NCBI GenBank assembly: GCA_963377175.1
Contig: CAUJNA010003505.1
Location: 103,501-167,500 of the forward strand
Length of the DNA stretch: 64,000 bases
Source: Effrenium voratum
Lineage: Eukaryota; Sar; Dinophyceae; Suessiales; Symbiodiniaceae
Direction: 5' to 3'
Below the pieces are notes generated by a model that searched no databases, was not told the DNA's origin, and saw only the letters and a program-made list of their open reading frames with translations. A program made the translations under genes and the position numbers. How positions within the stretch are numbered: the first letter of the stretch is position 1; every line of letters begins with the position of its first letter. Positions 1 to 64,000 of the stretch are shown here, piece by piece.

Positions 1-659
1 AGAACGCCTTTTGAATTCTTGAAGCATGTTTCTGTGAAGGTGGGACAGTCCCCTTGCCGGAAATGGGTAGCACCTTTTGAAGTCTTGAAGCATGTTTCTG
101 TGAAGGTGGGACAGTCCCCTTGCCGGAAATGGGTGCCTTAGAACGCCTTTTGAAGTTTTGAAGCATGTTTCCGTGAAGGCGGCACAGTCCCCTTGCCGGA
201 AATGGGTGCCCTACAACGCCTTTTGAAGTCGTGAAGTATGTTTCTGTGAAGGCGGGACAGTCCCCCTGCCGGAAATGGGTGCCTTAGAGCGCCTTTCGAA
301 GTCTTGAAGCATGTTTCTGTGAAGGTGGGACAGTCCCCTTGCCGGAAATGGGTAACACCTTTTGAAGTCTTGAAGCATGTTTCTGTGAAGGTGGGACAGT
401 CCCCTTGCCGGAAATGGGTGCCGTAGAACGACTTTTCAAGTCTTGAAGCATGTTTCTGTGAAGGTGGGACAGTCCCCTTGCCGGAAATGGTTGCCTTAGA
501 ACGCCTTTTGAATTCTTGAAGCATGTTTCTGTGAAGGTGGGACAGTCCCCTTGCCGGAAATGGGTGCCTTAGAACGCCTTTTGAAGTCTTGAAGCATGTT
601 TTCCTTGCCGGAAATGGGTGCCTTAGAACGCCTTTTGAAGTCTTGAAGCATGTTTCTGG
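1..659. repeat. 73-bp minisatellite with higher-order structure
   Basis: Ten tandem copies of a unit containing GAAGCATGTTTCTGTGAAGG and CCTTGCCGGAAATGGGT. The anchor GAAGCATG (GAAGTATG once) occurs at 21, 87, 160, 233, 306, 372, 445, 518, 591 and 645, giving spacings of 66-73-73-73-66-73-73-73-54. The 66-bp units lack about 7 bp of the GCCTTAGAACG segment. Open frames on both strands across it are repeat translations, not genes. The array starts before the window edge. Confidence 0.95.
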
Positions 660-989
660 GTCCATTTTAATACCAATCGGTTTTGACTATGACTCAGTTG
701 GAGATGTGCAAGACTTGGAGGATTCTCCAGAAAACCCACCACTCAGAGGGTTGGTTTCTCAAGTTGGACACCTAGCCAGGTGGGTTTCCGCGAAACCCAC
801 CGCCAACAGGCTTTGAAAGGGTACCCTTTGAAAACACCAGACTGGGTACTCACTCGGGCGAAACCCTGGAAATTCTGCAATGGCAGTGGGATGGATTGTT
901 CCTTACTTTTTTCCCAAGAACCCCTCTGGGGTTGGGTTCTCGTTTAGTTGTCTAACCGCGAGGGAGCGAGGATCGGCAGGGGTTCGACC

Positions 990-1295
990 CAAAGTGTACC
1001 ATGTTTGCAGCGTGTAAACGCCACTGGCCGGGAAATGACCGAACAGGCGGCCTGCCGGCTGAATTGCCGGCAAGAACGGGACCGGTCCGAGTTTGCCGCA
1101 TACCGCAGGGCCGAGTTTGCAGCATACCGCGCAAGCGCCGCCAAGAACGTGACCGGTCTCAAGTGTGCCGAGTTTTGCCGAGTTTACCGCATACTGCAGG
1201 TGGTCGGGCTTCAAGTGTACCGAGTTTGCAGCATCCCGTGCAAGCGCCGCTGGCGGGGAAATGGCAGAACGAGCGGCTTGCCGGCTGAATTGCCG
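990..1295. repeat. Degenerate direct repeat, GC-rich
   Basis: Two related ~85-bp blocks (about 990-1075 and 1213-1295) share GTGTACC, GTTTGCAGC, the GGGAAATG box and the GCCGGCTGAATTGCCG end. Shorter copies of CCGAGTTTGC.GCATACCGC lie between them. Several overlapping frames are open here, which is what a GC-rich repeat produces; I see no gene. Confidence 0.7.
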
Positions 1296-1302
1296 TCCGT
1301 GC

Positions 1303-1540
1303 GCCGGTGGGATTTGGGAAAGCAGCGAGAACGAGCTGGGGTCATCCGTGTGCCGGTGGGATTTAGCTTGGCGGAGGCAACAGGAATTCAGGTGACCTCG
1401 GCGTGTGCCGGTGGGATTTGCTTCTGCGGGTGCAACCAGCGCGAGGTGACGGGAGGTGCTGGAGGCCGCGTGCCGGTGGGATTTGGTCCACAGAGGCGCG
1501 GCGATAACGAGGCGCGGTCGTCCGAATGCCGGTGGGATTT
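1303..1540 (+). repeat. Five spaced copies of GCCGGTGGGATTT
   Basis: The 13-mer GCCGGTGGGATTT occurs at 1303, 1352, 1407, 1472 and 1528, with unlike 36-52 bp sequence between copies. The spacing is 49, 55, 65 and 56 bp. The interrupted layout recalls a binding-site cluster or an eroded minisatellite; no function can be read from it. Confidence 0.8.
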
Positions 1541-1597
1541 GATATCAACTCAATAGGGAACACTTATTTTACAACATCGTGACTGAGGTGTTCCCAC

Positions 1598-2109
1598 TTG
1601 CCTCTTGTTGGAGAACTTCGTGTCAAGGCTCGGCCCAAGCATGTTGCGCCGAAGCCACGGGTGAAGGTGCTGCCTCTGGGCCGGGTTGTGGGCCCTAACC
1701 CGGCAAACTCCAGGCCAGCGCGCCCCAGACCAGAGGGCCCCAGGCCAAACGTGCCAGTGCTGGTGCCACCTCCACCACCGCCCCCGCGCTGAGGCCAAGG
1801 CCGCCGCCTGTGCCGCCGCAGCCTCACCACTATCGGCAGCAGCAGCAGCCGCTTCAGAAGCAGCAGCTGCAAGCAAAAGAAGTGCTGCTGGTGGAGGAGA
1901 TGGAGGAGATGGAGAAGGTGCAAGTGGAGGAGCAGGATGAGTGGCAGGGGGACAAGAAGGACAAGAAGGATGCAGCAATCTTCGTCCCGGTCCTGACCGC
2001 ATCCAGCAACGCAAGACAGCTGCGGGCTGTTTCCAAACCTGCTGCGCTTGCTGCTTCCAATCCTTGCTGGGACTGCCCTGATGAGTTTGTGTTCGGGTCC
2101 AATAAATAG
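1598..2109 (+). pseudogene. Pro-rich/acidic charged protein, frame broken
   Basis: A coding-like stretch runs in one frame from about 1598 (basic, Pro-rich, ending in a run of seven prolines before a stop near 1791). It resumes in another frame at about 1790 with more Pro-rich sequence, a Gln-rich stretch, an acidic Glu/Met/Val segment and a Lys/Asp segment, ending at the stop at 2107-2109. Pro-rich sequence on both sides of the frame change suggests one protein of roughly 165-170 aa with a small indel near 1785-1800. The first part has no good ATG. A low-complexity repeat without coding role is the alternative. Confidence 0.35.
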
Positions 2110-3110
2110 AAAAACATGTTTCCTTTATTTTTAGTATCTGATGCTGCATGCTGTGGGTGATATTTAGGCTAGTGGGAGTTGTGCCTGACAAGAGCCATGT
2201 TATTTCTCACCAGGTCTTTCCAAACCCAAACTGCACGCCAAACACTTCCTTTGATCTATTATCAATCTTTGGCATTCATTCTGTTCCCTTGGAGGCGTTG
2301 GCGACAAAGAAGGCGATTGGCATCGGCCGTGGCAAAGGCTACAACAGCATAGAGTTTGAGGTGCTGCGGTCAACAGCAATATTACTGGCAAGTAAACAAT
2401 GCCACTCAGTCAGGAAAGGTCGCAGAACCAGTCAGATTTGACCACTGCGCTGCGAGGGCTCATGTAATTCTGGCTCAGTGAAAAAGCCAGCTGTGGGGGA
2501 ACCGCTGCTCAACTTGTTCCACACTCTATGGCTTGCCAAAACCAACTGCTTATTTGGGGCAACAAAATTTGACTTCTGGCTTGACTTTTAGCTCTGCAGC
2601 AGGCTTCGTTGTTGGAACCATTGTGGGGCCGGGCGTTGAGGGCCTTCATTTGGGGGGGCACTGCGTGTTTTTCTTTTTGGGTGCATTCGCATTAAGTTCC
2701 ATTCCCGGTGGCATTGGAAGCTTGACATTTGGCATTAATTGAGGGCTTCCATTTTGGGGGGCGTATTCTGGTAGCAGGTGTGAGGCTGAGGGCTTTCACG
2801 TTTTTGGTAGCCTTGCAAGCTTAGGAAACTGACGAAATTACACGCCTGTTTTGCAAACTTGTTGTCGTAATTGAATTAATTGTCAGTCAAGGAAATCCCT
2901 TTACCTTGAACTCACGCCCTCCGCAACGGATGCAAATTGTGTCTAGGCAATAGCAGGTGGAACCACTGCTTGCCTTTTGCAAGTTTATGACTTCAAAAAC
3001 CAATGTATTCATTGAACTTGACCCCTGGGCCGTGTTGGCTCTTGAAATCGATGCACTTCCACATCCATAACCCCCAAGCCGATGCACTTGAGGCTTAGTA
3101 GGCGCAATCT
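2110..3110. other. Gene-free stretch
   Basis: No supported exon or RNA gene seen. The phrase GAGGGC(C/T)TTC, followed by T-rich sequence and G runs, recurs near 2638, 2742 and 2788, so it looks like eroded repeat. Confidence 0.5.
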
Positions 3111-3119
3111 CGATGACTT

Positions 3120-3440
3120 TGAACCCTTAAGCAACTGAAATCGATGCACTTTGGAGTCCATGGCCAAATCGAGGCACTTTGTTCGGGCATCACCCGAAAA
3201 TCAATGCAGTTCATGGCCCGCTAAATCGATGCACCACTTTGGGACACCACCCGAAAATCGATGCACTTTGGAGTTCATGGCCCGCTAAATCGATACTTTG
3301 GGACATCGCCCGAAAATCGATGCACTTTGGAGTTCATGGCCCGCTAAATCGATGCACCACTTTGGGACATCACCCGAAAATCGATGCACTTTGGAGTTCA
3401 TGACCCGCTAAATCGATGCACTTGGGGATAGAATTTGCGT
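3120..3440. repeat. ATCGATGCAC satellite
   Basis: Tandem units of about 57-64 bp with the order TTTGGGACATCACCCGAAAA, TCGATGCACTTTGGAGTTCA, TGGCCCGCTAAATCGATGCA. The CACCCG (once CGCCCG) anchors lie near 3191, 3248, 3307 and 3371. Eroded single copies (GTGCATTGATTT and relatives) continue to about 3760. The 74-aa open frame across it is repeat translation. Confidence 0.9.
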
Positions 3441-3903
3441 AATATCGATGCACCTTGAGTCGGAAAACCGATGGAATCGACGCACAGTGCATTGGTTTCT
3501 GTGAACTCTGAGGTTGCGGCCGGGCCAGCTGAGCTGCCGGCAGGCTGGATCTGGGAAACCCGGCTGTGCAGTTGACATTGTGCATTGATTTGTCTTGAAA
3601 AACCTAGACCTGAAATCAAGGTACTTTGCGCGGAAAAGTGCATTGATTTCCCACTCTGTAGCTACCTGTCATTGATTTCAAAGTTTAGACCAGGCTGATA
3701 GATCAATGACGTGCCTGAAAAGTCTGGAAGGTCAATGCACTTTACGGGGCGAAGCGCATTGGTTTAGGTTTCAGATGTTGGGAGTGAAATGCACGTGATT
3801 ATGTGTTGGACGCACGTCAGGTCAGCGCTTGCCTTCATTCCATTGCCATATTGAACATGATTCATAATCAGGAGCTGTTTGTGGACCAGGGTGTTGCTTG
3901 TAG

Positions 3904-4127
3904 CTGGGCTCATGGCGCAGTTGGCGCTGCCGGGCTGCGCTACTGAGAACAGAGTTCTTGTGCGAGCGCGTAAAAAGGTTCTCAAGGATGCCAAGGAGGA
4001 GGACGCAGGCCTGAGCAGCGCTGGATCTTCCCCCCCGAAGAAGTTTGTGACCGAGGTGGAGAAGAAGCTGAAACACATGAAGGGCGACACTTCCTTTCTG
4101 AAGGCATTCCCGGGCAAAAGCATCAAC
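3904..4127 (+). CDS. Candidate coding exon, Lys-rich protein
   Basis: Exon-like segment between an AG acceptor (GTTGCTTGTAG) and a GT donor (CATCAAC|GTATTT). It encodes a hydrophobic start (MAQLALPG, ATG at 3912) followed by strongly basic sequence with VRARKKVLKDAKEED and EKKLKHMKGD. It enters in phase 1 and leaves in phase 0. The frame stays open to 4451 if no splice is used (179 aa from the ATG), so a single-exon reading is also possible. The opposite strand is open too, but with poorer composition. It may belong to the 5' part of the nucleotidyltransferase gene or to another gene. Confidence 0.4.
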
Positions 4128-4784
4128 GTATTTACAAATTTTCGAAAACATCTTGAAACTGTGCAATTCCGGTTTATGCTGGTCAGGACCTTCGGACAAG
4201 TGCTTGGGAGACGCCCCTTTGCCGAACACAACCCGCAAGAGGCTCCGAGAAAACGTGACAAACCATGGCTCTTGCTCTGGTCCGATGCTTGCAGCTCAGT
4301 GCAAGGCTGCCACCTAAGAGCTTTTGCTGCTTGCAAAGACCCAATTGTCCGTGGAGCCATAATCCACGCAGCAGCAATAGCAGCATTGTCGGTCTGCCTG
4401 TGTTGCCCACGAGCTCCTGCCTGCAAACTGCTTCGGCAAGCAGTTCGCTGACAGTCATTCACAATATTTGTTCGCATCTTGGTTTTTGGGTTTCCCGGCT
4501 CTCCTTGTTTCAAGATCATGGAGTCCTCTTTGGATTGGAAGAAAACAGGAAGGGCAGCGGAGATCCCCTCAAAAGGCTGGTGTCGCCAAAACCACATGGC
4601 TTCCAGTTGGAAATGGGGCATCCACTTTCAGCTTCCCAAGCTGCTGGACGTTATATGCTTGTGGGAGAACCATTCAAGGCGTGATGAAACGAAGTAGACG
4701 AATCCACTCAGAAAGTGAGCTTTTAAGCCACTATACAAGGGGGTATATATCTGATCTCCCCAGTCAGGTGGAGAACAACCCTTT

Positions 4785-4832
4785 CTGTGATACCAAAGTG
4801 GGATTCGCATCACCATGACTACTTTGTCGCTT
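4785..4832. repeat. Dispersed repeat P3 (TGATACCAAAGTGGGATTC / ACTTTGTCGC)
   Basis: A short element pairing (T)GATACCAAAGTGG with GACAAAGTTGTCAT-like sequence. Related copies in either orientation lie near 5467, 12006-12036, 15712-15755, 47100-47160, 52490-52535 and 54328-54372. Copies are diverged, so the ends are uncertain. Confidence 0.6.
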
Positions 4833-4992
4833 CAGAAAATGGTTGCCCCCGTTCCCTCTCCAAGAACCATGTAATGCCCTTTAACTTGGGTGTCGCTGGG
4901 GATGGCCATGAACCCTCCAGTAATTTGGACAACAACAACCCTTACAAGGGTTCCTAGGAACCGCCATGACCACTGCGTACAACTACCGGAAG

Positions 4993-5130
4993 TGCTTCAT
5001 GGCACATTGATCCTCTCGAATCCCGCGTCGAGGCGATGACGCGCGCCCAAGCGCGATGGGACGAGATCGCAGTGCCCCTCTGCCCACACGAGCTCAAGGC
5101 AACCCCTCAACGCCTCGATCGGTTCGATGG
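4993..5130 (+). CDS. Candidate coding exon
   Basis: One frame reads clean, codon-biased protein sequence including SWHIDPLESRVEAMTRAQ and RWDEIAVPLCPHELKATP, while the other + frames give a stop or an Arg/Pro-rich string. The frame is closed by a stop at 4967, so the exon begins after that, probably at CCGGAAG|T (phase 2). It can end at CGATGG|GTTCGA (phase 2). GTTCGAGG-type short repeats follow. The product is not recognised. Confidence 0.45.
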
Positions 5131-5568
5131 GTTCGAGGGTTCGTGGGTTCGAGGGTTCGAGTCGTGATTTCCTGCCCAAGGCGGGGTGTTGTCCAGACAG
5201 GGATGTAATGCTCGGGAATTGCATGGGTTGTCGCAGATGGAGCATTTGGTTGCCATTTACAGTGATAGGAAGGGAACCCCTGTACAGGGATCAAATAGTT
5301 GTTTTGGCATGGCCCTTTTAGCATCACAGAAATGGCACAGGGTTGTTTGCTCAAAATATGGGAACACAAATGAGGGCTTCAGATAGGAGGCATCAACATG
5401 CAACAAGTCCTTGAATTGACCGGATCCAGCCAGGTGCATGCTTGTGGCAAATTTGGTACGGTGACTTTCTGTGATACCAAAAGAATCCCCATTGATCTTA
5501 TTGGATGATTCAAGCTGATGGATTTCCCCCAACCAGATTTCCTTTCAAAGGCGCACTGGGTCCCCATA

Positions 5569-5688
5569 CTGTGGGTGGACGAAGTCTTGCACCGCTTTGA
5601 AACCAAGGGAAACCATGGTTTGTTGGTATTTACAGGGAAGCATCATTCCAGGGTTTCTTAGGTGGTGCAGGATTTCGTCCATCCACAG
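5569..5688. mobile_element. Palindromic repeat P1, copy 1 (MITE-like)
   Basis: 120-bp element starting CTGTGGGTGGACGAAG and ending CTTCGTCC-type sequence (GATTTCGTCCATCCACAG), so the termini are inverted repeats of about 27 bp. The centre holds the ACCATGGTTTGTTGGTATTT phrase found in the other copies. It has no coding capacity. Confidence 0.85.
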
Positions 5689-6598
5689 TAGTTCCATGCG
5701 GCCGATGGCTTTAGCATTGGCACTTATCATGGCGTTCGCCGAATGTTGAGCCTTGCCAGGGTAGCTGGAGAGTGGGATCTTGGTATTTCCAGCGGATTTT
5801 CCCCAACGCGTTCGAACGATTTCCCTGGACGCGTTCCAGGAACCCTTCAATCCGGAACCCTTAAAAAGGTGGTGCAGGCAAAAGCCCGGGTTGGTGTCGC
5901 AAGCTTCACCCGATTGTTCCATGAGACTGAGTGATGTGAGGCTGAAATCCTTGAATATGTTTGTAAACAATCACAGAGGTGGACAAGGGGCTGGGGGCCT
6001 TTTTGAGAGGATAGTGGTCTTCCAGAACCCGGCCATCCGGACATGCTCACCCCATGTGCAACCATGCTGCCACGCATCCCCTGACCGCCGCAATGTATCT
6101 AGGGGCCCCTTCCTGGTCGGCAAAGGTAAGGGCCCTCCACAAACGACACTCTCTACCAAGAAGGGAGGGAACCCTCTGGCATGGAAGGAAACTGGGGCAA
6201 GAAGTCTTCCGAAAGGCGATTCGCCTTTTCGCCTTTCAACCTTCATTTTCCACGAAAAGGTGTGCCCCTGCAGATGAACAGAGGGACCCTTGTGCCCTGT
6301 TGTTTTCCTTCTGTTCGTCCGGGTCAGCGGGTCAAAAGGCAAATCCTCGATTCAAAGGGTTGACCCAAAGGGTGGTCAAGGGGAGATCCGATTTCAGCCA
6401 TACCCTTGTTTCACCCAGGGTCAAAAGCTAAAGCTTGGATCTATACCACTTGCTATTTTTTTGTTTGTTTACGCTGATTAATGAACCAATGGTACCATTT
6501 TGGGGTAGGTGCACCACCCAATTTAGGATGTTCACTGGCGGTACGGCATTTGACCCATAGCCATATGGCGCTCCCAGTCCACTTTTCGCCTCTCTCAG

Positions 6599-6715
6599 CT
6601 CTCTGCAAGGCGCCGGCCTTGCACCGACTGCTGGGCCACGAGCAGCTGCAAAAGCACATCTTCGGGGGCAAGGGCGCCAGAGCCTCGATCCTTCGAAGCG
6701 GACACCTGCATCAGA
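6599..6715 (+). CDS. Candidate coding exon
   Basis: After a CTCTCTCAG acceptor one frame encodes CKAPALHRLLGHEQLQKHIF followed by GGKGARASILRSGHLHQ. It enters in phase 1. It either leaves through a GA donor after CATCA (phase 2) or reads two more codons to a TGA at 6721-6723, which would make it a terminal exon. The product is not recognised. Confidence 0.35.
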
Positions 6716-6824
6716 TTTCTTGACTTGGCGGCTCCCAGCATCCCCTTAGCTTATTGTTTAATGGCCTGCGGCCTGGTTCCGCCGCCCCCACACACCTTAG
6801 AATTTCGGCCCGGGACGAGAGAAA

Positions 6825-7230
6825 GCACGCGTGCACAGACTCTGTCGCGGACACGAAGACAGACGCAGATACGTAGACAGACACAGACAGACACAAAGAC
6901 ACGCAGACAGACACGCAGCGGGGGGGAGGGTCTTCGCGGACACGAAGACAGACGCAGATGCGTAGACAGACACAGACAGAGCCAGACAGAGACAAAGAGA
7001 CACACACACACACAGACACGCAGGGGGGGACACGAAGACGGACGCAGATACGTAGACAGACACAGACAGACACAAAGAGACAGAGACAGACACGCAGGGG
7101 GTCTTCGCGGACACGAAGACAGACGCAGACAGACCCAGGCAGACACAAAGAGACACAGACAGACACGCAGGGGCAGGGGGGTCTTCGCAGACACGAAGAC
7201 AGACGCAGATACGTAGACAGACATAGACAG
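6825..7230. repeat. GACAGACACA microsatellite
   Basis: About 400 bp of AGACAGACACAGACAGACAC-type sequence, broken by G runs and a recurring TCTTCGCGGACACGAAGACA phrase. The Cys/Leu/Val or Arg/Thr/Gln open frames on both strands are repeat translations. Confidence 0.95.
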
Positions 7231-7434
7231 TCACAGGGGGGGGGGGCGGCGGAGGGGTGGGGGAAGACTACCCGAAGCCTAAGGGAAGAAGCCCGAAAGC
7301 ACAGGACACGCGATTGAGCCCGTCCTAACGCACGTTGTTTGGTCCCGAAACACCATCGGAAGACTGGGAAGAGAAGCAGGAAGACTACGGGAAGAAGCCG
7401 ACAGACCAAGGAAGATTACGGGAAGAAGCCGGAA

Positions 7435-7511
7435 GGAGGGGGGGGGGGAGGGGGGGGGAGAGGAGGGGGGGGGGGAGAGGAGGGGGGGGGGAGGGGGGGG
7501 GGGAAGGGGCC
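7435..7511. repeat. G/GA-rich tract
   Basis: Almost pure G with single A interruptions on the + strand. With the flanking tracts it forms about 800 bp of strong purine-strand asymmetry. Confidence 0.95.
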
Positions 7512-7616
7512 GGAATCCAGAGATCCAGAAATCCAGAAATCCAGAGATCCAGAGATCCAGAAATCCAGAAATCCAGAAATCCAGAGATCCAGAAATCCAG
7601 AAATCCAGAAATCCAG
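7512..7616. repeat. 8-bp ATCCAGAA/ATCCAGAG array
   Basis: About 13 tandem copies of ATCCAGA(A/G). An 8-bp unit cycles through all frames, which explains the Trp/Ile/Ser and Gln/Arg/Asn open frames seen here. Confidence 0.95.
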
Positions 7617-8527
7617 CCGACGTAGAAACCAGCCCCAAGAGCCGCCCCAAGGGACATATATATACATAATCATATTCACATTCAACTTACAGAAAGCATA
7701 TCAACAAAAGCAACACAGAACACACCGCCCCCATGCCGAAAGCATGGTCCATTCTGGACCAGGCATGGAGTCGGCGGATTGTTTTAGTGTTCAGTGGTAG
7801 TTTCCATTTAACCCACTAAAAGTTAAACTTTTAGCCGGGAATCTGAGGGCAGCCCAGTTGAGTGAGGCGAAGGACGGGAGATGTTTTGGGTTTTGGGCGC
7901 TTGTGGATGGGGGAAGCCGTGAGTCTGGGGTTTTGTAGGTTCAAGGCGAAGGTGTGTTGGTCTTTGCCTAGCCTTGGTACAAAATCTGGGGCAGTAGAAC
8001 ATATACTGTACACGCACACACACACATATGCATGTAGCCCCACTGAGAGAGTCGCATAAGGCGAACAAGGTGCGTGTCTGTGTAGTCTCCCAATGAATTC
8101 CCATTGGGGTACGTGACAATTGGGGTCCACCAGGAGAACTGACACGTGCCCTTGAATGTCTGTTTTGCCCTTAGATCGCCCTTGGTTGAACATAACGGCA
8201 ACCTAAAGCCCAGTTGAAACGAAAACGACTGACAACTACCCCACAATGAAAGGGCACCCCTAAACATGGTCGGGATTTTTCCGAATTGTAGCCTTCCCCG
8301 CTACTCACCCCTTGGGCCTCTCTCAGCATGCTCGGAACGCCAAAGAATCCCGATGCCCTCACAAAGTGCCCCCAGGTTGGAATGCGCTCATGTATCGCCA
8401 ATCGTTGTGTTTACCATTCGGAGTCATATAACCCCAACTTGAACAAAGCAAACCAAGAATATTCCAGGGGTTCTGTACAAATTTTGTTCCCACCCCCGAC
8501 CAGGTGCTGTTCGGTTGCGCCCCTGAG

Positions 8528-8619
8528 AGTACGACTCGCCAAGGTGGGCTCACAGGGAGATGGCAGCGCGCAGCTGGTGTGCAAATCCGCCACAGACCAG
8601 GCGCGGGCAGAGAATTCAG
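8528..8619 (+). CDS. Candidate coding exon
   Basis: Encodes VRLAKVGSQGDGSAQLV followed by CKSATDQARAENS between CCCTGAG and the donor GAATTCAG|GTTTCG. It enters in phase 2 and leaves in phase 1. The exit phase matches an upstream acceptor of the next exon (TTTTTCCCAG|GGGTC at 9436), so it may be part of the nucleotidyltransferase gene. The product cannot be identified from 30 residues. Confidence 0.3.
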
Positions 8620-8785
8620 GTTTCGGGGCGCTTGGGACGGTTGGGTGAATCAACGTCTCGCGCTTTCCTTTTCTGCGCACGGGGGCTATCCGCGCCAACC
8701 TGAAGCACAATAGAAGGGGAGAATCGGGAAACAGGACATCCGTGCGTCCAGCCGACACATGTCTTCCGCGTGTGCTGGGTGCCAC

Positions 8786-9120
8786 GCGTGCCATGAGTTT
8801 TTCACAGCTACATTTTATGCGTGCCGTGGTGCTTAAGCAACACTTTGCCTGTACACCAAAGTTGCATGTATACCATGCTGCGTGAACAGCAGCAGCATTT
8901 CGGGTGTGCCCGTGCCATGGTCATTGACCGCGAGCATTGCAATCGTGCCATGGTCATAAAACACTAAAGTTGCGCGTGCGTCATGGTAATTGAACACCAC
9001 AGCTTTGCATTCATCATGATCATTGAGACCAACATTTCACGTTTGCCATGGTCAGTGAACTGCAACATCTACGATTGCCTTGTCGTTGAACTCGATTGCA
9101 CAGGTGTCATGATTATTTGA
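8786..9120. repeat. Degenerate GTGCCATGGTCATTGA minisatellite
   Basis: Roughly ten eroded copies of (C)GTGCCATGGTCATTGAA spaced 30-46 bp apart (near 8786, 8820, 8866, 8911, 8946, 8979, 9012, 9047, 9077 and 9106). Confidence 0.75.
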
Positions 9121-9471
9121 CCCAACATACCACGTCCAGGGTCACTTGCCACCCTTCTCATTGTCAACTTTGGATCTTTCAGGCCCACAATTACTGGGGC
9201 CCGGGCCACGCCGATGCTGCCATGGTTCTTCCAGATTAGGAATGTCGGCCAGCCCTTCATTTTGAACGACTCAATACGTCAATACTCCTTTGGCGGATTT
9301 GCCCGGCCTCCCTCACTTCCCAAGTCTCCGGACTGTCCCTCAGTTTTCTTCCATTTGCTTGAGAATATTTGTTGTTTTCCCCTGTTGGTTTTAAATATCA
9401 CTACTGGAAATAGTTGTTTTCCTCCATTTTTCCCAGGGGTCTTAAGAAATGGAAGTCTTTGTTCTGCGCAG

Positions 9472-9557
9472 GAGGAGGCCATGACGATTGTGAAGTCCTT
9501 GGGGATGGAGCCTTTGAAACTCACCATCCCCAAGCCCGGGGCCTCAGACCTGGAAGG
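9472..9557 (+). CDS. Nucleotidyltransferase exon 1 of those placed
   Basis: Acceptor TTCTGCGCAG|GAG and donor GGAAGG|GTCTCA. Encodes [18 protein letters not shown] then [11 protein letters not shown], upstream of the catalytic domain. Phase 0 in, 2 out. An alternative start at 9437, after a better pyrimidine tract, keeps the same frame. Confidence 0.6.
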
Positions 9558-12500
9558 GTCTCACCGATGTCCTAAAGCGAAAGCCACGGCAGGATCTTTT
9601 TTTTTTTTTTCTTCCTTTCTCTTCTTTTAACCTCGTTGAAGATCTTCTAGAAGAGTCTTCCCTGCAATCTTGAATCCAGGCCCCGACTGAAAACGACTGA
9701 AACAGAGTTTGAGAAAGACATATTGACCTTTACCATGATGGAACCGGGCAATGGGTGAAACGGGCGCCGCTCGCTTGCACCCATGGTGGTCCTGTTTCTA
9801 CCTCACAACACCCACTCGATGGGTTTTGGTGGGTTTTTCAGTTGCCAAGAGGGGCAAACCACATGGAACCTATAGACGGGGTGGCGGGGTTGGGGCTTCG
9901 GTAAGGGGTGTCAAGGTAACTGGAACTGACGGTGCTCTTCAACCAATCGCTTGCAAAGTAGTTTTGCTGTGGGGGGGGGGGGGGGGTTGGGGGTGATGCA
10001 TTCCTACTTGCAGCCAAGCATGTTGGAAAATCGTTCCAACAGACACAGGGTTGTTGAACCCTTTAATGAGATGTCTGATTCTGCATGAATACTACGCAGG
10101 GTCTGCGATCTCAGGGACCCTTCAGTGGTTTGCCCTGATTCTCGTTTGGTGACATGCACTGCATATCTCGGGTCTCCCCCAAGACTTGAGGAAGCTGAGG
10201 GCCAGCTCTGCTTGTTTTGTGGATTCACGGATTTTACTCCATAGGCACCCCTTTTGGGTGGCTGCAGTCCTCCTAGGTCTCCAATTGCCACCTCCTTTTG
10301 TTGGAAGCAACTGCGACTGTCTTAAGAGAAGTGTGTCTGGAGCAAAACAGCAACGGGGGCGTCTAGGTCCAGGCCGTTTCTCCGTTTCTCCAGGCAGAAG
10401 GCGGTGCGCATCGCCATCGTCCCCATCGCAGGCACGCGGCGGCAAAGCCGAGCAGGTTGTCTCAAAAGGAGGGAAGGGTGGGTTTTCCCACAAACAAAAC
10501 CAAGGAACTGTAAGGAATTCACAAGGAGCCAAGTTTCAGTGGTTAGGCTTTTGCCTTCTCATATTGAGTTGGCCATTACACTCCCAGGAGCCTTCAACTT
10601 CATGATCAAAAAGGGTGTTGAGAGGTGATTCTGGGCAAGACCATGAGGCGCGCCACAATCAACACGTGCGGCCTAGACTCCTCCAACAACGAATTCGGAT
10701 TCTAAGTCCTCTTTGCCTCCAACCAGAACCTTAGGCTGTTTGACTTTGAACTTTTAGATTTGAGGCATCAACGAACCACGCTGCACCGAATCAAGACCTC
10801 AGCGCTCGGCAGTGTCCAGTTCAAAAGACCATACATCAAGGTAAACCAAAGGGCACCCAATTAACCTTTGTAGCCGTCCTGGGTCAAAAAGCCCAATCCT
10901 AGTCTCAAGAGTTTGCTGGGAGTGCTCCGAGCCTTCCAAAGAGAACCAAAGTAGGGAGTAGAGATTTCGTTTGGTCTCTTTTGCCTTGGAAGTCAGAGAC
11001 CATTAAGAGAAAAGTTCGCCGTAAGCTGTCATGTTTATTCAAGAGGATACACAACGGCCTTTATGGTCCTTCCTTTCTAAGGCCTTTTCATAGGCTGAAT
11101 GTAGATGTCCATACGGGTGTTTTTCAACAGAAGGGTCCCTAGAATGGTAGGGTTCCTCTTGGTTTCCCTTTAGAATACTAGCTATGCGGGAGGGGTTCAC
11201 CATGAGAAGCTCCGAGACGTGAAACGCTGAACCCCATTGGTTTATTGGTGTAGAACCGCGCGGATTCCTTTTGAGCCTTCGGACCCCTTGGTAAAGCTCG
11301 AGAAGGCCTAAGGCGTACTTGGGCCGTCCGAAGAAACACACCTGTATGATTTCAGCCATGTACTTGGGGACCCCCCCCGAAAAAGAAAGGTGCCTGATGG
11401 TTTCACGATTTGCATTTGCCAAGGTTCCCGCGTTTGCCCAGATCGATGTGGTTGAATGGATTGCGGTTCATTCGGCATCCAGGTGCCTGCGCGGGGATGT
11501 GGCCGGCCACCAAGTGACCTTGCCCAAAATTCAGCCTACTTGTTTTGTTTTGCTTTTGTTTGTACCTTTTGGGTTTTGGATTTTCGGTTTTGTTCTTGTC
11601 TTTGTTTAATTTTTTGTTTGTGACTTAGCCTAGCTTATTCACCTTTCCACTGCCAGGTAAACGTTTGATACTTTTGGATACCGGGGGTGTCATCATTTCC
11701 TTTTTGAGGGAACCTGGAAGACCGCTTTACATTGCCAGACCTTACCCTGTTTTCCGCATTCTTTGATAGTTTGTGGTGCTCCTTCCATTTTCAACCAGCA
11801 AACAAGTTCATGTTTTCTCCTTTTCGACCTTGGTCTTTCCTTGTTCTTTTGGCTTTTGCAACTATTCCATCTTGCCTTGGTCTTCCTTCATTCTCCTTTG
11901 GTGTTCCTTCACTTGGCCTGGAAACCATCCAATAAATCATTGCGTTTCCCAGTCTCAAATTATCAGTTCCACCAACCAAGCAGCGGATCGAAAAGGTCCC
12001 TGGGGAACTCCCTTTGAAAGCGACAAAGTTGTAATGGGAATCCCACTGGCCTGTATCTTAGAAAGATACTTCCCAGTGTCCAGTTTTCCACACCCAAAAA
12101 TGGGTTACCAGGGGAAAAACCTTACAAACAAAACAACACCAAAAGACAACACACGTGCTCGACTTTTTGCCAGCCAATCGTTTTACTTAATTTCGCAACC
12201 GCTGGAAGCTGGATCTCAGGTGCGTGGGTCCCTGGCTCTTCCCGGTGCGGCGCTTCTCCAGCGTCAAGCCGGCCATCGCCTGGCCGCCTGGCCGTGCGAT
12301 TGCCAGACGCGTGGAGTTGGGGTTGGAGGGGTTGGAAGGTCTGGAGGAGCTGAGCCAAGGGAATCACCTGGAACTCAGCTTCACTCAAGGGGAGGTTTGG
12401 AGCCCCAGATTTGGAGATTTGGAAGGAGTTTCCCATTTGGCCTCTACGAGAATCAGCTTTTTTCGAGTCCCATGCCACGGATCCAAACCACCAGTTAGAG

Positions 12501-15500
12501 GGAAGCCGAGCAACCGAGCAATTGATCCCTCAGTGGAAAAGGGAAACCAACACCGGCCTGCTTTCGAGGTAACCCTTGGATGGCTTGGGGGTTTGAACCT
12601 CAGGCGGTTTGGATGTGTCCTTTGCATTGATGGTGTGGGGTTGCCAACACGTGGTTTCTGTTTGAAGTTTTGGGGTTGGCTGAGAGTTGCCAATCTTTAG
12701 GATGCCCGGGTGTTAGTTGTCTCACCCTTTGAGTTTGTGCAGTGGTAAGCAACAAGCTGGGACTTTGTTTAGCCAATCCACACAGGAAGTGAGTTGCTTC
12801 AAAGGAACTTATGGGGTTCCTCAAACATGTGCGAAGTGGGGGGAAAGGGGAGAGGGTTGGGTACACATTGTTTCCCTTTGAACCATACGAAAGGGGCGCA
12901 CCTCATTTCTGAGGTAGACGACCATAAGTTTCTGGGATGGGGTTTTTAATGTAGACCCATACAGGGAAGACTGGGAAGCCATCATCAATGCATGAGCTGT
13001 TACAGGGGTATATACTGCTGGTGCAGTACATGGCTCCATTCCTGGGGATCCCATCCCATGGCCGAGCTTTTTCAGCCGAAGGCCTGACACGTTCGGAATG
13101 ATTCGCTGGGGTGAGACCATAGGGCAACCCTGTCACAGGTGGGGCTCGGTAGCGTGCCCCAACGGATTCGTTGGAGAATAAAGCTTCCGTGAGCAGACAT
13201 GGAATCAGGGGTCTTTCTTGGGAGGACCAATCCATCTGGCACGCGCACCAACACTCAGCCACAGAACCCTGGTAACTTGGGCAGGTTGCGTTTTTTGCCG
13301 GGTTTCCACAAACCGCTATTTGCTTGGATGGTTGGATCTTTGGACTTTAATTTGTTGGGATCATCCATGTTGTCCCGCCACAAGCCAACAAACCTCAGGG
13401 TGCGGAGTCTGACATTACCTAATGAACAAGTGGGGGTCTCCTCCAAAACCAAGATACGGGGAGTCGAACCACCCGCCTCTCAGCCCAGGCTCTGTGAAGA
13501 GCTGGTGGCGGCGGGCATTGCGCCTGGGACGTCACGCGCAGTTTCTGCTCGTTGGAGCACAGTGGCAAACCAGTTTTGACATTTGGCCAATCAGTGAGGT
13601 AGGGAGCGTTGATCCCATAGAATCCACCCCCACTTGTTAAATAGGGTCCGGAGGGGACGGCTCCTTCAGTGACCGGGTCCATACCTGTGGTTCCACCACA
13701 GCCCTGAAGGGTAAACTTGAGGTAAAAAGTAGATAAGTGGTTAAAGAAGGTAAGTAAGCCCTGAATAAGGCGTGGACGTCGTATTTCTCTTTCGGGTGTT
13801 GGTGTAGGGGTCGGGAAGCCACGGTTTGGCTTTCCTTGTTTAGCAACCATAGTTGCTTCCTCAGCTTTTGCCCCACAGCCAAAAGTCGGGATTTTTGTTC
13901 CGGTGTGAACCTTAAAATGTAAGAAGAATGCCCAACATATCCCAGTTGATCCGGAGGTCAACAATGAGGGTCCAAAGCTTAAACGCCAAATGTTCTTCGG
14001 CGGTAGCCAGGAAGCTTCGCCGTGTCCACTATCAAAACGGTGGTTCTTTTTCAGCTTGACGACGGTCATCTGGGCAATCGAAACCCTGACAAGCGAAGGA
14101 TAGTAAAGGACAGTCCCAAGCTCCCAAGCCCAACCATACATTGGTGTTCGCCCTTTGAATTCTTTGCATGGGGTAGGCCATGTTAATTCTTGGCAAGTTT
14201 GATTATGACGCATGTCGACTTATTATGATGAATTTGGCTGAAACCCGTTGGATTGGGAGGGGGGGTGGGCAACTCCAACAGTGATTTGTAGTTATCCTCA
14301 CAAATTTGGCCGCACCACTCCGAACTGGCCAGTTATTCGGTTTACCGTTCCCCTTTCAGCACGGAGATAGATTCCTGATTCCCGCAAATGCAAGTAAACC
14401 AGCCAAAAGCCATGGGAATCGCACTAGGGGTCCTTGTTTCCAAGACAGTTTGAGTCAAGCCCGGAGGGAGAAGTTTCCATCACAGTTCCATGAGAGCCAA
14501 CCACCCCACCACCCCTCATTTCTCCAAAATCAGAATCCGATACCTAGGGCCTTATTTGGAGGAAACCATGGGGAGGGGGGGGGGTGAATCCTGTGATTGC
14601 ACGGTTCATGGTTCACCTCTGAAATCCCAGGATTTTAGCATGACTTATCCCTTCCAACCATTTGCGGAAAACTTGGCTTTAGGGCCACTGTCTCTGATGC
14701 CAGGAGAAGCCTCTTAAAAGTGACACGATAGTCTCAGAGATAGGGGCAATCCCACTTTGCAATCAGAGATTTCCGGTGATTTTCCACCGTAGAGTTGCCA
14801 AAAGGAGCGAATCCTGCTTGTGGTGAACCACACGACGGAAGTGGAGATGACCAAGCTCTTTAAGCAGAGGGAAGAGGCCAGGAACAGAGTCTCCTCACTC
14901 CCCGAGTTCCGGACTTTAGCAGGGCTCCCTATATTCCTCCTTTTGAACATCACCCCACCTGCACTTTTTTTCTTGAAATCGGCCAATCAATGTGATGCTT
15001 TAGATCAACAAATGTGTTCGGAACCCTGCTTAGCTACGTTCTCCCCTACTAGTGGTTGTGCCTTTGCTTGCACAGGAATCGACTGTAGTGCTCCGCGCCC
15101 TCTTGAAACTGGAAGGGGAGGGGCGGGGCCCCTGGAATTTATGTTTTATGCCATTTTCCCTTTGACGGCAAGACTAGGGCTAGGGAAGACAATCTTCGTG
15201 GCAAACACACTGTTTTGTTTGCCAATCCACTCAAAAAGTTGGCCCAATGATTGCCGAGGCCTTTGTCCCTGTCACGTTTTTGCTTGTGGGGGTACTTCAG
15301 GGCTTTCTTCATAGAAGTCCAGTTCGCATCAATTGGGATGGATGAAACACTATGGACGAAACCAACTGGTGCTTTGCGCGGATTTCCTCTAACATCCTTT
15401 GAGCATTCCCTTGATTAAAAGAACTCGGAGGAGTTTTTGAATGGATCGGAGGTGGCGGTGCTGGACGGTGTGTCGCACCACCTCGACGGCTACGACGAGA

Positions 15501-18500
15501 CGCTGCTCTCTATAGGCCGATGTCTTGCGGAAAACCGGGAGTTTCAGGGTGGCCAAAAGGGAAAGCCACGCATTCTGGGTGCAGTTCCTTTGATTTCCTT
15601 TGGTTTCTTTTGGTTTCCTGAGATTTCCTTTGGTTTCCCTTTGGTTTCGTTTGTTTGGATCGGAGATGCGGATAGCTGGGGCTTGATCTTTGCCCAGGGA
15701 ATCCCCCTGAAGATGACAAAGTCGCCATCAGGGCTGGGAATCCCACTTTGCCGAGGGAATTAGCTTTGACTATTACAAGATGAACAAAACCCAATATTTG
15801 CAACCGGTGTGATCTAGACCAGATTCAGGAGATGGGAACATATCGCATCTTCAGCTGAACAAACATGTACATAGAGTTGTGAATTGAATCTTTGGCAATG
15901 GTTCAGTGCTCAGCTCGCGTCGCCCAGCTTCAAATGACCTCAGGCTCCTCCGGGTTCGCAATATTTCCGCCTTTGGGAGGTTTTACAAAGATTGGAGTTG
16001 GCTTCCTCGTGACATCGTGTGCTGTTCAAGGAACATCTCATTTCCAGCGAGTTTCCTCCTGGGGTGCTTAAGGAGAGCCTCTGACGCCCTGTCTCCCATG
16101 TGGCTGTGGGTCAATAATAGGTACCCAAGATGGCTTGCCCAATCAAATGGAAACATGGGCTAAAACCTGCGGTCCCCTGTTGGTTTAATTTTGACCCAGA
16201 CCCATGTTTCCGGAGGCGGCTCGCTCGCTCGTTCGTTTTTCGCTCGTTCGAAGGCGAGCGGCTGACCTTCGTGCGCCAGGAGAAGCCTTCGAGCATCCGC
16301 CAGGCGCTGCTGCTCTGCGAGCGTGAGGCGAGGCCTGGCGTCCTTCGAGTCGTTTGGTTTGGGTAGCCGTCCCCAGACGATCCCATGGCTGTGGGTCAAA
16401 ATGGGTAAATGGAGCCCTGGTAAATGGAACAAAGGACTAAAACCTGCGGTTGGAGGCTTAATTTTGACCCATACCCACATGGAAGCTCCCGAACGGACCC
16501 CTTTCAAAGACGTGGTCCCATTTACAGAGGTTTTTCTGGGAGCTTCCATGGCCTGAGGGAGTGTAGCAATGGATGGATGCCACTGGTTTAGATGGGTTTT
16601 ATTGCCCATTTACCAGAGGAAGCCATCCGTGTTTCCCGGAAGGTCACCTGTGCGAATAATTGTCTGTGTCACGGACATGGGTTCCTTGGAGCTCTTTTGG
16701 GGTTGGGTGTTTCCGAAGATTGAGCATTCTTCGGGTGAGCACCCCCAGTGAACAAGAAAAACACTGGAACGAAATGTGCCGCCCGTTCTTCCAGAAGCTC
16801 CAGCCTTCTTCTGGCCATGAGCTTCAATCGAACAACAGGGCTGGGTGCAAAGCACGCCTTGCTTGTATCAACGACCAGACCCTGGCCCCCTTCAAAGAAG
16901 GTGGTATAGACGTGCTTAAACCATGGGGTCGGCCCAACCAGGTAGAACTCCCTGAAATCCACTGCACTTTGTTCTTTTTTGGGACCCATTGTTCCCTTTC
17001 TCAGTGAAACACAACGAGCAGGGACCGGGCAAGGCAGCTACCAAACACTTTGAGGGACCCCCTTTATGGCCACGGGCAAGAGGGCACTCCTTTGTTGGTA
17101 GTTCGCGGCACCTGGTCTCAGATCCCCCCGAAGAGTGAACGAAGCCCATGTCCAAATACTGTGCTTGCACCATCTGTCACAACCTTCCAATCCAAGTACA
17201 GCATCTAAGGCTAAGCCACACTCTCCTATATCCAGCACCGTGCCCGCGAGCGCACGCCTGCGGTCTGTGCAAAGGCTGCGGCAATACCATGCCCGAGCCG
17301 TGCCCATTGAGCGGTATGCTTGAGCCGTATTCTTGATGCCCTATGCTTGTCAGGGCTGCCCAAAGGACCATTAAAGGATAGATCGGTTTGTCCTTTCTTG
17401 AGGGCTGGATAGCCATGTTGCTGCTCGCGGACACTTTTCCCTTGAAAGTACAGCGGCTTGGAAAGAAACAGCACAACGCGGAACAGGCGATCCAAGCAAC
17501 ATCCTCACTCATCAGAATCCCTCAGCCCTGGGGTTGTTTTGCCCCTAACTTTCGGCGGAAGGCAATCCCTAATTGGTGGTTTGGATTGGTTTGGGGATTC
17601 AACCCCAGTTTCTGATCGGCAAGTGGGAAACCCCTCCGCCAATCCCAATCCAAATCACCCATCACACAGCCTCCGTCAGCCTCCACATCTAAACTCCAAT
17701 CCAATCCAAATCACCCAACCCAAGTTCAAAAACGGCGCGCTCCAAACGGCTAGGTGTTACAAGAAATAGGGACCCTTCTGGTTTTTCCTTTGGCTAGGTG
17801 GATGGGGAGCCCTTCCTGCTGGCCTGGGGCGACCACTTCTGCCGCTCTACCTCGGACCGTGCCGAATCGGTCCCGACTCGGTCCGCAGATCGGCGCGGGG
17901 AACGGGGGGAAGAAGCGGGAAACGCGAGGGACGGGGGGTGGTGCTAAGTTTCTTGGGTGCATTTTGCCCGGGGAAATGTTAGGACTTTCACTTTTTGCCA
18001 ACTAATGGGTTTCCCATATTAAACCACTAAAAAATAGACACACCCCACCCCCCAAATCTAGTAGCTCTAAAAACTGAGATCTACAACCCCCCAAATCGAT
18101 TTCCAAGCACCCCAAAAAAAAAACGCAAAAGTTGGGAGCAGATTTCGCACTCGAGGGAACCGCCCCGGCCCATTTGGAGGACACGAGCTGCGTGGCGCAG
18201 CTGGTGAACGCCTTCTCCTCACGCTCCGTGGCGACCCGGAGGAAGTTTCGTGGGGGTCCCCTCTATGGACCGCAGCTGTTGGAGTCCATGTTTCCATTTA
18301 CCGATGGGTTCCATTTGGGGTACCTTTTTTTGACCCACACCCATATTCCCCACGGTGAGTTCAAGTTCTGCACCTTTGGGGCCAATCTTAAAGTGATGTT
18401 TGAAGGGAAAATGTCGGGAGCCCTGCTTCGTTCGATTCCTTTCCCCCCTCCCTCAACCCTCAAGCCCGCGCTCCTCTCGGTTTCAGGTCTGGGAAGCCAG

Positions 18501-20758
18501 GAGCCTTAGACAAGAAAGGGTCCTTTTTCCCACTGGAGGTACAGCAAAAGGCCGAGAATGCGTGTCGTACTTTTGGGGAGCGTGGGGGCGGGGAGGTTAA
18601 GGGAGTCGGGGGGTTGGAATCCTAGAGTTGGCGGCTGAAGATGAGGGCTCGGGTTTGACTCGCCGCATGATAGGACATTTGGGGGTGGTTTGTTGGTGGC
18701 CGCCCTTTTGGGCTTCCAGAAAGAAGCCAGCAATGTCGCGAGTTGCACTAGAAGTTGAATGGGTACTTGGCACGGAATGTCCGGTGGCACCGCCCAAGAC
18801 CCGAGCTGGGATCTCAAGGGGATTGGACCCATGCGTTTGATTCGGGGAAGTATCCGCGGCCTTGTGAGTTCGCTTTTTGGAGATATGGCTTTCAAGGTAC
18901 GTATGAGCTATGGTCAAAACACCCAAAACACCCTTTCACTTGGGCTAGGTTGGTGATGGAAAGTGCAAGAAGGAATTCGGACAGCCATTGCAAGCCAATT
19001 GTAAGGGTTCCGAATATTTCGGAGCTTCGGCCGCACCTGGGATTCCTGGTCCAGATTCCCAAATGTTACAAGAGTTGAGTGGCCAAACCGACACTTTCGG
19101 TCGCCAAGTAGACCAAGTCCAAATCCACGGTGTCGAGGCTTTTTCCGGGGACCCATTCACCTCCGCCCGAGGGAGCGGGGCTCAGGTGGGCATGCACTGC
19201 GTGGACAAGGATTGGCTGCACGCCACCGGGGTCTACGCCTGCAAGGAGCAGATCTGATCCGGCGCAAGTTGCAATGGCGATACCACGGAAAGGAAGAGAC
19301 GAAGTTGGGGGCAAAAAAGGGGGAGGTACCCGCTCACAAAGAAAAAAGAGGAACCTGACAAGGGGGGGTTTTGCTGGAAGACTATTCTCCTTTTAAAGGG
19401 ACCCTGGTTCCATGTTAATTGGTGGGAGGGTATATGATTGAGCCATCATCTTCATGGGGGTCGCAGTGTAGCTTGTTGACATATTATATGTGGTGATATT
19501 TGTGATAAGAGGAAGTTAAGTCTAGCAATGAGAAGATGATGATCTATCGCAACCTTGACTAATTCTGTTTGAGGGCATCAACGTTATAGGTTTCGAGTGC
19601 ATCGATGGGGATCCCGACAATGTTGGCGATTTGCACTGGTTCTCAAGAAATCAACAATAATTTGAGAACAAGCCGTTTTGGGATCCCCTGGAGGGACACC
19701 ATCAGTTGGGGAAGGGGATTCGACATTTTGGAGATCTCCATTTGTGGAATGTGTTGTTTTTTGTGAAGGGGAGGACTCGAAGACTGGAACTGACAAACCT
19801 CCCAGGCGCGGGTTGGCGAAGGCCCTGCAACATTTTGAGTTTTCGGGGTCCTAGCACAAAGCAGGTTTTTTTGGGCTAAATACTTCTTGCTAGTTCCTTC
19901 TCCTTCGCCGCGCTTGCCAAAGCTAGATGAGAGTTCTTCGAAAAGAACAGATCCGAAGTAGGCTCCAAGAAGCAACCTTTTGGGAACCGACCCCCAGCGG
20001 ATTCCGAGCCAAGCGATCTGCAAGCAGCATGTTGGCATGAGTCACGGCATCGAAACGATCTGCAAAAGTTACCTGTGGACTTGGGACAATGGGCGAGTCC
20101 CTCCCGGGGTTTGTTGGAATAGTAAGTTTATCCCTTCCGCATTGACACTGGAGCAAATGTTGATGCAGCCCGAAATTGGGGCATTCCTCCGGGCAAACGT
20201 TATAACATGGCACCTGTGGGAGATTGACCTGGAAGGTCAATCCCCTCTTGAAGGGGCCCAAGTCAGGTGCCACATGGTACCATACTGTGGATGGACGAAA
20301 TACTGCACCACCTCAGAGACCCTGGAAGGATGATTCCCTTGTAAATACCAACGAACAGTGGTTTCTCATGGTTTCAATTTGTGCAGGATTTCGTCCTTCC
20401 ACAGTGGGAGGGCACCCATCCAGACATTTGATGAACCCAGAGGGTAACATGGCAGCTGCCGCCGACTTTGCCCGAGGAGCCGGCGCTGGGGTCCGACACC
20501 GAAGGGCCGGCGCTTTGGCCGCCCCACGGCTGGGAATTCAATGGGCCTGAAAAACAGGGGTCGCTGCAAAAATGTGTTCGTTTCCTTTTGGTTCTGCTCG
20601 AAACCGACCAAGAAAGGCCTCCCCTCCCAATCAGGGTCCCCTGGAAGAAAGGAATCCCCACTAAGCAGTGAATCGCCTGAATTATTAACGTTGGGGGGGG
20701 GGGGTATTTATAAGGGGCCGACAGTTGAGGGGCACTTTTGGTGTGTGTGTGTGTGCGC

Positions 20759-20789
<31 letters not shown>

Positions 20790-23700
20790 CGGAGTGACAG
20801 AATGCCCTGTCACCACCCTTTCAGTTTCGCAGCAGGGGCGTGCAGCACCTTTGGCATACTGCACGCAATGAAGCTATTGCCAAAGGTGGGAAGGGTGTCC
20901 AGACGTGGACACCTGTACCTGCTTTCCGTGATTCTGAATGTCCTTTTGGCCCCCTTGGTTGCGGCGCTGTTTGTGCTTCTTGTTCTTTCCTGTAACGGTT
21001 TCGTTTCTAAAGTGAAGCCAAGTGACTTGCAAGCAGACCTCAGCCGAGACTCATCAGTTGTACTCGAGACTCATCAGTTGTACTCGAGACTCATCAGTTG
21101 TACTCGAAAGATTAGCACTCTCCTTTTGGAGTTCAAGTGTGTACACCCCATTCGTGGGGAATCCTCGGGTGTACCCATTGTGTGACCCCGGGCCGGCTCT
21201 GTCGGAAAATTTGACCTCAACGTGCGTATCATAGAACAGCGGAATTTCACATTTAATCAGGAACGAGGTTTCACTAAAGGGAAGAAAGCCGTCAGTTCAT
21301 AGTGACGTTTCACCATAGTTGATAGCTGCCGATTTTCATTGCCTACCTTGACCATTGGTTGAACTTGTTGCTCGTATCATTGCGGTTGTCGATTGCTGAC
21401 TTGTATTTGCTTTGCCTTGTACATTTCGCTCGACCATTGCAGTTGAGGGCCGCTAACTTGCATTTGCATGGATTTGAATATTGTCGGGTCTGATTCTCTC
21501 AAGGTGGAAGTGTGCAAATTCCGATCTGGTTGCGTCACCATGTCTCGACGTGATGATCGTGATAGATCCAGGACTCGACGCAGACGTGATCGGAGTCCGT
21601 CCCCTCAAGCTCACAAAGCACGCCGACGTGAGCACAATGACAACCAGGTCTCGGAGAACATGGATTGGAACAACTTGATTTCATGGCAACACAACTCCGG
21701 CTACAATGCTGCTAACAACTTTCCGATGGTGCCTACCAATTTTCAATCGACTCACAACCCCACACAACAATTCCAGTACCCGGCGATCAACTACATGATG
21801 CCGATCCCTCCTGAACCCACACCGTCCAAGTTCATCCCACCAATGATGCCACCACCGGTCACTACTTCCCAACCTACACCTTCACCTGGACCTCCTGCAG
21901 CTCTACCGGTTCGTCCTCAGAAAGCCTGGCTTACTCCCTCGCCTGACTGGACACCTGCAGATGGCATGTTTGATGTCAATCAACTCTACAACTTCAGCCT
22001 GCCCATGACTGTTGCCAACACTCCACATGGCAACCTTCGCGACATGTCAGGCATGGATATTAGGGACGTACGCCTGGTTCAGGTTATCCACGGGGGCCTC
22101 ACCAACTGGCTGCTCAGGCCGTTTGCACACGGCCGATTCGTGACGTGGGAAGGCTTTCGCACCCGCACTGAAGCCTTACTTTGGAGTACCTGCTCCAAAC
22201 TACTACGAAGATCGCAGTCACTCAACCTGCTCACCCTGGAAAAGGACCTTGCCAACACGCTGGGTCTCAACATTGATGACTTCAATCAGCGCATCAAGGT
22301 CCACGACCATTTGGCCAACCTGGTACTTCAATTTCTTCAACAACATCACACCTCTCTCGCACCTGCTGCCCAGACCGATGACATGGTCAAGAAGTTCAAT
22401 GACTTGAATCGTGCACATGAACTTCTACAGGCTCAGTATTCCGCATCACTTCGCGCATCGACCTCGCCCACGATGACAAACCAGAAAGATGATGCAGAGT
22501 TGGTTACACCGCCACCGGTCAACCACACACCATCCTCGTCACCTGCCAGCTCCCTGCCCACAGCCAGCGCGGCCGCCCTGGATGGCAAGTCGTTTGATAG
22601 CGTGGTGCAACCTCGGATCATGCAGTCTCTTCACGGAGTGTCGTCACCGCCGTCCAAACCGGCGGCGTCACAGTTGCTCACCATGCACAGCACGCCGGAT
22701 GAAGTTGTCAAGTACTACACATGGACCAGTGACCAACCTCGCCTTTTCCTCAAGCAAGCACCCACAACAACCACTTTGGCGTCGCTGGTTAAGTGGGCCA
22801 ATCACCCGTCCCGGCTCAACGGCAACAAGTCGTTAGATTCTATGGCGACGCAGCTTCTTCAAGCCAGGCAGCGCATGCCGAAGGGCGATGCGCCCACACT
22901 CGGTGCAATGGCAGCACTATGGGGTCTTGAACCCGGGTACCTTACCAAACTCACCGAGAAGGCATTGAGTCACCTCATCGTGACCGCTCGCCTGCTTTGT
23001 GGATGAGAAGGCATCATATCGACCTTCGTTCTCATATGAGCCCGGCGCGGCAACAATGTCACGGATGAGTCCAGGTGAAAACTCGTCCGTCAAGTGTTTG
23101 CGTTGCACATGATTGATTTTGTACTTGCTTGTTCTTGCATTGCCTCTTGTGTGATTGTCTGTGATGCTTGTATTCATGTCGCCGCCTTGTGGTAGATTTC
23201 GTTGGTTGCATCTCACCATGTTGGATGAACTTCGCCATTGCGGAATCTATGATGATGTTGCACAATGGCAGTCGCTGGACGACCTTCTGCACTCGTTGAC
23301 TACATTCTCGACGTGCTGGCATTACTGTTTCCCTGGACTACCACCACCGTCGATTCCAATTGAAGAGTACGAATCCATCACACAATTGCCGTGGCTGGGT
23401 CTCATCATCGAGGTCTTAGTTATGGTCCGGATAGCCCTCCAGATTCCGAATTGCGCTATGTCAAACTCTCAGCACACCGTGGCCAACAGGTACGAACTTC
23501 ACAGATGTCGGTGCGCTGCCTATTTATTGATCAGTTTCTTACAACGTCTCATTTCACAGGATCACGGCTACATCCCGCCGTTCTTCGAAGTTCTTCACTT
23601 CTACAAGACTTCTCTCTTGTGTGAAATCATGCACTCAACTTTCGCTGACACGCGACATCTACGCTCATTGCGGGCGCGATTTCCTGACCTCTACGACTTC

Positions 23701-26700
23701 ATACATGATCCAGGTCATCACCAACAACCGTGCGTCTACATTCGACTTTCCCCATGGCACACACCATACTATGTTGGGGCGACTGATCAGGATGTTCTAC
23801 GTCGTGAACACTCACGCAGTCGCAAATTTCTACAACTACTTCGTGGACGGCATGCCTTCTTTGAACCGGCGCTTCACTACTGGAAGCGATCCAACACTTA
23901 CTGGCTCTTCTGTGCTGTACCAGTGGAAATCAAACTTCCTGTTTCCTCGGTGTGGGTTCAAGAAAGCAAATGGCAATTCCTGCTACGCCCGCATTTGAAT
24001 GCGCCCTGGGTACACAGAATCTTGCGCAAGGTGGGCTTCCGGGAGCATCTTGTAGATTTTCGACGCCACTCGTTGTCGTCGCCCACTTCCTTCGGCTTGC
24101 ACAAGCGCTTTCGACGACGACTACATCCGGATCTCCAACGGCAACTACGACCTGACACCCTGGATGACATTCAAGCCCACTACTTGATCCTCTATCAGCT
24201 GGGATCGAATACAGGAGCGTCGTTCCAAGTCATGCGTGACCTACTGTCAGCCGCTTTCCCTCCCACTCAGCTGTACTACTTATTGCGGCTCGCAGTATTT
24301 GTCAACGAACCCTTCCGCTCCAAGGCCCAGAAGCTCCTCGCCCAGGTACTACGCAAACGACGGCTACAACCACCCACCACGTTAACACAGCTACTTTTGC
24401 CGCCGCTACATGTCCAGAATTGGAAAGCTCTACTGGGCACATGGTTACAAAGCTGGATTGCTTCTCATCGGGATCTGTTCCCCTCTCTTTTCCTTCCAAA
24501 GATCCGGGTTGTGGAAACTCGCAGCGCCACACTGGGCGACAAGATATACAACTATCGCACATGGCAGCGCAAATGGGCGCCTGACACATTCTTTCCGTGT
24601 CGCTGTTGGGACATCGATGATAGCCATCTACACCGTGCACATGGTCACGCAGTAATGTTGGATGAGTTTTCTCGCATCAATGCGGACATTAACATTGAAA
24701 TCATGACCGCCTCGATGAAGGATCAGTTTTTCGGTGATGTCGACTTATTACATCAACGTTTCACCACACAACTTCGCAAACTTGCTCGACGCTGGCATGT
24801 ACATGGTTCCGGTCTGCTTTCAGATCTACAGCCAGTTGTGTCTCAGCTAATGGACACTCATCGGATCAACCTTCAAGATCGGGCTTATTGGTCATCGACA
24901 TCGTTGCAACGCACTGTGGCTTCTTTGTCTTCGTGGGTAGTCATCCCGGCGGATCATTTCCCCTCCCGCGCACATGTGATGTGCCCGTCCCTGTTTGCCA
25001 TATTGATGCGGAAGACATTCTGCGCGGGGGATGTCTTCTCACTTTGCCGCGAATCTGCAGCATCCTTCCGCTCTGAAGTGGTAAACACAGTACCTTCTCT
25101 CCTACGTCAACGATATGCATGGGGCCTTCGACTTCAAGCACCGTTGCCTACAGCGCGCATCCTCCCAAAGCCGACCAAGGACTGGCAGAAAGCTCGACCC
25201 ATCATCTCATTCTTTCGCACATGGGCAGCTCCCTTCCTCACGGTCTTCGGTGCACTTATATTTGAACTCACCAAGGCAGCCTTCCCCGACATTGCAGGTC
25301 AACTCTCAGTACAAGAACTTATCCAGCAGCTGTGGGAAGCACTGTCAAAAGCAGATCCTGATGAGTACATCCACCTGGTGTCGCAAGACTTGTCAGGCTT
25401 CTTCACGTCCATTCCTACGGAACGTTTCCATCAGGCGCTTCAAGTGCTTCTTCATCGCTATGATCAAGTTGTTGGCCTTCGCGGTTCCTCGCAATGGTCC
25501 GTGTACGAAGTCAAGTCAGATCATCGACGCCGTATGTTCAAAGGAAAGTGGCGCCGTCAAACCAAGATCCCTCGAATTTTTCGTGAACAAGATCTCCGGC
25601 ACCTTCTGGACTTTGTCATTGACAACAGTCACTTCGAGATCAACGGATACCTGTTCCGCCAAGAACGAGGAGTCGCTATGGGATCACCAGCCGCGCCACC
25701 GTTGTGCAATTTGGTAGCTACGGTTGAAGATTTCTTCTGGCACCGAACCATGATTTCACTGCGGTTTTGCATGCCCGACATTGGTGTGATTTGGCATGAG
25801 CGCTACGTCGACAATCGTTTCATTCTCCTTCGAGACTCAGCCCCACACTCACCCGTGCTCATGAACTTTCTTTCCCTGGAATTTTATCGCCCACCCGTGA
25901 TGCTTGAGGTTCAACATGATGACAAAGTACTGGGTTACCGATGTGTGATTCTTCTTCCAGGACTATCACTCCACAGCTACCCGATCATCCCTCCCAAATC
26001 AAAGGAATTCGGAGTGCCAATGATCGGATGTTCACTTATTCTTCTTGGTCTTCTCGCTCGTGGCTCATCATACGCGGTGCGCAACCAGCGGTTCAGCAAC
26101 AACATGGGCTCGACGCTCTCAAACGCCTTTACGAGGCCAAAGGTTTTGAATCTCACCTTCTGCGGGATGTTCGCCGTCGACTTGGGACAAAATTTGCATG
26201 TGTGCTTGTCCTTTGTCCCTTCTTGTGCATGCTTGGGACTGTGTTCGTTGCATTGCGCTTGGTTTGCATGAACGGTGTGCTTTAACATGAGCTTTGTCCT
26301 TGTGCCCCAGTTGGCTCAGAACTATGGCGGAATATATGATCACTAGCACTCTGCGTTCGGATGGCTCGATACAAACTACGAGCCGCGTGACGCTCGATCA
26401 CCTCCCCAACTTCATCAACGGCAATGAGATCCAAATGTTCATTCGGACCCATGGCATAGCACACCAGCAGAGTGTGCAATCCCACGGCTCGTCACGTGAT
26501 GTACCAGCACTCACTGAGCAGCCCAGATCGCGTTCCCCCCGGTCACGAATTCCGCGGATCCAGCTCACACCGGGCCCGCAAGGGCATTCGGATGAGGAAG
26601 AAGATTGGGGTGAATGGAGGAGTGATGGCAGACACGCCCATAGTGATCAAAGGAGGCCACGTTCGCCTCCGTTTCCCCCTGCTCATGCCAGTCCTTCTGA

Positions 26701-29700
26701 GAACCGCATCGCGCTGGTGCCTCTCTCAGTTCGTCGGCAGGTGCCTGATTTGGGGGTTCATCGCTTCAAGCTACGCACTGGGTGTCGGATCGAGGAGATC
26801 GCCATCGAAGTGAATGACGTCCTCTACTACACCTTACCTTCGATTGCCGCCTTGGTATTCCCGGAGCCGGACCTGTTGAAGAAATCATGGGAGTCTGTCT
26901 ACAGGAGCCTCATGCCACACCGCCGCAGTATCATAGCAGATGAACAGCGGATCATGTCCATTTCGGAGTTTCCGTTTGCTCAGCCGCCGCATGGGGTCCC
27001 GGGACGCTGGACAGCGCAGGTGGTCAAAGACATCTCGGACTACTTCCAGGTCTCTCGGCGGTCACTACCGCAGCAACTCATCGTCCAGCTCGGCATTTGC
27101 GAGGAGAAGTGGCCATATATCTGCAGAACCACGCGGACGTTTCATCACTTCTCCGCGGACAAAAAGAACTCGCAGAAGAACCTCTTTGGGATCATCTTCT
27201 CCTTTGAGCCACGCCGATTGCTGCCGGACAAGCAGCGCACTCAATCGCAGTCCACATTTTTCTGGTCCCACAACACCAACATACAGGCTGCCATGCAAAT
27301 CCTGCGTGATGAGGAACTGATCCGACCTTCGAAGTGGCAAGAACACCCTTCCCCCAATCGTGAATGCTCCAACTGGAACGAAGTTTGGTTGCCACCGATG
27401 GGATTCTACTGCAGAGGCAGCCTCCAGTCTCAGGAAGCGGCCATCCAATCCGCAGCGCAGTTCGGTGGAATCCGGACGGACCGCCCGGTGTGTGTTGGTG
27501 GCTCTGCTCGTCTCCGACAACAGCATTGCACTATACCCCGCGGCGGCGTGTACGCGGACATAGCAGCCTCCCACTACTATGACTGCATTCATGCCAAGGA
27601 TGGCAGGTGGAAACTAAGATCTTCGATCGCAGTGCCCAGCTACATGGGCATCTTCTGGTGAACCATGGTAGCATGCCAGTACAATAGCGTTGCTGCTGAC
27701 CTGATGTGTTGTGCGCTTTGTGTTTTTCATGATGAACCTCATGACGCTCCTCTTCCGAAAAAACGCATTGAATTGTCCGTGGCTCATGGTTGACTTTGAT
27801 ATTTCCTTGTGCGGTGTTGCTTGCATGATTTGTTGTTTGCCTTCTGAATGCTTGCCGTCGCCGCTTTTAGTCATCACTGGTTGATTGGGCCCTGGTTGTC
27901 TCATCTTTCCGGGATTGTGATGGATCATGGGGATATGCTACGTGATTGTCGGCACATGCTGCTCGCTATGACATCGCAAATCAGTTTACTTTTGGCTGGA
28001 CTGCAGCGTCTTGAGGGCCAGCATCGACATCCACAGCCGCCCCCACCGCCACCGATTCCAGAAGTTCACCCCCCGCCGCTGCCTCCGCCGTCCACGGCGC
28101 CGCCGTACTTGCCAGCAACATCGGTCAGACCCGACCTCATGGCAACGCCGGTCACTCTTGTGGCCACCACGGATAGCCGTGCGGAGCACTCTGCTCACGT
28201 GCGCACGGTGAGTGTTAGCACCTCCTGGGAGCACAGACGAAGGCGAAGATCTAGACATCGAGAGCCGCACCGGAGACGATCCCGCAGCCATCATCGTCGG
28301 CTACCAGACCGTCCTGTTGATGCGGTTCCCGTGGTCCGCCGTCATGCTCACACACCTAAGTACCCACCGGCAGTCAAAGCCATGCCAGCTTGCAGACCAT
28401 CCGGTCTGTCTTATGAACGGTGACGGAGCAACAGCGACAAAAGTACCTCAGCGTTTGCTTCGTTCATGCTTGCATGCACCTTGTCTCTGTCATGCCGCAG
28501 CATTATCGCTTTGCAGCTTTGCGTGAGTTGCCCTTGTGGTTTGATTGGTTGCCATGCAGTTGTCGGCTGAGTTTGTGAACAACCTGGTGGCTGTGCTCAA
28601 TGTTCTTGCATCCCAAGTCGCGACAGCTTTGGACACACTGAACTTTGCCTTGATGACGGAGCGTGGTCGTCCGACAGACACGGTGGTGACCCCGAGAGCA
28701 CCAAGAAACTCCAGACATGGGTTGCGGCCCCGCATCATCACGGAGCTCGCCTCCTCTGACCGATCTCGTTCCCCCACACGCATTCGGGCTCGACCGGTGG
28801 ACACGTCATCTACCTGGTACATACCGGCTTTGTCACCGCCTCGAGCCGCACATCGTGATGCTAGTGAACACAATCCTGGTACTCGGCCCGAATCTGTGTT
28901 AGATCGACTGCCACCGCCTCGTCCTCGTGCTCCTTTCGCGGCACACGGTGCACGAGAACCAGGACAGACGACGCCCACGACACCTGATTCGGATTCTGAT
29001 GGTTCGATACATCCGCATCCAGGTGCCTCGTCATTCCGGCCGTCACCGACAGTGGTTCATGGTCCTCGGGAACTTCTACAAGAGTTTACCATTGCACTTC
29101 GCAATGCATACCGTGAACCTTTCACGGCATGGACACAGGGCGAGCTGGATGAAATGGTGAGACGGAAGAAAGATAAGGATTCCAGACCCACCTATAAGAC
29201 CATTGCGCGGTTTCTTCAGAAGCCGATTGAGGAAGTGAAGCAGGCATGGAAGGTCTATCAACAACTTGAGGCTCGCGGCTAGGAACAAGCCCGGCAAATG
29301 CAACAGTGACCATTGATGGACCAAATGATAAGCGGCGGCGGTGTGTCCGGTTTGAGTTGTTGATCACATGATACTTGCTTGCTTGCACGTGACTCAATCT
29401 TGCTTGTCGTGTTGCGAAATGTCGTTGACATGCAGTGATGTCCTTCCTGAGTTGCTCAAATCATGTCAGAACAAGTTGTACAGACGTACATTACCTGGAC
29501 CCATGGAGCGCAGCCGACGTGGTTACAATTTCATGGACCCGGGGCTCTACTCGACAGACCCATTCGGCTGACTACGTCGCCTCCGCCCCCGCCAAGTCTG
29601 CCACTGCTTCTCCCACCTCCTCCACCACCACCACCACCACCACCGGTGATTCTACACCCCCAGTTTATGCCCTCGATACGCAGCACCTCGATCTCAGCCC

Positions 29701-32700
29701 CTCGCGGACAATCCTGCCCTACCTCTTTGAATTCGCAGCGCACACGCCGCTCGATCTACAACACAGACCCTTCCCGTGATGAAGTACCACGCAGTCCAGG
29801 GCGCTCGTCCAAACGATCTCGGACAGCATCAGCTTCAGCGCCGAGGCGATCTCGACGGCCCTTTACAGTGTTTTATTCCAAACGTGCTGGCCGTTCATCG
29901 CGATCCCCATCGGCAACATGCAAACATTACTGTCACGCCATCCTGCGCCATGGACGGAAATGTCTTTCCCCTTGTGCACGCAGACGACCAGGTCACTATC
30001 ATTGCAGGTGTGCGCGACATCAAAGACAGTGAAAGCCAGGTTTCAGACAGTTCAGACCTCGCTGACCCGTTTCACCTTGTGTTTGAAAAGTTGCCTTGCT
30101 CCTCAGTGGATGTGTGCGGTTAGCAATGCATGTGTGTCCTTGCCGCAGATTTTCGATTTGTTTAGCAGTCGTGCAAGCCCGTATTGCTGCTATGAACCCC
30201 CAGTATTTCGAGTACCAGATCGACAGAGGAGTGGAATGGATTCGAATTTACTCTCCGGGCATTTGGAGGCCCGTTCCGGAGGAAGCGCCAGTTCCGGACC
30301 CACTTTACGCTTCCACATTTCGGGAGTGGCGCAGATCATACCACTTCCAAGTGTACTGGTCTGAAGACAGCACCGGAGGCACCACAATGGATCCTATTGC
30401 CACGCCCAGTGCCTATGTGTCCTATCACGTGTGGGAGTACCGAGACTGGCAAACGCGAGGGTACCAACGACTTGGACCTCCTGTCCAATCCATCGGACTC
30501 GCGATGCTCGCCAACGCAGACATCGAGTCCTCGGTGGGCTCGTCGGTACCTGATGGAGCGTGGCGGGAACCGTCACCGCCACCATTCCATGATCCTTGGA
30601 ATAATTCGGATTGACTCATGAGTTGCATGTTGGATAAAGATGAGGTTGTGCGTGCTTTGAATGTGAGTTCTCATTGGGTTGTCTTGCTTGGTGCTGTGCA
30701 TGTTGTCTCCATGTGCCCGCCGCTCTCTGTGATAACTTTGAGCAGCTCGGGTTGAAATGTTCAATAGTACGGTGCAGGGTGCAGCAGGATGGATCCTACC
30801 TCGCTATTTTGACTATGACATCGTCAATGGACCAGCAGGAACGAGTGTGGAATGGATTCGAATCTATGTGCCGGGTCAGTGGCATCCAGTAGCCCCTGAC
30901 ACCCTGGGACCGGCCCCGGATGACCCGACCGCCTATCGGGAATGGCGCAAGGTCTACCACTTCGAAGTGTACTGGCCCAGGGAAAGCACTGGCGGCACAA
31001 CTATAGGCACGGCTCTGCAACCGGTATCCCACGCCACTTTCTACACTTGGTATTACAGGGACTGGGTCACCAGAGGGTACCAACGCCTGGGTCGTCCACA
31101 TCCCAGCATAGCGAGGCCAGTTTTCGCTTCGGGTGCGCCGGACCTCATGTATGCTGGAATGACCTCCTCTTCGGCATCATCCAATTCACATGATAGCTGA
31201 TGCCCGTCCTCGCCTCCCTGGAGAGTCTGACTGTGATGTTGGCGCCGCACAGTGCTACAAAAGTGGTCTTTTGCGTTTTGATTGTTGATTTGCTTTCACT
31301 CGTTGTTGTCTGCAGCCGTACACCTATCAACTTGACTTTCCGTGGTTGCGTTGTCATGCCGTGGCTGGAATGGTGCCCGGACCCTCAACAACCTGATGCC
31401 CAGTGGGTCAAGATCTTTCATCCGGGACCATGGACGCCTCAGGAAGAACAGGATGCTCCACCTCCTCCGCATACTTTCAGAGAATGGCGGGAGTTCTATG
31501 CTCCCAACCAGGACTCAGTTGAAGGGCAAGTCCAAGTCACTACGTGGTACAAGCGAGACTGGGCCACGGAGGGCTATCGGAGAATCGCTGCTCCTCACGC
31601 CGGTCATGAATTTGATTCCATGTATCCCTCCGATCACCATAACGTGGCCACGCAGTCTGCGTCGTTGAGTATGTCGCCGGAGCTGTTAGACGCGATTCTC
31701 AGGTCCTCGGATGCGGCTGATTTCTCCACTGAGGAACTGATTCGTCTCCAGGAGGGGATTTCTCAACAACTGACGGCCCGCGCACGTCTGACCTCTCATC
31801 CTCATCAACCAGTACGTGCGTCGCGTGGCAACACACCATCGGAGACGATTGGGGTCTCCGACCCCTACACGCCCGTGAATCCGTCCGGTAGCGGCCAAGA
31901 CAAGATGAGGCCCGTCTTCGAGCTCACTGAAGACTAGCCTTGCATGAGCAGCGCAGCGTACAAAATAAGGGTGACCTCTCCACTTGCATGATCTTGCTTT
32001 GCTGTTGTTTGAACATGGTTGTGCATGGTGCTTGTCCACCTACTAGCTGGATCGGAGCCCGCGACCATCCTTGCCTCTTGCCTCGACATGGACATCGATG
32101 ATTCCAAGCAGTATCCATGGCTCGAATATTCGGTCTGGCATGATCAGGAGTGGGTGCGGATTTACACTCCGGGACAACCTCAACGATGGCACCGTGGTGA
32201 CGCCGTACCTGATCTACCTGAAAACTCTTTTCGTGAATGGCAGCGGGTGACGGATCCCGAAGCGCCAGTCCAGGCATGGGACATCCGTGACTGGCAACAC
32301 CAAGGGTACCAGCGCATTCTGTCTCGGATTGAGTCCTTCGCAACTCACTGTTCACATGATCAGACTCTTGGTCAAGGTCGGAACTCCGATGCCGTTCAAG
32401 TTGAGGAGACCTTCACCTATGCCACTCCGTTTTCTCATGGTGATCGCCCGGCTGCTTCGCAGATCGCTTCAGTCCTCTATGGCGACACTCGTAATGCTCA
32501 ACGTTGTGAACTTTCGTTCCCGTCTTCTGAGCGGTTTAGGGCAGTGTCTCGCTCCCCTCGCCGTGGTGGATATTTTGGCCAACGATAGTGATTTGAGTTT
32601 GAGCATGTGATCTTCCTGCAGGAGAAAAGAGAAACCTCGCCCCTCGTAGAGGGGCGTGTGTGTGCGGAGTGACAGAATGCCCTGTCACCACCCTTTTTTC

Positions 32701-33271
32701 GCAGCAGGGGGGGCAGCACCTTTGGCAACTGCACTGCAATGAAAAGCTTGCCAAAGGGGGGTGACCAGACGTGGTGTACCTGCTTTCCGTGAATCTGAAT
32801 GTCCTTTTGGCCCCCTTGGTTGCGGCGCTGTTTGTGCTTCTTGTTCTTTCCTGTAACGGTTTCGTTTCTAAAGTGAAGCCAAGTGACTTGCAAGCAGACC
32901 TCAGCCGAGACTCATCAGTTGTACTCGAGACTCATCAGTTGTACTCGAGACTCATCAGTTGTACTCGAAAGATTAGCACTCTCCTTTTGGAGTTCAAGTG
33001 TGTGTGTGTGTGTGTGTGTGTGTTTGTTGTTTGTTTGTTTGTTGTTTGTTGTTTGTTGTTTGTTTGTTTGTTTGTTTGTTTGTTTGTTTGTTTGTTGTTT
33101 GTTGTTTGCTTGTGTGTGTGTTTTTGTGTTGTTTTTGTTTTTGTTTGTTTTTGTTTTTGTGTTGTTTTTGTTTGTGTGTTTGTTGTTGTTTGTTGTGTTT
33201 GTGTGTTTTGTTGTTTGTGTTGTTTTGTTGTTGTGTGTTGTGTGTTTTGTGTTTGTGTGTGTTGTTGTGTG

Positions 33272-33302
<31 letters not shown>

Positions 33303-36300
33303 TGTGTGTTGTGTGTTTCTGTGTTTCTGTGTTTCTGTGTTGTGTGTGTTTGTGTGTTTGTGTGTTTGTGTGTTGTGTGTGTGTTTGTGTGTTTGTGTGT
33401 GTCTGTGTGTCTGTGTGTCTGTGTGTCTGTGTGTCTGTGTGTCTGTGTGTCTGTGTGTCTGTGTGTCTGTGTGTCTGTGTGTCTCTGTCTCTGTGTCTCT
33501 GAGTCTCTGTGTCTCTGTGTCTCTGTGTCTCTGTGTCTCTGTGTCTCTGTGTCTCTGTGTCTCTGTGTCTCTGTGTCTCTGTGTCTCTGTGTCTCTGTGT
33601 CTCTGTGTCTCTGTGTCTCTGTGTCTCTGTGTCTCTGTGTCTCTGTGTCTCTGTGTGTCTGTGTGTCTGTGTCTCTGTGTCTCTGTGTCTCTGTGTCACT
33701 GTGTCTGTGGCTGTGTCTGTGTCTGTGTTTATGTCTGTGTCTGTGTCTGTGTGTGTGTGTGTGTGTGTTTTTTTGGAGGGTACCCTATTTTTGGAATTCG
33801 GTTTAATAGGAAACCAAAAGGAGACCCACAATTTCACTATTCTGGGTAGGGTCCCCTATTTGGACGCGTAGCCTTTGTTTCTTCGGATCCGGGGTGCCAA
33901 AAACGTATGTTCCCAAGAGGGGCGGATCACATGGACCAACAGAAAGAGAGCTTGTGGGTTCTCATGTCAATGTCAGCTTTAAGCCACCAATCCAAACCAC
34001 TAATTTACGGGACGCTGACTTTTAGGAAATCAGCACGTATTGACGCAAATGTGTTTGAATCAAACGATGGGTCCAAGTGTTCATGTCGCTATTTGAACAA
34101 ACGTGAATCATACTGTGGATGGACGCAATCCTGCGCCACCTAAGAAACCTTGGAATGATGATTCCCCTGTAAATAGCAACAAACAATGGTTTCCCATGGT
34201 TTCAACGTGGTGCAGGATGAACAATTGATGGAGTACACATAACGTCCTAGGACCCTCTTCAATGAACGTGTATAGGCCTCGCGTATAGTGTTTTGGCTTA
34301 CGCCCGATTTGGGGTCTCCTTGAAGGTTCCTAGGAGACCATTAGGTCTGATTTCGTTTGAAGAGTTGGCTCAATTTCGATGGGTGTCTAAAGAAAGGGAA
34401 GGAGACCATAGCGAACCATTTTGGAGGTCTCAGAAGTTTGGGAAGCACGCTTGCTTGGTGGTTCTTTGAAGTTCCCTGCACCTTTTTTGTCGGATTTTGT
34501 CCAGCTAGTCATCGGCTTTGGATGCTTTGCTTGCCTTTGGTTCGGGATGGGCTGTCACAGATTTCGGCATTGTGCGGTGCGTTGGACGGCCGAACAATTC
34601 CGCAGGTCAAAGCCATGAATTCTTGTGCGGTGTTTGTTTGCTAAACACATGGGTAGCCATTGAAAAGGGGGATGATAGGAAGATAGTGTATATACATATA
34701 TATATATATATATATAGCTTCCTCCTTTCTTTTTTTCGCGCAAGCGACCCGAACGGGGGCCCTGGTTTGATCAACAAGCGAATACGTCAAGGATCCTGCA
34801 TCAAGCCCCCCTTCATCATCAAGCCCGAAAGACGCTATTTTGGGGGGGTCCTTGGACATCATATTTGTCATGTTTATTTCGTTGTATGCAGCGCCAGATA
34901 GACTTTTTGTACATGAGCATGTGAACAATACATGGGCATTCGACAGCCCTTCCGGCACGAGATGAAATGCGCACCCGCTGCATGGAACCGCAAGACCCTC
35001 TATGCCGGGCAGGCTGGGCGCAAAAGACCCTCAATGGCAAGCCCGGGTAACTGAGGCGCGGCGCAGATGGCAACGCCGAAGGCCACAGGGCCAGCACTAG
35101 CGCTGCTGGACCTGCGGGCCTGTGGTCGCCTGAAGACCTTCAGCGGCAAGGACGAAGACTGGGTGACATCATGGGTCTTCGTGGCGCACTCAGCCTCAGA
35201 GATGGAGACCGCAGAGCCGTCCCAGGATGCGAAGGTGTGTGCGTGGGCCTTGTTCAACATCTTCACGTGGAGGGCAAAGCCTTGTCAGTCATCATGAATG
35301 CGGAGGTTGGCAGCGGACTGCAAGCGTGGAAGCCGGTGGAGCAAGGTGCCCGAGCAGAACGTCCTGGAACACGTGGAGCGTTGGGAGGTGCTCATCAGAC
35401 GCTATCAGGACCAGTCCAAGGAGGAGCACCATCTGGAATCAGGATGGCGTTGAGGACGGACGAGCAATTGGACTGCTTCTGACAAGCTCAAGAAGTGTGT
35501 GTGGGACTACTTTGCAAGCTGAGTTCAGCGCGCAGGGATGTGGAAGCCAGGAACAAAAGCAATGGCAAGCGCAAGGACAAGCAGAAGGGCAAGCGCGGCG
35601 AGAAGGACAAGGGCAACAAACCCAAAACAAGAGGTTTGATGGTGAATGTGCCTACGCGAGCTTGGTTTGGCGCCCTGCTTCGCTGACCTGGCATGTCTGG
35701 TGGGCGGAGCACCGTCCCCCGAGACTTCCTGGGAAGCGCTGCTTCGAGAGTTCAGAGTTTGCTTCTGCGGGCAAGCTTCACAGTCCAGATGGGGCGTTTG
35801 ATGGTGACGTTGAGAACGCATGGAGAGCCGGTGACTCAGCAGCTGGCAAGGCAAGTGCATACCACAATTCTCAAGATAAAGGGAACTGGAGACGTCTACA
35901 CACCACCGTTGGAGCAGCTGAGTGATCTGCTGACCATCAAGAGCGACGTGAAGGAGAACTACGGCATGGGCGTCACACCTGCGATGAGTGTGTGTGGATT
36001 GCCTGGTTCCTTCAGCAAGACCATCCTCTACAAGATGCTGAGGGGCCAGGCAGACAGGCGCAAGGCGGAAGGCAGCTGAAGATGACTAGTTGGTGGGCGA
36101 CGTGACCGGCGTCCACACAGCGAGGACAGCGAGGCGCTTGAGAGAAGAGCTGAGGCGCAACAAGGAACTCTTCCAGAAGATGAAGGGAGTTCCGTGGGTC
36201 CACAACGAGGAGGAGCCAAGAAAGAAGCCAAGCGGACAGATCCTGGTGACCCACAGCCGGTTGTGGTGGACGAGAACAAGGATGGCAGAAGAGAGATGCA

Positions 36301-39300
36301 GAGGCCAGAGCAGTCATCGGTGCCCTCTTCACACCTGTCAAGGACGACCCGGAGTTGGACGAGGACGATGCCTAATACCCAGACGATGAACACTGCGTCT
36401 CAAAAATGACGGGGAGCTGGGCAAGATGGAACTGTTGAAGGCTTGCGAGGTGGCGGATGAGAGCGACTCGAAAGGCCAGCTTGGACACAACTGGAAGAAC
36501 CGCTGGAGGACAGATGTCTATGAATGGTTGGGAAGTTCGGCAACCTTGAAGGAGTGGTCTGGACGCAGAGTGGCCGGAACCAGCTGGGTGGAGTTCTTGG
36601 CCGGCATCCTCAGCGAAAGGAGGAATGCCTTGCGAGATGTGAGATTGCGCCATGGTTTTAAAATTTTTGAGGCACGCGAGAAAGGACATTTGCCTGGAGG
36701 TGACTCTCCGAAGTCTTTAGTCAGCTCATGTCCGGTCTCTCTGGCGTGACACACATCAGATGCTCATGAAAACTCCCTTCCTCCTTGGTTTTGTTGAAGT
36801 TTATTGTTGGTCAATCTTGTGGATGTGATACTTCATGAATACCTTGCTGCTCTCCAGGAAGGGTTCCACCGACTCTTCCGTTCTACAAGCAGATCATGGA
36901 GTCTTGGGCAGACCTGTGCAAGTGCGGGTGTGGATGTGGATGGATGCGGAGAATTCCAACGCCAAGGAGTGGCGAGGATCAGGCGCCTGGCGGTGAAGAG
37001 CCTGCCTTGAAAGCCAAGCTGCTCACCCTCCACAAGGTGCGCGCTTCAGAGAACCTGGCGGACATCAGGACGAAGGGTAGAGAACAAGTTCAACAAGCTT
37101 TGAGGCGATTGGCGCGAAACAGCTGGACACCAAGAAGCTGAAGAAGCACAACAGTGGCAGTGTCAACAGCGTGACGTGGCAAGGCGCTGCGTTGGTGCTG
37201 TCAGTGTTGAGTGGATTCCAAGGCAGATGCAGCTTTTGAGATTTTGGCTGAATGGCCGGGTTCGTTGCCACTCCCAGCGAAGGGGGGTGCAACGCCAGAT
37301 GGGCTTTTTTGTACATGAGCAAGTGAACAATACATGGGCGTTCAACAGCCCTGTTGGCACGAGATGAAATGCGCACCCGCTGCATTACCGGGGGGGGGGG
37401 GCAAAGGTGCAGAAAGGATGTCCCGTTTTGTGGCTCACTTTTTGTCTTGGTTAAGCAGATGAGACCAAAACGAGTCGCCAAATAGGGATGAGATTCAAAA
37501 TGGTTTGTTTCCGCTTCTTCCAAAACCAAAAGACGGCACTCTCCAGCAAAATGATATGAAACCTTGACAGCGGACTTTGATTGTCGCTCGAGGCTGTCGC
37601 GGCTTGCAGAGAAGCCCACGAGGCCGGATCAAGGGAAGCCCTGTGCTGCGGATGCCTTAAAGAATGCAACACCAACCATGCTCAACCACAGAACCAGGGG
37701 CGCTTTGGGGATTTTGCCTATTTCAGTCCCGGTTCACGTCTTACCCGAAACAAAGTGGAGAGTTGGAACAGGGGATATCCCAGACCTTCAGTGATGTTTT
37801 TGCCTTTTTGCCTGGGAGGGGGTTTCCTTTGCAATGGCTATGAACTTTAGTCGGGAACCACCTCAAAAACGGCCGGGGGTTCGCCTGTGCCCGTCAGATT
37901 GGGGTCGCTTGTGCCCGTCGGATTGGGGTCGCTTGTGCCCGTCTCTTGTTGAATCTGTGCGGCGCACTGTGTTTCTCTCCCCTTAGAATGGTGGAACGAT
38001 CTGGCGATTGATGAAATTCAGTTCAGTTTTAGTTCAGAAAGGTTGTTTGGTTTTGGGTTGTGTTTGGTTTAGGTTTTGGTTCAGAAATACGAGATTTGGT
38101 TGGAGATGGCAGCCGTTCATTTTGTTGAGTAAACAGGAGGTTTCCAGTTGCACCAGTTCAGACTGGGTTGCGCTAGGGGAACCATTGGAATGGTGTGGCT
38201 TGGTTTTGGGTTGTTTTTGGTTTAGGTTTTTGGTTCAGAAATACGAGATTTGGTTGGAGAAGCTTCTCAGCGGAGCGCAGCGCAGCACAGACCAGTTCTT
38301 TGGGCGGTGCACGCAGGCCGCAAACATGGCGCAGCTGCTTGGGCGGTGCACGCTATTCCGCCCCCTCCCCGCCCACACCCGCCACGACACTGCAAATGAC
38401 CATGGGCGCAAGTGATCCTTTTTTTATGGGCGTAAGTGACGCCTTTTAAGCAAAATTGGCGCAAGTGATCCCATGGGCGCAAGTGATCCCAATTGCGTGG
38501 GCGCAAGTGATCCCTCCACCCTCAAAAACAATCGACCGCGAGCTCCGTGCAGGGAATTCGCAGAGGAGCACTTGGTCACGCCAGGGCTGCCTGCAGGCTG
38601 GATTTTGTTTTGGGAGGTGTGGCTCAGGCTAGTCCCGGATTGTCAGAAGCACCTGTAGCCCCCCACTCCAAATGCCAGCTTTTGTTTGGGCAAGAAGTGA
38701 ACGCCTGACTGAAAACAATGGGAAACCCTGGTTTTCCAGAAGGTGGGTAAGCGTCTGACCGCTTCGTTGTACGCAAGCTGGGCCGCACTGATTGACGCGC
38801 CTCAGGACTCTGGAATCCCCCAAACCCAGCGCAATTTTGGCCTTCGGATTTTTAGGCGTTTGCTGGCGCTTCTAGGGGCTGTTTGGTTTTATGGCCACAA
38901 GGGGTCTCGCGATCTTCAGATACCAGATCAGTCAGCTCGGGCTCCGATTTGCCCGCGCTGGCACGAGGTCCCATCAGTCTTGTTCAGCCCCTTGGTCGCC
39001 AGGGGGTGGTCTCAAGCGAGGGCCGTTTTGGAACATCTGGGGTGCTTTTGCGCATTCCGTTTTTTGGGAGCTTTCCTAACAAAGGATCATTTTGTGCTGT
39101 AAGCCGAAGCCGGTCAAGCAAAAGCTGGCATTTATATTTTCAGGTTGGCTGAATATGCTTCTTGAGGGACCCCTTCAAGCGGTTGGTTCAACTGGAAGCC
39201 CAAGGAAACCAAAAATTTGGCGGGTGCCCTAGCGAGACAAAACCCACAGAGACTATGTATCTATGGGCTGATCCCCCTTCCCTTCACCCATTCAAAATCC

Positions 39301-42300
39301 CCCAGCAGCCTGAGAAAGGTTCTTGGCGTTTGAGGACCCCAATGGGGAGGCTAGTCACTTGGCTTTAAAAAACCAGTCACTGGATTGGAAGACCGGGGCC
39401 AAGGTTTGTTGCGTATTTTGAGGAATTCAATGGTACATACGGTATGACCTTTTCTTGGGGGACTTTTTGGAGCTCATTTTGCATGGGGCGTGTATGTCCG
39501 TGGCTCGCTTTGAGGGCTCCGGCAGGCCAATACCTGGCCTCCTTCGGGCACTACGCGCTGACCGCCAGCATCTTCCGCATCTTACGCAGCGCCAAGGCGG
39601 GGCTCCGAACGCGTGGGGCTTTGGAGATGAGTTGTATGTCTCCAATTGTTGGCTGGTCTCCAGGTCTCGGGAAGCTGGAAAATGGGCGGTTCCTCTCCCT
39701 TTTGGATTCCCATGAGAGCAACGCCATTTGAGGGTCCTGGGTGTGTGTGTGTGCTTTTTGGAGTCTGTACCATTTTCAGGTTGGCTTGGAGGGAAACCAA
39801 AAGGAAAGCCACTATTTCGCAGGTTTGACAGGCATCCTCATATGTACATATATATATATATATATTCCCATGTTTGGGTGGTTCATCCTGGGTGAGCTTC
39901 CGGGCAGCTCTTCCTCTCTAACATGGAACGCGTGGTACCCAAACAGGGTTCGCCCCAAAGGCATGTCTCCCTCATTTCGGTGGTTTTCGGGGCTCCGTGT
40001 CAATTGTCAGAGAAGTACCTAGATGGTCCAGTCTTCAGAAACAAGTAAAGGCTTTGGATTTGTTTTACACATTTTGAGCCTGTGCATGTTTTAAGAACCC
40101 AAAGCTCCAAAACCTGCACAGGCTCAAACAATGCAACAAATCCAAATCTAAAAGCTCTGAAACCTGCACAGGCTCAACACATGCAACAAATGCAAGCATC
40201 CAGACCAATCAAGCCTAGGCCTCTGACATAGCTTCTGGGTTTGCTTTTCTGGCATTGTTCTCAGCTTGTGCGGGTTTTGGAGCTTTCAGTGTTTTTTTCT
40301 TCTTTCCCCATTGTTGGAGCCCGTGCATGTTTTAAGGATGCAACCATCACAAAACGCAGAACAAGACAACAGGGGTGTTTTTGCAGTTTCCTTCTGCAAA
40401 TAACAGTGTTTTCAACACTAGCAAAGTTGCATCTGATGGTTTGTTGCTTTCTCGAGTCTTGTTTTACATCAAGCACGCAAATACTGTGTCACAATGTAGA
40501 ACGTCTCAAAAAAATATATATGTAAAAGTCCAGTGTTTCCTGCAAGGCATCTGCAAGCCAAGTGGACACTGAACATCTGCAAACATATTTTGTTTTGTGC
40601 AAAACGTAGAAAGGTGGGTCTTGGGGTGTCTGACCATATATACATACAAACATATGCATTATGTAGTGGAAGCCAATTTCGTGGACGTCGCGCATGTCGC
40701 GCATGTGCCTCGGATGTCCAGTCGCAGGGCGGGCACTTCACCCAGGCGTTGGACGAGCTGCGGCAGTCGGAAGGCGTGGGTCGAGCCGTGGGTCCAAACG
40801 CGGGTCGATACGCGGGTGGTTTTAGTTTGGCCACTGGGCATGTCAAGTTCGGGATCCAGTTCTTCCTTTGTTTTTTTTGATTCCCTCTTTGTACCAATTC
40901 TTTTTTCTTCGTGGCTTGGCAAGTCCAGGGATGGTTCATGGGGGTCATTCCCTCAAATTCGAGAGAGGTTGATTGATTCCTCGTTCTCTTCACCCATGGT
41001 TCTCTTTGGACACCACCCATCGTTCTGAATGGGCCAATTGTTTAAAGAGAAGGATCCCTGAAGAGAATGACAAACGCGCTTTGCGGAGCACATACCCTCT
41101 TTTGAGGTGGGCTTAAAGGGAACAGAGGAACACTGCAGTTTTGTTGGGCACCTGCATTTTGACACATACCCAATTCAATGGATTCCTAGGCAGCCAGGCC
41201 CATGGCCCACGCAAGGATGCTGGGACATACGGGTGTCTTTTTTTTTTGGTGGGTACTTTGTGTTTCCATGTTCCATTTGGAGACACGGCCAAAACAAATG
41301 CACCAAGCAGAAACCGGGGGGTAACCCGGTGTATGGACGGGACGGGCCACCCGCACCGGGAATTCCTGTTGGGCAAGACCGCGCAGGACGCTGGATATCA
41401 TGACCCAACCGTAGACAGATCCAGGTCAGGATCATTCTTTTTCTATGGCCTTGCTGCTACTGAACATAGCCAGCATGCGGCTGAAATCACCCGGCCCCTG
41501 TTAGAAGACCCCATACCTCTTTGGTCTTCATTTCCACAGCCTGCCTAAGAGGCCTTCATTGATGTTGCTAGGCAGGCCAACGCCGACGCGTGACCGTAAC
41601 GACGCATGACCACAGCGTTTGGCAGAGGCCTTCGAAAACTCTTCAACTGGGTCCCCCAGTAGTGCCCTTTCTCACCTCTTTTTTGGTTGAGAGGGTTCCC
41701 CTACTAGAATAGACTACAGAAAAAACAGGTACCCTTATTCTAACCTCTCTACTGGAAGACCTAGTCAAAGTGCAGCCTATCCTTCTGATCACAAAATAGT
41801 CGAGCGCCTTTGAGTCTTCCCTCAGGGCGCCGCAGCGCAGCTTCATGCCAAAGATCTTTTTGTCGGCCCACGGATTGCCTGCCGGTCGCACCTGGAGCAA
41901 GCACAGTCCAGCAATAATTCGCCAACTCTGAGTCGGATTACTCCAACTGGGGCATTTCACATACGATTCCAGTGCCTCGGCGCAAGGCCAGGCACCGAGC
42001 GAGGGAACGCCTTGCAAGCTTTAGGAAGGAAACCCGCCCAGATCGGTTGTGGGCCGCAATTTGCTTTGGGAAGGAGTGGACGGCGTCTTGATCTCCGGCG
42101 AGCGCTGGGATTTGGGCGGGGGCCCCGGAGGGATGCCATTGGAGTCTTTTCTGACTGCCCTGCACTTGAAAACAAACTAAAAGGGTACACAATTTGGCAA
42201 CAGGGCGGGGCCCACTTCGAACAAAGCCTTGCAGATACGGTTTTCTTCCAGTCTCCATTTCGGCTTGTTTGTTTCTGGATCAAGCTGATCCCAATCCCAT

Positions 42301-44559
42301 CACATCCAGGCTTGTCCCAAGCCTGCAGACGGCAACGCCAGCTGGAACCGTCTTTAGGTTCCTTAGTCTTTAGGCTCAAATGTCCGGGACTTTTCGGGAT
42401 GTCGGCACCATATGTCTCGCTTCTCCGTTGATTTTGGGGAAGGGGGATTCCCTTGGCCGGGAACCAAGAGGCGAAAAGGGTACCAGCTCAAAAACAGGCG
42501 AGCCAGTTCTCAGTTTCCATCAGAGCATTCCGCAGACGCACGCGCAGAGAAGGCAATCTGGTGAATGAAAGTCGCCCAAAGAGAATTTATACATCGCGGA
42601 AGAAACCTTCGGGCCGGTCGTGAAAAAGGTGGCGGTTTGAAGCCATTCAGGGATGGGAAACAGCCCCCAAAAGCGAAGCCGTGTTTTGTAACAGGAAAGC
42701 GCAGGGAAACCACCATTTTGGCGGCTGCCTATTTGCAGGCAAACATAGAACCAAAAGCATCGTCTCAAGAGACATCTTCTTTGATTTTGGGGCGAATCCC
42801 AGCTCAATTGGCGGGTGGGCACGTCCCATGTATCCATACGACAACATCAAAATCGGGAACAAGATGCAGTGAATCGGCACCACGTAGTCCCAAAAAACAT
42901 TCTGTGCTTGTGAATTATTGCCCTTGTGAAAATATGCGAGGCTCGGGCAATATATCCAGTCTATGATCTCAGGAAATCAAAAGGGGGCGTTGGGTTGGGA
43001 ATGAAGCTGAGGATTCCCTTAGAGACTTGGATGGTTCAATTGATTCGGGTCATTCTCGAGCCAAAGGGCGCCCTCGGTTCCAACCGAGGCAACATGCACA
43101 CCTACATCCAGTGCTTGCAAGCGCAAGCACACGCCGCTTGGCATTTGTGGAAGTTTTGTTGCGCCTGAAAACGGTGAGGGAAGCCATAGCATGCGGACCG
43201 TACGGTGCTATTTTTTAGAATTACTGTAACAACAAAAGGAAGCCGTCATCATAAGATGATCATAACGTGTGCAGTTGTTTTTAGCCCGTATACTGTTGCC
43301 AGGCTTGTGATAATGACTCCGGCTTAGGGAGAGGAAGCGAGCAGTTCTGTCCTTGTCGAATGTAGCTTTGTTCTTGGCGCTAAAGGCGTTAGAGCAAGAA
43401 CAACGACCTATCCAGATGAGGGTAAGCTTTGATTAGTGCTCATATTGGTTCTCCCAGCAGCGTGGTGTTTGGCAGGTTGAAACTGAGTGTGGTGTCTGTG
43501 TGCGCGCGCGCATCACCCGCATTGAAGCCTGAAGAAGTGGTGCGACATGACATGCAAGGTGGGGGCTATGCAAGTTCGATATGCATCAGCTATTGAAGGA
43601 TTGGGATAAACCAATGGCATCGAGTGAGGTTTCAGCGTTCTCGGCTCAAAGTTTTGGTGTGTCCCTTTTGGCCATCATTTTCAGAGGCAGCGAAGTGAGC
43701 ACCTTTGGAACTGGGCCGCAAAAGGACAGGGTCGATTCCGGCCAGTGGGTACTGAAAATCACCTGAAGGAGTTTGGGTCAAGAAAATTCCAACACCCCCA
43801 ATCAATGTGTAGGAAGGGGTCCCGGTCCGCAAGTATTGAACATCCGAAGCGGAGAACCCGTTTGATACAAGTCCTATGGTTCTTGGAGGGTGAATGGAAC
43901 ATCATGTAAGATCCGCGGGGCCTTCATGATTCTTGATAGGGGTGGGGATGCGATAAGGGATGGCCCTGCTAGAACTGATAACCTCTAAATATTTTGAGCA
44001 GGCCTCAAACTGGGCAGGATTTTATTTCCCCCACAAACTAGTTGGAGCACTGTACTTGACTGCTATCGGGTTGGGTCTTTAACATTTTGACTTTTTGGGA
44101 ATCTGTTGGTTTTCCGACTAGCCAACAACAAGTTAAAACCTAAACCCGGCAAAGAAAGACGCCGGCCTCCAGTGCAATTCCATTTTTTCTTGCCTTGGAG
44201 GGTGGGTTCCCCTTTTGAATCGGCGAACAACTCCCTTTTTCCCCATGGAGATCCAGGTCTGTCTCAAAAATTGGGATTTGGATCTCCACGATGGCTTCAG
44301 TTTCCCAGTGGTTTCCGAGCTAATGGGCATGGGTCAAGATGAAACCACCAGGATATGGACCGCAGGTTTTAGTCCTTGGTTCCATTTACCGATCGGGCTC
44401 CATCCAGGGTGCTTATGTTTTACCCACTGCCAAATCAACCCCAAAAAGGGTTTTGCAGGGAAAGGGGTTCTGGTTTGGGCCCTTTGAGTCTGTCTGAGTC
44501 CCGAGGACGTCGAGCCCCCCGCCAAGCGCACAAGCGCAAGGCCGATGCCTGACGCCTGA
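9472..44559 (+). CDS. GalU-like sugar-nucleotidyltransferase gene, 17 micro-exons
   Basis: Join of 9472-9557, 10394-10435, 12220-12321, 13489-13519, 14805-14888, 15422-15548, 16254-16339, 17798-17858, 18142-18227, 19186-19240, 37571-37622, 38553-38596, 39526-39596, 40728-40779, 42074-42115, 43089-43116 and 44499-44559. All phases agree and the sum is 1110 nt including a TGA, about 369 residues; bacterial GalU is about 300. The predicted enzyme would transfer a nucleotidyl group from NTP (UTP in GalU) to a sugar 1-phosphate, releasing pyrophosphate, probably in the cytosol. Family-like landmarks in order: [14 protein letters not shown]...[77 protein letters not shown] and SGERWDLGN. The usual GxGTR loop is not clean (GPW before LFP), so that boundary, or activity, is uncertain. 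Eight donors are GT and eight GC; twelve of sixteen acceptors read AG|G. Intron 10 is 18.3 kb and holds two retroelements. The 5' end and the last two exons are least sure. Confidence 0.72.
10394..10435 (+). CDS. Nucleotidyltransferase exon 2
   Basis: Acceptor TTTCTCCAG|G. Encodes [13 protein letters not shown], the first beta strand of the nucleotide-binding fold. I end it at a GC donor (GGCAC|GCGGCG). A GT donor at 10456 would extend it by 20 nt but breaks the phase with the next exon. Confidence 0.6.
12220..12321 (+). CDS. Nucleotidyltransferase exon 3
   Basis: Acceptor GGATCTCAG|G and donor GTTGGG|GTTGGA. Encodes [19 protein letters not shown] then [12 protein letters not shown], matching the family's G..LFP...R..KP segment and the (D)GRA turn. 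Phase 2 in and out. The GTR signature is replaced by GPW. Confidence 0.6.
13489..13519 (+). CDS. Nucleotidyltransferase exon 4 (31 nt)
   Basis: Acceptor CTCAGCCCAG|G. Encodes [10 protein letters not shown] and leaves through a GC donor (GGCATT|GCGCCT). The join with exon 5 restores the family motif ELVAAGIERI exactly, which is the evidence for so small an exon. Confidence 0.6.
14805..14888 (+). CDS. Nucleotidyltransferase exon 5
   Basis: Acceptor GCCAAAAG|GAG and donor AACAGA|GTCTCC. Encodes [19 protein letters not shown] followed by KQREEARNR, 28 whole codons. This is the second strand and following helix of the nucleotidyltransferase fold. Confidence 0.7.
15422..15548 (+). CDS. Nucleotidyltransferase exon 6
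   Basis: Acceptor TTGATTAAAAG|AAC and donor TTTCAGG|GTGGCC. Encodes [20 protein letters not shown] and [20 protein letters not shown]. The YDETLLSIG helix sits where the family places the helix before the VTFVxQ strand. Phase 0 in, 1 out. At 127 nt it is the longest exon placed. Confidence 0.7.
16096..16206. mobile_element. Palindromic repeat P2, copy 1
   Basis: Starts CCATGTGGCTGTGGGTCAA and ends TTTTGACCCAGACCCATG, so its termini are inverted repeats. It contains the family phrase CTAAAACCTGCGGTCC. It lies in the intron ending 47 bp before exon 7. Confidence 0.85.
16254..16339 (+). CDS. Nucleotidyltransferase exon 7
   Basis: Acceptor CGTTCGAAG|GC and donor CCTGGC|GTCCTT. Encodes [20 protein letters not shown] and CEREARPG, the strand-loop-helix preceding the GDH motif in this family. 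Phase 1 in, 0 out. Confidence 0.75.
16382..16480. mobile_element. Palindromic repeat P2, copy 2
   Basis: Starts CCATGGCTGTGGGTCAAAA and ends TTTTGACCCATACCCACATG, with the internal phrase GGACTAAAACCTGCGGTTGG. It begins 42 bp after exon 7, so this exon is bracketed by two copies in the same orientation. Confidence 0.85.
17236..17313 (+). CDS. Doubtful exon-like segment
   Basis: Between ATATCCAG and GAGCG|GTATGC one frame encodes [18 protein letters not shown] then ARAVPIE. It lies inside an intron of the nucleotidyltransferase gene, where the family has no room for an insertion and exons 7 and 8 already join in phase. It is therefore probably an alternative exon or a chance frame. Confidence 0.2.
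17798..17858 (+). CDS. Nucleotidyltransferase exon 8 (GDH motif)
   Basis: Acceptor TTTGGCTAG|GTG and donor CGGACC|GTGCCG. Encodes [20 protein letters not shown]. PFLLxxGDH is the characteristic metal/nucleotide-binding segment of GalU-like nucleotidyltransferases. Phase 0 in, 1 out. Confidence 0.8.
18142..18227 (+). CDS. Nucleotidyltransferase exon 9
   Basis: Acceptor GGGAGCAG|AT and donor CGCTCC|GTGGCG. Encodes [20 protein letters not shown] and [18 protein letters not shown] matches the helix that follows GDH in this family. Phase 1 in, 0 out. Confidence 0.75.
18271..18346. mobile_element. Palindromic repeat P2, copy 3 (truncated)
   Basis: Only the right half is kept: CCGCAG, CATGTTTCCATTTACCGATG, GGTACC and the TTTTGACCCACACCCAT terminus. 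It lies in the intron after exon 9. Confidence 0.75.
19186..19240 (+). CDS. Nucleotidyltransferase exon 10
   Basis: Acceptor GGGGCTCAG|GTG. Encodes [18 protein letters not shown] and leaves through a GCAAGG donor, the closest match here to a strong GC splice site. Without that splice the frame reaches a TGA at 19255. It opens the 18.3-kb intron. Confidence 0.7.
20285..20404. mobile_element. Palindromic repeat P1, copy 2
   Basis: CTGTGGATGGACGAAATACT at the left, AGGATTTCGTCCTTCCACAG at the right, with the central GTAAATACCAACGAACAGTG phrase. It lies in the giant intron. Confidence 0.9.
20741..20790. repeat. GT microsatellite at the retroelement's left edge
   Basis: A GT/GC run directly abutting the left terminal repeat. 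A TG run also follows the right terminal repeat, which is consistent with insertion into a GT microsatellite. Confidence 0.9.
20791..21142 (+). repeat. Left terminal direct repeat
   Basis: Starts GGAGTGACAGAATGCCCTGT and ends GGAGTTCAAGTGTGT. The last ~200 bp match the right copy almost base for base; the first ~150 bp differ by several indels. Three tandem 20-bp units GAGACTCATCAGTTGTACTC lie near 21048-21107. It encodes a short hydrophobic frame that I take as incidental. Confidence 0.9.
21468..23006 (+). CDS. Retroelement ORF1, gag-like Arg/Ser- and Pro-rich protein
   Basis: 512 residues from the first ATG. An ATG at 21540 (488 residues) has a better context (CACCATG) and starts directly with the basic RS-like head ([20 protein letters not shown]), so it may be the true start. 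A Pro/Thr-rich linker follows at about residues 90-165. A folded, aromatic-containing middle comes next (about 180-320: [22 protein letters not shown]), then a second Ser/Pro linker, then a compact C-terminal region ending [13 protein letters not shown]. Position before the reverse transcriptase, the basic head and the lack of a recognised enzyme domain suggest an RNA-binding, particle-forming or chaperone role, which is inference. No zinc knuckle is visible. Confidence 0.75.
   Translation: MDLNIVGSDSLKVEVCKFRSGCVTMSRRDDRDRSRTRRRRDRSPSPQAHKARRREHNDNQVSENMDWNNLISWQHNSGYNAANNFPMVPTNFQSTHNPTQQFQYPAINYMMPIPPEPTPSKFIPPMMPPPVTTSQPTPSPGPPAALPVRPQKAWLTPSPDWTPADGMFDVNQLYNFSLPMTVANTPHGNLRDMSGMDIRDVRLVQVIHGGLTNWLLRPFAHGRFVTWEGFRTRTEALLWSTCSKLLRRSQSLNLLTLEKDLANTLGLNIDDFNQRIKVHDHLANLVLQFLQQHHTSLAPAAQTDDMVKKFNDLNRAHELLQAQYSASLRASTSPTMTNQKDDAELVTPPPVNHTPSSSPASSLPTASAAALDGKSFDSVVQPRIMQSLHGVSSPPSKPAASQLLTMHSTPDEVVKYYTWTSDQPRLFLKQAPTTTTLASLVKWANHPSRLNGNKSLDSMATQLLQARQRMPKGDAPTLGAMAALWGLEPGYLTKLTEKALSHLIVTARLLCG
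23164..26271 (+). CDS. Retroelement ORF2, GIY-YIG-like endonuclease + Penelope-type reverse transcriptase
   Basis: 1035 residues from the first ATG. Near residues 190-220 a GIY-YIG-like core is seen: VYIRL, YYVGAT and RREH. The RT begins at about 668 with [15 protein letters not shown]. Motif A is [10 protein letters not shown] (Asp at about 742). Motif B is [20 protein letters not shown] (about 824-843), whose F.ING..F.Q..GVAMGSP form is typical of Penelope-like elements. Motif C reads RYVDNRFI, with Asn at 884 where most RTs have the second catalytic Asp. After about residue 945 the frame loses family-like sequence, while the frame one base back continues it ([20 protein letters not shown]) to a stop at 26283-26285. 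A one-base loss or a programmed -1 shift near 26000-26020 is likely. Function: copying the element RNA and nicking target DNA. N-terminal GIY-YIG placement is known in the Chlamys/Naiad group of Penelope-like elements. Confidence 0.85.
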   Translation: MLVFMSPPCGRFRWLHLTMLDELRHCGIYDDVAQWQSLDDLLHSLTTFSTCWHYCFPGLPPPSIPIEEYESITQLPWLGLIIEVLVMVRIALQIPNCAMSNSQHTVANRYELHRCRCAAYLLISFLQRLISQDHGYIPPFFEVLHFYKTSLLCEIMHSTFADTRHLRSLRARFPDLYDFIHDPGHHQQPCVYIRLSPWHTPYYVGATDQDVLRREHSRSRKFLQLLRGRHAFFEPALHYWKRSNTYWLFCAVPVEIKLPVSSVWVQESKWQFLLRPHLNAPWVHRILRKVGFREHLVDFRRHSLSSPTSFGLHKRFRRRLHPDLQRQLRPDTLDDIQAHYLILYQLGSNTGASFQVMRDLLSAAFPPTQLYYLLRLAVFVNEPFRSKAQKLLAQVLRKRRLQPPTTLTQLLLPPLHVQNWKALLGTWLQSWIASHRDLFPSLFLPKIRVVETRSATLGDKIYNYRTWQRKWAPDTFFPCRCWDIDDSHLHRAHGHAVMLDEFSRINADINIEIMTASMKDQFFGDVDLLHQRFTTQLRKLARRWHVHGSGLLSDLQPVVSQLMDTHRINLQDRAYWSSTSLQRTVASLSSWVVIPADHFPSRAHVMCPSLFAILMRKTFCAGDVFSLCRESAASFRSEVVNTVPSLLRQRYAWGLRLQAPLPTARILPKPTKDWQKARPIISFFRTWAAPFLTVFGALIFELTKAAFPDIAGQLSVQELIQQLWEALSKADPDEYIHLVSQDLSGFFTSIPTERFHQALQVLLHRYDQVVGLRGSSQWSVYEVKSDHRRRMFKGKWRRQTKIPRIFREQDLRHLLDFVIDNSHFEINGYLFRQERGVAMGSPAAPPLCNLVATVEDFFWHRTMISLRFCMPDIGVIWHERYVDNRFILLRDSAPHSPVLMNFLSLEFYRPPVMLEVQHDDKVLGYRCVILLPGLSLHSYPIIPPKSKEFGVPMIGCSLILLGLLARGSSYAVRNQRFSNNMGSTLSNAFTRPKVLNLTFCGMFAVDLGQNLHVCLSFVPSCACLGLCSLHCAWFA
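26324..27661 (+). CDS. Retroelement ORF3, 445-aa protein, possible ART/Tpt1-like fold
   Basis: Starts [14 protein letters not shown]; an upstream in-frame extension to 26294 has only a TTG. Residues 60-140 are a charged, Arg/Ser/Pro-rich linker; about 150-445 look folded and rich in Trp, His and Tyr. The segment [16 protein letters not shown] (about 312-327), followed by (I)RPS and a Gly-Phe-Tyr-Cys turn near 360, resembles the H-x-T...A...I...G/P...GxY arrangement of ADP-ribosyltransferases and the tRNA 2'-phosphotransferase Tpt1. This is a weak visual likeness. It begins only 38 bp after the likely end of the RT frame, the tightest gap in the element, so the two could share translation. Confidence 0.7.
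   Translation: MAEYMITSTLRSDGSIQTTSRVTLDHLPNFINGNEIQMFIRTHGIAHQQSVQSHGSSRDVPALTEQPRSRSPRSRIPRIQLTPGPQGHSDEEEDWGEWRSDGRHAHSDQRRPRSPPFPPAHASPSENRIALVPLSVRRQVPDLGVHRFKLRTGCRIEEIAIEVNDVLYYTLPSIAALVFPEPDLLKKSWESVYRSLMPHRRSIIADEQRIMSISEFPFAQPPHGVPGRWTAQVVKDISDYFQVSRRSLPQQLIVQLGICEEKWPYICRTTRTFHHFSADKKNSQKNLFGIIFSFEPRRLLPDKQRTQSQSTFFWSHNTNIQAAMQILRDEELIRPSKWQEHPSPNRECSNWNEVWLPPMGFYCRGSLQSQEAAIQSAAQFGGIRTDRPVCVGGSARLRQQHCTIPRGGVYADIAASHYYDCIHAKDGRWKLRSSIAVPSYMGIFW
27920..28423 (+). CDS. Retroelement ORF4, hydrophobic helix + Pro/Arg-rich tail
   Basis: 167 residues from ATG 27920; an ATG at 27848 would add 24 residues of T/G-rich spacer sequence and is less likely. An amphipathic/hydrophobic N-terminus ([18 protein letters not shown]) is followed by a poly-Pro stretch, then an Arg/His/Ser block ([20 protein letters not shown]) typical of RNA-binding or nuclear-targeting segments. 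I recognise no family. The architecture matches the first half of the next ORF. Confidence 0.6.
   Translation: MDHGDMLRDCRHMLLAMTSQISLLLAGLQRLEGQHRHPQPPPPPPIPEVHPPPLPPPSTAPPYLPATSVRPDLMATPVTLVATTDSRAEHSAHVRTVSVSTSWEHRRRRRSRHREPHRRRSRSHHRRLPDRPVDAVPVVRRHAHTPKYPPAVKAMPACRPSGLSYER
28554..29282 (+). CDS. Retroelement ORF5, hydrophobic helix + SANT/Myb-like end
   Basis: 242 residues. The N-terminal helix ([20 protein letters not shown]) resembles that of ORF4 in position and character. A long disordered Pro/Arg/Ser linker follows, then a compact C-terminal domain at about 185-240 with [20 protein letters not shown] and [20 protein letters not shown]. The W...E...(I)A..L......V...W pattern is like a SANT/Myb or homeodomain-type three-helix DNA-binding unit. 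That assignment rests on hydrophobic and Trp spacing only. Confidence 0.6.
   Translation: MQLSAEFVNNLVAVLNVLASQVATALDTLNFALMTERGRPTDTVVTPRAPRNSRHGLRPRIITELASSDRSRSPTRIRARPVDTSSTWYIPALSPPRAAHRDASEHNPGTRPESVLDRLPPPRPRAPFAAHGAREPGQTTPTTPDSDSDGSIHPHPGASSFRPSPTVVHGPRELLQEFTIALRNAYREPFTAWTQGELDEMVRRKKDKDSRPTYKTIARFLQKPIEEVKQAWKVYQQLEARG
29463..30032 (+). CDS. Retroelement ORF6, partial repeat domain + Pro-rich linker + Cys/His cluster
   Basis: 189 residues. The first 30 ([20 protein letters not shown]) align with the opening of the domain shared by ORF7-ORF10 (aromatic-W-basic-aromatic-x-PG); the REWR and RDW halves are missing. A run of Pro residues and a Ser/Arg-rich linker follow. The C-terminus has a Cys/His cluster, C-x3-C-x9-C-x3-C-x8-HxHCxC, which could bind zinc. 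It may be a degenerate family member that gained a new tail. Confidence 0.55.
   Translation: MSEQVVQTYITWTHGAQPTWLQFHGPGALLDRPIRLTTSPPPPPSLPLLLPPPPPPPPPPPVILHPQFMPSIRSTSISAPRGQSCPTSLNSQRTRRSIYNTDPSRDEVPRSPGRSSKRSRTASASAPRRSRRPFTVFYSKRAGRSSRSPSATCKHYCHAILRHGRKCLSPCARRRPGHYHCRCARHQRQ
30192..30614 (+). CDS. Retroelement ORF7, EWIRIYxPG/FREWR/RDW family member 1
   Basis: 140 residues. Landmarks: [12 protein letters not shown] (about 13-24), [14 protein letters not shown] (about 44-57), [22 protein letters not shown] (about 82-97), then a Ser/Pro tail ending WNNSD. No signal peptide, membrane segment or catalytic signature is evident; the many conserved Trp and Tyr point to a small aromatic-rich fold. 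Function unknown. ORF8 is its closest relative here. Confidence 0.65.
   Translation: MNPQYFEYQIDRGVEWIRIYSPGIWRPVPEEAPVPDPLYASTFREWRRSYHFQVYWSEDSTGGTTMDPIATPSAYVSYHVWEYRDWQTRGYQRLGPPVQSIGLAMLANADIESSVGSSVPDGAWREPSPPPFHDPWNNSD
30757..31200 (+). CDS. Retroelement ORF8, family member 2
   Basis: 147 residues. [36 protein letters not shown] and [13 protein letters not shown] appear in the same order and spacing as ORF7, including the HF(Q/E)VYW...STGGTT insert that ORF9 and ORF10 lack. An ATG overlaps its stop (TGATG at 31198-31202) and opens the upstream extension of ORF9. Confidence 0.65.
   Translation: MFNSTVQGAAGWILPRYFDYDIVNGPAGTSVEWIRIYVPGQWHPVAPDTLGPAPDDPTAYREWRKVYHFEVYWPRESTGGTTIGTALQPVSHATFYTWYYRDWVTRGYQRLGRPHPSIARPVFASGAPDLMYAGMTSSSASSNSHDS
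31356..31937 (+). CDS. Retroelement ORF9, family member 3 with helical tail
   Basis: 193 residues from the ATG that begins [12 protein letters not shown]. The frame is open back to an ATG at 31200, but that part reads like the usual T/G-rich spacer, so I prefer 31356. [22 protein letters not shown] and [13 protein letters not shown] give a shorter form of the domain. A C-terminal extension with [17 protein letters not shown] and [16 protein letters not shown] looks helical. Confidence 0.65.
   Translation: MPWLEWCPDPQQPDAQWVKIFHPGPWTPQEEQDAPPPPHTFREWREFYAPNQDSVEGQVQVTTWYKRDWATEGYRRIAAPHAGHEFDSMYPSDHHNVATQSASLSMSPELLDAILRSSDAADFSTEELIRLQEGISQQLTARARLTSHPHQPVRASRGNTPSETIGVSDPYTPVNPSGSGQDKMRPVFELTED
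32088..32588 (+). CDS. Retroelement ORF10, family member 4
   Basis: 166 residues from [41 protein letters not shown] and [14 protein letters not shown] define the short form of the domain. The rest is a Ser/Arg-containing tail ending YFGQR. It is the last ORF before the right terminal repeat. Confidence 0.65.
   Translation: MDIDDSKQYPWLEYSVWHDQEWVRIYTPGQPQRWHRGDAVPDLPENSFREWQRVTDPEAPVQAWDIRDWQHQGYQRILSRIESFATHCSHDQTLGQGRNSDAVQVEETFTYATPFSHGDRPAASQIASVLYGDTRNAQRCELSFPSSERFRAVSRSPRRGGYFGQR
32638..32656 (+). other. Hairpin before the right terminal repeat
   Basis: CGCCCCTC-GTA-GAGGGGCG, a perfect 8-bp stem with a 3-nt loop, 50 bp after the last ORF and 9 bp before the terminal repeat. It could be an RNA structure for 3'-end formation or RT priming; the role is inferred. 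Confidence 0.6.
32666..33003 (+). repeat. Right terminal direct repeat
   Basis: Same sequence order as the left terminal repeat, including the triple 20-bp unit. It is shorter by a few small deletions in its first 150 bp and runs straight into a TG microsatellite. Confidence 0.9.
33000..33772. repeat. TG / TGTTT / TGTGTCTC microsatellite tract
   Basis: 770 bp passing from TG, through TGTTTG and TGTTTTTG variants, to a homogeneous 8-bp TGTGTCTC array and back to TG. All three frames of both strands are open for 240-300 codons (Cys/Val/Leu or Thr/Gln/His/Arg), which is purely compositional. Confidence 0.97.
34113..34219. mobile_element. Palindromic repeat P1, copy 3 (right end lost)
   Basis: Begins CTGTGGATGGACGCAATCCT and contains GTAAATAGCAACAAACAATG. 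It stops at GTGGTGCAGGAT without the TTCGTCCATCCACAG terminus. Confidence 0.85.
34681..34718. repeat. TA microsatellite
   Basis: TATATACATATATAT-type run. Similar short TA runs lie near 39847, 40508, 52125-52165, 58417, 59107, 60547 and 61447. Confidence 0.9.
34887..34982 (+). repeat. Copia remnant 5' LTR
   Basis: 96 bp, TGCAGCGCCAG ... CACCCGCTGCA, with a 7-bp inverted terminal motif TGCAGCG/CGCTGCA. About 90% alike to the right copy by eye. Confidence 0.8.
35067..35297 (+). pseudogene. Copia gag N-terminus, broken
   Basis: [18 protein letters not shown] then [13 protein letters not shown] resembles the start of dinoflagellate copia gag proteins (a LxRPxxFxGKxxxWxxW-type segment). The frame stops at 35295-35297; related sequence ([18 protein letters not shown]) continues in another frame near 35370-35420. 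A Lys/Gly-rich KGKR segment near 35570-35620 fits the nucleocapsid region, but no CCHC knuckle is visible. Confidence 0.5.
35430..36950 (+). pseudogene. Interior of copia remnant, unassigned coding debris
   Basis: Several short frames of 60-130 codons overlap here without a recognisable protease, integrase or RT motif. The best, near 36426-36749, contains [19 protein letters not shown] and [11 protein letters not shown]. It could be residual gag/pol or unrelated cargo. Confidence 0.3.
36920..37140 (+). pseudogene. Copia RNase H C-terminal remnant
   Basis: [26 protein letters not shown] and [20 protein letters not shown], with RTKG after, appear in successive frames. They correspond to the (D)xNAA..., R.RHLxVRxLWLQ and KVxxxxNxADxxTK blocks at the end of copia RNase H. 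At least two frameshifts separate them. Confidence 0.6.
37278..37287 (+). other. Polypurine tract of copia remnant
   Basis: GCGAAGGGGGG ends exactly where the right LTR begins (TGCAACGCC), the expected site for plus-strand priming. Confidence 0.65.
37288..37384 (+). repeat. Copia remnant 3' LTR
   Basis: 97 bp, TGCAACGCCAG ... CACCCGCTGCA. It shares TTTGTACATGAGCA, GTGAACAATACATGGGC and GCACGAGATGAAATGCGCAC with the left LTR. Confidence 0.8.
37571..37622 (+). CDS. Nucleotidyltransferase exon 11 (EKPT motif)
   Basis: Acceptor CCTTGACAG|CG and GC donor CACGAG|GCCGGA. Encodes [16 protein letters not shown], the conserved EKP segment of the family. Phase 1 in, 2 out. It closes the 18.3-kb intron. 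Confidence 0.75.
37880..37950. repeat. Three copies of a TTGTGCCCGTC unit
   Basis: GATTGGGGTCGCTTGTGCCC-type 27-bp unit repeated about three times, in the intron after exon 11. Confidence 0.85.
38048..38106. repeat. Direct repeat, second copy at 38201-38260
   Basis: GGTTTTGGGTTGT(G/T)TTTGG followed by TTCAGAAATACGAGATTTGG. The two copies are nearly identical over about 59 bp and 153 bp apart. Confidence 0.9.
38401..38513. repeat. GGGCGCAAGTGATCC repeat
   Basis: Five copies of (G)GCG(C/T)AAGTGA(T/C) with variable spacers, ending 39 bp before exon 12. Confidence 0.85.
38553..38596 (+). CDS. Nucleotidyltransferase exon 12
   Basis: Acceptor TCCGTGCAG|G and GC donor CCTGCAG|GCTGGA. Encodes [14 protein letters not shown]. 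The join to exon 13 gives [14 protein letters not shown], as expected for the family. Phase 2 in, 1 out. Confidence 0.8.
39526..39596 (+). CDS. Nucleotidyltransferase exon 13 (FGHYALT)
   Basis: Acceptor CTCCGGCAG|GC and GC donor GCCAAG|GCGGGG. Encodes [20 protein letters not shown] then SAK, equivalent to the FGxYxLxxxIF segment of GalU-like enzymes. Confidence 0.8.
40066..40335. repeat. Inverted and direct copies of AACCTGCACAGGCTCAA
   Basis: Two direct copies of AAACCTGCACAGGCTCAA(A/C) plus ATGCAACAAAT (near 40110 and 40163) face inverted relatives (TTGAGCCTGTGCATGTTTTA at 40074, and eroded copies near 40262 and 40315). The result is a foldable intronic repeat. Confidence 0.8.
40728..40779 (+). 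CDS. Nucleotidyltransferase exon 14
   Basis: Acceptor CAGTCGCAG|GGC and donor GCGTGG|GTCGAG. Encodes [17 protein letters not shown], matching the GE.QLTxALxxL segment. An acceptor six bases upstream would add two residues without a phase change. Confidence 0.75.
42074..42115 (+). CDS. Nucleotidyltransferase exon 15
   Basis: Acceptor CTTTGGGAAG|GA and GC donor GATTTGG|GCGGGG. Encodes [13 protein letters not shown], the xGxRxDxG strand of the family. Phase 1 in and out. Confidence 0.7.
43089..43116 (+). CDS. Nucleotidyltransferase exon 16 (28 nt or terminal)
   Basis: Acceptor TTCCAACCGAG|GC. Encodes NMHTYIQC after the shared Gly, giving [12 protein letters not shown] across the join. I end it at a GCAAGC donor; if that is not used, the frame runs on to a TGA at 43166-43168 and this would be the last exon. 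Confidence 0.6.
44323..44432. mobile_element. Palindromic repeat P2, copy 4
   Basis: GGCATGGGTCAAGATGAAAC at the left, GGACCGCAGGTTTTAG in the middle, TTCCATTTACCGATCGG, and a TTTTACCCACTGCC right end. It is diverged but in the same internal order. Confidence 0.8.
44499..44559 (+). CDS. Nucleotidyltransferase putative terminal exon
   Basis: Acceptor TCTGTCTGAG|T. Encodes [19 protein letters not shown] and a TGA, phase-compatible with the GC-donor form of exon 16. The tail is basic and Pro-rich with no family counterpart, so it is the least certain exon. Confidence 0.4.
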
Positions 44560-46084
44560 CGCCTGAGCCGACGGACGCGCGGCGGATCCGCGGGCTGAAA
44601 TTAGACGACGACCAAAAGGATGGTTGTCCCCATTGGTTTCCCTCAACCAGCCGCCAAAGTAAAAAAGTCATGGTTTTCCGTCTGGTTTCCCTTGGCCCCT
44701 CCCCAAAAGGGTTTCCTGAAACACAAACGACACGCCAAGCCAACCTCAAAAGGGTCCAGGGAATGCTAAAGCGAAACCTTTTCTTGCCTGAAGCCATTTG
44801 GGCTCCCTTGTCCCTATGTTTATGAGCATGTGCCGTTTTCCCTTGATTTCCAAAAGACCAAACATCGCGGCTGGTCTTTGGTGTGACCAAAAGCCCCTTA
44901 ACCTTTAGGAAGCAAATGTGGCTTTTCCAGTAAACCAAACCTAAGGTGGTCGACCATGTGCTGGGGGCGGGGCAGAGGGAGTAACCCAAAAAGACAAAGC
45001 ATTTGAGTGCCGAGTCGGAGCAATTTGGCGCCGAGTACGCTGAAAAGAGGCCGCCTGTTCCGCATCCAGCGCTATTGTTTCCGGTGGCAACAGGGAACAA
45101 CCTTTCTCTCTTTTGGAGTTGACCATGTCTAGCAGGGAAAACATAAGTTAGGGAAAGCTGGGTCCATTAAAGTGGTTGCATGTTGAGGGGTTCTGAAAAA
45201 TACATTTGAGGGTGGACACCCACTTCAAGCCGGCATTCAGAAGATTAATGTGAGGATGCCGCTTTGATTCACCAAGATTGATGTTGACCCCTGATGGGTA
45301 GGCTTTATTGTTGTATCTGAAATTATAAGATCTTTCATTTGCAAGTCTTATTCAGATAGGCATATTAAGAAATTACACATACCAATCATACATTTTTCAG
45401 TAAACAGGCAATAATATGATCAAATAAACTGGAACATATAACAACATGAAGATTACACATATATTGAAATAGAAGTAACACACAGAGAAATCGTTAGAAG
45501 ACACACATATGTTGAGAAATAGATTAGCTGTATAAATCCATGCAAGATGAGTCTCTCCTCTGTATCACTCTCACCTTCTTTTATCCCATTATCAGCATCA
45601 AATCTCTGGGGGGAACTCCGACTCACTGCTAGGGGGGTCAACCAGCATTTTCATTGGGGGACCGAATCAGAGGCATGCAATCACGCGATCCTGAACAACA
45701 GACAGCGATGCCACGACTGTTGAGTTGGGGATGTCGAGAGGGAACCGGGCGCCGATTTTCTCCTATCCTGTTGAATGAACCACTAGTAAGCCATACAGTC
45801 AACCCATTTTGGGGTTGCTAAAAGCAAACACCACCATTTTGTGTGTCCGCCTATTTAGAGAACAGGTAGTGACTGGCTTAACCTTTTGGTGGACCATGCG
45901 CCTCATGTCCACTATGTTTTTTGGGTGCTGCTTGGCTTAAGAGGGCACCGGTTTCTGTTTGCCATCCAAACGCGGGGTTCCTTATTTTGCTCACTGTCAG
46001 GTTCCTGGACTTGCGTCACGCACCTTTCTTCGCAAATCCACTCCGGAAGTGAGTCATTTCGACGGATGGCCCTCTGCTCTGCAG
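44560..46084. other. Gene-free stretch with an A+T-rich island
   Basis: No supported exon. Bases 45290-45560 are distinctly A+T-rich compared with their surroundings and lack the usual dinoflagellate repeat words. A CCACCATTTTG...CGCCTATTT phrase near 45832 recurs at 42707 and belongs to a dispersed repeat. Confidence 0.5.
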
Positions 46085-46160
46085 ATGGCGCCGGCACACG
46101 GCCTGTTCTTCCACACGGAGGATGGAAATGCCCGGGCCTTCTTCATTTCGGCCGATCTGG
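46085..46160 (+). CDS. Candidate coding exon
   Basis: Acceptor CCCTCTGCTCTGCAG|ATG. Encodes MAPAHGLFFHTEDGNARAFF and ISADLG. The donor is unclear (no GT or GC in a good context before the palindromic repeat at 46172). Not recognised. Confidence 0.4.
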
Positions 46161-46171
46161 GGATGGAGATA

Positions 46172-46300
46172 CTGTGGATGGTTGCGAAATCCATTCCGCA
46201 CCACCCGCGAAACTCTGGTTTATGTTGATTCTCCTATAAATACCAACAAACAATGGTTTCAACCATGGTTTCAACGTGGTGCAGGATTGCGCCCATCCAC
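46172..46300. mobile_element. Palindromic repeat P1, copy 4
   Basis: CTGTGGATGGTTGCGAAATC at the left and GATTGCGCCCATCCACA at the right, with TAAATACCAACAAACAATGG in the centre. Confidence 0.85.
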
Positions 46301-46437
46301 ATATTTTAAGACATATAGGCGCAGACTGCTCCAGTCGAATGGGGTTGATTCCTTTTGTGTTCTCGTGAGCTGGTCTGTTGGGTTTCTTATATGATCTCAT
46401 GAGGTCGAAACCTTAATTTCCATCTTTCCAGGGGTTT

Positions 46438-46548
46438 CCCATTTGGGTATGGGTCAAAATAAACCACCAGGGACCGCAGGTTTTAGAAACCATGTTTCCA
46501 TTTACCAGGCAACCCATTTTGGGTACCTTCTTTTGACCCACACACATC
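46438..46548. mobile_element. Palindromic repeat P2, copy 5
   Basis: CCCATTTGGGTATGGGTCAA at the left, GGGACCGCAGGTTTTAGAAA inside, TTTTGACCCACACACAT at the right. Partial copies of the termini also occur near 56262-56306 and 57139-57165. Confidence 0.85.
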
Positions 46549-46715
46549 TCATTCTGGAGTGACTGTTTGGGCTTGGACCATTTCAGTGGTATGCCACAAG
46601 TCTGCACTTGGTGAGGGGCCAGCCCACTCAGGAAGTGAGCTTCGGCCATCTTTCTTTTCCAATAGCAGGAAGAACTGTCCCTGGCTTGAGAATGGGAGGT
46701 TGCGTTCTTTTACAG

Positions 46716-46793
46716 CCTGCGCTTGAAAACGCAGTGCCCGGCCAACCCCGAAAGGGCCAATTGAGCGAAGAGTTTGAGCGGTTCTGCTGTCAG
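46716..46793 (+). CDS. Candidate coding exon
   Basis: Strong acceptor TTCTTTTACAG and donor CTGTCAG|GTTTGT enclose 26 whole codons: PALENAVPGQPRKGQLSEEF then ERFCCQ. A second frame is open to a TGA at its end, but is shorter. Product not recognised. Confidence 0.5.
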
Positions 46794-47907
46794 GTTTGTC
46801 GGAATTATGGTCATTGTCCAGTGTTTGCCTGGCTTTGCCCTGGATGCAACAAGCTAGCTTTGTTGAGGGTCGAAGTTGAGTTGAGGTGTCAGGAACTCAG
46901 GAGCCCTACCCCCTGGTCCCCCCCCCACCCGCCAACTGTGAAGGCCTTACTTTTCCCTAAACCGGGCTTGTTCAGGGGGGGGGGCCTTTCCTGGCAGGAG
47001 GGTAATTGATGTTTCGAGACAGTGCTACCGAAGCTTACAGCAAATGGTTGGTTTCGGGAAGCCACTATTCCTATTGGAGGGGGGTGCATGGGATTCGAGT
47101 CCCACTTTTGCCTTTCAGTGCTAAAGTTGTCATGGCAAATCCACCACTTTGGTATCAAACAAAAAACGATTTTCCACAGCTGTGGTTTGCTCCCTGCGGT
47201 TGAACATCATGCTGCCCCCTTATGGATAACCCCTCAGGCTTTGAATCAGGGGGTTCCTTTCGAACAAGAAAAGCACACGTATCAGGGTCTTTTTCTACTG
47301 CAATGCATAAGGGGGGGGGTTCGAAACCAAACGGCAACATCAAGGGAGAGCTCAGGGGGGTTGTTTTGATGTCAAACCACACAAGTGGCCACACAGCAAA
47401 GTCTCACCATCATTCCCTCAGTGGGTAGGCATTCGTAGAAGCCTCAATGATTTTGATTCCGCAACTGTGATTCCCCGACTCTTTTAGCACTCGTTTGTCA
47501 CTTCCATGGGTATTTCATGGATTTGGGATCAATCAAGACCCAGTTGTGTTCCTTTGGAGAGCATTCCCCTTGAACATAAGAGCTCTGGGAAGAACACTCG
47601 CCCGTGGACACCCCGCACACGTAAAGACCTGGTTTTCCCAAAGTCCTGCGGAACAAGATGATATGAGGGAGACGGCAACCTCTGGTCACGTTTGGGGAAG
47701 GGATGCCCCAAGAGCCGGGCCCTGGGGAGCGTTTGCATCTCTCGGTGCTCCGCCCCTTGGCCAAGCGAGCGAGCTCGATTCGATGCTCCGGCCACATGGG
47801 ACACCCTGGCACCGGCCAGTGGACGAAACTCGCGCATTCAGCATCCCTCGCCCCATGGTACAGCATGTTATCCGGCCATGTGCCCGAGACTTTTCCACAC
47901 GGTGCAG

Positions 47908-47949
47908 GACGTGTTCGGCTTGCCTTCGCAGCTAACGATCTATGCGCCC
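47908..47949 (+). CDS. Candidate coding micro-exon
   Basis: Acceptor CGGTGCAG and a GTGAGC donor enclose 14 whole codons, DVFGLPSQLTIYAP. The surrounding 47690-48010 region is open in all three + frames with coding-like composition, so neighbouring exon boundaries cannot be chosen by eye. Confidence 0.4.
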
Positions 47950-48088
47950 GTGAGCGGTTGCCGGTGGCCTCATGCAAGCCGGAAGATCTTGGCGTCTTTG
48001 CCGTACGCGCTGTTTCGTGCGCCCACAGTTTTTCTTTTCGGTGTGGTCAAAGCTGAGGTCGTTTCGGGATTATTCCTTTGAGCCCCAG

Positions 48089-48221
48089 CTCTCGGCCTTT
48101 CGAGCGAGGCTACTGAAGACGCGGGGCCGGGGCTGTTGGACGAGTTCGCCACTATTCCGTGCGGGCGCCTGGAGGGATCTTTGGGCAAGTTTGGTCACGA
48201 GCTCACTTGGTTGATTCGGGG
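48089..48221 (+). CDS. Candidate coding exon
   Basis: After GAGCCCCAG one frame encodes EATEDAGPGLLDEFATIP and CGRLEGSLGKFGHELTWLIR. It leaves at GGG|GTAACA, or reads two bases further to a TAA at 48223-48225. The composition is strongly coding. Not recognised. Confidence 0.55.
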
Positions 48222-49104
48222 GTAACACGGGATTTGCCCTATGAAGGTAAACAAAACCAAACAAATATCGGTGTGAATAACTAGAATCAGGTTGACGATA
48301 CTTGAAACACAAATTAAGCCATGGTCATAGGAGCGGCGTCTTAGTCATGTGTAGCCTCTCACATTATTTGTGTAAGAGGGTTGTGAGCACACTTGTACTG
48401 TAAGTAGGACAACAGGGTGACTCCCAACCAACTCCCAAACAAGTGCCACTTACTCAAATCCCACTGGAAATGAGCACCGATTCGTCTCTCCATGTGGGAC
48501 AAACGCTTTGAGGTTGAGAGCGGGCCGCCATGGGGCCTGTGTTTTTGACATTTTTGACATTAGCCTTTTTGCGCCTTGGCATGGATGGATGCACTTTTAC
48601 TCGCACATGCGGTGTTCGAATATTTTTTTGAGAATGCCACCCACCGCAAGCATCTTTCCTCTCCCCCGATTTCTAGCAATGAGTATTCTTCAAGGATTCC
48701 CTTGGCATTCCCTTGGCATGCCCCTACACTTCCCCTAGAATTCCTTGTTCCTTTTGTATTAGCTTGGTTTCAGCATTCCCCTAGTGCCGCCGACTTCTGC
48801 TGCGGTTGCCGGAACAAGTAGTGACAGGTTCCTTTGATTTGGATGATTGAAATGATGACTCTGATGGTTAATACATGTTTGCCTTGGAGCTGGCCTAGCC
48901 CTCGGAGCTGAGGGCGGGAGTCGGGAGTGGGAAGGGGCGGTGCGTCGCTCGTGACCTGCTTTTCCTTCACGCCACTCACGCACGTGCCGACGCACGCACG
49001 TGCTCACACATGCATCCATTCTCCCCGCTGTTGGTTTTCAGATTGCTTGACCTGCACGTATGGCTTCCCCCCCTCCCCCCTAGAACAATTTGTCATCCGT
49101 GAAG

Positions 49105-49305
49105 AGCAGGCTGGGCTGAAGCAGTTGAGCGGGTGTGGTCCCTCCCCCGCCCGTTAAAGAGAAGACTGGGCTGAAGCAGTTGACCGGGTGTGCTTATCAT
49201 GCCCCACCGGGCTGAAGCAGTTGAGTGGGTGTGCTTATCATGCTCCCTTCCCCGGTGAAAGACAAGATTGGGCTGAAGCAGTTGAGCGGGTGTGCTTATC
49301 ATGCC
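49105..49305. repeat. GGGCTGAAGCAGTTGAGCGGG repeat
   Basis: Four copies of GGGCTGAAGCAGTTGA(G/C)(C/T)GGG, followed by TGTGCTTATCATGC in most, with C-rich linkers. Confidence 0.9.
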
Positions 49306-49332
49306 CCCCCACCCCCACCACCCTACTGGTCG

Positions 49333-49455
49333 TGGGCAGGTCGTAAGTGAGAACGTGGGCGGGTCGCAAGTGATTCTGGGCAGGTCGCAAGTGATGGAGG
49401 AGGTCGCAAAAGATTCGGAGGTCGCAAGTGAGAACATGGGCAGGTCGCAAGTGAT
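49333..49455. repeat. GGCAGGTCGCAAGTGA repeat
   Basis: Six copies of (GGGC)AGGTCGCAAGTGA(T/G) at 12-30 bp spacing. Confidence 0.9.
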
Positions 49456-49787
49456 GCGGCAGCTAGTGGGAAGTGGAGGTGGAGTGTGGAATTTGGAGTT
49501 TGGGGAATGCCCAAGTTGCAACCTGGCGCTGGCGCTGCGTTGTTTAACGGGTCAAGACTTTTCTCCGACTTCGGGCCTCGGATCTGATCGTTTGATGGGT
49601 GTTGAAAATTCTAAAGTGAAGGTGCAAAATGGGATCCCTCCGTCTTTGAGTGGTTCGTTGTGTGTTGTGTGTTGCGCTTGAAGTCTTCAGGGTCTCTTCC
49701 TTCGTTTTTGTTGTTGGGTGGGCGCTGGTGGCTTTCGGGCCCAGGAGCTAAGTGGAGCTGCCTAGAACCCGCCGAGGAGCCGTTTAG

Positions 49788-49961
49788 GAGCTACGGGTCT
49801 TGCTGGGTGCGTTGTATTGCGCGGCGCAAACACTGCTGGCCGCGGCGGACCAGCTTGAGGACGAAAATCTGGGCCTGCTGCAGCCCGGGCCGTTGGCCGC
49901 AGCCAAGGCGGAGGTGGCGCGGCTTTGCCCTCACCTTCAAACCCTCATCTGGCCCAAGTAA
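49788..49961 (+). CDS. Terminal exon of unidentified gene
   Basis: The acceptor GCCGTTTAG closes the frame (TAG) just before the exon, so the start is well fixed. It encodes ELRVLLGALYCAAQTLLAAA, DQLEDENLGLLQPGP and AKAEVARLCPHLQTLIWPK, then a TAA. The Ala/Leu-rich helical composition and third-position G/C are typical of real exons here. No family recognised. Confidence 0.6.
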   Translation, partial: ELRVLLGALYCAAQTLLAAADQLEDENLGLLQPGPLAAAKAEVARLCPHLQTLIWPK

Positions 49962-50109
49962 GCCAAGAGCAACGCTTCTTTGAACATGACCCGGGTTGTG
50001 TACCTTTGAAGGCTTCGCCGGACTTCATCGCTCCCTTCATAGATCATGGGAGTCCCCTACATGATGCTGAGCGTGGATGGGCAGCTTGACTGAACTAATA
50101 AACTTTATG

Positions 50110-50475
<366 letters not shown>

Positions 50476-50588
50476 GATTGGTTGATTGACTGACTGAGTA
50501 TATCGTCAAAATGCTCTGTCCCAATGTGTAACCCTGACTATGCTATGTGATCTGCTTGTTTAATTCCAGCATCAGTCATAGGCTCCAG

Positions 50589-50733
50589 TCTGCATGTCAT
50601 CCATCCCGTCGGACGCTCGAAAATCTACCTGAGGCCGCCGGCTCTGGTGACGAAAACGGACTACTTCTACAAACGGGTCAAACGTGATTTGAAGCGCCTT
50701 GCCTGCGTCAGCTCGCGAGCCGTGCATCTTTGA
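50589..50733 (+). CDS. Terminal exon of unidentified gene
   Basis: Acceptor TAGGCTCCAG|T, phase 2. Encodes LHVIHPVGRSKIYLRPPALV and TKTDYFYKRVKRDLKRLACV, ending SSRAVHL and a TGA at 50731. Basic C-terminus. It lies 112 bp after the satellite series and 628 bp after the preceding terminal exon, so it belongs to a different transcript or an alternative end. Confidence 0.5.
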
Positions 50734-50900
50734 TAACTACTATGGGACGTGGGGGATGATGCCGCTTAACCGGTCTTGGGTCAGACGATGCTCCAGGGGC
50801 TGAGCAGCCTTCCAGACAACGACCCCGCCGACCAGAATCCCCGTCCGACGGTGCACCTCAGCGATCATGTCTCAGGGAGGTTGCCTAGCTTAGGTGCCGC

Positions 50901-51200
50901 TTAATTCTTTGCTTTGGCTTGAAGCAGCCGCCGTCCTGATTGGAAGAACAATGTCAATTCATAAAGTGTTAGTGCCTGACGACTAGCCAGGGCAAGAATT
51001 GTTAAATTCAGCTTATCCACATCTAAGTACGCTTGTAGTGCATGTTGCATCTGAAACTCTTTCTTGAAATTCATGTGCTGCGGGCTAGCAGAAGGGCATG
51101 ACAGTGGGAAGCCCACTGCCTGCCACAGTTGTTGTTTCTGTTTGGCGAGCTGGAGAACTGGCGGAAAGTTGCCACTGCCTTGGGTCCATTGCAAATCCAA
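50901..51200 (-). CDS. Hypothetical minus-strand ORF, 99 codons
   Basis: Open with protein-like composition: FPPVLQLAKQKQQLWQAVGF, MNFKKEFQMQHALQAYLDVD and ALTLYELTLFFQSGRRLL, ending in TAA. The apparent start is a TTG; the first ATG lies about 40 codons in. It is the only convincing minus-strand candidate, so it could be a retroelement fragment. Not recognised. Confidence 0.3.
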   Translation of the reverse strand: MDLQWTQGSGNFPPVLQLAKQKQQLWQAVGFPLSCPSASPQHMNFKKEFQMQHALQAYLDVDKLNLTILALASRQALTLYELTLFFQSGRRLLQAKAKN

Positions 51201-51764
51201 CGCGCGGGGTGACGAATCAATGTATGGCCCATACTGAATGCGTGGGGCGTAAGCAGATCAAGCGCAGTACGATTTGAGCAATTTTAATACGGGCCCCTGC
51301 AACTTGGCGCTTTAGTGAACATGTCACAGTGTCAATGTCCGGCCCAGGGAGATTCGGTGACCAGGACTTCCAGTCAACGCGTCGCTGTGCGCAGACACTG
51401 GCTTAACACAAGCAGCCGCATATGAGGCATAGCCCTAGTGTGCCTGACTGGCCCATGACATCGGTTCCATTTGCGCAACTGAGGCCTGGATCGGGCATGC
51501 TCGCATCAACCAGAGCGCATGAATGTACTGATGCATGCGTGCTCTTCCGTGTTTTTCAGGTATCAGAAACGCAGGCTCCATGGTGACCCCTGAGAGCGCC
51601 GCCATGGGGCCTGTGCTTTTACATCAGCCTTTTCTAACCTTGTTAGAGCAGAGGCTGATACACACAGTCTATATATAATATATCTATTTTCAATAGACAT
51701 GCGAGAGAGATTTCTAGTATTTTGACGGGATACGTGACGCGCGGACAGCGTCATTTTTTGATGA

Positions 51765-52010
51765 GTGACGACAAGCGACGGAGGAGCGACCGACGACGGA
51801 GCGACGGCAGGGCGAGGACGGGGTGGCAGCGGGGCGTGCCAAAAACAGAAGGCCTAGTTTGGCCTAACTAGACCTTAATAAGGTCTATATTGGCCAAACT
51901 AGACCTTAAACTAGAGCTTATTTTTGGCGCTCCCCGCCTCGCCGCTCCATCGTTGCCCCGTCGTCGCTCCGTCGTCGCTCCGTCGTCGGCTTGTCGTCGA
52001 TCCGCCGTTT
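51765..52010. mobile_element. Foldback element with GACGACGGAGC arms
   Basis: A near-symmetrical palindrome centred at about 51888 (TAGACCTTAATAAGGTCTA). Inner arms are CTAGTTTGGCC/GGCCAAACTAG. Outer arms are GACGACGGAGCGACGG against GTCGTCGCTCCGTCGTC, each about 100 bp. It has no coding capacity and would be an unstable cruciform. Confidence 0.8.
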
Positions 52011-52830
52011 TGCTGCCGCCAGCCTGGCGTCGTCCGTCGCCACTTTGACCGCCCATGTCATTTTATGCCGTCGCGGCCCGTCGTACCACTTTTGACCTAT
52101 TAACTAACACATGTCCTTTGGAACTAGACAATATATATGTATGTTATACATACATATATATATATTTACATATGTGGCACAGGTTTTTCTCGATGCGATG
52201 TTTGGCCATTGCAGATGGACCCCTCCTTACTGGTTCCTGGGGTCTAGCCGTGGCGTTCGAAGCATTGAACAATGTTGGAAAGATTGGGAAATCTGAGAAG
52301 TTTTTTTCAGCCCAAAACAAATCCCCTGGTTCCAGTGCTTGCCGCGATAGCAGGGCTTCTTTGCGACCACAGTCTGGACCAGACGTATCTTAGACATCAA
52401 ACAAGTCCTCCTGCTAGTGACTATGCAACCAACAAAGTCGTATGAATGGGGGGATGTCTTGGGTGACCCAAAACGGGCTCCATCAAATAAAGCGGCAAAG
52501 TAGTGGTCTCACAGGATTGGCCCACTTTGGTATCAGCGAAATGTCAGAACAACGGTGGTTTGAAATGTCAGAGCAAGGTTGATTTCCCACAAAGTGCATT
52601 AAGGAATCAGAAAAGAGTTTTGGCAAGCATGGGTCTACTCAAGTGATATCCTCAACATTATCCTCTAAGCGGTGGTTTAATTGAACCCACCGGGTCCCGA
52701 AAAACAATTTTGGAGCCCCCTCAAAACTTGTGGTTTGAAAGTAAACAAGCCTAGATGCATGAGAATTGAGAAGCCCTGGACACGTAGCTGGATGGCCAAG
52801 CTGGTTTTTTCAAGATTCTTTTACCCCAAG

Positions 52831-52938
52831 CTCGACGACAGCTGAGGCTGTCTGGTGCGCTGCAGGCCGCCGAAGAGTTCTTCTTCTTCTTTGACAAGGC
52901 CGGGGTCTCGCGGGCTGAGGCGTTCGGCATGGGGTCTG
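52831..52938 (+). CDS. Candidate coding exon
   Basis: A pyrimidine-rich acceptor (ATTCTTTTACCCCAAG) and a GTAGGA donor enclose RRQLRLSGALQAAEEFFFFF and DKAGVSRAEAFGMGS. Phase 1 in and out, which joins in frame with the next exon. Not recognised. Confidence 0.5.
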
Positions 52939-54030
52939 GTAGGATAACCTTGGCGACGCTGTTTCTGCTAGAGGCGGCTTGGGGGTTTCTAAATTCCAAC
53001 CGCAAATTGCCAGGGCATAAAAACACGGTGCCCCAATTGGCCAGACTGAAGACCATCTTTTTTGCCCGCTTTCCCTGTGATTTCTTTCCTTCTTCTTTCA
53101 AGGGATACCAGATGGAAGCGGTTTTTTATTCCGTTCCCATCCTGTGCCTTGGCAATGTTGACTCCCTATGAATCAACCCCAGGTTATTTATAGGGGGGTG
53201 TCCCTGGCTTTAGTGGGGATTCACCACTTTTGGAGGGGAACACCCCCCCCGCCCGTATGGGATCAACATTAACAAGGCAAGTCATTGAATGAATATCCAA
53301 CGGCCGTGCACAGCCACAAATCAAACACCGGGCAATCGGAGCAGGAGTGGCTTTTTGTGGGGTGCCTTTCCGATCTGTATCCCTTTTCACAGTTTTGGGG
53401 ACACTTCTTGCACGATGGGGAACACGCTCGAAATGGTTGGTGAGCATAAATGATGTCCACCACAGGTCCAACCATGAGATGTCGGTCAACATTTGCGATA
53501 GTCCATAGTGAGTTTAAGAGGGGCACTGGGAAACAATCTGAAGTTTCTGCTGGCAGAGAGACTCGCCAAGTTTTCCCATGTCCATGTGACCTCACATGAC
53601 TTCGTGCATCAATGTGTGTTCCTTCAAACCAGGCATTTTTAGGTTTTCTTCGGGTTCCCTTCAAGACCCATCCAGAAAGGGCTCAACTGATGGGCAAAAT
53701 CTGCTTCGCACCAGCTTGGGTGGATGCGTTTGTCTAATTTAGATGAATACTGGAGACCCGCCAGTTGGGTGCGAAGCGATTCTGTTCATCCACAACAGTG
53801 CTTTTGTGTAGGTGTCCTTTGTTTGCTTCAAAACACCTCCAGAAAGGGGTAACTACATGGACGTGTGCTTTTTAGAGGGACCCTTTTCATCATGGACGAA
53901 AGGGAAACCACAATGAGCACCATGAACACCCACCAATGAACACCATGAACACATGGCTTCTTAGAGGGACCCTCCAAGGAACACCCACCAGGTGTTTTTT
54001 GGAGGGCCCCCAGCCTGGCTTAGTCCATAG

Positions 54031-54133
54031 CCGCGGTGAAGTTTGCGGAGTCCAGGTGGCGCTTCGGGGCCCTGGGCCGTTGGTGGTGGTGCAGCTGCCG
54101 GATTTGCAAGGCGGACAAACTGGCGCCATTTCG
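54031..54133 (+). CDS. Candidate coding exon
   Basis: Acceptor AGTCCATAG and donor TTTCG|GTAGGC. Encodes AVKFAESRWRFGALGRWWWC followed by SCRICKADKLAPF; the CxCxxC could bind metal. A second frame (VALRGPGPLVVVQLPDLQGG) is also coding-like, so the choice rests on splice fit and phase. Confidence 0.4.
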
Positions 54134-55392
54134 GTAGGCCATTCAGTCAGCCCCCAGACTCCAGACCGGGGATGATTTTTTACGACATGGTTTTGGGTAG
54201 GTTTTGTTTATGACTCAGATTTGGGACAGGACGGGAGAGCGTGAGAGGATCTCGCTGTGTCGTGACTTGATGCGCCCAGCCTCCTGATGCCTTTTCATCG
54301 CCATTTTGCGCCATGAATCCTTTGAATTGACAAAGTTGTCATGAGGATGGTCCACTTTGGTATCACAGAAGGGTTATTCCCCACAACCCTGAAAGCAGCC
54401 TTGGAGCCGGCATGGACGATGTGGTTTCCCAGGTCCTAAATACTAGTATCCTAAATGCTTGCAAGTGGGGAACGCACAAGATCCTGTGATTCGCTGTGTG
54501 TTTGGCGTGCTTGCTTCTTTTACATCAACTGTAGGGCCTACGCCGATGGGATAGTCATTAACCCCTCCAAAAGGATCATGAGGGGTTCCGATTTTCAGGC
54601 AACTGTGACCGCGATCCAGGGAGTTTTGATCATGGCACATACGTATGTGCTTGATGCCATCATGACTTTTTGCCCCGGGACCTCCTCAAGAAATCAAGTA
54701 AGCACCATGAATTGGATCACAAGACCTCCTTTAGAGCTGTTTTGGAGACGGAACCCCTGCTATCTCACCTTCCATTGGCAATCTGAGTCTGGACAATTGT
54801 GAAACCCCCGAGGTTTGGTCAAAACCTCCGCATTGTCCATTTAGGGCACAACGTGTCCTCACTAAATGTCCCATGTCCCCTTGGGAAGCAACTCAGTTTG
54901 ACCTCGGCTCGTATGGTTTGAAAGGGAAGCCCACAGAAACGCAACCAGTTACCTCCGGATGCGTGGAGATATTGGGGGGGGGGGGGGGGCGGGGGTTCCC
55001 GAAAAAGGTGATGGGTTCCGCTAAACCCTGGGTTCTCCTTGGAGGCTCCCTTGTCTTGGTGGTCAATGGACCCTGCAGCTCCCTGAGCTCAGAGGCAACG
55101 TGGCTCACGAGCTGTTGGGTTTCTGAAGCAGAAGGCGCCCCATGGTGGAAAACAGGGAGGGCCATTTCTGTGCCAAAGCCGGGGGTTAAGGTGACACTTC
55201 AGGCATCGAGGTGAACACATAGCTCCGTTCACCCCCATGGTTCCCAAAAGGCGTGGGAACCGCAACCATTGAATCCACACCAGCCACGCTCATAGATTCA
55301 TTGACCTTTGCCATTGCTTAGCTTGTTAACCTTGGGCCTTTCCTTGATTGTTCATGTTCCCCTTCAACCAGCAAAAAAGTCACTTTTTGCAG

Positions 55393-55499
55393 CGGTCCAA
55401 GTCCGGCCAAGAAATCTATGTTGATGTGAGCGAAGCTCACATCCAGCAGCCTATGGTGACGAGGTCCCGCGCGCATCTTCGACGACGACCCAACGTTAC
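55393..55499 (+). CDS. Candidate coding exon
   Basis: Acceptor GTCACTTTTTGCAG, donor CGTTAC|GTGTGG. Encodes RSKSGQEIYVDVSEAHIQQP and MVTRSRAHLRRRPNV. Its entry phase (0) does not match the exit phase of the exon at 54133, so an exon is missing or the boundary is off. Confidence 0.35.
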
Positions 55500-56587
55500 G
55501 TGTGGTCAGCGATGTGCCTGGCCTTGCCAGGGGCCCCGGGGCCCCGGCCTTGCCAGGTTTCTGACCGGGGTCAAAAGATACCGTCATCTGCAGTAAATGG
55601 GGGTGACATATAGCACACTGAATACACATCACTAGGAAGCGACGAGGGTTGGACAAAGAAAGAACGGTTTCACCGTGATGGAACAGCCGGTGTGGTTCGT
55701 TTGGTCATGGTCTCGACTGAAGTGGTGCCCTTTTTTCCCATGGCCCTTGGTTGGGGTTCAATTTGCGGGGTCGGTGCTCCAGAAATTTGACGCCTGTTTA
55801 GCCTCTTACCATCAGGGTCCTTGACCAGCGCCCAAAACCAACTAGGGCCATGCGAGCATCTGTTCCGACCTGGCTTAATGGGAACCCCGAATTAAGAAAC
55901 CCCAGTGTATTGATAGGGGGTGTCTGTGTTTCGAGGGGGATTCACCATTGGAGGGAATGGGTTTATTAGCCTGGGGTCAACATTAATTGGGGTGATAGTA
56001 AAGCCTGTGTAAACCGTCATAACCATGGTAGAACCTAAAGTCAATGGGTGAAAGGCGCGCTCATGCTTTGGGCTGAAAGACATGACCCGAGAGACGTTAA
56101 GAACATAGGGAAATAAGAGACTTCCGCTTGACGAAAGGAGGCCAACATGACACCAGTTGAACTGGTCCGGCTCTTTGATGAGCGTTTCGCCCTTTTGGTT
56201 GGCAAAGGGAGACCAAAAGGAAACCAAGCATTTGGGAGACCACCATGTTGAGAACCCCCCATGTGGCTGTGGGTCAAAGACCTGTACCCCTGGTCAACAT
56301 CAAAATAGGTGGCAAATTGATGTTCATCCACCCTAAAATGTAGCCGTAGGTTATGCCCCATGGCCATGTGAATGTATTCCACCCGTTGCCTGAAGAGGAA
56401 ACCAGAAGGCGGCTTCAGAGAGCCTTCCGCGGCAACCAGGGAATTGGTTCTCTGCTGGAAACCCTGTGGCTGGTTTCCCCTGCCAGAAGGCCATGCCTCA
56501 AAATACGGCCACGCCCAAGATCCTCTCAACACAAAGGGTGGTTGAATTACCCACAAAGTGGCAAGGTGTCCAACGCTCTCCAAGCAG

Positions 56588-56929
56588 ATGCATGAGCCCG
56601 GCTCAAAGCAGTGCGTGCAGTACTCCAAGTTGCTGCGGCTTCTTGCAGAACGGCGCCGTCCCACAGCTTGGTTCCTCCCCAAAGCCGTGTATCATCAACT
56701 CCGCGTCCTCTTCGTCGTTTTGGACACTTGGTGCTATGTGGATGCGGAGAAGTGGCAAAGACTGGCTCCCGCAGTTGAGCGAACCACTAGGAGCCACTTC
56801 CGGTTGCATCAAATCCCAGTGCTTTCGGGCCCAAAGACCGCAAGATCTGTACTGGAAGTTGCCTCACCGTTTGCGGAGAAAGCACAACAGCATCGACCTC
56901 GTGGTGAAACGTTTCAGTCCTGGTGCTGA
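56588..56929 (+). CDS. Hypothetical protein-coding segment
   Basis: 113 codons from an ATG: MHEPGSKQCVQYSKLLRLLA, RPTAWFLPKAVYHQLRVLFV, VLDTWCYVDAEKWQRLAPAV and a Ser/Arg-containing end at a TGA. A second + frame takes over with plausible sequence near 56830-56960 (LYWKLPHRLRRKHNSIDLVV), hinting at a frameshift. Not recognised; an exon or a retroelement fragment. Confidence 0.35.
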   Translation: MHEPGSKQCVQYSKLLRLLAERRRPTAWFLPKAVYHQLRVLFVVLDTWCYVDAEKWQRLAPAVERTTRSHFRLHQIPVLSGPKTARSVLEVASPFAEKAQQHRPRGETFQSWC

Positions 56930-57195
56930 AACGAAGGGCTCGGAGGCTTCCCGGCCAATACATGTCGCACCTTGCAACCTGGTGCCTAGTCCTGTATTTG
57001 TTACAAGTGCAACAAGCCCACTCGGATGTTTATACTACTTAGAATGTATTTTAACAATAACTATTGACTATACATACTCGTAACTCTAGTCATAAGCGAA
57101 CCAACCCCGGCCCACTTAGCACCTGGTTATGACCTGGCACGTATTTTTGACCCACACCCAGCTGAAGAAGAATGCTGGGTGTCAGATGCTGCCAG

Positions 57196-57278
57196 GTCGC
57201 AGTGCGCCCGAGACGCTTAGACGCAGGTGGGGCGGTCAGCTCGATCGGTTCTTTGGCGGGTCTTCCCCAAGACCTCCG
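57196..57278 (+). CDS. Candidate coding exon
   Basis: Acceptor GATGCTGCCAG, donor CCTCCG|GTGGTA. Encodes RSAPETLRRRWGGQLDRFFG then GSSPRPP. It leaves in phase 0, which fits the terminal exon at 57931. Confidence 0.4.
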
Positions 57279-57930
57279 GTGGTATCCTTTTGCTTTCCCT
57301 GTTTGGAGGGTCGTTGAGTCTAAAGGGTATGCCCTTTAAACTTATCCCAAAACAAGACGGTGTCCTTGTTCCCTACATCCGCTGGAGGTCTGGAGGTACT
57401 TGAATGTTTAGTTCGGAAGCGGTTAGCTACGAATAACCCGCTTGCAACAGGGTTGACTCCACCTAGCGGGCTGATGAGTTGGATTGAACGTAGAGCACCT
57501 TCTTCTTGGCTGGCTTGATTCCACGTCCTTTGGGTGGGTTGAAGGGTTTGCCACCCTTTTGTGCCATGGGAGTGTTCTCGCTCTTCCGGTCGGCTTCTGT
57601 TGGTGGAGGGTACCTCAGCTCTTGACCTGAACATGGTCCTGTGAATAATGGAATGAAAGGATGCTACAGACTTGCCGCGGGAAAATGCCCCGGATTTGGG
57701 GGGGCGGGCGGGTTAGAAGAGAATGGTTTAGTGATAAACAAAAGATGTCAGGACTGTTTTTTGACCACCCCACTCGATTGGAAGTGAGGCTTATCAAATC
57801 AATCCTTAGTTGACAACAACCCTTCACAAAGGCGGAGTCTTGTGTTTGGGAACCCATCTTTGGTGCCATGTCAGTTTGCAGGGGAGTCCGAAAAGTGCAA
57901 ACCCTGGTCCTGGTTGTTGTGGTTGTTTAG

Positions 57931-58059
57931 CTCGAAGCCTTAGTTGCCGAAGCCCGAAATCTCCATTTCGCTGCAAACGCGGTTTCGGCGGAAACCAGGC
58001 GCCAGCTACGAGCTGGTCTTCGGGCCTGGGGCCGTGCAGGAGAGATCAACGAGAGTTGA
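57931..58059 (+). CDS. Terminal exon of unidentified gene
   Basis: Strong acceptor GTTGTGGTTGTTTAG, which also closes the frame upstream. 42 codons: LEALVAEARNLHFAANAVSA, ETRRQLRAGLRAWGRAGEIN, ES and a TGA. Helical, Ala/Arg/Leu-rich and codon-biased. Not recognised. Confidence 0.6.
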   Translation, partial: LEALVAEARNLHFAANAVSAETRRQLRAGLRAWGRAGEINES

Positions 58060-59463
58060 CTGCCGCGTCGGGCGCCACTCGCGGGCTGAGGCACTCTAAG
58101 GTGAGACGCTCAGCGCGCCTTGGGGGAAACAACGACAAAGATCTCATCTCCAGTTGCGCCCTTGTGGCAGGAGTTTCCTTTAATCAACTACCCACAGGGC
58201 TCACTCCAATTGGGGGGCTTGAGCAATGTGGCGGAACTATCATCGGGGCGCGCCTGTGCTTCCCACTCGGACCCGTAGCAATGCGCTGGAAGCCGGCGAT
58301 TCGCGAGGACTCTCTTGGGAACATGGCCCACAGCTCCAAGGAGTTCGAGGCGTGAGAGTTGGCCTGCTGGTTTTGCCTGTAGTTTTGCTTCGGACCGCGT
58401 ACATGCCTTCAAAACATATATATATATATACACAGATATTTCCCATTGTGGCGGCTTTAGATATTACCTGGATTGGTCCCAAAGGTGAGTTTCCCGTGGT
58501 AGGGGCAATGTTTTAAGGGATATGTGGGAAACATGGATGAGTGACCTGAATGGACCTGACTCATGTGATTACAACTGCAGCCCCTCACCACGAAAGACCT
58601 TGATGATGGCACACGGCAAAAAACACGCATGATTATTTCAGCAACTCTTAGTCTTTGGCGTGGTTTAAACATCACTTCTTGGCCAAATGTTTGAAATTCC
58701 CTTGGCCTTCATATTAATGGGACCATACAAGCACCTCTATGAATGGACCTGGGCCGTTGAGTTTTGGGTTTGCGACCTCATGATCCAGACCTCCAGTGCC
58801 GTTTTCGGAGGTCGTTCCTTTTCTAAATCAAGCACCGACAACAGCTCTTTGGGCCCCGTGCACTGTTCCTCCAGATGAGGATTTTCACATGGAAAACAGT
58901 TCAAGGAACTCGCAGACCGAAATAGACCGAAATCCATTCCGTAGGAGCGTGGGGAATGGGAGCACCGAGTGGCCTGCGCTGGAGCCCCAGCTTTGCGGTT
59001 ACTGCGCTGTAAGGCTACCTCCGCTGTGCAACTCTTTGGTTTATGGGTCCAAAAGGCTGGAAGGCTGCCATTTACGACGTTTGTACAGCATTTAGTGTGT
59101 ATGTGTATATATATACACACGTACGCAAATACTTGTAGAGCCCAAGAAATTGTAACGAACTCACCTGGAGGTAAAACAAGCTGATGGGCCTGGTACTGCT
59201 GGGGTTAGCTTGTTTCCAGTTTGAAACCTGTAGGCATCTGCCCATATGTTTATGTTGATGCATGAGACAGCGCAGAGCTTTCGTTTTCAAAGCATCCCCA
59301 AAAGGGTCCCGATGTATGGTTGTGAATGGATCGCTATGTGGCTCTTGCTTGCATGGGCCATGTTGTTTGTCAGATGGGAAACTATTAGGGCTCCCCAAAA
59401 TGGTTTCCGTTTAAGCCAACCTGAAAAAGGTACCCTCGCCAAAACATCAGCACACCCACGCAG

Positions 59464-59574
59464 AGCAACGCAGCTCGCGCCCTCGCGCCCTGGCGCCCCG
59501 CACTCGCCGAGTTCTTGGGCGACTGCAGCGAGATTCCGCCCTTCGGCCTTGACGACTACATCATGCGGGTGCCG
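59464..59574 (+). CDS. Candidate coding exon
   Basis: Acceptor CACACCCACGCAG. Encodes SNAARALAPWRPALAEFLGD, CSEIPPFGLDDYIMR and VP. The donor is either CGG|GTGCCG (end 59568) or CCG|GTCCTG (end 59574), both phase 0. Clear coding composition in one frame only. Not recognised. Confidence 0.5.
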
Positions 59575-61906
59575 GTCCTGGATGGATCCACCCCCGTCCC
59601 CCAAAAACCCACACATGGGGTGTCTTTTTACAGGTTGTTCCCCCCCGCCCAAAAAATAAAGGTTGTCCCTTTAAAACCAACCAAAAAGAGGTTCCCGCAA
59701 ACAGACTCACCGACATGGCCATGAATTTCAATAGCAGGCAACCACAAGTGATCGGTGGACACGAATCCTCGGCCAAATGATGCCCACCAAAGGGTCTCCC
59801 ATTGAGAATTATACACATACGGGGCCTCTTAAAGCAGAGGATTTTCAGAGGTTTCCAAACAAAGAGCTGACCCCAAGGTACGCGCAGATACCCAGCGGTT
59901 GACGTCCTAGAAAGAACCCTTCAAATCCGAATCTAGTCAGGCCTTAAGGAAACCGGCTGGAGGGCTTCGGCTTTTCAGGACAGGGAGGTTCCTTCTCTCA
60001 CTCCCTGAATCCCTGAGTCCCTGGACTTTCAGCACGACTCGGGCTTGGGCCGACCGAGTTCCTCTGACTAGGGTCCTTAATCCGAAGTTTCATTGCAGGA
60101 GTATGGCTGCATTTCCCTCCTACCTGGGTTTCATGGTAGATTCAGTGGCTTCGCGTTGCCTGCATAGGCCAGGACTCTTTTGGCTGACTTCGAGGTACTG
60201 TGTTTTGGTTTGCCTTGAAGTGGTGGATTTGTTTGAGTGAGTGAGTTCTCCGAAATGCGCGAGCTTTCCAAGATGGAAGGTGGGAGCATGTTCGCGCGTT
60301 TCCACATGGCTTCAAGGGCTAGATAGAACACGCAGTTGAGTCCCAGAAGCGCAGTGGACTGGGGACAAGCAAAGGAGGGAAGATGCAAGGAATTTGACCG
60401 GCTTCCAGGACCGGTTTTGAGAGGGGGTTTGACGTTTTTTTTGGTTTCTAGAGGGGAATTTGGGAGTGTGACTGGCGTCGAACCTCGCTGGATTGATTTT
60501 CGCTTTCCACCCCCAAAAATAAGCTGCCGGGCTCTGGGGCGAAACTGGGTATGTATGTATATATACACATACATCATGAACAGCCAGGTCCCGGTCTCGG
60601 TTCGAGGGTGGAAATGGTTTTTGCAAACCCCCAAAAAAATGTCGGGCACTTGACCCTCGTATGCAGTGGACGGTGGGCCCACTCACATAAAGCAACTGAA
60701 TAATGTATCTTGCTTCATGGAAGCATGCGATGGTAGATATAAGGAGCTATGCATCCCGAAGTATCCTCGTCCTCTCCAGAAGGTTCCTACCACAATTTGA
60801 TGAGAACCCCGAGGTTCCCAACGCGAGACTGATTGGGGCAGCATTAGCACTTGTTAGGACCCTCCCAGAAAGAGTAGCTTGTGCCTCATTGGGCCCTTAG
60901 TTGACGGGCCCTAAACAAAGGGGGAGTGACAGAATAGGATTCCAAAATAAGTGATTCCGCTTTGTTTCCCTTTAAGCACTGTGAACAGGGTACCGACCCC
61001 CAACACCCACATTCAGGGCGCAGGCTTGTTCATTTGCAGATTCCCTAGCAAGGGGAGCCGTCGCAACCTAATGGTGAGTATTAGTTTCGTGTTTTCGGGG
61101 GGATGAAGCCTTTAAGCGCGTCATGACCTTCACGTGACTTCCCTTGCGAGTGGGCTGTGCAGCAGTATTTGTGTTTTTCTCAAACTTGGGAACCCGTCAA
61201 GATGGCTTTCCTTTTGGTTGCGGTCCCTTACAAGCCGTCCAAGCGGTCACTTGAGAAATCCCCATGTGACTCGAAATCTTAGTAGTTTGCATTTTCATTT
61301 GTGGCCTGCCAGGTTCCTGTGAGGGGCGCCTACCAGGACTTGCACTGGGGGCCATTTCGGCAGGTTCAATGGAGCCCAAGTGTAAGGGCCTTATTGATAT
61401 GCCATGCGTATACTAGGTGTTTCTAGCCCATATTGTAAGCATGCAATATATATATATATAATTATATGTACAACTAGTTGAGTGCGAAGGTCATTTATAA
61501 GTGCATATATACATGCAAGGGCCTTACTTATTCGAATGGGATGTCTGAGGTCCGGTTCCATTCGCGGGGAATGGAAGGTTGGACCCCAAAGCCAGCCAAA
61601 AGGAACCCTATTTGCCTAATATTTGCCTATGCCTGAATATCCTGGGCTGAAGGCCACAATTCTCCTACAAACATGACGAACCGCAGTTGCTTATAAGAGT
61701 ACCCGACACACCTGACAGTAACTCAACACCTTACATGGATGTTTCTCAAAATAGGGTATCACCAAAGTATGCTGTTTCCTTTGAGTTCCCGTGAAAGACC
61801 ATTCAGAAAGAGGTCCACCATTTTGAGAGACCCCCCCCCCTATAGTAAGTCAGCGCTTCTTTAGGCGCGTTGAGCTCTAAGTCGGTGAGCGCAGGACTCT
61901 TTTCAG
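59575..61906. other. Long stretch without a supported exon
   Basis: Scattered TA runs (60547, 61447) and eroded repeat words, with no frame whose composition and splice sites agree. Likely intron or intergenic DNA. Confidence 0.4.
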
Positions 61907-61969
61907 CCGGAGCTGTCGTGGGTGGCCTACCCGAAGCCCGGCATGAGCATGTCCAAGCCGGAGCCCTTG
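61907..61969 (+). CDS. Candidate coding exon
   Basis: Acceptor GACTCTTTTCAG and donor CCCTTG|GTCCAT enclose 21 whole codons, PELSWVAYPKPGMSMSKPEP and L. Phase 0 on both sides, compatible with the exon at 59464. Not recognised. Confidence 0.5.
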
Positions 61970-62354
61970 GTCCATTTGGGGCTGGGGAGGGGGGGACGAG
62001 CTCACGAGCTTTCTGACAGCCAAGAGCCCGAAATGTTGTGGAGGGGAAGCTGGTTTGTTGGCCGTGCCCTCTCAAAAGCATGGAACCTGCGCAGAGGCCG
62101 GACAATGGTCACACAGGAACCCATGTGCAGGTTCTACGTATTTGTGGGAAGGGCAGTTCATATGGGTAACTGGAGATTAGCAAGGGGCGTTGTCTCAGAG
62201 AAGGACAGCGAAAGGCCCGTTCTATCGTCGAACACGGCGATAGACCCCCGCGTTTCTTTTCGGCCACCTTTTTTGCGGCTTCAGCATCCTCTTCCCAAAA
62301 GGTCCGAGCGCAAATTTGTGGACCGAAACAAAGCTACTAACTTGAGCCGGCCCA

Positions 62355-62495
62355 ATGTTGGAATTCGATGATATAGACCCCACCAACGAAATGGTGCCCT
62401 GCCTTTATGGAGTTCCTTTCGGCTGGTCGAGCATGTACTTGAACTGCGGCGGCTCGATCTGGGACCAGGGCATAGATTTCGACCGTCAGGGCTAA
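62355..62495 (+). CDS. Candidate terminal exon or small ORF
   Basis: Open from an ATG for 46 codons to a TAA: MLEFDDIDPTNEMVPCLYGV then PFGWSSMYLNCGGSIWDQGI and DFDRQG. The second half (from about 62400) is the more protein-like. The true left boundary may be an AG acceptor inside it. Not recognised. Confidence 0.35.
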   Translation: MLEFDDIDPTNEMVPCLYGVPFGWSSMYLNCGGSIWDQGIDFDRQG

Positions 62496-62978
62496 AGGCC
62501 AAGAAAGGGATGCGCGAAAGGACGGCCCGTAATCGATATTCGGGCCCAGTTTTGCATGGATAGTTGCAGCCCCGGCCCCTTATTCGTCGCACCTGGCTGC
62601 TGTTCAAATCGATTAGACTCCTTCAATCAGATGTTCAAATCGATGCACAACGACGACTTGATTGGCATTTGACCGAATCCTTCTAGCCGACCTTGGTCAG
62701 ATAGAATTTGGCAATGTTTTTTCAAGCCAATCCCCCAGCAAGGGTAACGGTCATGACGGTGGTTGTGTGAAGTTGGGTTTTCGAAGGCGTTTGTGAGCGG
62801 CAAAACTGGTAAGTGTGGATACCTGGTGAGTTGACCCACATCTCCTGGATCTTGCCTAAATCACATCCCCAGCAAACATTCGCACTCCTTAAGCTCCTGG
62901 ACTGTTGTCACTTTTTGGGCTTGGACCCTCTTTGGGTTTGGTCAGGAACTGAGCCTTGGCCCTGCAAAAAAAGGGCGA

Positions 62979-63072
62979 GTTTCTGGCTCGAGCGAGCCAC
63001 TGAGGCATGAGAACCTGGTCATGGAGTTTGCTACCCCGGCGGAGAGCTTAGATCATCTTCGCCTCAAACGCG
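62979..63072 (+). CDS. Candidate coding exon
   Basis: One frame encodes SSEPLRHENLVMEFATPAES and LDHLRLKR before a GGTGTACC donor. The left edge is uncertain because the AG acceptors near 62970-63010 are weak. Not recognised. Confidence 0.35.
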
Positions 63073-64000
63073 GTGTACCCTCCTTGGGCTTGGTTTGAAG
63101 GGTTCTCCCGAGACTTTCGACTCCTTTTGCTTGAACACAAGCACAGTAAACGAAGGTTGGGGTCTAGGATTTCCCCTACCCCGACTACCAAGGAGCATGG
63201 GGAATGCTTTGGGTGGCTGTAAATTTCATGGAGCATTTGGGGGAGTGGAAGCCATCGTAGATGCCCCTCACACCTCCAGTCACCTCTCATTTACTTGCTC
63301 AGTGTTGGGGGCTGGACCCCGAGCAACGGGGGGTTCGACAAGCCTAGGGTTGCTTGGGGAAAACGTTACGTGAGTTTCAACCTTGGGCATAGCGTTCGAA
63401 TCAACGGATGTCGATCGCATGCACAGGACAAACAGGATGTGCGTAGCATCCGAAAGAAGAGAATCCATGTTGGTCACCCTTGGCGGTCTAGGTTTATGTG
63501 CGTTGAATCGCCCAAACCTGGCGACGCCCAAACCTGGTGACGCTTCGGCTCCAAAGGAGAGGGGACCATGACAACATGGCAACCACATGTTGGCTGCAGC
63601 ACATGAGGTCCATTCAAACCCGGCGTGTCGCCTTTCTGCTTCGTTTTTTGAGAGTCTTCATTTCCCTTAGCAAGTTGTCACTCACGTGTGGGGCTGCTTC
63701 TATTTTGAAGATGCACGCACCCTTTTCGGGGCTTCCATTTTGAGACCAACCCACCTGGCGGTCCACGTCTGGCCAAAACGCATCCGCCGGATCTCCACTC
63801 CCGGGTTTCCCCTCATGGAAGCTGGACTGGAAAGTGGAGCATCCCCTTCTCCAAATATAGACCCTTTTTGAAGGGAATGTTTATGATGGCAACCGCTGAC
63901 CACAATGCAACACCGGGTCAACATCCCACACATGACTGAATCAAACTCCGTACCTCACGTGTTCAGCCTATTGAAGGTCAGCCCGGACCAGGACCATGTC
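63073..64000. other. No supported feature to window end
   Basis: Short frames of 60-100 codons overlap on both strands without splice or composition support. Confidence 0.4.

Follow-up and report, generated by a model that had tools for sequence, protein, structure and literature searches.

Evidence for a strongly divergent, ten-gene Penelope-like retroelement in the dinoflagellate Effrenium voratum

Introduction

Can ten co-oriented open reading frames (ORFs) belong to a single Penelope-like element (PLE), or do most of them lie next to one? The question was raised by a 12-kb segment within the window (the whole stretch analysed: 64,000 nt of contig CAUJNA010003505.1, positions 103,501 to 167,500, forward strand, assembly GCA_963377175.1), in which an earlier note had seen a multi-gene PLE of a dinoflagellate, perhaps a distinct lineage whose accessory proteins may package, protect or target it. 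The multi-gene PLE was borne out: ten selected ORFs recur between terminal repeats (TRs) together with a telomerase-like reverse transcriptase (RT). A dinoflagellate host is supported by 251 exact spliced leaders.

Extent, copies and linkage

The mobile unit was delimited at window positions 20781-33003, where direct TRs (362 and 348 nt) flank the ten ORFs. The limits proposed in the earlier note (20791..33003) were kept on the right; on the left they were moved, as the TR begins 10 nt further out. The repeats themselves are real, with identical blocks of 229 and 41 nt shared by 20781-21142 and 32656-33003.

Other copies were read at 13 loci, 12 chosen via RT hits and 1 via TR spacing and hence not a random sample. 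Gene order up to the 3′ TR was kept in 11 of them, so that the ORFs beyond ORF1-ORF2 recur with these two, as had been suggested; the other two loci showed a deletion of ORF7-9 and a 3′ truncation, respectively. Four of the 11 order-keeping loci were interrupted by N runs on the 5′ side, C764 kept the order with a small gap in ORF9, and one order-keeping copy was 78-86% identical to the window copy at the DNA level. A shorter 5′ side in 4 of 10 copies does not point to target-primed reverse transcription, the stretches in question being N runs. Of the 44 RT hits, the window's own among them, 33 had a listed ORF3 3128-3169 nt downstream of the RT start. Seven ORF3 loci were listed for contigs up to C155, and each was accompanied by a listed TR near -5.5 kb, near +6.3 kb or, in four cases, at both distances. 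TR starts numbered 1204 in the whole genome; among the first 100, 37 adjacent same-strand pairs were less than 16 kb apart and 0 opposite-strand pairs were found, with ~0.8 expected, and 19 of the 37 were spaced by 11.4-12.5 kb. The window copy is situated 0.12 Mb into a 1.74-Mb contig; for another copy the depth is 1.53 Mb in a contig of 2.80 Mb. The TRs move together with the ten selected genes and the cis hairpins as a unit of ~12 kb. Spliced-leader relics were not found in the window (21-mer with up to 3 mismatches; 12-mer with up to 1 mismatch).

Genes of the element

Likely starts were defined as ATGs kept in 5/5 diverged copies (3/3 readable copies for ORF1), and coordinates are given from these starts:

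21540..23006 (+) ORF1, 488 aa, basic, pI 9.7; pN/pS 0.12 vs C2079
23176..26271 (+) ORF2, predicted GIY-YIG endonuclease, CxC and telomerase-like RT; frame-shifted past ~codon 931 here
23725..24009 (+) predicted GIY-YIG endonuclease domain (I-TevI-like) in ORF2
24523..25947 (+) RNA-binding-like and RT region in ORF2, to the frame break
26324..27661 (+) ORF3, 445 aa, basic, without named relatives; pN/pS 0.16
27920..28423 (+) ORF4, 167 aa, very basic, Pro/Arg-rich, pI 11.5; pN/pS 0.23
28554..29282 (+) ORF5, 242 aa, basic; pN/pS 0.13
29463..30032 (+) ORF6, 189 aa, very basic, Pro-rich, pI 11.7; pN/pS 0.22
30192..30614 (+) ORF7, small acidic paralogue 1, pI 4.7
30757..31200 (+) ORF8, small paralogue 2, 48% identical to ORF7, pI 6.5
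31356..31937 (+) ORF9, small acidic paralogue 3, 34% identical to ORF7, pI 4.9
32088..32588 (+) ORF10, small paralogue 4, 30% identical to ORF7, pI 5.8

The spacers between ORFs, measured from the likely starts, are 52-258 nt long. The ten co-oriented ORFs were confirmed as genes by low in-frame pN/pS throughout (0.09-0.33 vs C2079; 0.06-0.24 vs C764; Fisher P 2.5e-119 to 5.1e-7 across ORFs), calculated for ORF2 only to 25940 and, in C764, for 610 of 1467 nt of ORF1. Values in the other two frames were 0.99-4.8 overall and 1.1-4.2 vs the 78-86% identical copy. Judged from these substitution patterns, purifying selection acts on all ten ORFs.

Among the accessory ORFs, no known family was matched above cut-off in Pfam, NCBIfam or PDB. 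ORF1 weakly resembled the N-terminal part of P0031 (E 0.001 in a search of 42 proteins). For ORF3, 95 scored genomic hits were obtained among 1144 candidates and its relatives were 48 unnamed proteins; an ADP-ribosyltransferase-like assignment was dropped because there was no match whatever. The model of a small paralogue (pLDDT 48) was rich in predicted strands, at low confidence.

Endonuclease and reverse transcriptase of ORF2

The structural model of a close ORF2 relative consists of a GIY-YIG nuclease (residues 188-282) followed by a telomerase-like RT region (454-1018), which places the endonuclease N-terminal to the RT, and helices are predicted between the motif-2 strands and motif A. 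When this model was compared with known structures, the best 13 matches were all TERT, which indicates the telomerase/Penelope type, in agreement with the Penelope-like RT of the earlier note, and without excluding RT families that ranked lower or were absent among the matches listed. The two cysteines of the CxC (C479 and C481) were invariant in 16/16 aligned proteins. On the strength of the model, ORF2 is shown as a fusion of a predicted GIY-YIG endonuclease with a telomerase-like RT.

By sequence only, the RT profile had its best PDB match at E 0.21 (group II maturase), and Pfam RVT_1 was found in 5/16 relatives and was absent for ORF2 and P0001. Motif C reads YVDN, not YxDD, in 24/24 aligned proteins, so RT activity cannot be taken for granted. 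The RT motifs reported earlier are present, with one correction: ORF2 of the window copy leaves the family frame near codon 931, and its last ~107 codons are therefore not the conserved C-terminus. In 39 of the 44 scored hits, which include that of the window copy, the alignment ends near this codon, and the conserved C-terminus is visible in P0001 and distant relatives. A genome search with P0020 yielded 52 scored hits, all to window-family copies at 32-33%; P0020's own family was thus not found in the genome.

Terminal repeats and their RNA domain

20781..21142 (+) left TR, 100% identical blocks with 32656-33003
20794..20813 (+) hairpin P1, GTG[A/G]CAG / CTG[T/C]CAC
20838..20888 (+) P2 helix (strands 20838-20845/20859-20866) and interleaved pseudoknot helix PK (strands 20846-20856/20878-20888)
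20893..20914 (+) hairpin P4, variable stem, GACG loop in the window
21143..21314 (+) leader directly behind the TR, common to the short non-autonomous element L056
32638..32656 (+) hairpin CGCCCCTC-GTA-GAGGGGCG, immediately 5′ of the right TR
32656..33003 (+) right TR, ending GGAGTTCAAGTGTGT within a (GT)n tract; P2 helix damaged in this copy

Compensatory changes show that the TRs hold a predicted pseudoknot-type RNA domain (P1/P2/PK/P4) beside a GT run, which is new here. In P1, A-T changes to G-C on both stem sides between lineages (G-T in some TRs); P2 occurs in 14 sequence types with pairing kept in 111/112 cells; the P4 loop of other lineages is CTGATCA.

TR pairs within an element were 100% identical (rounded) in 5/8 elements with both TRs readable, the non-identical pairs being those of the window (95%), C14 (95% and mosaic) and C596 (97%); between lineages, TR identity falls to 65%. 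Both TRs of C3071 match the left TR of the window at 100% along 362 nt, and 21143-21467 is 94-95% identical in C2079 (185 nt aligned), C777 and C14. The non-autonomous relative of 1.6 kb keeps the TR RNA domain. L056 retains TRs, leader and terminal hairpin, with 79% identity to the window over 20915-21314, and the pre-TR hairpin stem was found in the window, in 11/11 other copies printed and in L056.

No hammerhead or other known ribozyme was matched in Rfam at E<=1 in 20500-33500, and 17 further loci gave a single unrelated match (E 2.3, below its gathering score). An HDV-like topology for the TR was discarded on paper, as the helix order does not fit.

Insertion sites

N-terminal-endonuclease PLEs have a microsatellite insertion bias. 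The GT-dinucleotide fraction of the 3′ flanks was at least 0.63 in 6/13, several others being plain, in a small sample that partly includes the element's own GT run. C224, C3071 and C2079 lie in plain sequence with short GT runs only, which leaves a preference for microsatellites unproved. Left ends carried (GT)8-10 at these three sites and (GT)4 at the internal TR starts printed. By eye, no target-site duplication was evident.

Comparison with known systems

PLEs with an N-terminal endonuclease carry a CxC motif between endonuclease and RT and an insertion-in-fingers domain in the RT; we know of none with a canonical hammerhead ribozyme. Chlamys and Naiad are reportedly such elements (Craig et al. 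2021). Because GIY-YIG precedes the RT in the model, these, and not Athena, are the nearest known relatives by architecture, and the predicted plan of ORF2 is supported as theirs. Alike are the GIY-YIG before the RT, the CxC between them, the pseudo-LTR-like direct repeats and the lack of a hammerhead match; unlike their essentially single RT/endonuclease protein, the window element has ten ORFs in 12 kb, and it differs further in YVDN motif C, four paralogous small genes, a covarying TR pseudoknot domain and a dinoflagellate host.

With endonuclease-bearing PLEs generally, the element shares a telomerase-like RT, a GIY-YIG domain in the same protein and direct pseudo-LTRs. Canonical Penelope/Poseidon (PAc) likewise combines RT and GIY-YIG in one protein, direct pseudo-LTRs and structured RNA at the repeat-ORF junction, but has a C-terminal endonuclease, a single ORF, a junction hammerhead ribozyme and a pseudo-LTR that is not fully needed (PMC11167929). 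Bdelloid rotifer terminons (Athena) are described, in the part of the source available, as endonuclease-deficient and telomeric, with hammerhead motifs and telomeric repeats; they, too, are large elements in which numerous accessory ORFs accompany a PLE-type RT, whereas the window family has an RT-fused endonuclease, copies inside long contigs and no hammerhead match (PMC6431247). The copies looked at here were not at telomeres. Telomerase (TERT plus TR RNA) provides the best structural matches of the RT, the region before it included, and also has a pseudoknot RNA adjoining a GU-repeat run; the window element differs as a mobile element with an endonuclease, in which the RNA domain would have only a presumed role.

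Alternative explanations

The family is best explained as a recently active, multi-gene Penelope-like retrotransposon of its dinoflagellate host (probability roughly 0.8), and the evidence supports the window element as a real, strongly divergent member of the PLEs. One-way gene arrays are common in dinoflagellates, and ORF3-10 lack a known transposable-element protein match above cut-off, as would be expected if a two-gene PLE (ORF1-2) stood beside, or had transduced, a host gene cluster; host DNA can be carried between PLE repeats, according to the part of PMC3846280 available. This is most improbable given that ORF3-10 stand in order between RT and right TR at 11/13 other loci, one of them 78-86% identical, that the RT-ORF3 distance is 3128-3169 nt in 33/44 hits, and that TRs accompany 7/7 listed ORF3 loci up to contig C155.

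The 100% identity (rounded) of TR pairs in 5/8 elements, while lineages diverge to 65%, would also suit true LTRs, that is, an LTR-type retroelement with strand transfer and integrase that borrowed a Penelope-like RT. Integrase, RNase H, protease and Gag were absent among the Pfam/NCBIfam matches of the ten ORFs, a weak argument since Pfam also missed the ORF2 RT; a GIY-YIG nuclease is present instead, PLE pseudo-LTRs are direct repeats as well (PMC11167929), and we regard this origin as highly improbable. It is very unlikely, too, that the segment is an integrated virus or capsid-forming retroelement whose structural proteins are encoded by ORF1, ORF3-6 and ORF7-10. Ten genes with one basic and one acidic to near-neutral set, and four small paralogues with many predicted strands (low-confidence model), would fit; against it, capsid, portal and packaging families were absent among the ORF matches, no RT relative surfaced when IMG/VR viral contigs were scanned with one peptide pattern from the RT alignment, and GIY-YIG, TERT-like RT and pseudo-LTRs are laid out as in PLEs.

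Proposed mechanism

For the multi-gene PLE, TR-driven transcription would produce an RNA whose TR domain may be recognised by ORF2 via its RNA-binding-like region. The endonuclease would nick GT/AC-rich DNA, and from the nick the RT would copy the element RNA, both TRs being renewed each round. The basic ORFs 1 and 3-6 may coat RNA or cDNA, ORF7-10 (four acidic to near-neutral paralogues) may be assembly or chromatin partners, and trans-splicing in the spacers could yield separate mRNAs. In the lizard PAc the full pseudo-LTR was dispensable for insertion in vitro and the RNA needed was the first 172 nt of the ORF (PMC11167929), which gives no support for TR binding by ORF2.

A bolder proposal, which we consider unlikely, is that the TR pseudoknot would be a telomerase-RNA-like module on which the TERT-like ORF2 RT docks, while the adjacent (GU)n would guide or template priming on (AC)n DNA and perhaps add the GT repeats of the 5′ junction. 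Each lineage would then need its own RNA-protein lock-and-key, which would exclude parasites such as the 1.6-kb elements and explain why the helices change wholesale yet stay paired.

Significance

Endonuclease-bearing PLEs are described as compact, single-ORF elements in the available part of PMC6431247. A ten-gene PLE in which selection acts on every gene, with 1204 TR starts in a single genome and 95 scored sites for ORF3, would extend large PLE gene sets beyond rotifer telomeres. It offers a handle on the expression of multi-gene mobile DNA in dinoflagellates and on the way in which its short parasites select an autonomous partner. The TR RNA domain provides a defined, testable RNA partner for PLEs and may connect a telomerase-like enzyme with a pseudoknot RNA; if the telomerase-RNA-like module were true, the element would be a retrotransposon that has kept the RNA logic at the origin of telomerase.

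Element and host genome

In the genome searched (G000, 1.156 Gb), the window is located on contig C3323. The multi-gene Penelope-like retroelement (PLE) that it carries occupies the following interval:

20781-33003, + strand: element, bounded by direct terminal repeats (TRs) of 362 and 348 nt

The terminal direct repeats and the ten ORFs in one orientation described in the earlier note were both confirmed, all ten ORFs lying between the TRs on the + strand; ORF2 has an RT/EN architecture, with a GIY-YIG endonuclease (EN), CxC and a telomerase-like RT. A long simple-repeat tract of GT/TCTG type (window 33004-33760) directly follows the right TR, and a 97-nt direct repeat (88% identical) is found outside the TRs on either side of the whole insertion (window 20281-20377 and 34109-34205). 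The host is a dinoflagellate, because what we take to be the dinoflagellate spliced-leader core occurs exactly 251 times in the genome (111 + 140; reversed control 0) and the RT relatives with names are only Symbiodinium or Skav entries (proteins P0036, P0041 and P0042; P0038 is merely a 'hypothetical protein'). A spliced-leader tandem array was seen at G000:C722:109307-122977.

Recurrence of the unit

The unit, with ten genes between TRs, recurs in the genome. ORF2 was searched against G000, and 44 of 2375 candidates were scored as matches (91-100% identity, the window's own counted), 38 of them being free of in-frame stops where they align. Ten further loci from these matches were read, and all had the RT through ORF10 to the right TR; the 5' part was a run of N in four, taking all of ORF1 in C3368, and about 60 nt of ORF9 were missing in C764. 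In the diverged copy C2079, whose coding pieces are 78-86% identical at the DNA level, both TRs are present and none of the ten ORFs is missing or out of order. C236 ends within ORF3 and has lost most of the left TR, and L057 (G000:C47:219400-229399), picked for a TR spacing of only 10.3 kb, has lost the segment running from ORF7 into ORF9, a deletion between paralogues that shortens the small-gene array. Asked whether the ORFs recur together between TRs, the genome therefore gave order kept to the 3' end in 11 of 13 other loci (the ten loci and C2079, with C236 and C47 departing).

An ORF3 search gave 95 scored matches of 1144 candidates, and 33 of the 44 RT matches are followed on their own strand by one of these at a distance of 3128-3169 nt; of the remaining 11, the four that were read (C224, C777, C764 and C3316) all carry ORF3. 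The TR-start pattern occurred 1204 times genome-wide (reversed control 0). The first 100 TR starts listed of these 1204 included 37 adjacent same-strand pairs less than 16 kb apart and no opposite-strand pair (about 0.8 expected), with spacings of 11.4-12.5 kb in 19 pairs, 9.8-11.4 kb in five, 1.4-1.6 kb in five and outside these bands in eight. As a weak indication from the protein collection, comparing source contigs by length gave 7 lengths in common between the 48 ORF3 relatives and the 19 close relatives of the RT, and 16 between the ORF3 relatives and the 120 listed relatives of the small paralogues.

Selection and protein families

By substitution pattern, all ten ORFs are genuine genes under selection: pN/pS against C2079 was 0.09-0.33 in frame for every ORF (P 2.5e-119 to 1.1e-8) and 1.1-4.2 in the other frames, and against the second comparison copy, C764, 0.06-0.24 in frame and 0.99-4.8 in the other frames, with ORF2 counted only to its frame break and ORF1 of C764 only partly covered. 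ORF2 had one in-frame stop in each comparison. Against ten near copies pN/pS was mostly below 0.4, with single values up to 1.5, some near-identical pairs holding too few changes to be informative. Identity to C2079 was 29-77% in the nine inter-ORF spacers versus 78-87% in the ORFs (bounds from likely starts).

ORF1-6 are basic (pI 9.4-11.7) and ORF7-10 have pI values of 4.7 to 6.5; the latter are paralogues sharing the motifs W[IV][RK]I[YF].PG, REW and RDW..GY.R. A profile of ORF7-10 matched 188 proteins, and none of the 120 listed had a Pfam domain or name; no named protein was found among the 48 ORF3 relatives. ORF3 lies within a 1493-aa open frame in copies on G000 contigs C2976, C3029, C3688, C3145, C3567 and C1779, a length that a putative ORF2-ORF3 fusion would have. 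The distant relatives P0031 and P0036 join a front part weakly similar to ORF1 (E 0.001 and 0.057) to the RT in one protein, which hints that ORF1 and ORF2 once were, or can become, one gene.

Terminal repeats and their RNA domain

TRs begin with GTGTGTG(T/C)GCGGAGTG and mostly end with AAGTGTGT. They are homogeneous within elements: the two TRs could be compared in eight elements and, in rounded values, agreed at 100% in five of them, at 97% in C596 and at 95% in both C14 and the window; between lineages, identity drops to as little as 65%. The TRs look modular, with identical helix sets joined to differing upstream or downstream segments (L048, L050, L043, L037, L053, L027/L028), and those of C14 have two different middle parts, a mosaic, as though templates had been switched. 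Towards the 3' end of the TRs (in the left one at window 21040-21118, and also in the right one) there are repeats of a 20-nt unit, GAGACTCATCAGTTGTACTC, whose complement contains CTGATGAG; their number differs between copies, and the region with this unit gave no hammerhead match.

Covariation shows a predicted RNA domain with paired helices of varying sequence in the first ~140 nt of the TR, in the order P1, CAGGG anchor, P2, PK, P2', AACGAAG, PK', P4, CGTACCTGC. Of 41 TRs collected, the 36 with both sequence anchors were used (14 P2 types); L043, L047, L054, C2756_R and the window's right TR (win_R) were dropped, of which L043 and C2756_R still form P2, and small changes disrupt P2 in win_R. 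With arms set by the anchors alone, P2 had a mean of 7.43 Watson-Crick pairs of 8 versus 3.51 with arms swapped between types, a pair sum attained in 0 of 20000 permutations; the minimum was 4 pairs (L051, 7 if shifted by one), and 2 of 182 swaps reached 7. PK runs of at least 7 pairs were present in 12 of 14 types versus 5 of 182 swaps, the exceptions being L044 (6 pairs) and L042 (no 3' half). In the alignment of the 14 P2 types, pairs were standard in 111 of 112 cells, 46 cells were changed on both sides (13.5 after shuffling), and covariation scored 1.104, compared with 0.222 (sd 0.049) in shuffles and at most 0.18 in slid structures. Two coarser measures, which discriminate less than these, gave double changes in 7 of 8 pairs (equalled by 51 of 500 shuffles) and 20 further pair types (equalled by 7 of 500). 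Among 12 distinct forms of P4, five have a 9-bp stem closed by a GACG loop and another five a 6-bp stem with CTGATCA as its loop; L051 has 10 bp, and L049 lacks P4. Compared with shuffled sequences, the long stems are exceptional (0-9/500), the 6-bp stems only modestly so (24-37/500). P2 and PK may form together or alternately, and some end pairs may open, because no loop nucleotide separates their 5' arms.

Short relative and candidate cis signals

L056 (G000:C102:486300-488500) has TRs of this kind 1.6 kb apart, a pyrimidine-rich body and no Met-ORF longer than 155 aa. It has in common with the window the leader 3' of the left TR and the hairpin 5' of the right TR, and these shared parts are the likely cis signals; the leader is 94% identical in C2079 (185 nt aligned). 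L056 shares its P2 type with the TR at C44:255957 (11.1-kb spacing), and this suggests that lineage as its autonomous partner. In the lizard Penelope element PAc, insertion in vitro does not require the whole pseudo-LTR but depends on RNA from within the ORF's initial 172 nt, immediately 3' of that repeat (PMC11167929), so by analogy a role of the leader would fit better than one of the TR.

Insertion sites and proposed mechanism

The 3' flanks were clearly GT-rich in 6 of 13 cases (fraction at least 0.63; background mean 0.13). The sites of C224, C3071 and C2079 are plain sequence, the left ends carrying (GT)8-10 and the right ends a short GT run. Visual inspection of the insertion sites revealed no target-site duplication. 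Rotifer terminons, the known multi-ORF PLEs, resemble this element in having many accessory ORFs but are endonuclease-deficient and telomeric (PMC6431247). No such element was described in the titles and abstract openings covered of the literature, largely from outside subscription journals, on PLEs in dinoflagellates or Symbiodiniaceae or with pseudoknots. In the proposed mechanism, the ORF2 region in front of the RT would bind RNA, GT/AC-rich DNA would be nicked and the nick would prime copying of the element; its genes would be expressed via trans-splicing, and the accessory proteins may have coating or assembly roles.
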